Positions 1 through 40,735 of a stretch of DNA of 40,735 nt are shown here, piece by piece. Source of the stretch: a virus; IMG/VR virus record IMGVR_UViG_3300021964_000167, positions 1 to 40,735 of that record; one strand, written 5' to 3'. The notes beneath the pieces were generated by a model. The model searched no databases. It was not told the origin of the DNA and worked only from the letters and a program-made list of their open reading frames with translations. Each line of letters opens with the position of its first letter. Positions within the stretch are counted from its first letter, which is position 1. A program made the position numbers and the translations under genes.

Positions 1-135
1 GTGTATGCACAAAAAACAGGTAAAGAATTACAGATTACTAATAGTTTAATTAGAAATATGCAAAATGATTTATCTCAATTAGCAACTGAATACGCAGTCA
101 ATGACACAGATAACTATTTTAAGGAGGAAGAATAA
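1..135 (+). CDS. Small unknown protein, 5' end cut by the window
   Basis: An open frame enters from the window edge and gives 44 codons before TAA at 133-135. The right-hand copy at 39961-40131 is complete and shows that 12 N-terminal codons are missing here. The protein is acidic at its end (FKEEE) because the stop region also serves as the ribosome site GGAGGAAG for the next gene, whose ATG overlaps the stop as TAATG. I recognise no domain. It is probably one of many host-takeover or accessory early proteins; that role is inferred from position only. Confidence 0.75.
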   Translation: MYAQKTGKELQITNSLIRNMQNDLSQLATEYAVNDTDNYFKEEE

Positions 136-347
136 TGACAAAAGCAGAACGAGAAATTCGTAAAATGTTGGAAGTTGCACAAGATAGTTTAAAAAAATTA
201 TGGGCTATTCCAAAGCAACAACAAACTGAAGGAACAGAACGAGAAATTATAATGCAACAATCAAGAGTGAATGCTTATCAAGATTGTTTAATATACTCAG
301 GACTTCGTGAAGGTTGGGGTATAGAAAAATGCGAGGAGGAAGAATAA
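135..347 (+). CDS. Small unknown early protein (70 aa)
   Basis: It starts at the ATG overlapping the previous stop (TAATG), with GGAGGAAG directly upstream. The product is charged and probably helical, and ends KCEEEE. Its last codons again form the ribosome site for the following gene. No family is recognised. This gene is present only in the left terminal copy; at the equivalent place in the right copy (40131) there is an unrelated zinc-ribbon-like gene, so it behaves as a replaceable cassette. Confidence 0.75.
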   Translation: MTKAEREIRKMLEVAQDSLKKLWAIPKQQQTEGTEREIIMQQSRVNAYQDCLIYSGLREGWGIEKCEEEE

Positions 348-499
348 TGATAGTACATGAATTGATAAGGATGTTACAGCAATGTAACCCCGATGCAGAA
401 GTAAGAGTTATAGAAGATGTTGACAATGGTGACCCTAATTATTGGGTAACTTTAGTTGATGAAAGAGAAGACGAAGTTCTTATTATAGGAAAGGAATAA
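347..499 (+). CDS. Small unknown early protein (50 aa)
   Basis: I place the start at the ATG in the TAATG overlap with the preceding gene. It follows GGAGGAAG, so it is preferred over the in-frame ATG further upstream at 314. The sequence opens MIVHELIRMLQQCNPDAEV and has a beta-rich acidic tail. Short phage proteins with a similar opening (ELI..L...PDAEV) are common and of unknown function, which is family-level recollection only. It is absent from the right terminal copy, where a different 41-residue gene takes its place. Confidence 0.75.
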   Translation: MIVHELIRMLQQCNPDAEVRVIEDVDNGDPNYWVTLVDEREDEVLIIGKE

Positions 500-501
500 T
501 A

Positions 502-780
502 ATGAAACTATATTACTTAAAGTATACGCAAGAAAACGAGGCATATGTCTCAGCAGACAGCGAAGAAGAGGCAGTACAAAAGATATCAGACTACACCGGT
601 AATGGTGGAGAGAATATGCACAACATTCGACTAAACGAATGTGGTTGGAGCGTTGAAGGTGAAGAAGGTGAGCTTAATGAGATTAAGAAAGACCATCCTA
701 ACGCACAATTCGACACGCATATTAATGAGTATGGTACTACATATCAGCAACAGGACCAAGACTTCCTGTTCTATAATTAA
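502..780 (+). CDS. Conserved early protein, paralogue or allele of 40402-40680
   Basis: It encodes 92 residues and opens MKLYYLKYTQENEAYVSADS, with AAGGA upstream of the ATG. It is acidic and probably alpha/beta; no family is recognised. The right-hand counterpart has the same length and differs at about ten residues, clustered where NEIKKD is replaced by LPIAEK, while both ends are identical. That pattern suggests either two strains or a diverging duplicate under constraint. It is followed by a hairpin and then a copy of the GTTTAAAC palindrome. Confidence 0.85.
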   Translation: MKLYYLKYTQENEAYVSADSEEEAVQKISDYTGNGGENMHNIRLNECGWSVEGEEGELNEIKKDHPNAQFDTHINEYGTTYQQQDQDFLFYN

Positions 781-792
781 CCCAACAGGGAA

Positions 793-834
793 AGCCATTG
801 GGTGGGTATGGTTGTTCAGCCTACCCACATGGCT
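793..834 (+). promoter_or_regulatory. Long intergenic hairpin abutting a GTTTAAAC site
   Basis: AGCCAT (793-798) pairs with ATGGCT (829-834), and GTGGGTA (802-808) with TACCCAC (822-828), with a 3-nt bulge between the two stems and two more inner G-C pairs. The palindrome GTTTAAAC begins at the next base. The hairpin is repeated unchanged at 40693-40734. It could be a terminator, an attenuator or an RNA-stabilising end. There is no long U-run. Confidence 0.6.
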
Positions 835-842
835 GTTTAAAC
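835..842. repeat. GTTTAAAC palindrome copy 1
   Basis: This is an intergenic copy with CT before and AA after the core. It lies immediately 3' of the 793-834 hairpin and 26 bases before the next start codon. Confidence 0.8.
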
Positions 843-867
843 AAGTAAGAAAAGATAAGGAGGCATA

Positions 868-1149
868 ATGCCAACACTAAATGAAATAAAAAATGGAGCA
901 GAATATACCATTAACGAATACAGCGTATGGTTAGAGGTAGCTCTAGATGGTGATGAGGATAGGACAATTCTTATTCACCCAAGTGCATTTGATAGCTTGA
1001 CCAAAGCAATAGCTAAGGCAAAAGAAATCGGAGCAGTTGATGGAGACAAAGCAACAAAAGAGTGGGACACATTTGTGTTATCACAAGAATGTAAAGGAGC
1101 AAAGTTTGGTAGAACAAGTAAATACGCCACAAGACGCAGTCTTCTTTAA
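868..1149 (+). CDS. Unknown early protein (93 aa)
   Basis: A strong ribosome site, AAGGAGG, lies before ATG 868. The product opens MPTLNEIKNGAEYTINEY and ends with a basic tail. No domain is recognised. The next gene probably starts inside it in another frame at TTG 1106. The role is unknown; the gene belongs to the rightward early cluster. Confidence 0.75.
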   Translation: MPTLNEIKNGAEYTINEYSVWLEVALDGDEDRTILIHPSAFDSLTKAIAKAKEIGAVDGDKATKEWDTFVLSQECKGAKFGRTSKYATRRSLL

Positions 1150-1357
1150 GGTAACTAAGGTTGTTACCTATAAGTATGACTACCCAATGACAGAAGATGA
1201 GCTACATGATTGCAGACAAGATGCAATGAATGACAGTAGTAACTTCTTAGAGAAGTGGGGAAACGATAACGATGCAAAGCAAACTGGTGAGGAGATACAA
1301 TCCATATTAGTTCTTGATGCAGACGATAGTGATGGTGATGACAGTTGGTACATATAG
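1106..1357 (+). CDS. Unknown acidic early protein (83 aa), probable TTG start
   Basis: The frame is open from 1037, but the best start is TTG 1106. It sits six bases after AAGGAG, inside the end of the preceding gene in another frame. The product includes YKYDYPMTEDELHDCRQD and ends in a very acidic DADDSDGDDSW tail. An alternative start is ATG 1187-1189, which has no ribosome site. Acidic tails of this kind are seen in DNA-mimic or protein-binding phage proteins, but nothing specific supports that here. A hairpin GGTAC-ATATA-GTACC spans its stop. Confidence 0.6.
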   Translation: MVEQVNTPQDAVFFKVTKVVTYKYDYPMTEDELHDCRQDAMNDSSNFLEKWGNDNDAKQTGEEIQSILVLDADDSDGDDSWYI

Positions 1358-1365
1358 TACCGACT

Positions 1366-1373
1366 GTTTAAAC
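1366..1373. repeat. GTTTAAAC palindrome copy 2
   Basis: Extended form CTGTTTAAACAA, in the 28-bp gap between two genes. It lies a few bases after the GGTAC/GTACC hairpin at the preceding stop and just before the next AAGGAGG ribosome site. Confidence 0.8.
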
Positions 1374-1385
1374 AAGGAGGAAAGA

Positions 1386-1628
1386 ATGAGAGAGCCAAAG
1401 GAAATATCCATATGTTCTAAGTTTGACATAGTCGAATTTAAAAATGGTGAAGTCAAATGGATAATGTACGACAGTAGAGACGAAGCAATTAAAAAGCAAA
1501 CCGAGGAAGAGCTAACAGAGCCAACAGTCTTACAACACTTTAAAGTTGTAGGTACTAACGACCAAGGGTTCGTACTAGAGCTTGAAGAAGGTATAGAGAT
1601 AAAGTATAAGGAGGTATCAGATGAGTGA
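1386..1628 (+). CDS. Unknown early protein (80 aa)
   Basis: The start is taken at ATG 1386, preceded by AAGGAGGAAAGA; the frame is open further upstream (1314) but without a ribosome site. The sequence opens MREPKEISICSKFDIVEF and looks like a small beta-rich domain with an acidic end. No family is recognised. Its stop overlaps the next start by eight bases in the string GATGAGTGAA, which recurs at the next junction. Confidence 0.75.
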   Translation: MREPKEISICSKFDIVEFKNGEVKWIMYDSRDEAIKKQTEEELTEPTVLQHFKVVGTNDQGFVLELEEGIEIKYKEVSDE

Positions 1629-1812
1629 AAAATTATATTACAAACTGTTTTACTTTTCGCTAGATGCAATGGAGCTAACAGAAAACAAAGATACAGTTAC
1701 AAAAAAAATAGGTTACAAGTATGCACGAAAGGTATACGACAAAAGTTTTTGGAAACTTTTTAACTACAGCCCATACGATTACACAATGAATGGAGAGATA
1801 GAAGATGAGTGA
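1621..1812 (+). CDS. Unknown early protein (63 aa)
   Basis: It starts at ATG 1621 after AAGGAGGTATCAG, overlapping the previous gene by eight bases. The protein is rich in Tyr, Phe and Lys (for example YKLFYFSLDAME and FWKLFNYSPYDY). No domain is recognised. The end repeats the GATGAGTGAA junction, so its last residues (DE) and the next gene's first residues (MSE) share the same bases. Confidence 0.75.
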   Translation: MSEKLYYKLFYFSLDAMELTENKDTVTKKIGYKYARKVYDKSFWKLFNYSPYDYTMNGEIEDE

Positions 1813-2026
1813 ATTAAAAAGATTAGAAGATGAGAAGGTTAGATTACAAACAGAGATTGATGCAATCAATCAGTTAATTGCCCCTGGTAAAAACGATAAC
1901 ATAAAAACATTGATACATACTAGAGAAAAGTTAGCGACAAATAAAAAACTTGTATCCTTAGAGATACAGATAGAGAGATGCAACATAGAGATACAAAGGA
2001 TACTAAAACAACATAACGCTATTTAA
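1805..2026 (+). CDS. Small coiled-coil protein (73 aa)
   Basis: The sequence MSELKRLEDEKVRLQTEI and the heptad-like spacing after it predict a coiled coil over nearly the whole length, interrupted near IAPGKND. It is translationally coupled to the upstream gene by an eight-base overlap. A dimeric DNA- or protein-binding role is possible, but no specific function can be assigned. Confidence 0.75.
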   Translation: MSELKRLEDEKVRLQTEIDAINQLIAPGKNDNIKTLIHTREKLATNKKLVSLEIQIERCNIEIQRILKQHNAI

Positions 2027-2064
2027 ATAGTTGTTTAATATTCAATAGCTGTTAGTCTATAAGT

Positions 2065-2226
2065 ATGAAATACATTGTAAAAAGTGTGAGCATATTTGAC
2101 AGCAGTGTCTATGAGTGGGAGTTTGAAGACCTGTTCGAGGCACAAGCTAAGGTGAGAGAGCTTAAAGATGTAGGTTCTAATCACTTTATGATAAGACTAT
2201 ACAGCAAAGTATCAGCAAGTATCTAA
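2065..2226 (+). CDS. Unknown small protein (53 aa)
   Basis: The frame opens MKYIVKSVSIFDSSVYEW and contains FEAQAKVRELKDVGSNHFMI, an alpha/beta pattern with sensible codon content. There is no good ribosome site before ATG 2065, which lowers confidence. The gene fills what would otherwise be a gap of about 220 bp in a dense cluster, on the same strand as its neighbours. Confidence 0.6.
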   Translation: MKYIVKSVSIFDSSVYEWEFEDLFEAQAKVRELKDVGSNHFMIRLYSKVSASI

Positions 2227-2249
2227 CACTAAACAACTAAGGAGGCAGT

Positions 2250-2468
2250 ATGCCAAACGATGGTATCGATTTTCGTGACCCCGCAACTATAAAAAACTGG
2301 GCTATTGAATTAGCTAATGCTTGTGGAGGTAGCAAAATTATGTTTGGAAATATAAAAAAACCAAACCCAACAAAAGCTAATGCACTGTTAGAACAGTTCG
2401 CAGTAGCATACAATACACAATTAATAGGAGAGGTAAAAGATGACGCAGGAAAAGCAGAAGAAGAATGA
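2250..2468 (+). CDS. Unknown early protein (72 aa)
   Basis: A strong AAGGAGG lies nine bases before the ATG. The product opens MPNDGIDFRDPATIKNWA and contains GNIKKPNPTKANALLEQF; it is mainly helical and ends KAEEE. No family is recognised. The next gene starts inside its end. Confidence 0.75.
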   Translation: MPNDGIDFRDPATIKNWAIELANACGGSKIMFGNIKKPNPTKANALLEQFAVAYNTQLIGEVKDDAGKAEEE

Positions 2469-2625
2469 AGAAGTAGAAATACTTACAATCAAAGTTATCG
2501 TAGACCAAAGTTCAGTAGCAACAGCTAAAGAAAGAGAAAACTTTTTCATTGGTTACATTGATAACATACCCGGTTGTGAAGTTCACTATACAAAAGTAGA
2601 GAAAGCAGAGGTGATAAATTTATGA
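2440..2625 (+). CDS. Unknown early protein (61 aa)
   Basis: It starts at ATG 2440 after AGAGG, overlapping the preceding gene. The charged N-terminus is followed by a small alpha/beta segment (VEILTIKVIVDQSSVATA) and GYIDNIPGCEVHYTKVE. This could be a ferredoxin-like fold, but that is a guess from the strand/helix pattern. The stop overlaps the next start as ATGA. Confidence 0.7.
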   Translation: MTQEKQKKNEEVEILTIKVIVDQSSVATAKERENFFIGYIDNIPGCEVHYTKVEKAEVINL

Positions 2626-2837
2626 CAGACCAAAGTACTATAGTTCTTAACAGACTTAAAGGAATACAATCAGAGATAAACAGAACGCAAATTATGTTGG
2701 AAGAAAAACACAAGACACGCAAGCAGTTCATCGTTGATTGTTTAAACAACGACATAACAGTCAAGCAAATAGCAGGTATCTTAGATATTAGTTTGGCAAG
2801 AGTATACAAAATAATGGAGGAAATAAATGGACGATAA
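2622..2837 (+). CDS. Small helix-turn-helix protein (71 aa)
   Basis: Residues 1-40 look like a charged helix or coiled coil. Residues about 45-67 (DITVKQIAGILDISLARVYK) have the spacing of a helix-turn-helix. It resembles the short sigma-like or MerR/Trp-type HTH proteins of phages, so DNA binding is likely but the target is unknown. It is coupled by ATGA to the preceding gene and overlaps the Rad52-like gene, so it is probably co-expressed with the recombination functions. A GTTTAAAC palindrome (2740-2747) lies within it, coding CLNN. Whether this protein recognises that palindrome is an open question. Confidence 0.75.
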   Translation: MTDQSTIVLNRLKGIQSEINRTQIMLEEKHKTRKQFIVDCLNNDITVKQIAGILDISLARVYKIMEEINGR

Positions 2838-3777
2838 ATTAAAGAAGGCCTTAACAAAGCCATTCAGTAAAGACGAAGTGAAGGCACCACCCAAGGGTAA
2901 ATTCGGTTCTTATGTACCGCATCACCTTGTCACTAAGAGACTTAACGATGTCGCTTATGGTGAGTGGAGCCATACATTAAAAGAAATTGTAAGAGATAGT
3001 GAAGGCAAAGTAAGAGGAGCTGTTACTACATTTACACTGTTCGGTGTATCACATGACGAAGTCGGTGATGTAGATAGCGTTGATGTAAAGAATAACAATA
3101 CCGAAGGTGAGTTGCTAAAACTATGTATGTCGGATGCACTAAAGCGTGGAGCGATGCGTCATGGTATCGGCCTCCATCTATGGACAGGTGAAGTTACAGA
3201 AGAAGAACACTATGCAAACAAGTCTAGTGATGTAACTGTAGAAAAGTTCCTACAAAAATCAGCGACAGAAGATATAGGACCAGTTCCTACTAAGTTCTTA
3301 GACGAGGACCCAAGTGATATGGTGAATAGACTAAGAGAAGCACTTGCCTTTCATGAACCTTTAGAGGAAACAAGAATGGCAATTAAAAAACAATCATGGG
3401 ATAACTGGACAAAAGCTAATAAAGAAAAAGATGTTAGCAAGTGGACAGACAAGGACTTTGATGAGTACTTAGATTTGTTTGTACAGTACCAATCAGCTAC
3501 ACCTAAAGCACTAATCGACACAGTCGAGGATGTATTCGGAGAAGTAGTTGACAATAGTGGTAGCTTAAAGCCATGCCCTAAGTGTGGCAAGACAGAAGAC
3601 ATAACAGATATGCGTGTCAAGAAATCAAATGCACCCGAAGGTAGTGGTATTAAAAACTTACCCGACTTTATGTGTGAAAAGAATGACCCGAAATATAGAC
3701 CGGCAGCTAATGGATGTGGATGGGGTGGATACATTGGTGGCAAAGGTGACAAGGAAGTACCTAGCACATGGCTCTAG
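2827..3777 (+). CDS. Rad52/Rad22-family single-strand annealing protein
   Basis: Residues about 25-125 match the pattern of the Rad52/Rad22 annealing family: a loading segment GSYVPHHLVTKRLNDVAYGEW, then a beta region, then KLCMSDALKRGAMRHGIGLHLW. This is the usual arrangement before the DNA-binding helix. The family anneals complementary single strands during recombination-dependent replication and repair. A C-terminal zinc-ribbon-like segment (CPKCGK, then CEKND and GCGWGG) is an added domain, perhaps for DNA or partner binding. The start at ATG 2827 follows GGAGGAAATAA. A nuclease-like gene lies downstream at 4466, which would suit an exonuclease/annealase pair. Confidence 0.8.
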   Translation: MDDKLKKALTKPFSKDEVKAPPKGKFGSYVPHHLVTKRLNDVAYGEWSHTLKEIVRDSEGKVRGAVTTFTLFGVSHDEVGDVDSVDVKNNNTEGELLKLCMSDALKRGAMRHGIGLHLWTGEVTEEEHYANKSSDVTVEKFLQKSATEDIGPVPTKFLDEDPSDMVNRLREALAFHEPLEETRMAIKKQSWDNWTKANKEKDVSKWTDKDFDEYLDLFVQYQSATPKALIDTVEDVFGEVVDNSGSLKPCPKCGKTEDITDMRVKKSNAPEGSGIKNLPDFMCEKNDPKYRPAANGCGWGGYIGGKGDKEVPSTWL

Positions 3778-4073
3778 AACAGCCATCGTTTCCACTAGAT
3801 AAGTTAAAGGCAAAGTTAAAAAAGAAATATCCTAATCATAATTTTGATGTTCCTTCTATGCCCGATACTAAATGCAAAGTTAATGGTAGATGCCCTGGTA
3901 ACAGGGCTATTTACTATGACAATAGTGGAAACTATTTCTGTGGTGCCATCATAAAGATGATGAATGAAAGAACCATGGAGAAATCAGACAAAGAATGTGG
4001 AGCTTATTTAGTTGATTTATCAATGCAGAAAGCAGAGCAGAAGAGGATGAGAAATGTTCAGCCTCTTCGCTAG
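3768..4073 (+). CDS. Cys-containing unknown protein (101 aa)
   Basis: It overlaps the Rad52-like stop by ten bases. The N-terminus is Lys-rich (KLKAKLKKKYPNHNF). Four Cys sites follow (CKVNGRC, YFCGA, ECGAY), which could bind a metal. No family is recognised. Its position directly after the annealing protein suggests a DNA-metabolism partner, but nothing in the sequence proves it. Confidence 0.7.
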   Translation: MALEQPSFPLDKLKAKLKKKYPNHNFDVPSMPDTKCKVNGRCPGNRAIYYDNSGNYFCGAIIKMMNERTMEKSDKECGAYLVDLSMQKAEQKRMRNVQPLR

Positions 4074-4482
4074 CATTCTACCTTTATGTCTAGTACCCAT
4101 CCAAGAAACACAAGAAGGCATAAGCGAATACATACATTGTTTAAACAATCAAACAAAGATAGAACATGTAATTCAATGGGAGCCTCTAGTTACAGAACAC
4201 TTCAAAGAAGAAGATGTAGCAGAGGCCTTGTTGATTATATTCTGTGAAAGCAGTGGACGAAGTGAAGCAGTGAATGGCAATACCAATAACACAAGAGACA
4301 TTGGGTTGTGGCAATTTAATGACTTCACTTGGATTTGGTTGACACCTAAGTTAAATATAACTGGACCAAGAACTGACCCTGTACTTAGTACAAAGATAGC
4401 AAGTTGGTTATATTACAACAGTGGTAGTCACCATTGGAACAGTAGCAATAAATGTTGGAGGACATATGACAAAAGCAAATAA
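4054..4482 (+). CDS. Exported lysozyme/transglycosylase-like protein
   Basis: The first 16 residues (MFSLFASILPLCLVPI) are hydrophobic and look like a signal peptide or anchor. Residues about 55-130 follow the lysozyme-like (SLT/Rpf-type) pattern: ALLIIFCESSGRSEAVN with Glu65 as candidate catalytic acid, then DIGLWQFND and a late WLYYNSGSHHWNSS. Cys64 and Cys134 could form a disulphide, which fits an extracytoplasmic location. It would cleave peptidoglycan glycan strands. It is far from the lysis cassette and on the early strand, so a role in entry blocking or wall remodelling is as likely as lysis. An in-frame GTTTAAAC copy lies at 4139-4146. Confidence 0.65.
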   Translation: MFSLFASILPLCLVPIQETQEGISEYIHCLNNQTKIEHVIQWEPLVTEHFKEEDVAEALLIIFCESSGRSEAVNGNTNNTRDIGLWQFNDFTWIWLTPKLNITGPRTDPVLSTKIASWLYYNSGSHHWNSSNKCWRTYDKSK

Positions 4483-4891
4483 AGACTGGGATATTAATGG
4501 AGAAAAATTCTATGAACAACTTAAACAAGGTAAAGAAATGGAGAACCTATACAAGAAGTTCATGGGTAACGACAATATAGAAGTCAAATCAGAGAGACAC
4601 ATTTGGGAGAAGTCTAAGAACCATTTTGTGGAATATCTGTACAGGCCTGTCAATCAATTAAAGTACGAACCTAGTGGGATATCCGCCACTAAAGCTGAAT
4701 GGTGGGCATTGTTTTTAATAGACGACAATGACAAACCCATCATGTGTTACACCATACCAGTAGCCGCACTAAGAGAAATAGGTAGGAAATATGTTAACAC
4801 CGATAGAGATGTTGATGGTGGTGATGGTAACAGAAGTAAAGGAGTACTGGTACCTATAGAAGAGATAGCTCTATATCCTTTTAATCGTTAG
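4466..4891 (+). CDS. Putative PD-(D/E)XK-like nuclease (141 aa)
   Basis: The start is ATG 4466 after GGAGGACAT, preferred over an upstream ATG at 4421 inside the previous gene. Residues about 20-95 resemble small phage nucleases: an acidic helix, NIEVKSERHIWEKS with the E-x-K element, a strand ending FVEYLY, then SGISATKAEWWALFLI. The last motif is common in phage endonucleases of this fold. It would process DNA ends or junctions together with the Rad52-like protein. It is the last rightward gene before the convergent end. The assignment is by motif only. Confidence 0.55.
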   Translation: MTKANKDWDINGEKFYEQLKQGKEMENLYKKFMGNDNIEVKSERHIWEKSKNHFVEYLYRPVNQLKYEPSGISATKAEWWALFLIDDNDKPIMCYTIPVAALREIGRKYVNTDRDVDGGDGNRSKGVLVPIEEIALYPFNR

Positions 4892-4898
4892 CTTATAT

Positions 4899-4921
4899 CC
4901 GGTTGTTTAAACAATGACCGG
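4899..4921. terminator. Convergent-end inverted repeat centred on GTTTAAAC
   Basis: CCGG (4899-4902) and CCGG (4918-4921) enclose TTGTTTAAACAA. The 12-bp core is perfectly palindromic, with a 3-nt offset on the right arm. It lies eight bases after the last rightward stop, and the palindrome itself supplies the TAA stop (4907-4909) of the leftward metallophosphoesterase. A bidirectional terminator is the simplest reading. There is no classical U-run. Confidence 0.55.
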
Positions 4922-6103
4922 AAAGCTAGGCCCTCTGTCGTTTACTAAGAGAGTAAGCACTCCAGGGTGTGACCACAATCCACTTCTCTGTGTGAAATCA
5001 ATAGACTTATCAAGGGATGGACATTGAAACCAGTGTCTATCTCCTTGGTTCTTAGCACGAAAGTGATGGTAGTGAGCTGTTATAAGTATCTCTGCTTCAC
5101 CTGTTGGTAGGAAACCAAACATCTGACCCTTCCACCAAGCCTCTATCTTAGCCTCTGCATTACCTCCACCATTAGTCATATGACCATGTGTGAATGCAGT
5201 CTTCTTACCCTTGACCTCTATATTTAAATGATAACCTTCGGGTATGATGACCTTTACTTTTTTGTATCGTTCTTTGTTGGCCGAAAATATTTCTTCCATT
5301 ATCTGTAGGTGCATAGTATCTGAGTTGTCTAATCTATTAGAAAGGACTTGCCCTTTACCACTCCTGGTCATTTCACCATGGTTCCCTGGCACTCCAGTTA
5401 ATGTAATCTTATCTACATGTGGTAAGAAAGTCTCTACTGTTTTGTATATCATCGCTCTAGCTAGTGAGTATTGCTCTAAAAGATTTAGAGAAACATTAAA
5501 AGGTTGACTGTCGTAGAAAAATTTAGAACATCCTTCTGTTAAGTCACCCATTCCTACTAGAAATACTTCATCAATCTTCATCCCCATCTTACGATAGTTC
5601 TTTAATAGCTTGACTGCATCCTGCAATGCTACATCGTACCTGGCAATAGTTGCCTCAACTCCATAGTCATCCTTGCCCAACTGCCAGTCACTCATCATAA
5701 ATAACATAGCTGTATCTCCACCAAATAGATTTCGTTTAGTGAGCGCCGGCTTCTTTACTGCTTGTTTAAACAATGCGTCATAATGTTTGTCGTGTGTTGC
5801 TGATTTCCTGCGTATAGTTCCTTTGAATGCGTGAAAAGTTTCAACGATACCACCTTTAAGCTGTGCATTCCAGGAAGATACTTTTAAAATGCCATCTATT
5901 TCGTATATGTTTGGGTCAAATCCCCAGTTCTTTAGGATGTTATCGAAGTCATTCTCATAGTTAGGGTCTGTACCTACATGTACAACTTCACCCTTACCTG
6001 TATTAGGGTCTATGTCTATAGAAGGTTGCCATCCTGCTTTGTAAAAGTTATTACCATTCTCTGCAGGTATAGCTGTTTTCTTAGATGATTTTTTCTTAGG
6101 CAT
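4907..6103 (-). CDS. Metallophosphoesterase (calcineurin-like phosphoesterase fold)
   Basis: The start is taken at ATG 6103, four bases after AGGTGG; an upstream ATG at 6118 lacks a ribosome site. From residue about 135 the family motifs appear in order: SDWQLG (Asp139), GMGDLTEG (Asp187), GVPGNHGEM (Asn-His 241-242), FTHGHM, and a late ITAHYHHF. The first motif has Gln where His is usual. The N-terminus is basic (PKKKSSKK) and the first 130 residues are unassigned. Enzymes of this fold hydrolyse phosphodiesters or phosphomonoesters; SbcD/Mre11-like nuclease activity is possible. It is the last gene of the leftward operon, after the holin. An in-frame GTTTAAAC lies at 5764-5771. Confidence 0.8.
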   Translation of the reverse strand: MPKKKSSKKTAIPAENGNNFYKAGWQPSIDIDPNTGKGEVVHVGTDPNYENDFDNILKNWGFDPNIYEIDGILKVSSWNAQLKGGIVETFHAFKGTIRRKSATHDKHYDALFKQAVKKPALTKRNLFGGDTAMLFMMSDWQLGKDDYGVEATIARYDVALQDAVKLLKNYRKMGMKIDEVFLVGMGDLTEGCSKFFYDSQPFNVSLNLLEQYSLARAMIYKTVETFLPHVDKITLTGVPGNHGEMTRSGKGQVLSNRLDNSDTMHLQIMEEIFSANKERYKKVKVIIPEGYHLNIEVKGKKTAFTHGHMTNGGGNAEAKIEAWWKGQMFGFLPTGEAEILITAHYHHFRAKNQGDRHWFQCPSLDKSIDFTQRSGLWSHPGVLTLLVNDRGPSFPVIV

Positions 6104-6161
6104 GTTTCCACCTTTCATATACTACATTTAGTATATAACAGATATTGAATTACCTATGTAT

Positions 6162-6371
6162 TTACTTGGATGCTTTTTTAGGTTTTGGTCCTATTTGTTT
6201 TTTAGCAAACTCTTTCACTACTACAAGTGCAGCAGCTCCACCGGATAGGGCAGCAAGTTGTAATGCATTAGCGTCAACACCAACTAAAGGTGCAACTGTT
6301 AGTGCAGATATGAATGCTTCAACAAAAGTCCAAACTGTTTTACTAAGAACATCTTTATATTCTTGGCTCAT
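6162..6371 (-). CDS. Holin, r1t-like (69 aa)
   Basis: A short N-terminus is followed by two hydrophobic segments (about residues 10-33 and 36-56) separated by a turn near GVDAN, and by a basic tail KKQIGPKPKKASK. The core KTVWTFVEAFISALT and GGAAALVVVKEFAKK resembles r1t-type holins. It would form membrane lesions that release the endolysin. Its start overlaps the amidase stop as ATGA, the usual endolysin-holin coupling. Confidence 0.8.
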   Translation of the reverse strand: MSQEYKDVLSKTVWTFVEAFISALTVAPLVGVDANALQLAALSGGAAALVVVKEFAKKQIGPKPKKASK

Positions 6372-6991
6372 TGTATTAATTTTCCTAACTTTAGTTTATT
6401 CTCTATGTTCTCTAGTTTAGCAATAATTGTATCAAGTTTCTCTTGAATAAAGTTTGGATGTATCATATCAGGTGGAGATGAGTTATCTATTTCCTCTACC
6501 TGTAATCCTTCTACTATCTTTTGTGTCCAAGCATCACCAGGACAAGCTGTTTTTTTGAATGAAGAGTGTGGTCTTAACTCTCCACCTACTTGTTCGTATA
6601 ACCATTTAACAGATGCAATAGCTTTATCTGAAGGTTTGTCGGTAGGATTGCTACCACCCAACCAACACACAGCAATATAATGCTTGTTATTGTAGTTAAT
6701 TTCTTCACGATTGTTACCTCCTTGTGCTGCACTTCTATTTCCAAATCCTCTGCCTTCATATATCTGTCCTGTATCTCCTACTAAAAAGTTGTATGCTATA
6801 TCATTCCAACCTCTATCTTCTTGATGTAGTCTTTGTATAGTCTTGCACTGGTCCATCTCTGCCATGTTGCCTACTGCAACAGGGTAAGCTGACCAATGTA
6901 CAACTAAACCTTTGACTTCTCCTAGTTTAGAAAAAGAATTTTTATTGGGTTTAGCACCCCATATATCTCTTGTTGTTATCTTCATTGGCAT
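6368..6991 (-). CDS. Endolysin: N-acetylmuramoyl-L-alanine amidase (PGRP/T7-lysozyme type)
   Basis: This is an amidase_2 domain. The zinc ligands are His32 (VVHWSA), His142 (RPHSSF) and Cys150 (TACPGD). Tyr67 (WNDIAYNF) and Lys148 sit at the catalytic positions of T7 lysozyme. It cuts the lactyl-amide bond between MurNAc and the stem peptide. I prefer ATG 6991, seven bases after AAGGA. The frame is open to a TTG at 7048 with no ribosome site. The C-terminal 45 residues form a probable coiled coil (IIAKLENIENKLK), perhaps a multimerisation or wall-targeting tail. There is no signal peptide, so holin-dependent release fits. Confidence 0.9.
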   Translation of the reverse strand: MPMKITTRDIWGAKPNKNSFSKLGEVKGLVVHWSAYPVAVGNMAEMDQCKTIQRLHQEDRGWNDIAYNFLVGDTGQIYEGRGFGNRSAAQGGNNREEINYNNKHYIAVCWLGGSNPTDKPSDKAIASVKWLYEQVGGELRPHSSFKKTACPGDAWTQKIVEGLQVEEIDNSSPPDMIHPNFIQEKLDTIIAKLENIENKLKLGKLIQ

Positions 6992-7052
6992 ACTTTCATC
7001 CTTTCCTTTGTAATCAGTTTCTCTATAATACTCTTTGCTCTTACTCAACTTT

Positions 7053-7060
7053 GTTTAAAC
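7053..7060. repeat. GTTTAAAC palindrome copy
   Basis: Intergenic copy in the lysis cassette, between the stop of the 55-residue membrane protein (7065) and the amidase start. Confidence 0.75.
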
Positions 7061-7064
7061 AGCA

Positions 7065-7232
7065 TTACATTACGATTGCTGCGACTACTCCACCTATAGC
7101 AACTGCTAATGTTAATACTTTATAAAATTCTGATTTATCTAATTTAGTGTCAAGTTTTTTCTCGATGTCATCGAGCTTTTTAAATATCATTTGAATGATT
7201 TCTTTCTGTGTGTAGTTGTCTGAAGGAGACAT
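7065..7232 (-). CDS. Small membrane protein, XhlA/holin-like (55 aa)
   Basis: The sequence opens MSPSDNYTQKEIIQMIFK. An amphipathic, charged segment (KKLDDIEKKLDTKLDKSEF) comes next, followed by one C-terminal hydrophobic span (VLTLAVAIGGVVAAIVM). That layout is typical of XhlA-type accessory holins. It lies between a second tiny membrane protein and the amidase. The start overlaps the preceding stop as TAATG. Confidence 0.7.
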   Translation of the reverse strand: MSPSDNYTQKEIIQMIFKKLDDIEKKLDTKLDKSEFYKVLTLAVAIGGVVAAIVM

Positions 7233-7369
7233 TATGGTAAGTCATCATGGGACATCCAGTCCCATTCCTTATTTACATTACTATCTAGGTCGTAGTTACT
7301 TAGTCTTTTAAGATATAGACTAATTTCTTTTAAAAAATAACCTAGTAAAAATCCAATTATAAAATCCAT
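7232..7369 (-). CDS. Tiny membrane protein (45 aa)
   Basis: It opens with a hydrophobic segment (MDFIIGFLLGYFLKEIS) followed by a polar, acidic tail that ends WDWMSHDDLP. One transmembrane helix is likely. It is coupled by TAATG to the XhlA-like gene, so a lysis accessory role (pinholin, antiholin or spanin-like) is plausible. No strong ribosome site is seen before ATG 7369. Confidence 0.6.
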   Translation of the reverse strand: MDFIIGFLLGYFLKEISLYLKRLSNYDLDSNVNKEWDWMSHDDLP

Positions 7370-7391
7370 AAGGACGATTATAACAGATTAT

Positions 7392-7694
7392 TTATGCAGG
7401 TTTTGGATTGTCTGATTTAACTGTAGCTATGTGGTCTTTCCAAACAGTAGTACCATTTACTGCATCCCAGTATTGCATATCTAACTGGTCAGCAATAGAA
7501 CCATAAGCTTCTTGTCTAGCTTGTATATAACCAAACTGTTGAGTATTCCATTTACTGTTAGCCAAGTCTGTTACAGCTTGTGCATAATCAGCATCAGTAA
7601 ACTCAAGTCTATCGTTATTAACTTGCTTGTACATTGGCTTAGCAGCTTCTATCTCCGCTGTAGCTTCAGTTGTTAGTTCTTCTAATGTTGCCAT
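7392..7694 (-). CDS. Tail-appendage-associated small protein (100 aa)
   Basis: The C-terminal half, with RQEAYGSIADQLDMQYWD, NGTTVWKDHI and a final DNPKPA, follows a pattern I recognise from short proteins at the ends of tail-fibre clusters in many phages (DUF6148-like; recollection). The N-terminal half is helical. GGAGATATT precedes the ATG. Here it closes the appendage array and precedes the lysis genes, as in those phages. Its biochemical role is unknown, perhaps fibre assembly. Confidence 0.7.
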   Translation of the reverse strand: MATLEELTTEATAEIEAAKPMYKQVNNDRLEFTDADYAQAVTDLANSKWNTQQFGYIQARQEAYGSIADQLDMQYWDAVNGTTVWKDHIATVKSDNPKPA

Positions 7695-7721
7695 AATATC
7701 TCCTATGTTAGCATACTTTTA

Positions 7722-8288
7722 CTATATTGTGTTTGAATAACCATAAAGAATAAATGTTCCACGAGTAAATTGTCCACTGTCATTAAAAAATGATATACCA
7801 TCTGATACACTTTGGCTTGATGGAGTAAATCCACCTGCACCTTTTGTACTTGAAATACCATCCCAACTTTCATCATTAAAAATACAACGCCAAGCAACTT
7901 GTGTGTTAGCATCTGCGTTTCTAAAATTAAATAAATCCATTTCCATATTTAAACCAACTGTTGTTCCTGCTTGTGTATCAGAATTTTGATGCTGTATTCT
8001 CCAACTATCAGCATTTGGTAAGCCATAAGGATTATCAAAACTATTAAAAGCTGGACTTGCTCTATTTGTTAAGCGTTCCCAAAAACTATAATCATAATTA
8101 TTATCGCTATCAACTACAACTCCACTTTTTGTTATTCTTGCTTTTAAAGGTTCTGTCGTAGTGCTTTGTGCATCTATTATTCTGACATGATAAACATCAT
8201 AAGTATCATCAATTCCTGTTAATGTCACTGCAGCTGTGTTGCTTGACACAACAGTTTTTTGAATTATATGTAATCCTTGTTTAGGCAT
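7722..8288 (-). CDS. Tail appendage paralogue 6 (188 aa)
   Basis: This is the last of six tandem genes sharing a beta-rich plan: an early TLTGIDDTYDVYHVRI strand pair, then KARITKSG and NNYDYSF, and a final strand (TRGTFILYGYS). The shared spacing of D-x-Y-x-x-[HK], A-R and N-Y-x-[YF] motifs shows common descent although identity is low. A role as a short tail fibre or receptor-binding appendage is inferred from position after the nozzle and from high Ser/Thr/Asn content. Unlike two of its siblings it has no N-terminal anchor segment. Confidence 0.7.
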   Translation of the reverse strand: MPKQGLHIIQKTVVSSNTAAVTLTGIDDTYDVYHVRIIDAQSTTTEPLKARITKSGVVVDSDNNYDYSFWERLTNRASPAFNSFDNPYGLPNADSWRIQHQNSDTQAGTTVGLNMEMDLFNFRNADANTQVAWRCIFNDESWDGISSTKGAGGFTPSSQSVSDGISFFNDSGQFTRGTFILYGYSNTI

Positions 8289-8824
8289 TATGTTGGCACT
8301 CCATATACAGATAGTTTAGTTCCTGTGTAAATTTTAGGAGCATAACCGATTTCTAAACCTGTAATTGAAGAAGCAACTGGGTAAACTATGTGTGTATTAC
8401 TTACATACATTTGATATTGACCTTGTGAGCTGTGTGCTTTACCTGTTATAAAAGTAAACTTATCACTTTCAAATGGCATATAGAAATCCCAAACTCCATG
8501 TATAGTATTTTGATAACTATTTATTCCTTGTCCCCCAAAATATATTATATAATCAAGGGTTGTGTTATAACCATTATAATAAAAACCTTGACCACCACCT
8601 GAAGCTGTAGTTCCAAATTTACCTAATTGTTGTTGGATATAATTAGTACCACTTACTGCACCTGAAGTATCCCTTAATTTAGCATTATAATATGTAAAAC
8701 CATAAGAGTTTAAATTTTCTAAAAATACTTTATAGTGTGAGTAACTTGAATTAAAACAATCATCTATTGCTAAAGTACTTACATCACTCTCTGCAGTTAC
8801 TGTTTTTATATGTTTTAAATTCAT
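8288..8824 (-). CDS. Tail appendage paralogue 5 (178 aa)
   Basis: Same fold plan as its neighbours: LAIDDCFNSSYSHYKVFL, NAKLRDTSG, TNYIQQQ, and an end GTKLSVYGVPT. The central part is Gly/Tyr-rich (GGGQGFYYNGYN), which differs from the siblings and is where receptor specificity would be expected to vary. It starts within the last bases of the upstream paralogue. Function is inferred as for the others in the array. Confidence 0.7.
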   Translation of the reverse strand: MNLKHIKTVTAESDVSTLAIDDCFNSSYSHYKVFLENLNSYGFTYYNAKLRDTSGAVSGTNYIQQQLGKFGTTASGGGQGFYYNGYNTTLDYIIYFGGQGINSYQNTIHGVWDFYMPFESDKFTFITGKAHSSQGQYQMYVSNTHIVYPVASSITGLEIGYAPKIYTGTKLSVYGVPT

Positions 8825-9471
8825 GGTTTATATACTCCAAATACTTTAACATGACCACTAATATTATTTGAGTTTTGAAAAAAATGTATTGCTTCTTGCC
8901 TTGTTCTTGTTGGAGTTGTACCTGTACCACCATCTGAAAACATACCATCTCCATCAAAAGCTGAAGTATCTCCATTTGCATCTACACTAACTCCACTCCA
9001 ACTTAATTTAGGAATTACTGTATTATTTGCAGCACCATGTATCATCATATTCCAACCCCCTGAATATTTAATTTGTGAACTTGTAGCATTAAAAAGTACC
9101 ATACTAGTTGTTGTTGATGCAGCAAGTTGATAGGTATTATTACTATCATCATTTCTTAAAGTATGGTATGAATATTTACTACTCGTATTAACACTTCCAT
9201 TTATTACAAATCTTGCCTGTAATTGAGTGTTATCAGCAATAGGACTAAATTCATTAAACAATAAAAAATGCGTATCATAACCAGTAGGTAAACCAACATT
9301 TAAAGAACTTACATTTTCAAAATCCATAGTACTTAATAAAACTAAATCTGAATTATCTAATGTCCATTTACCTACTCTTTGTAAATCATAAATATTTTTT
9401 GGTGTAAAAATACCTTTATTATTTTTAAAAGCTTGTTCTGGTGCTTCTGGTATGTATCCATATTCACTCAT
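8821..9471 (-). CDS. Tail appendage paralogue 4 with N-terminal anchor (216 aa)
   Basis: Residues 1-40 carry the segment NKGIFTPKNIYDLQRVGKW, which is related to GLYTPSEILQLTKDGSW in the 10511-11131 gene. This G-[IL]-[FY]-TP-x-x-I element is probably the virion attachment module. The rest follows the array plan (YDTHFLLF, QARFVING, SKYSYHT, and a terminal GHVKVFGVYK). The two anchored paralogues may head two fibre sub-assemblies, with the unanchored ones riding on them. Confidence 0.7.
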   Translation of the reverse strand: MSEYGYIPEAPEQAFKNNKGIFTPKNIYDLQRVGKWTLDNSDLVLLSTMDFENVSSLNVGLPTGYDTHFLLFNEFSPIADNTQLQARFVINGSVNTSSKYSYHTLRNDDSNNTYQLAASTTTSMVLFNATSSQIKYSGGWNMMIHGAANNTVIPKLSWSGVSVDANGDTSAFDGDGMFSDGGTGTTPTRTRQEAIHFFQNSNNISGHVKVFGVYKP

Positions 9472-10008
9472 TTAAACCACCCTGTACAATGTAAAAGTTC
9501 CACTTGTTATAGTTTCAGAGCTACTCCAACTTAACTCAACTCCATCAACTTGTGTAGCTTGTTTTAACACTGCACCACCATTTCCACCATATAAATTATT
9601 TGAACTTGAAGTTGATATTCCAACTCCTTCTATTGTGCAGTAAGTAAACTCTGAACTGTTATAAGCATTGTATATGTGGTAAATTCCTTGCACTGTTTGG
9701 TTTGTACCAGTGCCAACATGGACAAGGTTTAGCTGAATATCATCTTGGATTGTATTTGCAATATTTCCAAATGCACCACCTGAATTTAAAAGTTTTCCTG
9801 CAAATTCATAATTTGTTGTTGTATTTGGAATGCCACTTTCAGTAAATCTTATATAAGGATAATGATAGCTAAATGAATTAGTGTTAGAACTATCCATATT
9901 TGTGATTGCTAACATATAAACACTGTCATCATTTATTCCAGTCAAGATTACTGATGGAACTGCACTTGTTACTGTTTCTGTATCTACTTGTATTAATTGT
10001 CCTGCCAT
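9472..10008 (-). CDS. Tail appendage paralogue 3 (178 aa)
   Basis: Beta-rich protein with the array motifs: ILTGINDDSVYMLAIT, YIRFTESG, TNYEFAG, and an end SGTFTLYRVV. It lies directly against its neighbours with no spacer, so it is probably made in step with them. The Ser/Asn-rich middle (GISTSSSNNLYGGNGG) suggests an exposed loop. No enzymatic motif is seen. Confidence 0.7.
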   Translation of the reverse strand: MAGQLIQVDTETVTSAVPSVILTGINDDSVYMLAITNMDSSNTNSFSYHYPYIRFTESGIPNTTTNYEFAGKLLNSGGAFGNIANTIQDDIQLNLVHVGTGTNQTVQGIYHIYNAYNSSEFTYCTIEGVGISTSSSNNLYGGNGGAVLKQATQVDGVELSWSSSETITSGTFTLYRVV

Positions 10009-10514
10009 TAGCTATCAACTCTCAATCCATAACATTTAACTGATATATCTGTAAAATCAACATTATAAAATCGTATGCCTGTCATACTTGCAGTTTGTTT
10101 CAATACTGCAATTCCTTTATTACTTGTTCCTTTCCCTGAAGGAGCACCTGTACCCTGTGATAATAAAAAACTGTAACTACTAGATGAATAAGGATTAAAT
10201 ATATATAATACAAATCCAAAATCTACTCCAGTATGTGAATAAACCATTCTTCTCATATAATTTTGATTTTGATTTCTATCTTCAACAAATAGATTACCAC
10301 TTTCCATTGATAAAATTGCATAATTATAATTACTAGCAGTAACTACACTTCCACTAGAATTTATAAATCTTGCATTAATAATTTGATTAGTATTAGTAAA
10401 ATCCCCAACTACTGAAATTTTATAAATATCAAAATCTGCACTAAATACATCTGTTACATCAACACTAGATACAGAACTAGCAGTAGTTTCATTAATTAAT
10501 CTTAGGTTACTCAT
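10008..10514 (-). CDS. Tail appendage paralogue 2 (168 aa)
   Basis: Contains VDVTDVFSADFDIYKISV, NARFINSSG, SNYNYAIL and the terminal strand ISVKCYGLRVDS, matching the array plan. The shortest member. It overlaps the upstream gene by four bases. No anchor segment. Role inferred as a receptor-binding or decoration module of the tail. Confidence 0.7.
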   Translation of the reverse strand: MSNLRLINETTASSVSSVDVTDVFSADFDIYKISVVGDFTNTNQIINARFINSSGSVVTASNYNYAILSMESGNLFVEDRNQNQNYMRRMVYSHTGVDFGFVLYIFNPYSSSSYSFLLSQGTGAPSGKGTSNKGIAVLKQTASMTGIRFYNVDFTDISVKCYGLRVDS

Positions 10515-11131
10515 ATCTGTTTTACTCCATACAAAAAAGCTTCTCCATTTGCAAAGCCACCACCTGCATTAGTAAAGAATTGTATTGCATTAACTACACT
10601 TGCAGAACTTCTAACACCACCACCAAAAGTAGAGTTAAAACCATTATTATCACAAGTTGAATGGTCTGTGAAATATGTGTACTTGTTTGGGTTTCCTGCA
10701 TTATACATATAAGTAGTTCTATTACTTCTAGCTTGAACTGTAGCACCTGCATTCCCATATAACTCTATTACACCTGCATTATTACTTTTTTGTTCATCAA
10801 AAGTGCCATTAGCAAAACATCTCTGAACTGCAAATTGATAATTACCAGTAGTACTGTCATAAGAAGTTCCACCATTACTTGAAGTTCTATAATAAAAACT
10901 ACCACTTGGACCATTTGGTCTTGCTTTTACTTGAATAATGTGAACATCATAAATATCCTCTTTCAAATTAGTGAACTCTAAATTATTAGTTGTTGATGTC
11001 CAAGATAGGCTATCAATAAGTTCTAATGAGCCACCCCAACTACCATCTTTAGTAAGTTGTAATATTTCACTAGGTGTATATAAACCTGTATTCTTTTTTA
11101 CATCATTCGGTTGTGTGCCTATGTAGGGCAT
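10511..11131 (-). CDS. Tail appendage paralogue 1 with N-terminal anchor (206 aa)
   Basis: Opens MPYIGTQPNDVKKNTGLYTP, continuing SEILQLTKDGSWGG. This is the same kind of anchor as in the 8821-9471 gene and resembles the N-termini of phage fibre proteins that begin with an IG-x-x-P element. The body (YDVHIIQVKARPNG, GNYQFAVQR, and a final NGEAFLYGVKQI) matches the array. It heads the run of six paralogues. Confidence 0.75.
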   Translation of the reverse strand: MPYIGTQPNDVKKNTGLYTPSEILQLTKDGSWGGSLELIDSLSWTSTTNNLEFTNLKEDIYDVHIIQVKARPNGPSGSFYYRTSSNGGTSYDSTTGNYQFAVQRCFANGTFDEQKSNNAGVIELYGNAGATVQARSNRTTYMYNAGNPNKYTYFTDHSTCDNNGFNSTFGGGVRSSASVVNAIQFFTNAGGGFANGEAFLYGVKQI

Positions 11132-11140
11132 AAATTACCC

Positions 11141-11467
11141 CTAAGCTTGTCTAAGAAATGATACATTGTATTCTGCGCTAGAAGCTGCAGAACATAATCC
11201 TTGTAGTACATCACCTGTTTCTAATGATATTTTTGTTGTAATCTCTATTGTTGTGCCAAAAGGTAGTGATACATCATTAAGAATGTGAGTTAAACTTCCA
11301 CCTGATTTAGTCACACTTAAATCTATTGTAACATCTGCACTTGTTCCACTAACATTAGATACTAAAATACCAATAACTGTTTCAGTAGTAGCTGCAGGAA
11401 CAGCATCAATAATATCTGCTGCTGATGTTCCAAGAACTCCTTGTACTGAATGTAGTGTATCTGCCAT
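11141..11467 (-). CDS. Small beta-sandwich tail protein (108 aa)
   Basis: Thr/Ser/Val-rich with alternating strands (VIGILVSNVSGTSADVTIDL and IEITTKISLETGDVLQGL) and no Cys motif or helix-rich region. It looks like a small all-beta virion protein between the nozzle/adaptor genes and the appendage array. No specific family recognised; a baseplate or fibre-base subunit is the likely role. Confidence 0.65.
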   Translation of the reverse strand: MADTLHSVQGVLGTSAADIIDAVPAATTETVIGILVSNVSGTSADVTIDLSVTKSGGSLTHILNDVSLPFGTTIEITTKISLETGDVLQGLCSAASSAEYNVSFLRQA

Positions 11468-11482
11468 TATATCTCCAAATTG

Positions 11483-11680
11483 TTAATCTCCCATAACTAT
11501 AGCATAAGCTTGCGAACTATTGCTACTTGTTATGAAAAAACTATCCATTACTATTCTAAAAGTTACTGATAAAGTACCACCTGCAGTAACTAATAAATCT
11601 AAATCTTCGCTTATAGGTAAGTTGCCTATAGTATCTATAAGAAGACTTCCACCTTCTTTGAGCATTGTTAACATTCCCAT
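11483..11680 (-). CDS. Small unknown tail-region protein (65 aa)
   Basis: Opens MGMLTMLKEGGSLLIDTIGN and continues with beta-type sequence. Its start overlaps the stop of the upstream adaptor gene, indicating coupled translation. It could be a small connector of the fibre base. No family recognised. Confidence 0.6.
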   Translation of the reverse strand: MGMLTMLKEGGSLLIDTIGNLPISEDLDLLVTAGGTLSVTFRIVMDSFFITSSNSSQAYAIVMGD

Positions 11681-12204
11681 TATGAAAGTGCCAGTACTAA
11701 TCCTAAACTTACTCCACCTGATGTTTGAGCATCTACATACGCTTTAACTGATTGTTGCGAAGCTGCTACAGTAGCACTATTACTAGCCATATCATCTTCA
11801 TCAACTAATAAAAAGTGTTTAGTACCATCTGTTCTATGTGTAGCATTAGTAGTTTCATCAGCATCTATTCTGTCATGTACATCTGAAAAGTGTTCTGCAA
11901 GTACAGCCATACGAACGACAGTACCGGATTGATGGTCCGGGTCTATTGCATGTCTTCCTTCTAAGTCTCTTGTTATAGCTGATAATGTAGAACTAGCAGA
12001 AGATGTTACTAATACAACTTCTCTGTTTGCGTTGTTATCCGGGTCTATAACTAAATAATAAGGGCTACTTACACTAGCATTAATTGCTGTTATTCCATCT
12101 GTTGTAGGTGCAGTAGTTAAAGTTGTAGAAGTAGCACCACTAGCTAGTAGTCCTGCTAATGTTGTCTCAAAAAAGTTTACTACTTGACTTTCTCTGTCTG
12201 CCAT
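11680..12204 (-). CDS. Tail fibre/adaptor protein (174 aa)
   Basis: Residues about 35-110 form a beta-rich domain (YYLVIDPDNNANREVVLVTS, then LSAITRDLEGRHAIDPDH), a pattern seen in phage tail proteins that carry a turn-rich virion domain. The C-terminus contains ASQQSVKAYVDAQ, a motif common before fibre tips and trimerisation regions. It follows directly after the nozzle gene. It probably joins fibres to the tail. Confidence 0.65.
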   Translation of the reverse strand: MADRESQVVNFFETTLAGLLASGATSTTLTTAPTTDGITAINASVSSPYYLVIDPDNNANREVVLVTSSASSTLSAITRDLEGRHAIDPDHQSGTVVRMAVLAEHFSDVHDRIDADETTNATHRTDGTKHFLLVDEDDMASNSATVAASQQSVKAYVDAQTSGGVSLGLVLALS

Positions 12205-14175
12205 TTATGCTCCAAATCTCATTATACCAAAAGCTGAAATACCTGCTACATGTATCGATGATACATCTTCTAATACAGGCTGCCTTGTTCCTCTGACAGT
12301 CAGTATAGCATATTGCGTAACACTTCCACGCTCTGTATTAGATTGTACTGGATAACTAATCTGTTCCACAACACCTCTTATAATTTCTGCAGGATTAAAT
12401 AATTCTAAAGTTACACTGTCTCCTTCTTTATCACGAAGTGTTGCATATAACTCTTCTCCTAGACCTTTTACTTTTATAGGTTTTCTTCCAGGTCGTTCTA
12501 CTCTATCTGATATGTTTATAGGTATCTGTGCCACTACAAGTTCCGGTCTAGCTAATGCACGAAACTGTACTGACTTTAGTTTAGGTGTGGCGTTGTTACC
12601 ACCATCTTTTTTAAGTACAACTTTACCAACAATATATCTTGCTATTTCTGCTATTTGCTTTTCTGTATCTCCAGTACCGGATGCTTGTGTAAATGCTAAT
12701 TTAAAAGAACTATCATTAGGATTATCTAACGCTTCAAATTTAGTTGAGTAATAAAGTTCTACAGAAGTATCATTAGGTAAAGCATTTGTAGAAATCTCTG
12801 CACCAACAAATTGTTTACTTTCTGCTGTAAAGAAATCTGCAGCAGACATAATAACATAACCTTCGGTTTCGTATGTAGATGTTTCCATAAACACACCACC
12901 ACTTGTTCCTTGAACTAATACAAAAAATTTACCCTGTACTTGTTTAATGCCACCCACTAAACCTTGTCCAGGTACTTTTAAATCTCTAGCTAAACCTGCA
13001 GTAGGTAAGTAATATCTCCACAAATAAGTATCAGTAGCACTTTCTCTAACACCTACATAAATACTATCTCTTGATGCAAACATAGAGTGAGGAGAACCTG
13101 CTACACCATTATCCCATTCTTTTAATAATTGTCTGTTAGCTAATACATACAAGTCATCTGCTACTACCAAATCACTTCTATATAATCTACCTATATTTGT
13201 ACCTTGTTCTTGTGTACCAAAAAATACAATGCCTTCTAGTGCTTCAATGGAGTGTACTTGTTCATCTCCAATGCGTGATTGTCCTTTAAGTTCTAAAGTA
13301 CCTGCATTATCTTTTAAAGAATAAATATTGCCATCTGTACTAGCAGCTAATATAACTGCACCTGCATCAACAACAGAAGTAATACTATGTGTAGGTTCTA
13401 CAGTTATTATTGCACTTGGTGTTTGAAATACACCAGTAAAGTTTCCTGTATAAGGGTCTGCTTCCCATAGATATTCTGCAGTTGTGCTTTTACCTGTAAC
13501 AATTAACCTACCTTTAACGAAACAAAGACCAGTAAAGTAACCAGTAATAGATGTTCCTAAACTTTCAACACTCCAAGTTGTTTCATCAAAATGTATAAGT
13601 TGTTTATTTGTTCCACCATCTCCAGTCACAACAAAAACATTATTACCAAATGCAACCATACCTGTTATGTTGTATGAAACATTTGTAGATGTAACTGTTG
13701 ACCAGTTCTCTCCATAATCTGTACTTCTATATATTACTAAGCCATCACTAACATAAAGATAACCATTTGTAGTTTGTGCTATATATTGTTCAGAAGTAGT
13801 AAAAGTTAAACCTTTTGTTTCCATGGTGTATAACAAATGAATGTTATAAGAAGTTTCTTCATCTCCATGAAATATATCTACACCTTTGCTATCCCAAAAT
13901 CTTGTTGTATCTTTAGGTGTACCATTAGCTCTATGTGCTGTATCTAATCCTTGACCACCACGAAAATCATTTCGTGAATAGATACGACCTAAGTTAGATG
14001 TAAAGTCTTCGGGGTTTTGTTTAACATTTATCTGACCTTCTTGTACATCGGATGATTGTATAGTCATCGCTCTTCCAGGGCCAATAGCAGTTCTAAAGTA
14101 AAGACTATCTAAGCGAATATCATAACCATATCTTTGTGGGTTGCTGACAATAGAAGTATTTGCAACTCTAGGCAC
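12205..14175 (-). CDS. Tail nozzle / tail tubular protein B-like (656 aa)
   Basis: Large beta-rich protein with repeated blade-like units, such as NGYLYVSDGLVIYRSTDYGE and NNVFVVTGDGGTNKQLIHFD. These suggest a beta-propeller, the fold seen in podovirus nozzle proteins such as T7 gp12. Length, and position right after the probable adaptor (8-bp overlap), fit that role. The C-terminal 130 residues (RVERPGRKPIKVKGLG onward) form another beta domain. It would close the tail tube and bind fibres. Confidence 0.7.
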   Translation of the reverse strand: MPRVANTSIVSNPQRYGYDIRLDSLYFRTAIGPGRAMTIQSSDVQEGQINVKQNPEDFTSNLGRIYSRNDFRGGQGLDTAHRANGTPKDTTRFWDSKGVDIFHGDEETSYNIHLLYTMETKGLTFTTSEQYIAQTTNGYLYVSDGLVIYRSTDYGENWSTVTSTNVSYNITGMVAFGNNVFVVTGDGGTNKQLIHFDETTWSVESLGTSITGYFTGLCFVKGRLIVTGKSTTAEYLWEADPYTGNFTGVFQTPSAIITVEPTHSITSVVDAGAVILAASTDGNIYSLKDNAGTLELKGQSRIGDEQVHSIEALEGIVFFGTQEQGTNIGRLYRSDLVVADDLYVLANRQLLKEWDNGVAGSPHSMFASRDSIYVGVRESATDTYLWRYYLPTAGLARDLKVPGQGLVGGIKQVQGKFFVLVQGTSGGVFMETSTYETEGYVIMSAADFFTAESKQFVGAEISTNALPNDTSVELYYSTKFEALDNPNDSSFKLAFTQASGTGDTEKQIAEIARYIVGKVVLKKDGGNNATPKLKSVQFRALARPELVVAQIPINISDRVERPGRKPIKVKGLGEELYATLRDKEGDSVTLELFNPAEIIRGVVEQISYPVQSNTERGSVTQYAILTVRGTRQPVLEDVSSIHVAGISAFGIMRFGA

Positions 14176-15109
14176 TTGGATATACCACGCTGTTTAAACT
14201 GACAGGTTCCGGGTACCTGGCTCTTAAATCTTTTCTTGCTTGATTTATTAAAACTTGTTGATACTGAAGTAAAGAATTTCTTATATTCGATGAAGAGTTA
14301 ACTGGATAATTTGTTACTTGCATTTGGTCTGTAATATAATCTGCTGTGTAAGTAGGTATGTCTTTGCCTGCTATCATTTGTGCAGCAACTCCGGCCATAA
14401 TAATTGGTTCGTATTCTGTCTCTAAACCTATCTCTGCTAGTGTTGTACTTTCAGAAGACACTTCTCCAAATTTCTTTTTAAAAGTACAGTGAACATTTAC
14501 ACCAGTACTTACGCCACTAAACTGTACAACTTTACCGGATGCAGTTATAGAAGTTGGTACATCTATAAGCTCTACAGCAACCCCTCTAAACTGTACTGTG
14601 GTTTCATTACCTGCGTCTAGCTCTTGGTATTGTGATACTGCTTTTAATGGTGCAACAATTCTATTGTCATCGTCACCTGTTAACGCAACATAACCAACTG
14701 CACTAGATATTGTTTGTGTCTCGACTGCATATAGTGTTGGATATAAATTTTCTATTTGGTCTTTAACAGCATTAAAAACATTTACTCTTGGGAACTGTGG
14801 AGTTATTTTAATAAGCGCTCCTAAAGAATGTGCTTCTGCTGTTGTCCCTCTAGCACCTCTTTGTACTGTAATTTCATTAGTTACAGCATTAAGTTCTTTT
14901 GAGTACATTAACTCTTGGCCTACTTCTAGTATGGCTCCTGCATCTAATGCGTCTTCTTCTTCTACAGAAAATAAATCTCCATCATAAGATATAGTTGTTG
15001 CATTTTCATCTATTCCGGAGGTTAAATAAGAATAACTGACCACATCTTCCATTGGTTCAAGGTACTCTCTAAAAACCCTATCAACTAGGTTTGCTATTGT
15101 TGTACTCAT
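14168..15109 (-). CDS. Head-to-tail adaptor / tail tubular protein A-like (313 aa)
   Basis: Mixed alpha/beta protein that opens with LVDRVFREYLEPMEDVV, then has a beta domain (QELMYSKELNAVTNEITVQR, then GARGTTAEAH), a central beta section and a helical C-terminus ending QARKDLRARYPEPVSLN. Position between decoration protein and nozzle, and length, fit an adaptor ring protein. It contains a GTTTAAAC copy at 14192-14199, the only copy not flanked by A on the right. Confidence 0.6.
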   Translation of the reverse strand: MSTTIANLVDRVFREYLEPMEDVVSYSYLTSGIDENATTISYDGDLFSVEEEDALDAGAILEVGQELMYSKELNAVTNEITVQRGARGTTAEAHSLGALIKITPQFPRVNVFNAVKDQIENLYPTLYAVETQTISSAVGYVALTGDDDNRIVAPLKAVSQYQELDAGNETTVQFRGVAVELIDVPTSITASGKVVQFSGVSTGVNVHCTFKKKFGEVSSESTTLAEIGLETEYEPIIMAGVAAQMIAGKDIPTYTADYITDQMQVTNYPVNSSSNIRNSLLQYQQVLINQARKDLRARYPEPVSLNSVVYPSA

Positions 15110-15118
15110 CTTAATCCT

Positions 15119-15472
15119 TTACGCTGAATGAAATACTAAGTTTATAACTCTGTCTGCTGTTTCTGTACCATCTGATATAACTTTAATAGCACCAACTCCG
15201 GCCCATCCGCTAGGGTCTACCCTAACATGGGAGTTTGCGGTGACAGTATAAGTTACATCTGTTCCATCAGTTTCTTTCAAAGCTTTAAAAGTTCCTCCAG
15301 TATTAGTGGAAGTAACTTGGAAAGTAATGTTAGCACCTGTCATAGCAGCGGGAAAAATAATTCCTGACAACAACAATCCATCTGTATCTACAGCTGTACT
15401 AGTTGTAGCATTTTCTGATATATCAATTGTGACAGCTTTTGTCTTGTATAAACTTTTACCTGCAACTGGCAT
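15119..15472 (-). CDS. Probable head decoration protein (117 aa)
   Basis: All-beta, Thr-rich small protein (ITFQVTSTNTGGTFKALK and TVTANSHVRVDPSGWAGV). Its gene lies next after the major capsid gene, with its own ribosome site AGGAGATTAA. The short separate unit after a partial terminator fits a capsid-surface or stabilising protein. No catalytic motif. Confidence 0.6.
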   Translation of the reverse strand: MPVAGKSLYKTKAVTIDISENATTSTAVDTDGLLLSGIIFPAAMTGANITFQVTSTNTGGTFKALKETDGTDVTYTVTANSHVRVDPSGWAGVGAIKVISDGTETADRVINLVFHSA

Positions 15473-15514
15473 TTAATCTCCTAAATCTTTTTTTATTATT
15501 CTAACAGAAGAAGA

Positions 15515-15536
15515 GGGTGGAGGTGGAATTCCACCC
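15515..15536 (-). terminator. Hairpin after the major capsid gene
   Basis: Two alternative stems overlap: GGGTGG (15515-15520) with CCACCC (15531-15536), and the perfect 14-bp palindrome GGTGGAATTCCACC (15522-15535). In the leftward transcript it lies about 20 bases after the capsid stop and is followed by a pyrimidine-rich run (CTCTTCTTCTGTT). A partial terminator or mRNA-stabilising end, which would raise capsid over tail expression, is likely. Confidence 0.6.
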
Positions 15537-15556
15537 TAATCTTCAAATATTTATCT

Positions 15557-16567
15557 TTAGCTTACGCCATTGATAACTGCGTGATACTCGGCAGGTCCTT
15601 TATCAAGACCAATTTCCATGTAGACACGCTTTGATACTGCGGCTGCATCATCATTGTCTGTATCCTCTACGAATACTCCGCCTTTTCCTGGGATGTTTAA
15701 GAAACAAACATCTAGGTAAGACATATCCAATACGAATGCTTGGTCAGCAGGAACATATTCGTTCACTGCAAGTCCAATGTTTCCGAATGGAGTAATGATT
15801 GTGTCAATGTTAACACCTGCAATGTTTCTATCTCTAGGCAATACTGCCATTTGATTAGAACCACTCTTAACAAGGTTTTGGTTCAAGTCAAGAACTGAAC
15901 CTGGTCTTGCGAAAAGTACAGGGTTAGCCATTGGGGCGCCTGCATCATACATTAATTTTAATGTCTCAGCAAGAGCATCAAAGTCAAGACCTTGAGCTGT
16001 TCCTGTTCCATCGCCATTTGTATCATGTGCGAAAGCTGATGAACCATTTCCGGTAGCTACCCATTCAGCGATGCCACGCATCTCTCTTGGGTTACCATCT
16101 GTTCCATCATTGAATGTAGCATTAAAGAATTCATACTCAACTTCTCTTGCGATTTTGCTAAGTAGTTCTTCTAATTGAAATGCCATTTCATCATTGATTG
16201 GGTTTTGCCCTTCAAAAGCTTTTGTTCCGGTTTCCATAGCTTGTGAGTTCAAATAGCCTGTTGATGCCATTGCGGAATAGGTAAGTTTAATACCTTGGTT
16301 CCAAATTTGCACACAGTCTATTGCAGAACTTCTGCTTCTACCAAAGTAAGCAGGTGTTCCACCTTCAGCAACTGCTGTATAAGAGTTGACTGTAGGGGTA
16401 TCTACTTTTTGGGTTTGGAAAACAGGAGAGTTAAGAAGTTTACCACCATTTAAACCACCAACCATTGATAGTAATGGGGTCCTTCTTGCTCCAACTTTAA
16501 AGAGTTCACCTGTAAAGTTATTAATCTCAGATACTGAGATTGGGTCTGGTGAGCCTATAGCTGCCAT
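15557..16567 (-). CDS. Major capsid protein (336 aa)
   Basis: Length, position after a scaffold-like gene and composition fit a HK97-fold capsid protein. The opening (ISVSEINNFTGELFKVGARR, then TPLLSMVGG) and the later PVLFARPGSVLDLNQNLVKS and IAGVNIDTIITPFGNIGL resemble SU10-type/DUF5309 capsid proteins (recollection). The last motif matches the late beta-region of that family. TAGGAGAAAAAA precedes the ATG. Strong hairpins flank the gene on both sides, as expected for a very abundant product. Confidence 0.8.
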   Translation of the reverse strand: MAAIGSPDPISVSEINNFTGELFKVGARRTPLLSMVGGLNGGKLLNSPVFQTQKVDTPTVNSYTAVAEGGTPAYFGRSRSSAIDCVQIWNQGIKLTYSAMASTGYLNSQAMETGTKAFEGQNPINDEMAFQLEELLSKIAREVEYEFFNATFNDGTDGNPREMRGIAEWVATGNGSSAFAHDTNGDGTGTAQGLDFDALAETLKLMYDAGAPMANPVLFARPGSVLDLNQNLVKSGSNQMAVLPRDRNIAGVNIDTIITPFGNIGLAVNEYVPADQAFVLDMSYLDVCFLNIPGKGGVFVEDTDNDDAAAVSKRVYMEIGLDKGPAEYHAVINGVS

Positions 16568-16584
16568 TTTTTTCTCCTAATTCT

Positions 16585-16607
16585 GTTTAGGAGCTTTTCT
16601 CCTAAAC
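16585..16607 (-). promoter_or_regulatory. Perfect 9-bp hairpin between scaffold and capsid genes
   Basis: GTTTAGGAG (16585-16593) pairs with CTCCTAAAC (16599-16607) around a 5-nt loop. On the leftward mRNA it begins two bases after the scaffold stop and lies just upstream of the capsid ribosome site. There is no U-run, so RNA processing or 5'-end protection of capsid mRNA is more likely than termination. Confidence 0.65.
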
Positions 16608-16608
16608 G

Positions 16609-17064
16609 CTACTTGTTTTTTTGAAGCTCTTCTAGAGCTTTCATTTTTGTAGCAATACTGTCTCTAACTCGACCGGTTTGTTGAGCTTCAGCTATCTGTT
16701 CTTGTACACTTGTGTTAGCACTTACAGCTTGTGCTTGACTAGCTAGATTATCTAATCTTTCTTGTCCGGCATTTACTGTCTCACGAAAACTGTCTTGCTG
16801 TCCAAATACTTCTTCTCCGAACTCTTCAGATACAAATGCTCTTAATGCATCTGCAGCTAAATCGCCTTCGTACATTTGGTCGGCTGCTTTACCAATACCT
16901 TTAGTTCTGTCTAATCCAATCTCTTGAAAAAGTACATCTCTCTCTTTGACTTGATACTGTGCTAGCTCATCCTTTAGAGCTTTATTCTCTTCACGAATTG
17001 CTTTCCAGTTCTTATCTCCAGGAGCTGATTGAACTTCAGTCTCATTAGTTATTTCTTCTGACAT
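16609..17064 (-). CDS. Scaffolding protein (151 aa)
   Basis: Acidic, almost all-helical protein with a coiled-coil N-terminus (NWKAIREENKALKDELAQYQ), Gln/Glu/Ala-rich middle and a basic, helical C-terminus (SIATKMKALEELQKNK). This is the usual make-up of phage scaffolds, whose C-terminus binds the capsid protein. It lies directly upstream of the capsid gene with GATAAAGGAG before the ATG. It is the first gene after the 17.23-kb promoter. Confidence 0.75.
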   Translation of the reverse strand: MSEEITNETEVQSAPGDKNWKAIREENKALKDELAQYQVKERDVLFQEIGLDRTKGIGKAADQMYEGDLAADALRAFVSEEFGEEVFGQQDSFRETVNAGQERLDNLASQAQAVSANTSVQEQIAEAQQTGRVRDSIATKMKALEELQKNK

Positions 17065-17151
17065 GTATTGTCTCCTTTATCTATAAATAATATTTAAGCA
17101 AGTGCCATCTATGTAATGCACTGGGTTCTGCTACATGTTATTTATTTTGCG

Positions 17152-17176
17152 TGTCTTGTATGTAGGCATCAAGACA
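17152..17176 (-). promoter_or_regulatory. Hairpin in the capsid-operon leader
   Basis: TGTCTTG (17152-17158) pairs perfectly with CAAGACA (17170-17176) around an 11-nt loop. It sits in the gene-free stretch 17065-17276, between a promoter-like site and the scaffold gene, together with a weaker AGTGC/GCACT stem (about 17101-17122). The leader may stabilise or regulate the scaffold-capsid mRNA. I see no gene in this stretch. Confidence 0.5.
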
Positions 17177-17232
17177 GTTCTCGTATCCTAGGTCTAGTTT
17201 AACCGCCCGGCCTTAGTAGAGCGTCAATAGTT

Positions 17233-17259
17233 ATTATATCATGTAATTTTAAAATGCAA
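17233..17259 (-). promoter_or_regulatory. Promoter for scaffold-capsid operon
   Basis: On the minus strand, a consensus TATAAT (17233-17238) is preceded by TGA (extended -10). TTGCAT (17254-17259) is spaced 15 bases upstream. It lies in the only sizeable gap of the structural block and points at the scaffold and capsid genes. This would allow capsid-specific expression by a host sigma-70-type polymerase. Confidence 0.65.
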
Positions 17260-17262
17260 GCT

Positions 17263-17270
17263 GTTTAAAC
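17263..17270. repeat. GTTTAAAC palindrome copy next to the capsid promoter
   Basis: Extended form CTGTTTAAACAA. It starts just after the stop of the upstream gene (17277) and lies three bases upstream of the TTGCAT element of the promoter, well placed to act as an operator or transcription stop. Confidence 0.75.
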
Positions 17271-17276
17271 AAGTAG

Positions 17277-18479
17277 TTATTCTTCAATTAATCCTGTGAC
17301 TTGACCTGCTTGTGTTGTTGCAGCACCTGCTTGAATAGAAGATTGTGATGCTGACCTAGCTTCTGCACTCTTTATTAAACCTAATTGTTCCGGGCTAAGG
17401 CCTGCTAAACCACTAGCAATGTCCTCTTCTGATAAATCTTGTCCCATTTGTGCAGCTACACCAGTCAATCCACTTAGTTGTTCTGTCTCTCTAAACAAAC
17501 TTCTTGCTTGTTCTTGACTAATTCCTGCAGATATAAAGTCTTGTACTGTAGATTTACCTAATGTTATATCAGCAACTTCTGCTTCAGCTAGTATTTGTGA
17601 TACTAATATTTGATTTTCTAAAACTGATGTTGCAATATCCGGTGATATAAACATAGCAAATAATGCTTCTTCTGTTAAGTCCATACCATACTCTGCTCTA
17701 TACACTTCAAGTACAACATCTCTATTATTTATTAATTGTTCATAACCGAATTGCAATCTACCTTGAAACTCTCGTATATCTACATCTCCTTGTATTGCAT
17801 CAATAATTTCATTTTGGAATATGTCCGGATTTAGATTGTAGTTTCTTAAACTATCCTTCATAGCATCTTTAACTTCTAGATACTGTATCTCTGTCATTCT
17901 TAATGAACCATCTTCTCTTTTAATACCAGGGAATGTTTTAGCGTAGTCTTCTGATGCTCTACCTTGTGCAATAGCTAAATCAATACTTCCACTATCTACC
18001 CAACTATCTAAGATAATTTTTAAAATGTTACCTGGAAAGTATGGGAATAATGCTTGTGCATCACTAAGTGTAGGAGTGTAAGACTGTGTCTTTGTCTCAA
18101 AAGCAGGTCCGCTTCCTCCTCCTGGAGGTGGATATTGAGTTTGTTGTTGATTAAGTTGAGCTAATAAATCTTGAATTTTTTTTGCTGCTGCTTCTTCTGC
18201 ATCTTTTAATGCTTGTTCTGCTGCAGTTAAAGCAGAAGATGTCTCATTATCATTACTTTCTATAGGAGCATTGTTACTTACAGGTTGAGCATCCGAACCA
18301 TATACCAGTCCAGTTGTTCCTGCTACACCACCAAATTTCTCTGATTGTGCTTGTGCTTCAGCAATAGATATAGAACCTTGTATCTTTGCAGCTGCTGCAG
18401 CTCTAGTGTTAGGCCCAATGATACCATCGGGTGTTACACCTAGTTCATTTTGTAGTGCAATAATCTCTTGTTTTGTCAT
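17277..18479 (-). CDS. Internal virion protein with peptidoglycan-binding domain (400 aa)
   Basis: I start it at ATG 18479, one base after the previous stop and about nine after GGGAG, rather than at 18527. Residues 1-35 (IIALQNELGVTPDGIIGPNT) match the PG_binding_1 repeat (LQ..LGV..DGI.GP.T). The rest is helical and low-complexity in parts (Gln/Pro/Gly stretch), then Asp/Glu-rich helices. A virion protein delivered into the cell wall during DNA entry is the likely role. No catalytic domain is seen. Confidence 0.7.
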   Translation of the reverse strand: MTKQEIIALQNELGVTPDGIIGPNTRAAAAAKIQGSISIAEAQAQSEKFGGVAGTTGLVYGSDAQPVSNNAPIESNDNETSSALTAAEQALKDAEEAAAKKIQDLLAQLNQQQTQYPPPGGGSGPAFETKTQSYTPTLSDAQALFPYFPGNILKIILDSWVDSGSIDLAIAQGRASEDYAKTFPGIKREDGSLRMTEIQYLEVKDAMKDSLRNYNLNPDIFQNEIIDAIQGDVDIREFQGRLQFGYEQLINNRDVVLEVYRAEYGMDLTEEALFAMFISPDIATSVLENQILVSQILAEAEVADITLGKSTVQDFISAGISQEQARSLFRETEQLSGLTGVAAQMGQDLSEEDIASGLAGLSPEQLGLIKSAEARSASQSSIQAGAATTQAGQVTGLIEE

Positions 18480-18480
18480 A

Positions 18481-19653
18481 TTAGAATACTCCCGAATATG
18501 ATTGTGGTATCTTTCTTGCAATATCATCTAAGAATGCATTCTTAACACCAGGGCTATTTATATATTTTTTCCTTACTAACTTATCAAATTCCTGGAAGTT
18601 ACCACCTGCATCTATAATTAACTGATTAACTTCTTCTTGTTGTTCATTAGTTAATGACACAATTTGATTACCGCTAGTACCATTGATAAGTTTTGATGCT
18701 CTGTTTGAATACTGTGGGTTCCAAGTAGACCAGGAAGAACCTGCAAATGATGGATACAATGTATCATGTATTTGTTGCAACTCTGCTTTTACACCTGCAT
18801 CATTTCCTGCTTTAACTTGTGCAGCCATCTTTACAAACTCTCCACTTTGTTTGTAACTTTCTAGCGCAGGCGGACCGAGTTTATTTGTAATATAGTTAGC
18901 TGTTGTAGCTTGTCCTGCATTAACACCAGTAAACTTTCCTACAAATTTTTGTAAGTTATCCGGTAACAAGTCCGGGCCACCTAGTAAATCTAAGTATGTA
19001 CTGTCATCAATAAAGTCAATGTACATATCTACTTCTTCAATAGTCTTAAATGTTTTTGTTGTTAGGCCATAAGCTAATGCTTTTGCTAGTTCATTAACAG
19101 GCCCTTTCATATCTTTAGATAGTAAAGTCTCTCTAATGTTAATTATGTTTTGTGATATCTCTTCTTCTATAGCATTAGGGTCTGCATAATATCTAACCAT
19201 ATAATCTCTTTGTTCTTCTGTAGTACTTTGATACCACTCTGTATCAGCTAAATCATCTGTAGATATTGGTACGCCAGTAAGAGTTGCAGCTAAAAATGCA
19301 GCTTGTACATCACCATCCAGTAACCATTGCATGCCATTTTCTGTAGCTCTTTGTGCCAATAAGTTTTCTTGTACATCCATAATGCTTCTATAATCTTTTT
19401 GTTCTGCACCAGTTTGTATCTCTGATACCAGTAAATCCTCGTGTCCTCTGAATACATAACCGAATGTTTGTACGAATTTTTGGTCATCCATCTGTTCAAT
19501 GTTTGCACCTGTTTGTATAAATGATTTGCTATCTACTTTAGCTAGTATCGGGAAGTCACCTAGCTCTTCATCTGTATCAAAGAATACAGCGTATATAGTC
19601 CCATCTATTTCGATGAGCCTTTCGGGTTGAAATATGAATTGATTAGTAAGCAT
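18481..19653 (-). CDS. Large probable ejection/internal protein (390 aa)
   Basis: Opens with beta-type sequence (FQPERLIEIDGTIYAVFF) then becomes helical and acidic throughout, with a basic segment near the end (FDKLVRKKYINSPGVKNAF). No known domain. Its start overlaps the previous stop as TAATG. It belongs to the run of very long virion-like genes between portal and capsid, so an internal or ejection protein is inferred. Confidence 0.6.
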   Translation of the reverse strand: MLTNQFIFQPERLIEIDGTIYAVFFDTDEELGDFPILAKVDSKSFIQTGANIEQMDDQKFVQTFGYVFRGHEDLLVSEIQTGAEQKDYRSIMDVQENLLAQRATENGMQWLLDGDVQAAFLAATLTGVPISTDDLADTEWYQSTTEEQRDYMVRYYADPNAIEEEISQNIINIRETLLSKDMKGPVNELAKALAYGLTTKTFKTIEEVDMYIDFIDDSTYLDLLGGPDLLPDNLQKFVGKFTGVNAGQATTANYITNKLGPPALESYKQSGEFVKMAAQVKAGNDAGVKAELQQIHDTLYPSFAGSSWSTWNPQYSNRASKLINGTSGNQIVSLTNEQQEEVNQLIIDAGGNFQEFDKLVRKKYINSPGVKNAFLDDIARKIPQSYSGVF

Positions 19654-21686
19654 TATCTATTGAAAGAAAATAATATTTCTTCGTCCTGTCCTTCTGTAGT
19701 CAAATCGTCATTTAAGCTATCTAGTATTATATCATACACAGGTTTACTTATTTTGTAAGCTATTGAATACTTATCAGACAACTCACCAAAGTTTTCCCAA
19801 AAACCTTCATCAGTTGTCTGCATCTTATTGTATGCTTGTGCTGCATCTGTAAGTAATATTGACATCTCATAAGCTGTGTAAGCTATCGCTACTGGTCCCG
19901 ATAAAGCAGCTAGGCCTATTGCAGGTAAACCTTTAGCCACTGCTTTAGTTATTATTTGGTCGCCTATGTCTAGCTTCTCTAATACATTAAATACTTTTCT
20001 AAACATGCCAGGGTTCTTTTGCATAATCTCTTTAGATTTGTTTAGATTATCTACACCATCTGACTGAGATATTACTTCATCTAAATCTACTACATTTGTA
20101 GGTGTGTCTGACAGTAACTGAAATTGAGTTCCTTCAGGATTAACAAAAGGGTCAAGGTTTACATTAGATAAAGCATTTTTTAATTTAGAGAGTTCATCAG
20201 GGTTGCTACTGTATAAATCTAATTTATACCTAGGATTATCTACATCTCCTAATTCTTCTATTGCATTATATACAGCTGATTTTCCCTCATCAAATTTTGG
20301 AGAGTTTTGTATTGCATTTTCTCCTATTCTTGCTGTGTCATCTAATTCTAATTTTACAAATTCTCCTTTTGAATTTTTAACATATATATTTAAATTATTT
20401 TTATCTATTGCTTCTACAAGTTTTACAGTTGGAGTGTTATGCCATTGGTTAGGGTAATCTAAAGTACCTATTTTATTAATATCATCTACTACATTTGTAG
20501 GTGTGGATGGTAAATCTATAGTATGTAATCTTTCAGGAAGTCCTAATTCTTTTGCTATCTCTCCAATAGTTAAAGGTTCCCCAGTAACTAAATTGTTCAT
20601 ATCGGCAAAAGCCTCTACTGTTTTATTGCTAACTGTAGGGTTATCAATAATAGTTGTTCCAATAATTTTATTGTATTCATTAATATAATCTCCGCTTATT
20701 TCTAAAGGGAATGGTTGACTTGCACCATCAAATGGTCTGATAGTGTTGAGTAACTGTACAGGTTGTGTTGAATTAGGAAGAAAAAGTTCTACATTATTTT
20801 GCATAATCTCACCTACATAAGCAGCTACACTGTCTGCACTATCAATGTGACTGTACATTTGTCCACCATCTAAATACATATTATCTACAGAACTAAAATT
20901 TATGTACTCAGTTTGTTGTCTTCCTTGTTGCTCAAAAAAATATTTGATAACATTCTTAACAGCTTTAGCTTCGCTGTTATTTGGATTGTCGTATGCTCTT
21001 AAATAATCACTGGGTCCTTCTTTTAAACCTAAATTGTCTGCTATTTCAGCATACAAATTAGATACTAAGTCTTCCGGTAAATCTTCTATTTGATTATATA
21101 TTTCTATAAGTTGTACAGTAAAAGGTCGCATAACTTCTGTTGAATGAAAAGCAGAAGTAATTGAACCAAATTCAAAATACTTCATATCATCAAGAGTTCT
21201 TATTTGCAACTCTAATGCCATAGGAACATCTTGAACTTTTATATTGCTACCTTCTAGTTGTTCACTTATCTCCCTTGTTAAATCGTATACATCTTGATTT
21301 GTGTCTATTTCAAAATCAAAACCTTCGTTTAATGCATTTGCTATATCTTCTATTGCTTCTGATGTTTCGAAGTATCCAGTCCACATTTGGTCAGGCTGAC
21401 GCATATTGTCTAACTGTTCCATCTCTATCAATACTTCTAGATTTGCAAATGCATAATCAATCATGGTCTGTAAATTTAAGTTACCAAAGTTTTTCTCTAA
21501 AGGTTGGTAAGCGTCAAATACAGCAACAGTATGTGTTGTCCATGAGGCTTTTGTTTCCATACTTTGCATAAGGTTTCTTAATAAATTTTTGCGAAACTCA
21601 ACTGCACCACCATCAAGTAGTTCGTCATAGATTTCTTTTAAAGCGTCTTGAACAATTCCAATTTCTCTATTGCCATATTCTGCCAT
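19653..21686 (-). CDS. Large probable ejection/internal protein (677 aa)
   Basis: Helical acidic N-terminal half, a middle with two copies of TPTNVVD (encoded by a 22-bp exact repeat at 20085-20106 and 20484-20505), and a C-terminal hydrophobic segment (KGLPAIGLAALSGPVAIAYT) able to enter a membrane. Membrane-active tails are typical of podovirus ejection proteins. No enzymatic motif recognised. Coupled to the next gene by a TAATG overlap. Confidence 0.65.
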   Translation of the reverse strand: MAEYGNREIGIVQDALKEIYDELLDGGAVEFRKNLLRNLMQSMETKASWTTHTVAVFDAYQPLEKNFGNLNLQTMIDYAFANLEVLIEMEQLDNMRQPDQMWTGYFETSEAIEDIANALNEGFDFEIDTNQDVYDLTREISEQLEGSNIKVQDVPMALELQIRTLDDMKYFEFGSITSAFHSTEVMRPFTVQLIEIYNQIEDLPEDLVSNLYAEIADNLGLKEGPSDYLRAYDNPNNSEAKAVKNVIKYFFEQQGRQQTEYINFSSVDNMYLDGGQMYSHIDSADSVAAYVGEIMQNNVELFLPNSTQPVQLLNTIRPFDGASQPFPLEISGDYINEYNKIIGTTIIDNPTVSNKTVEAFADMNNLVTGEPLTIGEIAKELGLPERLHTIDLPSTPTNVVDDINKIGTLDYPNQWHNTPTVKLVEAIDKNNLNIYVKNSKGEFVKLELDDTARIGENAIQNSPKFDEGKSAVYNAIEELGDVDNPRYKLDLYSSNPDELSKLKNALSNVNLDPFVNPEGTQFQLLSDTPTNVVDLDEVISQSDGVDNLNKSKEIMQKNPGMFRKVFNVLEKLDIGDQIITKAVAKGLPAIGLAALSGPVAIAYTAYEMSILLTDAAQAYNKMQTTDEGFWENFGELSDKYSIAYKISKPVYDIILDSLNDDLTTEGQDEEILFSFNR

Positions 21687-21689
21687 AGA

Positions 21690-21776
21690 TTATTTTGCTT
21701 TCTGTCTCTTAGCTTTTTCCTCTGCCCATTCTTTATGTGCTTTTTCAAAAAATATTTCGTATTTAGACTTACTCAT
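21690..21776 (-). CDS. Tiny charged ORF (28 aa)
   Basis: Fills the 82-base gap between two large genes. The product MSKSKYEIFFEKAHKEWAEE and its tail KAKRQKAK form a charged helix. The start overlaps the upstream stop by eight bases. The ribosome site is weak, so this may be only a short helical peptide frame or a coupling device. It is too short to assign. Confidence 0.4.
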   Translation of the reverse strand: MSKSKYEIFFEKAHKEWAEEKAKRQKAK

Positions 21777-22863
21777 TTTCAGGAATACTCTCTTTAATGC
21801 TAGGTTTATCTCTAAGCATTTGCATTACTTCTAGTAAGGATGGTGTTTTCTCTGCAGTTTCTTTTAGATTTCCAACACCTTCTTTTACTTTATCTGCAAC
21901 TGCTCCTGGAGTATCTGCAATTAACTTACCAGTTTCAGCTAAACCTCCACCTATATTTTTTACAGTAGTTTGTCCAACTTGTGTAATCATTTTTAACAAC
22001 TGATAGTATCTTTTAGCAGGTGCAACTGTACTGTTATATAATGCATCTTCAAATACAGGTAAGCCATCTCTTATCTTTTGTGTTATAGGGCCTACTGGTT
22101 GATTAGCAAAAAACTCATTGCCTTTATCTACAAGGCTTTTATCACCTTGTTTAAACACGCTGTCATCAGCCTGTGTTTCCGGCCTTTGTTCAAATCTAGT
22201 ATTAGGAGCATCTACTTTATCATCATAAAAACCTTCATCTACAACACTAAAGTCTTCTGCTTGTGTTTGGCCTGGTTGCAATACTACTTGTAGATTTGCA
22301 AGGTCATTCAAATACCAAGCATAAAACTCTCCTGTATTTTTAAAACCTTCATCAACATAATCTAATATTGCACCTGTTTGCATCTCTGTAGCTATAAGCA
22401 TCCCATTGCTATAATTAATTTTGCTTCCCATTGGGCTTTCTTTAGTTCCTTCACCTGTTGTAAAATATTCTGCAACATTGTTCATGTTATCTAATGCAGG
22501 TAAAATTGCATCAGCAAATGCTTCCTGGTCTTTGATTTCAACTATTGGTGGGTATTTTTTAATGTTAGTTATGTATGAAGATACTATTTGTTCATCATCC
22601 ATAGTTTTATATTCTTCAGGTCCAGGTCCTTCAGGTGCTTGGTCGTTTAAATCAAAACCACTAATAATAGCTACATTTTCATTACCATCTAATTTAGGTC
22701 CTTTGTTATATGGATTATCAGTAAAAGCTGCGTAGTCTTGGTTATTATCAAAATACTTTCCTTGTGCCAATAAAATTAAATCACTACGCATTTCTTCTAT
22801 GGTTTTACCTCTATACCAATCTAGTTTTCCGAATACATCTTGATTGTTATTATCTTCTTCCAT
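21769..22863 (-). CDS. Unknown virion-block protein (364 aa)
   Basis: Acidic N-terminal two thirds (KLDWYRGKTIEEMRSDLILL onward) and a C-terminal part with repeated amphipathic helices (AETGKLIADTPGAVADKVKE, then GVGNLKETAEKTPSLLEVMQ). No known family. It overlaps the upstream stop by one base. A GTTTAAAC copy at 22149-22156 is read in frame as VFKQ. Ejection or internal head protein is inferred from location only. Confidence 0.6.
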   Translation of the reverse strand: MEEDNNNQDVFGKLDWYRGKTIEEMRSDLILLAQGKYFDNNQDYAAFTDNPYNKGPKLDGNENVAIISGFDLNDQAPEGPGPEEYKTMDDEQIVSSYITNIKKYPPIVEIKDQEAFADAILPALDNMNNVAEYFTTGEGTKESPMGSKINYSNGMLIATEMQTGAILDYVDEGFKNTGEFYAWYLNDLANLQVVLQPGQTQAEDFSVVDEGFYDDKVDAPNTRFEQRPETQADDSVFKQGDKSLVDKGNEFFANQPVGPITQKIRDGLPVFEDALYNSTVAPAKRYYQLLKMITQVGQTTVKNIGGGLAETGKLIADTPGAVADKVKEGVGNLKETAEKTPSLLEVMQMLRDKPSIKESIPENE

Positions 22864-24284
22864 TAGTTACCTCCTAGTTCTATAGCACCCATAGATGCTT
22901 CAAATAAATTAGTTGAGTACTTAATATCTTGTAAGTCTTCATTAGCAGCTTGTTGCTGTTGTATCTCCGGCCTTGCTTCTAAAGCTTCTGTAACAATTTC
23001 TAATGCAGATTTAACTACCGGTTGTGGTCCTTTTTGACCCATCAAGTATTCGTATGATGGTAAGACCAAAGGTACTGCAGCTCCTTTTAGATATCTTGGG
23101 AACTCACCTTCTCCTACAGCTCTTATATCTTTGTATGTAGTTCCTAGTATTACATCTCTATCTGTAATTAAAGAACCTTGAAAATCTTTTTCTAATGCTG
23201 CTGCTTGACCATAGGCCTGCACTGCTAAGTTTCCATAGTCAACTAAGTTCTGTGCTGTCAATGTTATACCTAATCCTGCTGCAGCCTGGTCTAATAACTG
23301 TTGTATTTGAGCAGGTGAAACATTAGGTTCTGATTGTAAATAGTTAGCTTCATTAAGTAGTTTTATAAAGTCTTCTGTTTGGCCTACTTCATCCATTAAT
23401 TCTTGTAATGCAGTTGTATAAGCAGGTAGTCCTGCTGCTGTATCTTTTTCCCAACTAAACTCTGTATCGTCAGCAGCTTTAATAAATACTGCAGACATAA
23501 AGTTAGCTTCTGTATCACTCCATTGTCCATACTGTTCTACAGTAGGAGCTTTCATTCCTGCACGAACCATCTTCTGCTGTAATGCAAATATTTCTGATGG
23601 GTCCATGTCACTGAACATACTGTACTCATTACCTTTCCAAAAAGGAGCAGGTACAAATTCACCTGTAGAGTTTTGTATTAAACCATCTTTTGTAGTTTTA
23701 TAACCCCAAGTAGGATGACTTGTTCTAATAGCACCTTGTGCTGCTTGTATATCTTGTGCAGTTTTTGACGCTTCTTCAACTTCTTCTGCTAAAACTATTT
23801 CTTCAGTGCTTGTATTTTCTACACCTTCTGCAAAATCTTTATATGATAATGTCGCACCAGTTGTTTGTTTTTCATTAAAAGTAATTATTGTATCTTTTCC
23901 TGGTTGGGTAAATGTTCCTTCAGCTTCTACTACATATTGTTTTTTACCAGTTGATATGTCATCATATACATCTGTTATAAGTTCTACTACTTTAGCTTGT
24001 GCATCTAAATTAGGATTAGCAACAATGTCTGCATACTTAGCTCTTGTCTCATCAGATATAAACTCAGAAAAGTCTGTGTTCTCCATAACTTCTGTTATAG
24101 ACCATAGCTTTTCTATTGTTCCCCTAGCTGTTTTTGTAGGTCCAGGAGTTTCAACAGTAAAGAAATACAGTGGCTGTGCAAATGACTGGCTTATTAGTTC
24201 GGCTATAGATGCATATTTTTTCTGCGGTTCTTCTGTTGTACCCTCTTCTTCGGGCAACAACTCGTCTATTAAATCATCTTCCAT
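22863..24284 (-). CDS. Unknown virion-block protein (473 aa)
   Basis: Acidic N-terminus (EDDLIDELLPEEEGTTEE), helical middle and Gln/Ala-rich C-terminus (PEIQQQQAANEDLQDI). It may tile a helical bundle like other podovirus internal proteins. No catalytic motif. It starts three bases after the stop of the 2095-residue gene, so translation is probably coupled. Confidence 0.6.
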   Translation of the reverse strand: MEDDLIDELLPEEEGTTEEPQKKYASIAELISQSFAQPLYFFTVETPGPTKTARGTIEKLWSITEVMENTDFSEFISDETRAKYADIVANPNLDAQAKVVELITDVYDDISTGKKQYVVEAEGTFTQPGKDTIITFNEKQTTGATLSYKDFAEGVENTSTEEIVLAEEVEEASKTAQDIQAAQGAIRTSHPTWGYKTTKDGLIQNSTGEFVPAPFWKGNEYSMFSDMDPSEIFALQQKMVRAGMKAPTVEQYGQWSDTEANFMSAVFIKAADDTEFSWEKDTAAGLPAYTTALQELMDEVGQTEDFIKLLNEANYLQSEPNVSPAQIQQLLDQAAAGLGITLTAQNLVDYGNLAVQAYGQAAALEKDFQGSLITDRDVILGTTYKDIRAVGEGEFPRYLKGAAVPLVLPSYEYLMGQKGPQPVVKSALEIVTEALEARPEIQQQQAANEDLQDIKYSTNLFEASMGAIELGGN

Positions 24285-24287
24285 TTA

Positions 24288-27200
24288 TTAATCTCCTGTA
24301 TTCGCACTATTATTAGGGCTTATCTCATAGAATAGCACCTCATTAGCTAGCTGTGGGAAGTTAGTATCTTTACCTTTAGTTACCAAATCTTGCCAAATTA
24401 TTGTCATAATCTCTCTAGCTCTTACTGGTGCTTCGCTTACACCATTTAATGTTCTTGATTTCTTAGTTGGGTTAAAGACATACATAGTCTCACCCTTATA
24501 AGTAAAACTTCCTCCATCTAATAATACATCAATAATTTGATTTCTGTAATCTAAGTACTCAGTTAATATTGGATACTCCGGACTTTGTCTTGTCTCTTCA
24601 TAGTCCACCCATCTATCAAGTTCTGCATATAACTCTCTTGTTGTTGCAGATTTTGGTTTACCTTGGAAGTTAAATAAATCAAATCCATAATCTTCTTCTA
24701 TTTCTGCTTTAAGATTTGATATCTGTTCTTTTTGTAAACTATCCGGAACATTTTCTTTGATATCTCTTTTACCTTTTTCATACTCATAAATAGCTTGACT
24801 GTGTCTCATAAAGTTACCAAACTCTTCCAGTTGTAGTCCTTGACTTCTTGTTTCATAATATGCAGGCCAAAACAATTCGTCTTCTACTTTATCCGGATAA
24901 ATATAATAAGCAGTGTTAGGTAACGCATCAGCTTCTAATAATCTTTTTCTATCATCTTCTTGCCACCAAAAGAATGCATTTTCTTTTACAGGTTGTTTAC
25001 CAATTTTATAAGAGCTAGCTTGTTTCAATGGTATAGGGTTAATACCAAACTTTTCTATAAACTCTTCTTGTGTAGCAAAGTTGTCATAACCATTTTTAAT
25101 TAACATTTCTTGATATTTATTTACTAATACTTGTGTTCCCCACCATTCACCATTTTTATCTTCAACTTCTATTCTTGGTTGTACTGCAGTAGGTAATGAG
25201 AATTGTGCCATACCTCGTATGACATAAACATTTCTTGCTTGTTCTAATGCCCTATCTATAAATTTGTTAACTTCTAGTTGGTCACTTTGGTCAACTAATC
25301 CTGCAAGTACATAAGAACTGTATAAATCCATTGCTGTTGTGGCAAATGCATTTTGTAAATCTGTATCCGGTGAGCCTTCCCAAGTTAAAAACTTTTTAGC
25401 CCATGCAGGTAATTGGTCTGATAACTGGCCGGAACTCTCAAACTCTCCTAAGAAAAACTTACGAGCAGATTGTGGCGCACCTATAGCATTTAAGAATATT
25501 CTCATTGGGAATGTTACTACTGGTCCAAATCCAGGAGCAAAACCATTCTGTGCAATTAAGTTAAGTCCCGATGCGTAACCAGGAGCTGTAGCTCGTATAC
25601 CTTCATCTTCTAAACTTTCTCCAAATACTGCTGTTTGGTAAGGTGAAGTAATAGCATCCGGTAAGTTTTCTTTAACTCCCGATGCACGAATAACACTACC
25701 CAATGCTTTAAACGAACCTAATGTGAGTATGTTAAATACATCAACATAGTTAAACATAAGTTTTCCTGTTGATGGGTCTTTCTCTAAGAAACCATTCTCA
25801 CTGTCCCAAGGTTTAGCTTCAGTACCATTGTCTACTGTTATTCTTGCTCTATTAAATTTTTGTGGGTTTTCTGTAATTAATTTACCCCATGATTGAAATA
25901 CCTCTGCCCATATCTCCGGGAAAGGAATGTATTTAGAAAATAAATCTGAAGCAACATGTCGTTGTGATACAGAATAGAATAATGTTTTTACTTCATTCAT
26001 AGCTGCAGTTTTTAATAACTCTTCTGCTTGTGGCAAGCTAGTAACAGTATTCTCTAATGATGGTTGTTTAGCAGCTTCAATTAATTCATCCCATAGTTTG
26101 TTACCATCAATCCAAGGTTCTGCACCTTTTAGGAACTTTGCTTTAGTTGCATCGTCCATATACTGTATAACCTCTATAGCATTTTCATAAAAGGCATATC
26201 TAAATAATGGGTCTCTGTTTAAGTAGTTAGATGGTTTAGATATCAATGCATTGTATCCAGTTTCCAATAAACTGTTTAAAGCATCATTACCATATCTAAC
26301 ATCAGCTAAGTACCCTGCTGCTTGTATCTCTTCACCAACAATCATTGTTCCGCTTTCAGATATTCTACTTTGTAGGTCAAATCTTCTTGGTAATACTTTA
26401 GGCCCTAAATCTTGTGCATCTACTTCTTGTTTAAACAGCTTGATAAATTGTTTGTAAAATTCTTGATTGTTTGTTCCTCGTTCTTTTAATTTAAATGTTT
26501 GGATATGTGTCTTGTATCGTAACCAATCTTTATTATCCATGACACCACCATTTTTAATAAACTGGAATATCTTTGTATTAGAACCTACAGACATATCAGC
26601 AACATACTTAGGATATTGTTTTTGTCCATTTTGATACCAAACTCTTGTAGCAAGTTCTGCTGATAATTCGTTACCTGTTCTTGGGTCTATTATCTTAGCA
26701 GTAGGATTTCCTACAGTTTGTGCAACTCTGTATTGGAGACTTTCTAAATATTCTCTTAACGCTTTGTCACTTTGTAAATATAATCTATCTTCCGGATTAA
26801 AACTTCTAGCAACTAATTCTTCTAAAGTTTCTTTTCCTTCACCTCTAAGATATATCATTGTGTCATCGATACCTTTATTAACAAGTGGAACGACTATTGG
26901 GTCTGATGCAAGTAAGTACATTTCTTCCCACAATGCTTCCCAGTATCTAGGGTTAATGTTTCCAGTAGGTAAATACTTATCAACACTAATCATTAAGTTC
27001 TCTGCTAAATCTTTTCTTCCATCAAGTAATCCTCTAGTAATAGCGGCTTCACCCATAGATGCCATGTAACTTTCATCTGTACTAAATAAACTTCCTCCAG
27101 GCATACCTTTAGCAGCACCTTTTACTTCTTCAACTGTTAGACCTAATGCATCAAAGTTAGATTTAAACATTGCTTCCATAGTTGGTTTATTAAGAACTGT

Positions 27201-30200
27201 GTCTATATTTATATCTGCTGCAGTTTTAAAACCATCTCCTTTAGCTTTGCTGTATAGATAAATTAAATTATTATCCATTAGTGGTTTACCAAATCCTGTT
27301 TTTTCTGCAAGCTCTCTATTAGCGATATATACACTTTCTTGAAATGAGTTAGCTCCAATGTATACAGCATTAGCTACAGCATTTTCACCTTGCAATGCAA
27401 CAGATACATCAATGATAAAGTTTCCTGCATCATCTTGATAGGTTCCTATAACATGACTTTGCTTAGACAACAGGCCAATAGTGTCATCATCTAAAAACAC
27501 ATTGTCTATTTGTTGGTCTATATATTCTGCAGGGCTTATGTTAAGTTCTTTTGCTTTTGTTTCGATATCTCCAAGTTGACCTAAGCTAAACTCTTTATCT
27601 TTATAAGGTGATACGAATGCATCTCCTTCTGCAAGTTTTCTTGTTTGTAAGTCAATAAATTTTCTTTCATCTAAATCAGTAGTAAACCCACCGGATTTTA
27701 TAAATGCTTCACCCATAGAGTTATAAGTTACGCCATCAAATCCTTCTATACTTCCTTTAGCATTAGCTTTTATTTTTCTAGTTTTTGTTTTAAATGCTTG
27801 TTCAGTTAACTCTGCAAATCTTAAATCTCTCAAATCAAAATTATTAACTGCAGCATCAATAATGTAATCTGAAACAACACCTTGTGGATTTGTTTCTAGT
27901 AGATTTGTTTTTATTAACTTTTGTGACCTATTGTAATCTATAGCTTGAAATTGTCCTATATCTTCTACATCAATCATATTTTTTAAGAACTCAATATCAT
28001 CCGGACCCATTCTTGTAGTCATAACTATTTCACCTAAGTTGTTATACAACTGTGCTACTTCATTTGCTCTAACATCATTTCCAAATAGACCAAATTGTTT
28101 GTTTGAGTTTAAGGCCATTCTTTGAAATGGATGTGTAATAAAGTTTACTTTGTCACCGAATGCAGCACGCAAAGCTTCTTCGGGTGATATTCTCAACATA
28201 AGAGCAAGTCGTAACATCCAGGCAGGTTTTAATATTTTGTTTTGTACATTATCTAACATAGTTTCGATAGGGCCTTTTGGTTTTAAAGTAAGTCTGTTTC
28301 CGGATACATTATCTAACAATGCTTTTCTAGGAACTTTTAAAAAGTCAGTCCAGTTAAAATCTTCTGCTAGATTTTTGGGTTTATCTGCCCATGCTCTTAA
28401 TCGACTATCTGTAGGTCCAATTAGTGTTTGATGAGCTTTAGTTGCTTGTACTACATCTTGTGGGTCTACGATTGTTGAAAATGTTGAACCTGCTTGTGAC
28501 AACATGTGCATGCTAGGTACTGCTTCAAAGATAAACTCTTCTATTTTGTCAATGTCATACTCAATACCTAAACTTTGAAAATGTCCTTCTAAGTCATCAA
28601 TAATTCTTTTGTATTTCTTTTTTACTTTTACACCATTAAAAGATAATGAACCACCAGTAGTACCTTTAAAATAACTTCTTAGTTCTTCCATTTCTGCGCC
28701 AAAGTTTTCTTGTTGTTTAATTAGACTTTCAACATCTACTAACAAGTTAGGGTTTTGTTCACCAACTGAACGAGCAATAGTCTGATTAACTCTGTTTACA
28801 ATATCATCTAGCTCTGATTGTGATTTTGCAGCTAATGTTTCTTGTGCATATTTACCTCTAGTCTTACTATCAACAAATGCATTCTTTAAGTTTGTATCTA
28901 TGTTCCAGGCTGTTTCATCTAGTTGACTAATGATTGCTGTAGTTTGTGGTCTTAGTGACATAGCTCTTTGCATGTGTTTTGGTAATGACATACGCAACTG
29001 TGCGCCAACACCAAGCAATCCTTTAGCAGGTTGTGATGATTGAAACATCCCTACAAATTTTCTTATAGGTGCAACATCTGTACTTTGACCAGTAATTAAT
29101 TTACCAACAAAGTTAAAGAATTCACCAGTCACTGTAGGTTTAGCAGGCAATGCTCCTAGACCAAAGTTTTTATTATTCTTAGTTAATTCTCTAGCTCTAT
29201 CAAGTTCTATTTGTGTTTTCTTAGGTACATAAGATTTAATCATTGTAAACATATTGTCTAATTGTGTATCAGTTAAATTACCACCTTTAGCAACAACATC
29301 AAGTACATCCCATACATGTATAGGGTCATCTACTTCTAGAAGTACTTTCTTTACTGACATAGGAATATTTCTAAATTCCGGAATATCATTTAAGAAAGAC
29401 ATACCTTCATCACCGCTAAGTTTTGCTATTGCTTCTCCAAATTTTTGTCCCCATCCTGTAGCTCTAACATCATCTAATGTTCTACCATAAAAAATAGCTC
29501 TATTTTGTTTACCTGTTTTTCCTGGCAAAAATGTTTTAAATAATTGTTTAGATAATTGTGTAGCATCATCAGTAGCTTTTAATGCTTTAGTATTAGCACT
29601 TACCATTGTTCTCATTGCATTTTTTACACCTGCACCATAAGCAAGGCCTAGGTTTACTGGGTCTGCTGCAACTCTAAAGACACCATCAATAACACCGGAG
29701 ACAACACTGTATCCTGTGGAACCTGGCTCTAACATTTGTGCAGCAACTATTCGTCCAGGAGATATGTCTATCTCTTCTCCAGTTTTTGTTTGATATTTAA
29801 ATTGGTCTTCTCTTTTATCAAACACTTCTGTAATCGGCGCACCATAAATATCTGTAGCTCTTGTCATTGCGGTTCTCTCGTCAGAACCTTTTCTTATTTC
29901 ATCAAGATAAGTTTGTGTCTGTCTTAAATCTATTGAAGATGGTAAATAACCAGTACCTAAGTTAAGAGGTTTTCCTTTCTTTATTTGTTGCAAAGCTAGA
30001 TTAAGTTCTGTAGGTCCATATTTTTGTCTTGCATTTATAAATGCTTCACCAACACTAGGATTAAATACATTGCTTAAAAAATTAGCTGTCGTGCTACCTT
30101 CTTGTCCTGGAGTTTGATTAACAAAAGTTTCAGCTAAACCACCTAATGTAGCACCTGCTACTGTAAGTGGAACTGATTGTCCAGTCTCTTGTGCAGCAAC

Positions 30201-30575
30201 TACTGCAGATTTAAAACCTCTTGATATAGGTTGGAATGCAGCATCTAATGCAAGCATACCTAACTGTACACCTCGTTTAAAAGGATTTACTTTAGTAACA
30301 ATTTTCTGTTCATACTTCTTTGCAAGTATCTCTTGATTTCTTTGAGCTAATTGCAAAGCTATGTCATCTTCAGGATTTAAACCTGTTAATGCTGAATATA
30401 GTACCATCTGTGGCGGTAGGGTAGGGTAGGCTTTACCCATGTTAGCTATTCGTTGTTGTAATTCTAGGTTGGTTTCTTGCGTTCCCTGTTTGTAAGAGTT
30501 TACCCTATTGAGCGTATCTTCTGCATGTGCAATAGCGAGGTCCATTGCAGAAAATGATATACCATTAGACCGCAT
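24288..30575 (-). CDS. Giant internal/ejection protein (2095 aa)
   Basis: This gene takes up about 15% of the window. The product is mostly helical with several hydrophobic stretches, for example RGVQLGMLALDAAFQP and VPLTVAGATLGGLAETF near residues 105-160, and YSVVSGVIDGVFRVAADPVN around 290. I see no polymerase, transglycosylase, peptidase or helicase motif. Compared with T7 gp16 (about 1300 residues) it is very long. It overlaps the upstream gene by 11 bases. The most likely role is a DNA-ejection or internal core protein. Virion RNA polymerase, as in N4, is unlikely without motif support. An in-frame GTTTAAAC (KLFKQE) lies at 26429-26436. Confidence 0.7.
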   Translation of the reverse strand: MRSNGISFSAMDLAIAHAEDTLNRVNSYKQGTQETNLELQQRIANMGKAYPTLPPQMVLYSALTGLNPEDDIALQLAQRNQEILAKKYEQKIVTKVNPFKRGVQLGMLALDAAFQPISRGFKSAVVAAQETGQSVPLTVAGATLGGLAETFVNQTPGQEGSTTANFLSNVFNPSVGEAFINARQKYGPTELNLALQQIKKGKPLNLGTGYLPSSIDLRQTQTYLDEIRKGSDERTAMTRATDIYGAPITEVFDKREDQFKYQTKTGEEIDISPGRIVAAQMLEPGSTGYSVVSGVIDGVFRVAADPVNLGLAYGAGVKNAMRTMVSANTKALKATDDATQLSKQLFKTFLPGKTGKQNRAIFYGRTLDDVRATGWGQKFGEAIAKLSGDEGMSFLNDIPEFRNIPMSVKKVLLEVDDPIHVWDVLDVVAKGGNLTDTQLDNMFTMIKSYVPKKTQIELDRARELTKNNKNFGLGALPAKPTVTGEFFNFVGKLITGQSTDVAPIRKFVGMFQSSQPAKGLLGVGAQLRMSLPKHMQRAMSLRPQTTAIISQLDETAWNIDTNLKNAFVDSKTRGKYAQETLAAKSQSELDDIVNRVNQTIARSVGEQNPNLLVDVESLIKQQENFGAEMEELRSYFKGTTGGSLSFNGVKVKKKYKRIIDDLEGHFQSLGIEYDIDKIEEFIFEAVPSMHMLSQAGSTFSTIVDPQDVVQATKAHQTLIGPTDSRLRAWADKPKNLAEDFNWTDFLKVPRKALLDNVSGNRLTLKPKGPIETMLDNVQNKILKPAWMLRLALMLRISPEEALRAAFGDKVNFITHPFQRMALNSNKQFGLFGNDVRANEVAQLYNNLGEIVMTTRMGPDDIEFLKNMIDVEDIGQFQAIDYNRSQKLIKTNLLETNPQGVVSDYIIDAAVNNFDLRDLRFAELTEQAFKTKTRKIKANAKGSIEGFDGVTYNSMGEAFIKSGGFTTDLDERKFIDLQTRKLAEGDAFVSPYKDKEFSLGQLGDIETKAKELNISPAEYIDQQIDNVFLDDDTIGLLSKQSHVIGTYQDDAGNFIIDVSVALQGENAVANAVYIGANSFQESVYIANRELAEKTGFGKPLMDNNLIYLYSKAKGDGFKTAADINIDTVLNKPTMEAMFKSNFDALGLTVEEVKGAAKGMPGGSLFSTDESYMASMGEAAITRGLLDGRKDLAENLMISVDKYLPTGNINPRYWEALWEEMYLLASDPIVVPLVNKGIDDTMIYLRGEGKETLEELVARSFNPEDRLYLQSDKALREYLESLQYRVAQTVGNPTAKIIDPRTGNELSAELATRVWYQNGQKQYPKYVADMSVGSNTKIFQFIKNGGVMDNKDWLRYKTHIQTFKLKERGTNNQEFYKQFIKLFKQEVDAQDLGPKVLPRRFDLQSRISESGTMIVGEEIQAAGYLADVRYGNDALNSLLETGYNALISKPSNYLNRDPLFRYAFYENAIEVIQYMDDATKAKFLKGAEPWIDGNKLWDELIEAAKQPSLENTVTSLPQAEELLKTAAMNEVKTLFYSVSQRHVASDLFSKYIPFPEIWAEVFQSWGKLITENPQKFNRARITVDNGTEAKPWDSENGFLEKDPSTGKLMFNYVDVFNILTLGSFKALGSVIRASGVKENLPDAITSPYQTAVFGESLEDEGIRATAPGYASGLNLIAQNGFAPGFGPVVTFPMRIFLNAIGAPQSARKFFLGEFESSGQLSDQLPAWAKKFLTWEGSPDTDLQNAFATTAMDLYSSYVLAGLVDQSDQLEVNKFIDRALEQARNVYVIRGMAQFSLPTAVQPRIEVEDKNGEWWGTQVLVNKYQEMLIKNGYDNFATQEEFIEKFGINPIPLKQASSYKIGKQPVKENAFFWWQEDDRKRLLEADALPNTAYYIYPDKVEDELFWPAYYETRSQGLQLEEFGNFMRHSQAIYEYEKGKRDIKENVPDSLQKEQISNLKAEIEEDYGFDLFNFQGKPKSATTRELYAELDRWVDYEETRQSPEYPILTEYLDYRNQIIDVLLDGGSFTYKGETMYVFNPTKKSRTLNGVSEAPVRAREIMTIIWQDLVTKGKDTNFPQLANEVLFYEISPNNSANTGD

Positions 30576-31023
30576 CGCTTTCCTTTAATTTGTTGGCATA
30601 CCTGTTATTTTTTTTAGTATCAACAACTTGTGGTGCTGCATCATTTTGTTGGAAGTATTCTAAAATTATTGGGTCTTGAAATTTATCAAAGAGGCCGGCC
30701 ATATAACCATTAAAATCTAATTGTGGTTTAGGTACGCCACCTGTACCAGTTTGCAATCCATTAACATTAGATACACCTGGAAGTTTAGTTGCCTCTCCTA
30801 ATTTGATAGGCCTAGCAACTGCAGTTTGTATAGCTTGTGCTATTTCCGGAGTTTCTGCTGTAGCAGAAGTACCTGTTAACCCAGTAGCTAAATCATTTAC
30901 CATACCGGATGAACCTGTTGGGTCTCCTTCTTTTCTAGGAATATACAAATCTGCATATCCTGGGTCTGGTTTCATGTCTGTATTTTTTTTAGCAGCTTGT
31001 TCTGATGCACTCAACCTAACCAT
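30565..31023 (-). CDS. Unknown protein after the portal (152 aa)
   Basis: Low-complexity, Gly/Thr/Ala/Pro-rich middle (VNDLATGLTGTSATAETPEI) flanked by charged ends, with a C-terminal helix (YMAGLFDKFQDPIILEYFQQ). Probably disordered. It overlaps both neighbours and so is tightly coupled. Possibly a minor head or core protein; no family recognised. Confidence 0.65.
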   Translation of the reverse strand: MVRLSASEQAAKKNTDMKPDPGYADLYIPRKEGDPTGSSGMVNDLATGLTGTSATAETPEIAQAIQTAVARPIKLGEATKLPGVSNVNGLQTGTGGVPKPQLDFNGYMAGLFDKFQDPIILEYFQQNDAAPQVVDTKKNNRYANKLKESDAV

Positions 31024-31312
31024 ATTTTTTATCCTCGTCTTCTAAAAAGTTTCCGATGTTTTGAAAAAATTCCATAAAATTTTTTTGTTGTTTATCATTT
31101 AATCTTCTCATCATTATTTTAATAAGAACACCATCCATAGGTCCAGGAACTAAGTATTCAAAAAATACTGGAGTACCTTCTAAATCAATAACAAGTTCTT
31201 CTAAGTTAGGGTCTGTATCATCTAAGTCGAATTCTATATCCCAGTCTTCTTCATTAATGATATTGTAAAAAAGATTATCAGTCTCTTCCATCGGGTCAAA
31301 ATCTTTAGCCAC
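31016..31312 (-). CDS. Small acidic protein after the portal (98 aa), GTG start
   Basis: I place the start at GTG 31312, eight bases after AAGGAGG; the frame runs on to a TTG at 31345 without better support. Very acidic N-terminal half (NEEDWDIEFDLDDTDPNLEE), then a more hydrophobic and basic end. Its start overlaps the portal stop. It could be a portal partner or a tail-assembly-chaperone-like protein. No family recognised. Confidence 0.65.
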   Translation of the reverse strand: MAKDFDPMEETDNLFYNIINEEDWDIEFDLDDTDPNLEELVIDLEGTPVFFEYLVPGPMDGVLIKIMMRRLNDKQQKNFMEFFQNIGNFLEDEDKKYG

Positions 31313-33059
31313 CTTGTCCACCTCCTTGTGCTGCTGCTTGTGCAAGAACTTGTGCTAATCCCGGTGGAGGTCCTGCTTGCGGTCCTGCTTGTTGTTGACC
31401 TGCTTGGGCTAAGGCTACCTCTTCCGGTGTCATGTCGTCACCCTCAGGAGTATAGAACTTTTCTAGAATTGAATTCATGTTTTGAGGATTTTTCTTAATC
31501 TCAATTGCAGCCATAGTTGCTTTAGGGTTACCTTGTGCAGCTTGTGCCATAAGACTTTCAAACAAAACATTCTCTGCTCTCTCTGCATTAATTCTTGAAT
31601 TGATTTGTGATATGTTATCTAATCCATCCATGTTCTCTTGTAAAGTTTGTTTATCAATAATGCCTTGTTGTTTTAGCTGTAGGCCTGTAATAATCTTTTG
31701 TGGTTCATCGAACCCGGCCATAACACCATAAATTCTTCTTGTCTTATACATTTCTGCAATATCTTTACCAGGAACATAAGTCTCTTTAAAGGCTGTACCA
31801 TTTCTAAAACCTGCAATAGGTTTACGCATATTTGGGTACATGGTCTCATCCCACTCTAATCTCTTAGTGTCAATCTGTTCTAAAGCATCTTTAAGAATTA
31901 CTTGATATTCTCTTACATGCAATGATGCAGATTGTCCTAGTTCTTCTAATCCTCTACCAGTAACAAAAGCGTTAGGCGATTGTCCATCATCTGATACAGG
32001 ATATGCAGAACCTAAACGAAGATGTCTTTCTAGTCTATCTATCTGTTGGAACAGCTGATAGGGTAGATTGTTTGTTGGTTTAGATACCTGGCTTCCAGGT
32101 GTCAAGTAGTTAACTGACAATCGTCCTTTCTTATACTGTCCACTTTCTATCTCGCCAATGATGTTGGTTTCTGTAAACACAGCATCTTCCATTGCAATGA
32201 CAGATAGAACATTTATCTTCGCCATATTAGCCATCAAGCCTATAACATGATGGAATTGACCTTGCATTTGGTCAAAAGCAAATCTTTTAGCTACTACAAA
32301 TCTTGGTCCGGATTTAAGTGGGTTAGGAATAAAATCTAATATAACTTTGTTTTCCGGTAAGAAAATGTATGTACCTTCGTCATCATAGTATTCTGCTACA
32401 ACTTTACCTGTACCACTTTGATTAGCCCAGGTTTTGTCATAACTTGACATGTAAGCCATTGTATTATATTCAGCATCAATCTCATCTAAGATAACATTCT
32501 TGTGATTTGGATACAGTTTAGCCAATGTCTCATGTGGAACTCTGTGTACAATAGCTAGTTCTTTAGGTTGTTGACCTTCGCCAAAATATCCAGGGTAACA
32601 AAGATAAGGGTCTTTTACTTCTGCATATGGATAAGGAACACCATTAGCATCTTTCTTTTCTTTTAATACCCATACAGCAAATCCATAACCAGGTAGCCAT
32701 CTACCAACTTGTGGTAATTGTAATTCTAATTTTTGTTGTTCATCATAAGCATGTACTATTCGTTCTAGTTTTTCTGCTCGTTTTGTAGCTCGTTCACTAT
32801 CTTTGTCATTAAAAATATCAATTTTTAAATCGGGCGCTCTACCTAGTTTTTGTGCAAATCTCTCCATAGCCGAATGTAACATGTTAGGTGCAGGTATTTG
32901 GTTATAATCCATATCACGCATTTGTTTACCAAGTAAAGCCTTGATACCATCAGCACCACCATTCATAATTGCTCTTATTTTATCTTTTTCTGAAATGACA
33001 TCTGCGTGTTGCGCTCTAAGCTCGTACACCCTGTTATATATTTCGTCTTCTGTTTTCAT
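31305..33059 (-). CDS. Portal protein (584 aa)
   Basis: Size and position right after the terminase fit. The sequence has the usual portal pattern: an N-terminal helical wing (NMLHSAMERFAQKLGRAPDL), a beta-rich stem region with VKDPYLCYPGYFGEG and AKRFAFDQMQGQ, a helical crown (FVTGRGLEELGQSASLHVRE), and a C-terminal Gln/Gly/Ala-rich tail. I choose ATG 33059, which overlaps the terminase stop as TAATG; an in-frame TTG lies nine bases upstream. The portal forms the dodecameric DNA gate of the head. Confidence 0.85.
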   Translation of the reverse strand: MKTEDEIYNRVYELRAQHADVISEKDKIRAIMNGGADGIKALLGKQMRDMDYNQIPAPNMLHSAMERFAQKLGRAPDLKIDIFNDKDSERATKRAEKLERIVHAYDEQQKLELQLPQVGRWLPGYGFAVWVLKEKKDANGVPYPYAEVKDPYLCYPGYFGEGQQPKELAIVHRVPHETLAKLYPNHKNVILDEIDAEYNTMAYMSSYDKTWANQSGTGKVVAEYYDDEGTYIFLPENKVILDFIPNPLKSGPRFVVAKRFAFDQMQGQFHHVIGLMANMAKINVLSVIAMEDAVFTETNIIGEIESGQYKKGRLSVNYLTPGSQVSKPTNNLPYQLFQQIDRLERHLRLGSAYPVSDDGQSPNAFVTGRGLEELGQSASLHVREYQVILKDALEQIDTKRLEWDETMYPNMRKPIAGFRNGTAFKETYVPGKDIAEMYKTRRIYGVMAGFDEPQKIITGLQLKQQGIIDKQTLQENMDGLDNISQINSRINAERAENVLFESLMAQAAQGNPKATMAAIEIKKNPQNMNSILEKFYTPEGDDMTPEEVALAQAGQQQAGPQAGPPPGLAQVLAQAAAQGGGQGG

Positions 33060-34975
33060 TATCTCCAACTATCTAAATCTATATCACTACCTGCATATCC
33101 ACCAAAAGATGGCTCATATTCAAGTCCCATTGTAGCAAGTCTTTCCTTCTGAAGTCTACGAATAGTTTTCATTGGGAACCAACTAGCCATTACTAAGTCA
33201 GACTTTTGTCCAACACTTCTGCTTTTATTCTGTGCAGAACTGAAATACACTAACTGACTTTTATATAAGTTTACCTTTTCTTGGGCCTCAAAGCCAAGAT
33301 ATGGCAAAGAAATTAATTTTTGTTCAAACAATGGTCTCATTGCTGTAACACCAAATATCGGGTCGTGTTTATTAGAATAAGTCTGCGTTCCTTCTAAGAA
33401 GACACCATGTTTACCTGCAAACTCTCTAATAGATTGGTCTTGTCTAATTGCACGCTGAAAACCATTCTCTTCAATAACCCAATGAGAGAGATTGTATTTC
33501 ACAAACCATTCTTTAATTATTTTAAGTGCTTGTGGAATACCACCTCCAAGTGAGTTCTCCATATCAATCATATACAATTTGTTAGATGCCTGGTCATAAC
33601 CCCATAAGAATGCAGCTTGATATCCGACTGATGCCGGGTCAAGTCCTGCAATTAACCTAACTCCTGCAGGTACCTGCCCAATTTCTCTACTTTGGTCTCG
33701 ACATGCTTCTATTTCTACGCTGTCGAATAAAGCCATACCATCAGGCATAGCAACATTAAGATAAACCATTTCGTAAATTGCTCTACCACCAGTAGTCTCT
33801 GCAGCAGACTTTCTACCCATTAACCATTTGTAAGTTCTTTTGTTTGCCCACAACATACAGTCCTGGTGAGCTTCATCATTCCAGTCGGGTAAGGTACATC
33901 CTGTATCGTGTGCCTCTTCTACTATCGTATTCCAACTTTCGTTGTCTAGTAGATGAGAATATAAATCGTCATAGTGTTGCCTGGAGCCAATAACAATTAA
34001 AGCTGTGTGTTCCTCTTTTCGAGAAGATAGTGTTGTTGTCCACCAAGTTCTTGTGTTCTCTCTTGATGCAGGTTGCATTGTAGAAGAGTGGTCCTCTAAG
34101 TCATCGCCTATGATAATATCACAATCTCGTGAAAGAATTTTTCCACCCCGACCGATACCAACCATGGTAGGAGACTTAATCCCGGTAACAGTACGAGTGC
34201 CAACAGTAAACCCACTCTGCGACCACGCTTTTCCTGCTCTGCTAGTTGGTTTAAAACTCTTTCCAGGTGGGCAGAGTTCTTCGATAAGTTTTTCATTGTT
34301 CTCTAACTGGTCTATTACTGAAGCGACAGCATTCTTAGATATCTCTTCATTACCACCTACCCACAATATTCTAACATTAGGGTTCTTGATTATGAGCCAT
34401 ACTGCGAAATGAATTAGTAGGTCAGTCTTGCCATGTCGTGGAGGAGATAGTATCATCTGCTGATTTCCATGTTCAATAGCTTCAAGAATAGATTTAATCC
34501 ATCTAATGTGAAACTCCGGAGTTTGATATGGTTCACCAGTCTCTGTTTGAAAATATCTATCTCTAAAAATTTTAAAGTCAGCTAATGACTTCTCTGCTTT
34601 AGCAGGTAAAGTCCAGTTCTCTGCTTTTTCTTTTGTCTCCATATCTTCTATCCATGCAGCATACGCATAAGATAGAGCAGCTTTTGTACAGCCTAAGATT
34701 TCTGCAGCGTCTTGTTTTTTTAAATCACCTTTAAGAATAAGGGGTCCTAAGTTTTTTTCTACAAGAGCATCATATACGACACCTCTTCTTTTTTGTACAT
34801 TAGGTTGTGCTACAGGTTTACCATCATGTTCAGGTTCATAAACTGCACCTTGTTGTTGTGCGTAATATTTTTTATTGTGATATGCTTTTGAGCATTTTGG
34901 TGAACAAAATTTTCTTGCAGGTGCTTTTAAAACATTATGACACGATTGTGCAAAACATACTTTTACTTTACTCAT
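33059..34975 (-). CDS. terL: Terminase large subunit with N-terminal zinc finger and HTH
   Basis: Walker A is SPPRHGKT (residues 177-184), Walker B is DIIIGDDLE (286-294), and the RNase H-like nuclease carries LDPAS (Asp446), IEENG (Glu502/503) and SDLVM (Asp593). It therefore has both the ATPase and the nuclease needed for packaging. Residues 1-35 hold four Cys (7, 12, 24, 28), a zinc-finger-like module. Residues about 82-108 (DLKKQDAAEILGCTKAALSY) look like a helix-turn-helix of small-terminase type. No separate small terminase is visible, so DNA recognition may be built in. Confidence 0.93.
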   Translation of the reverse strand: MSKVKVCFAQSCHNVLKAPARKFCSPKCSKAYHNKKYYAQQQGAVYEPEHDGKPVAQPNVQKRRGVVYDALVEKNLGPLILKGDLKKQDAAEILGCTKAALSYAYAAWIEDMETKEKAENWTLPAKAEKSLADFKIFRDRYFQTETGEPYQTPEFHIRWIKSILEAIEHGNQQMILSPPRHGKTDLLIHFAVWLIIKNPNVRILWVGGNEEISKNAVASVIDQLENNEKLIEELCPPGKSFKPTSRAGKAWSQSGFTVGTRTVTGIKSPTMVGIGRGGKILSRDCDIIIGDDLEDHSSTMQPASRENTRTWWTTTLSSRKEEHTALIVIGSRQHYDDLYSHLLDNESWNTIVEEAHDTGCTLPDWNDEAHQDCMLWANKRTYKWLMGRKSAAETTGGRAIYEMVYLNVAMPDGMALFDSVEIEACRDQSREIGQVPAGVRLIAGLDPASVGYQAAFLWGYDQASNKLYMIDMENSLGGGIPQALKIIKEWFVKYNLSHWVIEENGFQRAIRQDQSIREFAGKHGVFLEGTQTYSNKHDPIFGVTAMRPLFEQKLISLPYLGFEAQEKVNLYKSQLVYFSSAQNKSRSVGQKSDLVMASWFPMKTIRRLQKERLATMGLEYEPSFGGYAGSDIDLDSWR

Positions 34976-35138
34976 TACAAGTTATCCAACATTTGTTACA
35001 TACACTGTGGTCATCATCTTCTTTTGTTATTTCTGCTTTACAGAACATACAATTGCCTGAAAAAGGTTTTGCTACTACTCCTCCATTATCAACTTGTTTA
35101 TTCCAAAAATTGTTTAATGGCTCACTTAACTGGCTCAT
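34968..35138 (-). CDS. Small zinc-binding protein (56 aa)
   Basis: Opens MSQLSEPLNNFWNKQVDNGG and carries GNCMFCKAEI and VCNKCWITCNE, two CxxC knuckles that would bind one zinc. AAGGA lies eight bases before the ATG; the end overlaps the terminase start by eight bases. It may work with the terminase or in late gene control. No family recognised. Confidence 0.7.
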   Translation of the reverse strand: MSQLSEPLNNFWNKQVDNGGVVAKPFSGNCMFCKAEITKEDDDHSVCNKCWITCNE

Positions 35139-35236
35139 TTAGAATATCCTTCGCACTCTTTGTTTAAACAAGTCATTTTAGCCTTGTCTATATCGTAGTT
35201 TAAGTATAGGCCACACTTAGGGCATGCTACTTTCAA
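35135..35236 (-). CDS. Tiny zinc-ribbon protein (33 aa), probable TTG start
   Basis: The frame runs from TTG 35236, directly after the previous stop, to TGA overlapping the next ATG (ATGA). The peptide contains ACPKCGLYLNYD and TCLNKECEGYSK, a C-x2-C and C-x4-C pair. Tight coupling on both sides and intact Cys spacing support it despite the TTG start and no clear ribosome site. The GTTTAAAC copy at 35162-35169 encodes CLN within the second knuckle. Confidence 0.55.
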   Translation of the reverse strand: MKVACPKCGLYLNYDIDKAKMTCLNKECEGYSK

Positions 35237-35368
35237 TTAAACTTTTTTTCGTATGACCTTAGTTTTACCATTTTTGGTCCTAGCGTACTTATGTGTTTTA
35301 GTTTCCCTAATTAAAGTTCCACTATAAGTTTTGTCGCCCCAATTCCAAGTTACTCTTTTACCGGCCAT
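35237..35368 (-). CDS. Small basic SH3/Tudor-like protein (43 aa)
   Basis: The start is taken at ATG 35368, with TAGGAG before it, rather than at the frame's upper end (35446). The sequence MAGKRVTWNWGDKTYSGTLI and its basic tail resemble short hypervirulence-associated/DUF2945 domains of SH3 or Tudor type, which is recollection. Basic charge suggests nucleic-acid contact. Confidence 0.6.
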   Translation of the reverse strand: MAGKRVTWNWGDKTYSGTLIRETKTHKYARTKNGKTKVIRKKV

Positions 35369-35375
35369 ATCTCTC

Positions 35376-35633
35376 CTACCACATTTTGCAAGACCAATAT
35401 CTTGCACTTGTTTTATCCGATGCTGTATCACATTTGTGTCTAGCACGAAATGATTTTCTAGCTGCCGGATTATCTTTTCTTATCTCCATGTTAGGGTCGC
35501 CGAACATTACTTTCTTAACTTTGTCGCCATCGTTAACATAGACCTTAAACTTTTTACGACCATGACCTGGTTCACCTTTACCAATCCTGGAAGGTTTATT
35601 TAATGTTACAGATTTACCTTGATACTCCGCCAT
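35376..35633 (-). CDS. Conserved small basic phage protein (85 aa)
   Basis: The C-terminal half has FGDPNMEIRKDNPAARKSFR and ARHKCDT, then SARYWSCKMW. I recognise this signature from many aquatic phages, as a free small protein or fused to head proteins; its function is unknown to me. It is strongly basic and has two Cys, consistent with DNA or capsid contact. It lies just upstream of the zinc proteins and terminase at the head of the leftward operon. Confidence 0.75.
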   Translation of the reverse strand: MAEYQGKSVTLNKPSRIGKGEPGHGRKKFKVYVNDGDKVKKVMFGDPNMEIRKDNPAARKSFRARHKCDTASDKTSARYWSCKMW

Positions 35634-35634
35634 A

Positions 35635-35706
35635 CTACTTCTTTTTCTTTTTACCTTTTTTCTTAGGTTTTTTCATACCCTTTGGGTATCCGATATCTTT
35701 TGGCAT
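35635..35706 (-). CDS. Lys-rich micro-protein (23 aa)
   Basis: The frame MPKDIGYPKGMKKPKKKGKK ends in a run of Lys. A clear AAGGAG lies five bases before the ATG and the stop is one base before the next ATG, which is good support for so short a gene. The peptide should bind nucleic acid or acidic proteins non-specifically. It is the first gene after a strong terminator, and may open the late operon. Confidence 0.65.
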   Translation of the reverse strand: MPKDIGYPKGMKKPKKKGKKKKK

Positions 35707-35724
35707 ATTAACTCCTTTTTGATA

Positions 35725-35733
35725 ATCATAACA
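35725..35733 (-). promoter_or_regulatory. Possible extended -10 promoter of late operon
   Basis: On the minus strand TGT-TATGAT forms an extended -10. It lies directly after the terminator hairpin (35737-35756) and about 20 bases before the ribosome site of the 23-residue gene. There is no -35 match. Plausible late promoter insulated from upstream transcription. Confidence 0.4.
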
Positions 35734-35736
35734 CAA

Positions 35737-35756
35737 AACCCCGCCGAAGCGAGGTT
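35737..35756 (-). terminator. Intrinsic terminator, leftward
   Basis: On the minus strand AACCTCGC-TTCG-GCGGGGTT makes an 8-bp stem (one G-T pair) with a UUCG loop, followed by TTTGTGTT. This is the clearest intrinsic terminator in the window. It blocks leftward transcription from the control region just before the late genes. Confidence 0.75.
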
Positions 35757-35889
35757 CTGTTCGTACAGTCTGTCCATTTACTGTAATGAAAAACATGACA
35801 AGTCACAAAAACATTCCATCAATTACACTGTTACACCACATAACTTTGTTTACTTTTTAAAGATGAATTGCCTTTCTTTCTTATCACAA

Positions 35890-35927
35890 AATTGTATCCT
35901 CATACAATTCCCTGGTACTTTACCAGG
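35890..35927. promoter_or_regulatory. Two adjacent perfect hairpins
   Basis: AATTGTAT (35890-35897) pairs with ATACAATT (35902-35909) around CCTC, and CCTGGTA (35911-35917) pairs with TACCAGG (35921-35927) around CTT. They sit one base apart in the gene-poor stretch 35757-35979. On the minus strand the first is followed by TTTTG, so it may be a weak second terminator or part of a structured leader or packaging signal. Confidence 0.5.
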
Positions 35928-35965
35928 TATATTTAATTTACCGCATCTATGTTTTTATAGGAGGT

Positions 35966-35981
35966 AAAAAAAATTTTTTTT
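35966..35981. repeat. A8T8 palindromic tract
   Basis: Eight A followed by eight T, flanked by AGGAG on the left and CTCCT on the right. Such tracts bend DNA and are common near origins, promoters and packaging sites. Its function here is unknown. Confidence 0.6.
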
Positions 35982-36081
35982 ATGTAAACTCCTGGCAGTT
36001 CTCACAGACACCATCCATTAACTGGTCAGCCCAATAAGGATGCAAACAAATATCACAATCCTCTACGCTTATATAATCCAT
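35980..36081 (-). CDS. Tiny zinc-finger protein (33 aa)
   Basis: The peptide contains EDCDICLHPYWADQL and GVCENCQEFT, two CxxC pairs 14 residues apart, typical of a zinc ribbon. There is no ribosome site, but an extended -10 element lies about six bases upstream of the ATG, so the mRNA could be leaderless. It is the first leftward gene of the control region and lies ahead of the terminator at 35737, so it may be expressed early and alone. Confidence 0.55.
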   Translation of the reverse strand: MDYISVEDCDICLHPYWADQLMDGVCENCQEFT

Positions 36082-36086
36082 TAAAA

Positions 36087-36100
36087 AACTATACCATAAA
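36087..36100 (-). promoter_or_regulatory. Leftward 14-bp control element with extended -10
   Basis: On the minus strand the 14-mer TTTATGGTATAGTT contains TGG-TATAGT, an extended -10. An identical 14-mer points the other way at 36295-36308. It sits directly before the tiny zinc-finger gene. It may be one half of a divergent promoter pair or a regulator binding site. Confidence 0.55.
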
Positions 36101-36163
36101 GTAAAGGCCCTGCTGTTGCCAGTAGGACCTAAACTTAACATACACAATAGAAAGGAGGAACTT

Positions 36164-36178
36164 ATGAAAAACCTTTGA
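36164..36178 (+). CDS. Four-codon minigene (MKNL)
   Basis: AAAGGAGGAACTT precedes ATG AAA AAC CTT TGA. This is a consensus ribosome site at ideal spacing in front of only four sense codons. It could be a regulatory leader peptide, a minigene that sequesters peptidyl-tRNA (as the lambda bar minigenes do), or a remnant. Confidence 0.35.
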   Translation: MKNL

Positions 36179-36294
36179 GGTCCCTAAGTTACCTATCTAT
36201 TCATAATAATAGCATATCATTAATTTAAGTGGGGCATTTAATTAAGTAAGGAGGCCTACAAAAAAAATACCCTATTTCATTTTACTATATTATT

Positions 36295-36308
36295 TTTATG
36301 GTATAGTT
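36295..36308 (+). promoter_or_regulatory. Rightward 14-bp control element with extended -10
   Basis: TTTATGGTATAGTT again, on the plus strand, identical to the reverse complement of 36087-36100. TGG-TATAGT gives an extended -10. No gene follows within 1.1 kb, so any transcript would be a leader or non-coding RNA. Confidence 0.5.
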
Positions 36309-36324
36309 GAATTACACAAACACA

Positions 36325-36353
36325 TTAGATTGCAGACTTTTAGAACAATCTAA
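36325..36353. promoter_or_regulatory. Perfect 8-bp inverted repeat
   Basis: TTAGATTG (36325-36332) and CAATCTAA (36346-36353) surround 13 bases. It lies 17 bases after the rightward 14-mer, so it would be at the 5' end of a transcript from that site, or act as an operator. Confidence 0.5.
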
Positions 36354-36627
36354 TAGATAAGACATCAAGTAAGTGGATTAGTCTGACCATGGTAACTAGG
36401 GTAAAAGCCTATTATTCTACATATGTTATATAGCTACTATATGGAGTTATTCGGTTTGGGTTGGGAGTAGCACAGGGTAAGAACTACTTAACATCTTAAA
36501 TAAGTAATAACTTGCTAGTAAAGGAACACCACTATCTGTAGTGCGTTTTATATTAGTTAACAGCATATCTCTGAAGGGTACACTATATATACTAAGGTGG
36601 TTCACATTTAACCTCACCCCTTTATTT

Positions 36628-36646
36628 ATTGGTAGTTTTTACCAAT
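36628..36646 (+). terminator. Candidate rightward terminator
   Basis: ATTGGTA (36628-36634) pairs with TACCAAT (36640-36646) around a GTTTT loop, followed by a T-rich run (TCTATTCTTCTTTTCTTT). It would end a roughly 0.3-kb RNA starting at the 36295 element. The stem is A/T-rich, so strength is uncertain. Confidence 0.4.
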
Positions 36647-36970
36647 TCTATTCTTCTTTTCTTTGTGGTTCTATCCACCTTTATATCTATTATTACTGGC
36701 TGTTCATACAGCTTGTCTAAGAGTATCCTAGAAATTTAAACGAATGCCCCTAGGGTGCTTGACTACTAACTTTATTCTGTTTCTCCTTCTCCTTCAATGG
36801 ATGTAGCCGGCTTGTGAAATATTTCACTAATGAAAAAGTCTTAGGCCTTTTTTGGGTGCAAATCATCAAAGTTTTTTTAGATTTTTTAAAGTTTTTTTTT
36901 GATGTAGTAGAAACCCCAATGTTTATAGGCTATTTCCCCCTATGTTTTTTCTTTATTTATTCAATGGTTG

Positions 36971-36999
36971 TTGACAAGTAAAGACATTCCCCCTATATT
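36971..36999 (+). promoter_or_regulatory. Near-consensus sigma-70-type rightward promoter
   Basis: TTGACA (36971-36976), a 17-base spacer, then TATATT (36994-36999). This is the best promoter by eye in the window, and it points at the rightward gene set beginning at 37454. A 10-bp direct repeat TTCCCCCTAT (36934-36943 and 36987-36996) overlaps its spacer and -10, a possible operator. Confidence 0.75.
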
Positions 37000-37005
37000 T
37001 AATAC

Positions 37006-37345
37006 TAACAAACACAGTAGAGAGGCCCTTAACTTTCACACAAATAGCTAAGGAAATGAGCGAGACAAGTACAGCTTAGAGGATGCAACTAAATACTCGG
37101 AAAGAGCCATAATGGCCCGAGATACCTACCCACTAAGCCCACCGGAGACACCTAGACACTCTTAACGATAAGGAGTTTTATCCGGCTCAGACCATCGAGA
37201 TTGGCCCGAAAAGCGTAAAACGACCTCATAAGCGAAAAAAGCCCTAATATGGAAGTAATTAGGGAATGGGAGACCTTATACAATTACTAGCACCCCGCAT
37301 TTCTTAGCTAAAACCTTTATTAGCTACCTTAGTTGGTAGCTTGTA
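37006..37345 (+). ncRNA. Candidate structured RNA or long leader
   Basis: Downstream of the 36971 promoter no frame is open for about 450 bases. The part 37021-37260 is about 45% G+C by my count, clearly richer than its A/T-rich flanks. Hairpins include CTCGG/CCGAG enclosing GCC/GGC (37096-37121), CCCTAAT/ATTAGGG (37242-37264) and AGCTACC/GGTAGCT (37322-37341); a further TCGGG/CCCGA stem lies at 37374-37392. It does not match tmRNA, RNase P, 6S or tRNA as I know them. It could be a regulatory RNA or the leader of the 37454 gene. Confidence 0.45.
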
Positions 37346-37453
37346 GCACATAATTATTAAGATTAGATAAGTATCGGGAAATTATAACCCGAAGATTTTA
37401 TACCTTAATTTGTGTGTTACAAGCTATTAATTAGCACTATATAAAGGAGAAAT

Positions 37454-37795
37454 ATGAATAACTTAGCAAATACTGGTGACGATTTAACTGGATTAATTGA
37501 CGATATTCGTAGAATTACAGACAATGACGATTTAAAAATTGTTTGGGATGCGATGCGAATTCAGTGGGATAGAAACGCTAGAGCAAAAGTAAAAACATTC
37601 AATGAATTAGACCTTGTAAATGTTCAATTCAAAGATGGTTCTTACAGATGCAGAGTTACAAAAGTTAATCAAAAGACTATCAATGTAACAATTCTAGAAG
37701 GCCCATGGAGAGGGCGAAAGGCTAGCAAAGTATATACAAGATTTGTTACCAAAGTTACCCAAGAAATGATAGACGCTGAAAAACAAAATATATAA
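37454..37795 (+). CDS. Early protein with SH3-like domain (113 aa)
   Basis: First rightward gene after the control region, with ATAAAGGAGAAAT before the ATG. Residues 1-45 are helical and acidic. Residues 50-95 (DLVNVQFKDGSYRCRVTKVN and the basic ILEGPWRGRKASKV) look like an SH3-like or KOW-like barrel that could bind nucleic acid or protein. Early expression from the strong promoter suggests a regulatory or host-takeover role. Its 3' end is followed by two strong hairpins. Confidence 0.75.
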   Translation: MNNLANTGDDLTGLIDDIRRITDNDDLKIVWDAMRIQWDRNARAKVKTFNELDLVNVQFKDGSYRCRVTKVNQKTINVTILEGPWRGRKASKVYTRFVTKVTQEMIDAEKQNI

Positions 37796-37801
37796 GTAGC
37801 T

Positions 37802-37843
37802 AGAGCCTTCGACCCCCTCGAAGGTTCTGTGGTATTTATACCA
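37802..37843 (+). terminator. Tandem hairpins after first early gene
   Basis: AGAGCCTTCGA (37802-37812) pairs with TCGAAGGTTCT (37818-37828) around CCCCC, an 11-bp stem with one G-T pair. A second stem TGGTA/TACCA (37830-37843) follows. No U-run lies after the first stem, so it may act as a processing or stability element, or an attenuator, between the first gene and the rest. Confidence 0.6.
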
Positions 37844-37860
37844 ATAGATAAAGGAGAAAA

Positions 37861-38076
37861 ATGACATTAGATGAAAAAAAACAATTAGCTAATACAATTA
37901 GTAAATATGCAAAATGGGATGGCTCAGACATCCTAGACATTTTACAAATTGCTTTAGAAGATGCTAATTTTCATTCTGTTAATCGTAAAATCGAATTAAT
38001 GCGAGCCGATGAGAGCTTAATATCTAACGAATTTTATTGTTTAGGTATCGGCGGTTCTCATCTTCAAGACCAATAA
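37861..38076 (+). CDS. Unknown early protein (71 aa)
   Basis: AGATAAAGGAGAAAA precedes the ATG. The product is helical and acidic, with MTLDEKKQLANTISKYAK and ALEDANFHSVNRKIELMRAD. No family recognised. It is followed at short distance by another small gene. Confidence 0.7.
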   Translation: MTLDEKKQLANTISKYAKWDGSDILDILQIALEDANFHSVNRKIELMRADESLISNEFYCLGIGGSHLQDQ

Positions 38077-38090
38077 GTAAAGGAAAAAAT

Positions 38091-38267
38091 ATGAAATTAA
38101 TAGATTATCAAAACCATTTTTATAATGGTAATGATTTAATTTATAGTGCAAGACAAGAAGGTAAAGAAGAACGAATTCTTTTTCGTAATGGTATTCAGTT
38201 TACAGAAAAACAAGCAAAACTTTACAAAAGAATAAATAACCCTTTACCAAAATGTTCTATTAGATAA
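38091..38267 (+). CDS. Unknown early protein (58 aa)
   Basis: Start at ATG 38091, after GTAAAGGAAAAAAT; the frame is open from 38037 but overlaps the upstream gene. Basic, with MKLIDYQNHFYNGNDLIYSA and QAKLYKRINNPLPKCSIR. No family recognised. It is followed directly by a hairpin cluster. Confidence 0.7.
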   Translation: MKLIDYQNHFYNGNDLIYSARQEGKEERILFRNGIQFTEKQAKLYKRINNPLPKCSIR

Positions 38268-38275
38268 CTATCTAG

Positions 38276-38351
38276 AAGGCATTGTTTAAACAGTGCCTTT
38301 TATGATAGCTATAACAAGCTATTCAATAGGAGTTGGCATATATCCTATGCC
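38276..38351 (+). terminator. Palindrome-centred hairpin and two further stems
   Basis: A 24-base inverted repeat (38276-38299) has GTTTAAAC at its exact centre: AAGGCATTGTTT against AAACAGTGCCTT, one G-T pair, followed by TTTAT. ATAGCT/AGCTAT (38305-38322) and GGCATA/TATGCC (38335-38351) follow. The first looks like a terminator whose loop is the palindrome; the others may structure the 5' leader of the next gene. Confidence 0.6.
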
Positions 38352-38384
38352 CGCTATTATTGTAAGACACAATAAAGGAGACAC

Positions 38385-39104
38385 ATGAATACACAAAAAC
38401 AATTGTTGGCAGAAAACCCAACAGATAAAAAAGTATATCAAGGCACACGCGAGGAATGGCTTAACGATGTAGCCGACTTCTTTTACAATAAAATAAAAGA
38501 GGAATATGTTCCTGTTGTACCTAGAGAAAATATTAAATTATCTATGGGGTTCATGCCTACAGGTAACAAGATGGGTAACGCTATCGGTGTATGCCACTAT
38601 GAAGGCCACTCTACAGGAAACTTTAGAGAAATCTTTATCAAGCCTACACTCGGAGCCAGTAACCTAGTCGAATGTATCGAGACAGCACAAGTTGTAGCCC
38701 ACGAAGTTACACACGCAGTGTTGCCAGTCAAAACAGGCCATGGCCCAAAGTTCGCTAGAATAATCAAGAATTATCTAGGTGCCGAAGGTAAACCAACAGC
38801 TACTGTTGCAGGCCCAGGGTTCACATTGTTAGTCAAAGACTTCATTGAGAGCTTAGGTTATCTTCCGCATTCAAAAATGCTAGAAGATAAAATCGGTAAG
38901 GGTTCGACTACAGTTGCAGTCAGATGCACAGGCGCAGAGAGTTGCCCAGGTTCATCAGACAAATCAATTGCCCAAGGTTGGGGATTGATTGCAAGAGTAT
39001 CTATCGCAGTCTACAGAAAAGTTGGTGACAACTTTAGATGCATGGCTTGCGGTTCCAGTACTGTTGTAGAGTTACCGGAAAATCTTAGAAAAGATTACAA
39101 GTAA
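38385..39104 (+). CDS. SprT-like metallopeptidase (239 aa)
   Basis: Residues 102-112 hold AQVVAHEVTHA, the zinc motif HEVTH (His106, Glu107, His110), with a likely third ligand His119 (GHGPKF). A C-terminal zinc-ribbon uses Cys181, Cys187, Cys219 and Cys222. This is the layout of SprT/Spartan-like proteins, which are linked to DNA-protein crosslink repair in cells; SprT-like genes recur in actinophages (recollection). The N-terminal 45 residues are helical. AATAAAGGAGACAC precedes the ATG. The gene is flanked by hairpins on both sides, so it may be expressed as its own unit. Confidence 0.8.
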   Translation: MNTQKQLLAENPTDKKVYQGTREEWLNDVADFFYNKIKEEYVPVVPRENIKLSMGFMPTGNKMGNAIGVCHYEGHSTGNFREIFIKPTLGASNLVECIETAQVVAHEVTHAVLPVKTGHGPKFARIIKNYLGAEGKPTATVAGPGFTLLVKDFIESLGYLPHSKMLEDKIGKGSTTVAVRCTGAESCPGSSDKSIAQGWGLIARVSIAVYRKVGDNFRCMACGSSTVVELPENLRKDYK

Positions 39105-39111
39105 GTATATA

Positions 39112-39141
39112 GATAGCTTGTTGTTTAAACAGCGAGCTATC
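39112..39141 (+). terminator. 30-base inverted repeat centred on GTTTAAAC
   Basis: Left arm GATAGCTTGTTGTTT and right arm AAACAGCGAGCTATC pair over 15 bases with two G-T pairs, and GTTTAAAC (39123-39130) is exactly central. It sits eight bases after the SprT stop. It could be a terminator, a cruciform, or a dimeric protein site. Confidence 0.6.
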
Positions 39142-39178
39142 GATTATATTTATCAAGACACAAACAGAAAGGAGATAT

Positions 39179-39547
39179 ATGCAAGCATATATTATAACAG
39201 CTAGAGACACATTCAGTGGATACCATGACGCGTTCAAGGTAACAGCAGAGAGTGCATCTTCAGCTATAGAAAAGTGGAGCAAACTACAAGGGAAATTAGG
39301 TATCAATACAGAGTATCGATGGCCTAACCCAGTGGCCTGTAAAGCAGAACATTTCAAGCCACAGTTTATTCACCAAGACAATATGCCAGTAAACATGAGA
39401 CACAGTGGCATTGAGGGTGATGGTGGTAGCCAGTATAATCATGAGATTGTACAGTGGAATGACCTAACTAGAGCAGAGAAAGAAGATGTTCTAGAATGGT
39501 TAGCCATGGACCAAGAGACCAAAGACGATGAGCTTACGCCCTTTTAG
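39179..39547 (+). CDS. Unknown early protein (122 aa)
   Basis: GAAAGGAGATAT precedes the ATG. The first 55 residues (MQAYIITARDTFSGYHDAFK, then SAIEKWSKLQGKLGI) suggest a small alpha/beta domain; the rest is acidic (WNDLTRAEKEDVLEWLAMDQ). No family recognised. It stands between two structured spacers. Confidence 0.7.
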   Translation: MQAYIITARDTFSGYHDAFKVTAESASSAIEKWSKLQGKLGINTEYRWPNPVACKAEHFKPQFIHQDNMPVNMRHSGIEGDGGSQYNHEIVQWNDLTRAEKEDVLEWLAMDQETKDDELTPF

Positions 39548-39566
39548 TGTCGAGGGTTGACAGCTT

Positions 39567-39629
39567 GTAGCCTATGAGGAGTACATATAGGTGGTTTATT
39601 CATCCACCTTCCTTTACCTTGTAGGCTAC
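39567..39629 (+). promoter_or_regulatory. Nested inverted repeat A
   Basis: Outer arms GTAGCCTA (39567-39574) and TAGGCTAC (39622-39629) match perfectly; an inner hairpin AGGTGG/CCACCT (39589-39609) lies between. The 39548-39748 gap has no gene. Likely a branched RNA or attenuator. Confidence 0.55.
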
Positions 39630-39640
39630 TGGGTGTAGAT

Positions 39641-39708
39641 AGCAAGCAATTTATGTAAGGCAAAAAATACATTGCCCTGTATAAAAAGTCTTATGTAGAT
39701 TGCTTGCT
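39641..39708 (+). promoter_or_regulatory. Nested inverted repeat B
   Basis: Outer arms AGCAAGCAAT (39641-39650) and ATTGCTTGCT (39699-39708) match perfectly; an inner GGCAA/TTGCC stem (39659-39676) lies between. GTTTAAAC starts at the next base. The plan copies repeat A: outer stem, inner hairpin. Confidence 0.55.
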
Positions 39709-39716
39709 GTTTAAAC
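39709..39716. repeat. GTTTAAAC palindrome copy
   Basis: Extended CTGTTTAAACAG is a perfect 12-bp palindrome. Flanking bases extend it imperfectly to about 26 bases, and it abuts nested repeat B. Confidence 0.75.
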
Positions 39717-39748
39717 AGACAGCAGAGACACAAAGAAAGTAGGACACA

Positions 39749-39961
39749 ATGTCAAAAGATATTAGAGACGAGTACTGGTTCGAGAAGTTCGGACACCCAA
39801 GAGACAACAAAAAAATAAAACGATTAAAAAAATTAATCGGAATTGTACAAGCAGAATTAGAGATAGACAAATCTTTAATGGTAGCTAAAGATATCTACTG
39901 GGACAGAGGATATATAGCAGGTTTAGAACACGCTATAACAGTAATACAGGAGGAAGAATAA
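39749..39961 (+). CDS. Unknown helical early protein (70 aa)
   Basis: The product MSKDIRDEYWFEKFGHPRDN continues with a basic helix (KKIKRLKKLIGIVQAELEI) and ends VIQEEE. Only a weak site (AGAAAGTAGG) precedes the ATG. Its last codons contain the GGAGGAAG ribosome site and TAATG overlap that start the next gene. Confidence 0.7.
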   Translation: MSKDIRDEYWFEKFGHPRDNKKIKRLKKLIGIVQAELEIDKSLMVAKDIYWDRGYIAGLEHAITVIQEEE

Positions 39962-40131
39962 TGACTAACACAGATACAATACATTCAGTTGCATTGGTGT
40001 ATGCACAAAAAACAGGTAAAGAATTACAGATTACTAATAGTTTAATTAGAAATATGCAAAATGATTTATCTCAATTAGCAACTGAATACGCAGTCAATGA
40101 CACAGATAACTATTTTAAGGAGAAAGAATAA
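39961..40131 (+). CDS. Small unknown protein (56 aa), full-length version of the cut gene at 1-135
   Basis: Opens MTNTDTIHSVALVYAQKTGK; the shared 44 residues differ from the left copy at one position (KEKE here, KEEE there). Helical, no family recognised. Starts by TAATG overlap after GGAGGAAG, and ends with the same kind of junction. Confidence 0.75.
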   Translation: MTNTDTIHSVALVYAQKTGKELQITNSLIRNMQNDLSQLATEYAVNDTDNYFKEKE

Positions 40132-40277
40132 TGGTTTGGAAAGTAATTGACTTAAGCGAAGAAAGACAACAAACATATTGTACAAGTTGCAACAAGATAA
40201 CTAATTCTAGTAGAGCAGATTATCAAAGTGAGTTTACTTGTAACGATTGTGGAGCAGAAGTACAGGAGGAAGAATAA
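40131..40277 (+). CDS. Zinc-ribbon-like early protein (48 aa)
   Basis: Contains TYCTSCNKI and FTCNDCGAEV, two CxxC pairs about 20 residues apart, typical of a single zinc ribbon. Starts by TAATG overlap and ends VQEEE with the GGAGGAAG junction. It replaces the unrelated 135-347 gene of the left copy. Could be a small transcription-machinery binder; this is not shown by sequence. Confidence 0.7.
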   Translation: MVWKVIDLSEERQQTYCTSCNKITNSSRADYQSEFTCNDCGAEVQEEE

Positions 40278-40402
40278 TGAAAAGACAACTTGAAATTATG
40301 ACAAAAAGATATAACTTTGTTGTTGATTTGTTAGATGAAGACCAACAAAGAACTTTACGACAATGGTATATAGATACAGGTGTAATCCAGGAGGAAGAAT
40401 AA
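40277..40402 (+). CDS. Unknown early protein (41 aa)
   Basis: Opens MKRQLEIMTKRYNFVVDLLD, helical, ends VIQEEE. TAATG overlaps on both sides and GGAGGAAG before its start. It replaces the 347-499 gene of the left copy. No family recognised. Confidence 0.65.
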   Translation: MKRQLEIMTKRYNFVVDLLDEDQQRTLRQWYIDTGVIQEEE

Positions 40403-40680
40403 TGAAACTATATTACTTAAAGTATACGCAAGAAAGCGAGGCATATGTCTCAGCAGACAGCGAAGAAGAGGCAGTACAAAAGATAACAGACTTCACCAGT
40501 AATGGTGGAGAGAATATGCACAACATTCGACTAAACGAATGTGGTTGGAGCGTTGAAGGTGAAGAAGGTGAACTTCTACCTATTGCAGAGAAACATCCTA
40601 ACGCACACTTCGACACGCATATTAATGAGTATGGTACTACATATCAGCAACAGGACCAAGACTTCCTGTTCTATAATTAA
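40402..40680 (+). CDS. Conserved early protein, counterpart of 502-780 (92 aa)
   Basis: Start at ATG 40402 by TAATG overlap after GGAGGAAG; the upstream ATG at 40363 lies inside the previous gene. Same length as the left copy and about ten substitutions, including LPIAEK for NEIKKD. Function unknown. Followed by the same hairpin as at 793-834. Confidence 0.8.
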   Translation: MKLYYLKYTQESEAYVSADSEEEAVQKITDFTSNGGENMHNIRLNECGWSVEGEEGELLPIAEKHPNAHFDTHINEYGTTYQQQDQDFLFYN

Positions 40681-40735
40681 CCCAACAGGGAAAGCCATTG
40701 GGTGGGTATGGTTGTTCAGCCTACCCACATGGCTG

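Follow-up and report, generated by a model that had tools for sequence, protein, structure and literature searches.

The window, by which we mean the whole stretch of DNA analysed, is a 40,735-base IMG/VR virus record of an uncultured marine phage. Leftward genes, including those for the terminase, capsid and tail, cover most of the window, and rightward genes run from 37454, where small unknown proteins come first and a SprT-like metallopeptidase is also encoded. The two gene sets are separated by approximately 1.4 kb without convincing genes. Within this divergent control region, on the + strand, lie two elements that we call RNA1 and RNA2. RNA1 has a conserved core at 37006-37299, composed of a 5' domain (37011-37239) and an exchangeable 3' module (37240-37299). 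RNA2 (36314-36480), which is predicted to be pseudoknotted, lies upstream and is followed by a conserved tail at about 36556-36620. The first early gene behind RNA1 (37454-37795, +) encodes a 113-aa protein of no known family, and relatives carry other genes at this position.

Promoter and gene-free region

A promoter on the + strand at 36971-36999, consisting of TTGACA (36971-36976), a 17-base spacer and TATATT (36994-36999), matches the consensus at 11 of 12 positions and has the best score among the 10 candidates in the region. The preliminary description of this DNA had recognised it as near-consensus. Almost all relatives retain the element, with TTGGCA/TAAAGT in one lineage. Transcription is expected to start near 37006, and RNA1 itself would be transcribed from this promoter. 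The region behind it had been described as a G+C-rich island free of genes. The segment 37021-37260 is indeed 45.0% G+C, compared with 35.7% for the whole window, which places it above 98.6% of all 240-base windows, and 37006-37453 contains no + strand open reading frame of at least 50 aa. A protein-coding or leader-peptide reading is ruled out by single-base insertions and deletions among the relatives. When the segment 37006-37440 was folded, the + strand gave z = -4.5, with none of 100 shuffles as stable, and the - strand gave z = -2.7.

Relatives of RNA1 and an independent covariance model

Relatives were gathered by means of the protein encoded behind the region (six related contigs), DNA patterns, the terminase and the SprT-like protein, and all of them are metagenomic viral contigs. 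Already in an alignment of the leaders from the first six contigs, there were blocks that differ in sequence yet still pair. The first DNA-pattern matches L009, L011, L012, L016-L018, L020 and others proved to be chance matches in unrelated contigs. RNA1 is present in 75 of the 295 loci of the final set, several of which are overlapping pieces of one contig. These yield 22 distinct near-full sequences, whose identity to the window over 37011-37239 ranges from 52 to 100%. Within the loci searched, RNA1 always occupies the head of the early operon and was found nowhere else; wherever both RNAs are present (71 loci), RNA1 lies on the same strand as RNA2 and 641-791 bases downstream of it. RNA1 is absent from related phages that also carry the SprT-like early gene. 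No diverged copies of RNA1 were detected in the phages without it by profile, descriptor or covariance model, and no RNA1-like DNA was found in GenBank phages or PLSDB plasmids.

A covariance model was built from eight sequences of other lineages, leaving out the window and its near relatives. With this model the window is recovered at 37011-37239, scoring 76.6 bits (E 1.2e-18), and the E values of the most distant lineages range from 1e-13 to 1e-5. No RNA1 is detected in the related phages lacking the RNA; the best other match has E 0.09. Stripped of base pairs, the same model gives the window 49.8 bits and fails to detect two relatives; thus, approximately 27 bits of the full score come from structure. 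A search of the window and eight relatives with Rfam 15 at gathering thresholds gave no match to any family, including GOLLD, ROOL, pRNA, 6S, tmRNA, RNase P and riboswitches, and permissive scans returned chance-level matches alone. No tRNA or tmRNA genes were found in the window. The preliminary description, which could not match the region to tmRNA, tRNA, 6S, RNase P or a known riboswitch, had proposed an undescribed structured RNA and had called for an Rfam search and a covariation model from related phages. That proposal is supported by base pairs kept through sequence change and by the want of an Rfam match even at relaxed thresholds; the relatives display the opposite of the free drift without base-pair conservation that had been named as evidence against it. 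RNA1 is, on these sequence comparisons, a previously undescribed class of structured phage RNA that would form the first ~290 bases of the early transcript.

Fold and covariation of RNA1

We are nearly certain, from the pattern of sequence change, that selection acts on 37006-37299 to maintain a + strand fold in which a 5' pseudoknot precedes a multi-branched domain with a long-range closing stem. The predicted H-type pseudoknot (37020-37053) is formed by P0 (37020-37024/37033-37037; GAGAG/CUUUC in the window) and P1 (37027-37031/37049-37053; CCUUA/UAAGG in the window), with an A-rich loop, AAAUAGC, between them. P0 retains 107 of 110 standard pairs through 8 distinct stems, including GAGAG/CUUUC, AGAUG/CAUCU, AGUUG/CAACU, AGAAG/CUUCU, AGAGG/CCUCU and GAGGG/CCUUC, and P1 retains 109 of 110 through 7 distinct stems, including CCUUA/UAAGG, CUUAG/CUAAG, CCAGG/CCUGG, CCGAG/CUCGG and CUAGG/CCUAG. 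The strands of both helices were assigned by hand, with re-dealing of the 3' strands among sequences as the control. The observed pairing was never reached in 2,000 such shuffles, whose maxima were 97 for P0 and 92 for P1. The loops of the pseudoknot measure 2-3, 1 and 10-12 bases in 21 of the 22 sequences, the exception being L199, in which a hairpin is inserted in loop 3.

The multi-branched domain spans 37056-37229 and is closed by a stem at 37056-37060/37225-37229 (AUGAG/CUCAU) that is paired at all five positions in each of the 22 sequences, with both-sided changes at four of the five pairs (AUGAG/CUCAU, AUCGG/CCGAU, GUGAG/CUCAC, GUGUU/AACAC and GUGGU/ACCAC). RNAalifold, run unguided on the unedited MAFFT alignment of the 22 sequences, predicts this closing stem and no other helix. 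All of its cells are paired (100%), and for the whole structure a control in which partners were slid by 1-3 columns gave far lower values. Only the closing stem emerges from the full alignment because the inner helices are misaligned between lineages, and a first count of P3 on the columns of alignment A1 failed for this reason too. On two subclades, RNAalifold unaided recovers most of the inner helices, predicting 40 and 48 pairs, 23 of them compensated in each case.

Within the closing stem, P2 (37075-37079/37133-37137; CUUAG/CUAAG) bounds the region 37075-37137 and encloses both CAACUAAAU (37086-37094), which is invariant but for one base in L015, and the hairpin P3 (37096-37121; CUCG/CGAG, with an inner GCC/GGC). 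Assigned by hand, P2 takes the form of 8 distinct stems in 13 relatives, all of its pairs being standard, and it is called in subclade A4 and partly in A3. P3 has 5 distinct outer stems with 69 of 70 standard pairs and is missing as a unit in seven relatives. The two-storey hairpin P4 (37142-37185; CCGGA/UCCGG, with an inner ACUCUU/AAGGAGU) is recovered in both subclade RNAalifold runs, and by hand assignment its 10 distinct stems in 22 sequences contain 118 of 118 standard pairs. The small hairpin P5 (37203-37215), likewise assigned by hand, has 5 distinct stems in 13 relatives with 39 of 39 standard pairs, and carries GNRA tetraloops in some of them. The 5' domain ends with AGCGAAAAA (37231-37239), a near-invariant single strand in which one base differs in L019 and which is otherwise the same in all 22 sequences.

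Pairing alone cannot tell RNA from single-stranded DNA, and the element might work as DNA, either as a folded single strand or as protein-binding inverted repeats. We regard this as very improbable. Among the hand-assigned helices read on the + strand, G-U pairs outnumber A-C by ~24 to 1, an excess that points to RNA on that strand; moreover, GNRA loops occur, a promoter reads into the element, and the + strand lies further below its shuffles than the - strand does.

Of the four stems singled out in the preliminary description, 37096-37121 is real and covaries, being P3, and 37242-37264 is real with compensating changes (CCCTAAT/ATTAGGG versus CCCCAAT/ATTGGGG). The other two fall outside the conserved core, in a separate leader hairpin, where 37322-37341 is real and 37374-37392 is lineage-specific. 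Similarly, the extent of about 450 bases has to be divided, because the conserved core ends near 37299, at CGCA, and a variable hairpin before the first gene takes up the remainder to about 37440. That description lacked the most diagnostic features, namely the 5' pseudoknot, the long-range closing stem and the second RNA upstream.

The 3' module, the leader hairpin and the first gene

The 3' module (37240-37299, +) is swapped as a block between relatives and ends in CGCA (37296-37299). At least four unrelated module types are found between AGCGAAAAA and CGCA, and their exchange does not follow that of the first gene: the same module is found in L010, L014 and L015, but the gene of L010 is different. 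CGCA could pair with GCG at 37232-37234; the GCG and CGC are invariant, and hence give no covariation signal.

Between RNA1 and the Shine-Dalgarno sequence lies a variable leader hairpin, or hairpins (37320-37433, +), with arms at 37335-37353/37410-37428 that form inverted repeat I1. A strong hairpin is present here in 19 of 20 leaders (z -3.3 to -7.5 versus shuffles), with sequences that are unrelated between lineages; in the twentieth, L054, the boundary set by the script fell inside an apparent hairpin. As a long stable hairpin between transcript units, the element has the form of an RNase III site, and it probably serves as a site of RNase III-type processing or of insulation. Phage T7 early leaders are RNase III-processed simple hairpins that lie between early units, directly upstream of genes. 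The hairpins described here are also directly upstream of genes, but the T7 sites are simple hairpins, whereas the putative site here stands behind a separate conserved structured RNA.

No intrinsic terminator or terminator-like site was found between RNA1 and the first gene in the window, and therefore RNA1 is probably continuous with the early message. This continuity with the leader of the first gene, in which the hairpins 37320-37341 and 37335-37428 overlap as alternatives, would suit an ordinary regulatory leader, such as a riboswitch, an attenuator or a translational control element, acting on the gene behind it. Such a role is nevertheless quite improbable for RNA1. Among relatives, the first gene behind the conserved RNA differs in at least seven ways (encoding 113, 67, 65, 48, 88 or 57 aa, or being the SprT-like gene itself), with no fixed association with a single gene or pathway, and the least conserved part is the hairpin at the 3' end, which would have to do the switching.

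Further hairpins are found among the early genes. Intergenic hairpins with TTTAAAC loops (for example, GGCATTGTTTAAACAGTGCC) recur between these genes across the group, at 38273-38302, in other early gaps and in L083, and some of them look like intrinsic terminators. Further along the early region of L056, L060, L064 and L054, at approximately 2.5-3.1 kb, sequences similar to the GGTAGCTTG..CAAGCTA leader hairpin are repeated in tandem on the strand that carries the RNA, a pattern that would fit the movement of small genes as hairpin-plus-gene cassettes.

RNA2 and the control region

RNA2 is preceded by an extended -10 element, TGGTATAGT (36299-36307, +), that is conserved across the phage group. 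Its predicted fold on the + strand comprises a 9-bp hairpin (36324-36332/36346-36354), a pseudoknot between the hairpin loop and downstream sequence (36333-36338/36380-36385) and a stem, GUAACUAG..CUAUUAU, around 36392-36415. The loop pairing is kept in the variants CAGACU/AGUCUG, CAGGCA/UGCCUG and CCUGCU/AGCAGG. In the RNA2 alignment (A2), 98.8% of cells are paired compared with 77.5% in shuffles, and 13 pairs have both-sided changes; the fold is also supported by RNAalifold. RNA2 is more widespread than RNA1: it is retained throughout the phage group, also where RNA1 is missing, and 83 viral-contig stretches contain its core motif exactly. It has no Rfam match, and no RNA2-like DNA was found in GenBank phages. 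Both RNAs begin with an ACAAAC-type leader and a pseudoknot near the expected transcript start.

In ColE1, RNA II is a long structured transcript that is made from a sigma-70 promoter in the control region and primes replication. RNA1, as a predicted transcript, is likewise long, structured and read from a sigma-70 promoter in a control region, and it might be part of the phage origin, its transcript serving as the primer from which the host machinery replicates the genome. The genes tested against Pfam or PHROGs include no recognisable replication protein (polymerase, helicase, primase or initiator), only an Erf/Rad52-type annealing protein and an exonuclease; the divergent control region sits at the GC-skew minimum and contains the conserved A-tract AGCGAAAAA. 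Nevertheless, we consider priming by RNA1 improbable, although it ranks ahead of the ordinary leader. RNA1 is absent from related phages that must replicate too, and RNA2, which is present there, would be the better candidate. Unlike a G-rich RNA favouring R-loops, RNA1 has a GC skew of about zero, and the skew in the window follows gene direction anyway. No DnaA boxes matching TTWTNCACA were found in the control region.

Possible functions of RNA1

The role that we rank first, as a tentative preference, is action in cis on the whole early operon and not on one gene, because in the loci searched RNA1 was found only at the operon head, no terminator belonging to it could be recognised, and it is not bound to any single gene. 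Its constant position and strand downstream of RNA2, its conserved promoter and the seven different first genes behind it favour such a role. RNA1 would fold as RNA polymerase leaves the promoter and would alter the elongating polymerase to permit read-through of the operon, in the manner of the nascent put RNA from phage HK022; alternatively, RNA1 may guard the 5' end of the early message. The downstream hairpin, as a probable RNase III-type processing or insulating site, would separate RNA1 from each first gene. Against antitermination, sense-strand terminator-like hairpins are enriched only in the lineage of the window and not in the other RNA1-bearing lineages. Furthermore, the absence of RNA1 from related phages carrying the SprT-like gene indicates that it is not universally needed.

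Located a short way behind an early promoter, the put RNA needs no dedicated protein factors to act on RNA polymerase (PMC9378689). Like put, RNA1 is structured, opens an early phage operon with a promoter directly in front of it and has no fixed partner gene. However, put is ~70 nt long with two stem-loops (PMC9378689), whereas RNA1, at ~290 nt, is about four times longer, pseudoknotted and multi-branched. RNA1 therefore shares the early-promoter position of put and departs from its size and two-stem-loop form; we saw no resemblance in sequence or fold and claim no homology.

Nearly as likely as action in cis is that RNA1 is a free trans-acting RNA, which would be cut from the early transcript at the hairpin behind it and would then either bind a host or phage target (RNA polymerase, the ribosome, a nuclease or a replication factor) or self-assemble, like the large ornate phage RNAs. 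The complex pseudoknotted fold with invariant single-stranded bases, the strong hairpin of lineage-unrelated sequence behind RNA1 in 19 of 20 leaders and the lack of a tie to any one downstream gene are all consistent with a free RNA, but RNA1 was never seen away from the operon head in the loci searched, it has no terminator of its own, and cleavage at the hairpin is putative. Large structured RNAs are known from phages, GOLLD and ROOL among them: many GOLLD RNAs are over 800 nt and ROOL is ~660 nt (PMC12286853). They are often near tRNA islands. RNA1 resembles these as a large elaborate structured RNA of phages and environmental samples, but the Rfam models of GOLLD and ROOL do not match it, and it is located at an early promoter in a window that has no tRNA gene.

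Taken with RNA2, the action of RNA1 may be part of a broader scheme, which we think rather unlikely, in which two tandem pseudoknotted RNAs, RNA2 group-wide and RNA1 in one clade, run takeover by directly targeting host RNA polymerase or replication, thereby substituting for regulatory and replication proteins that the genome seems to lack. Large, precisely folded phage RNAs of unexplained function represent an open problem, and RNA1 is a clean new example whose strong covariation, defined promoter, definable ends and naturally swapped modules make its structure and function directly testable. If RNA1 does act on RNA polymerase, it would be a second and more elaborate kind of RNA-only antiterminator. 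RNA2, kept far more widely in the same phages, may be equally important.

Other features of the genome

The ends of the record overlap, with 1-137 matching 39997-40133 at 99% and 492-835 matching 40392-40735 at 95%, and the sequence between the two overlapping end segments differs. A circularly permuted or terminally redundant genome of ~40 kb is probable, the record being an assembly of strain variants. A 2,095-aa virion-type protein without a PHROG match is encoded at 24288-30575 (-) and is very large for a phage of 40 kb. For the terminase (33059-34975, -) and the major capsid protein (15557-16567, -), the nearest cultured phages are actinobacteriophages, at 24-32% identity. A contig from a metagenome-assembled genome labelled Actinomycetota has a terminase with 53% identity, and the labels of other such terminase-bearing contigs conflict; a marine actinobacterial host is only a lead.

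In the control region, a 14-base perfect inverted repeat (36087-36100/36295-36308) consists of two divergent copies of TTTATGGTATAGTT. The leftward copy ends approximately 7 bases before a plausible ATG at 36079, an arrangement that would give a leaderless mRNA. Leaderless mRNAs are common in Actinobacteria.
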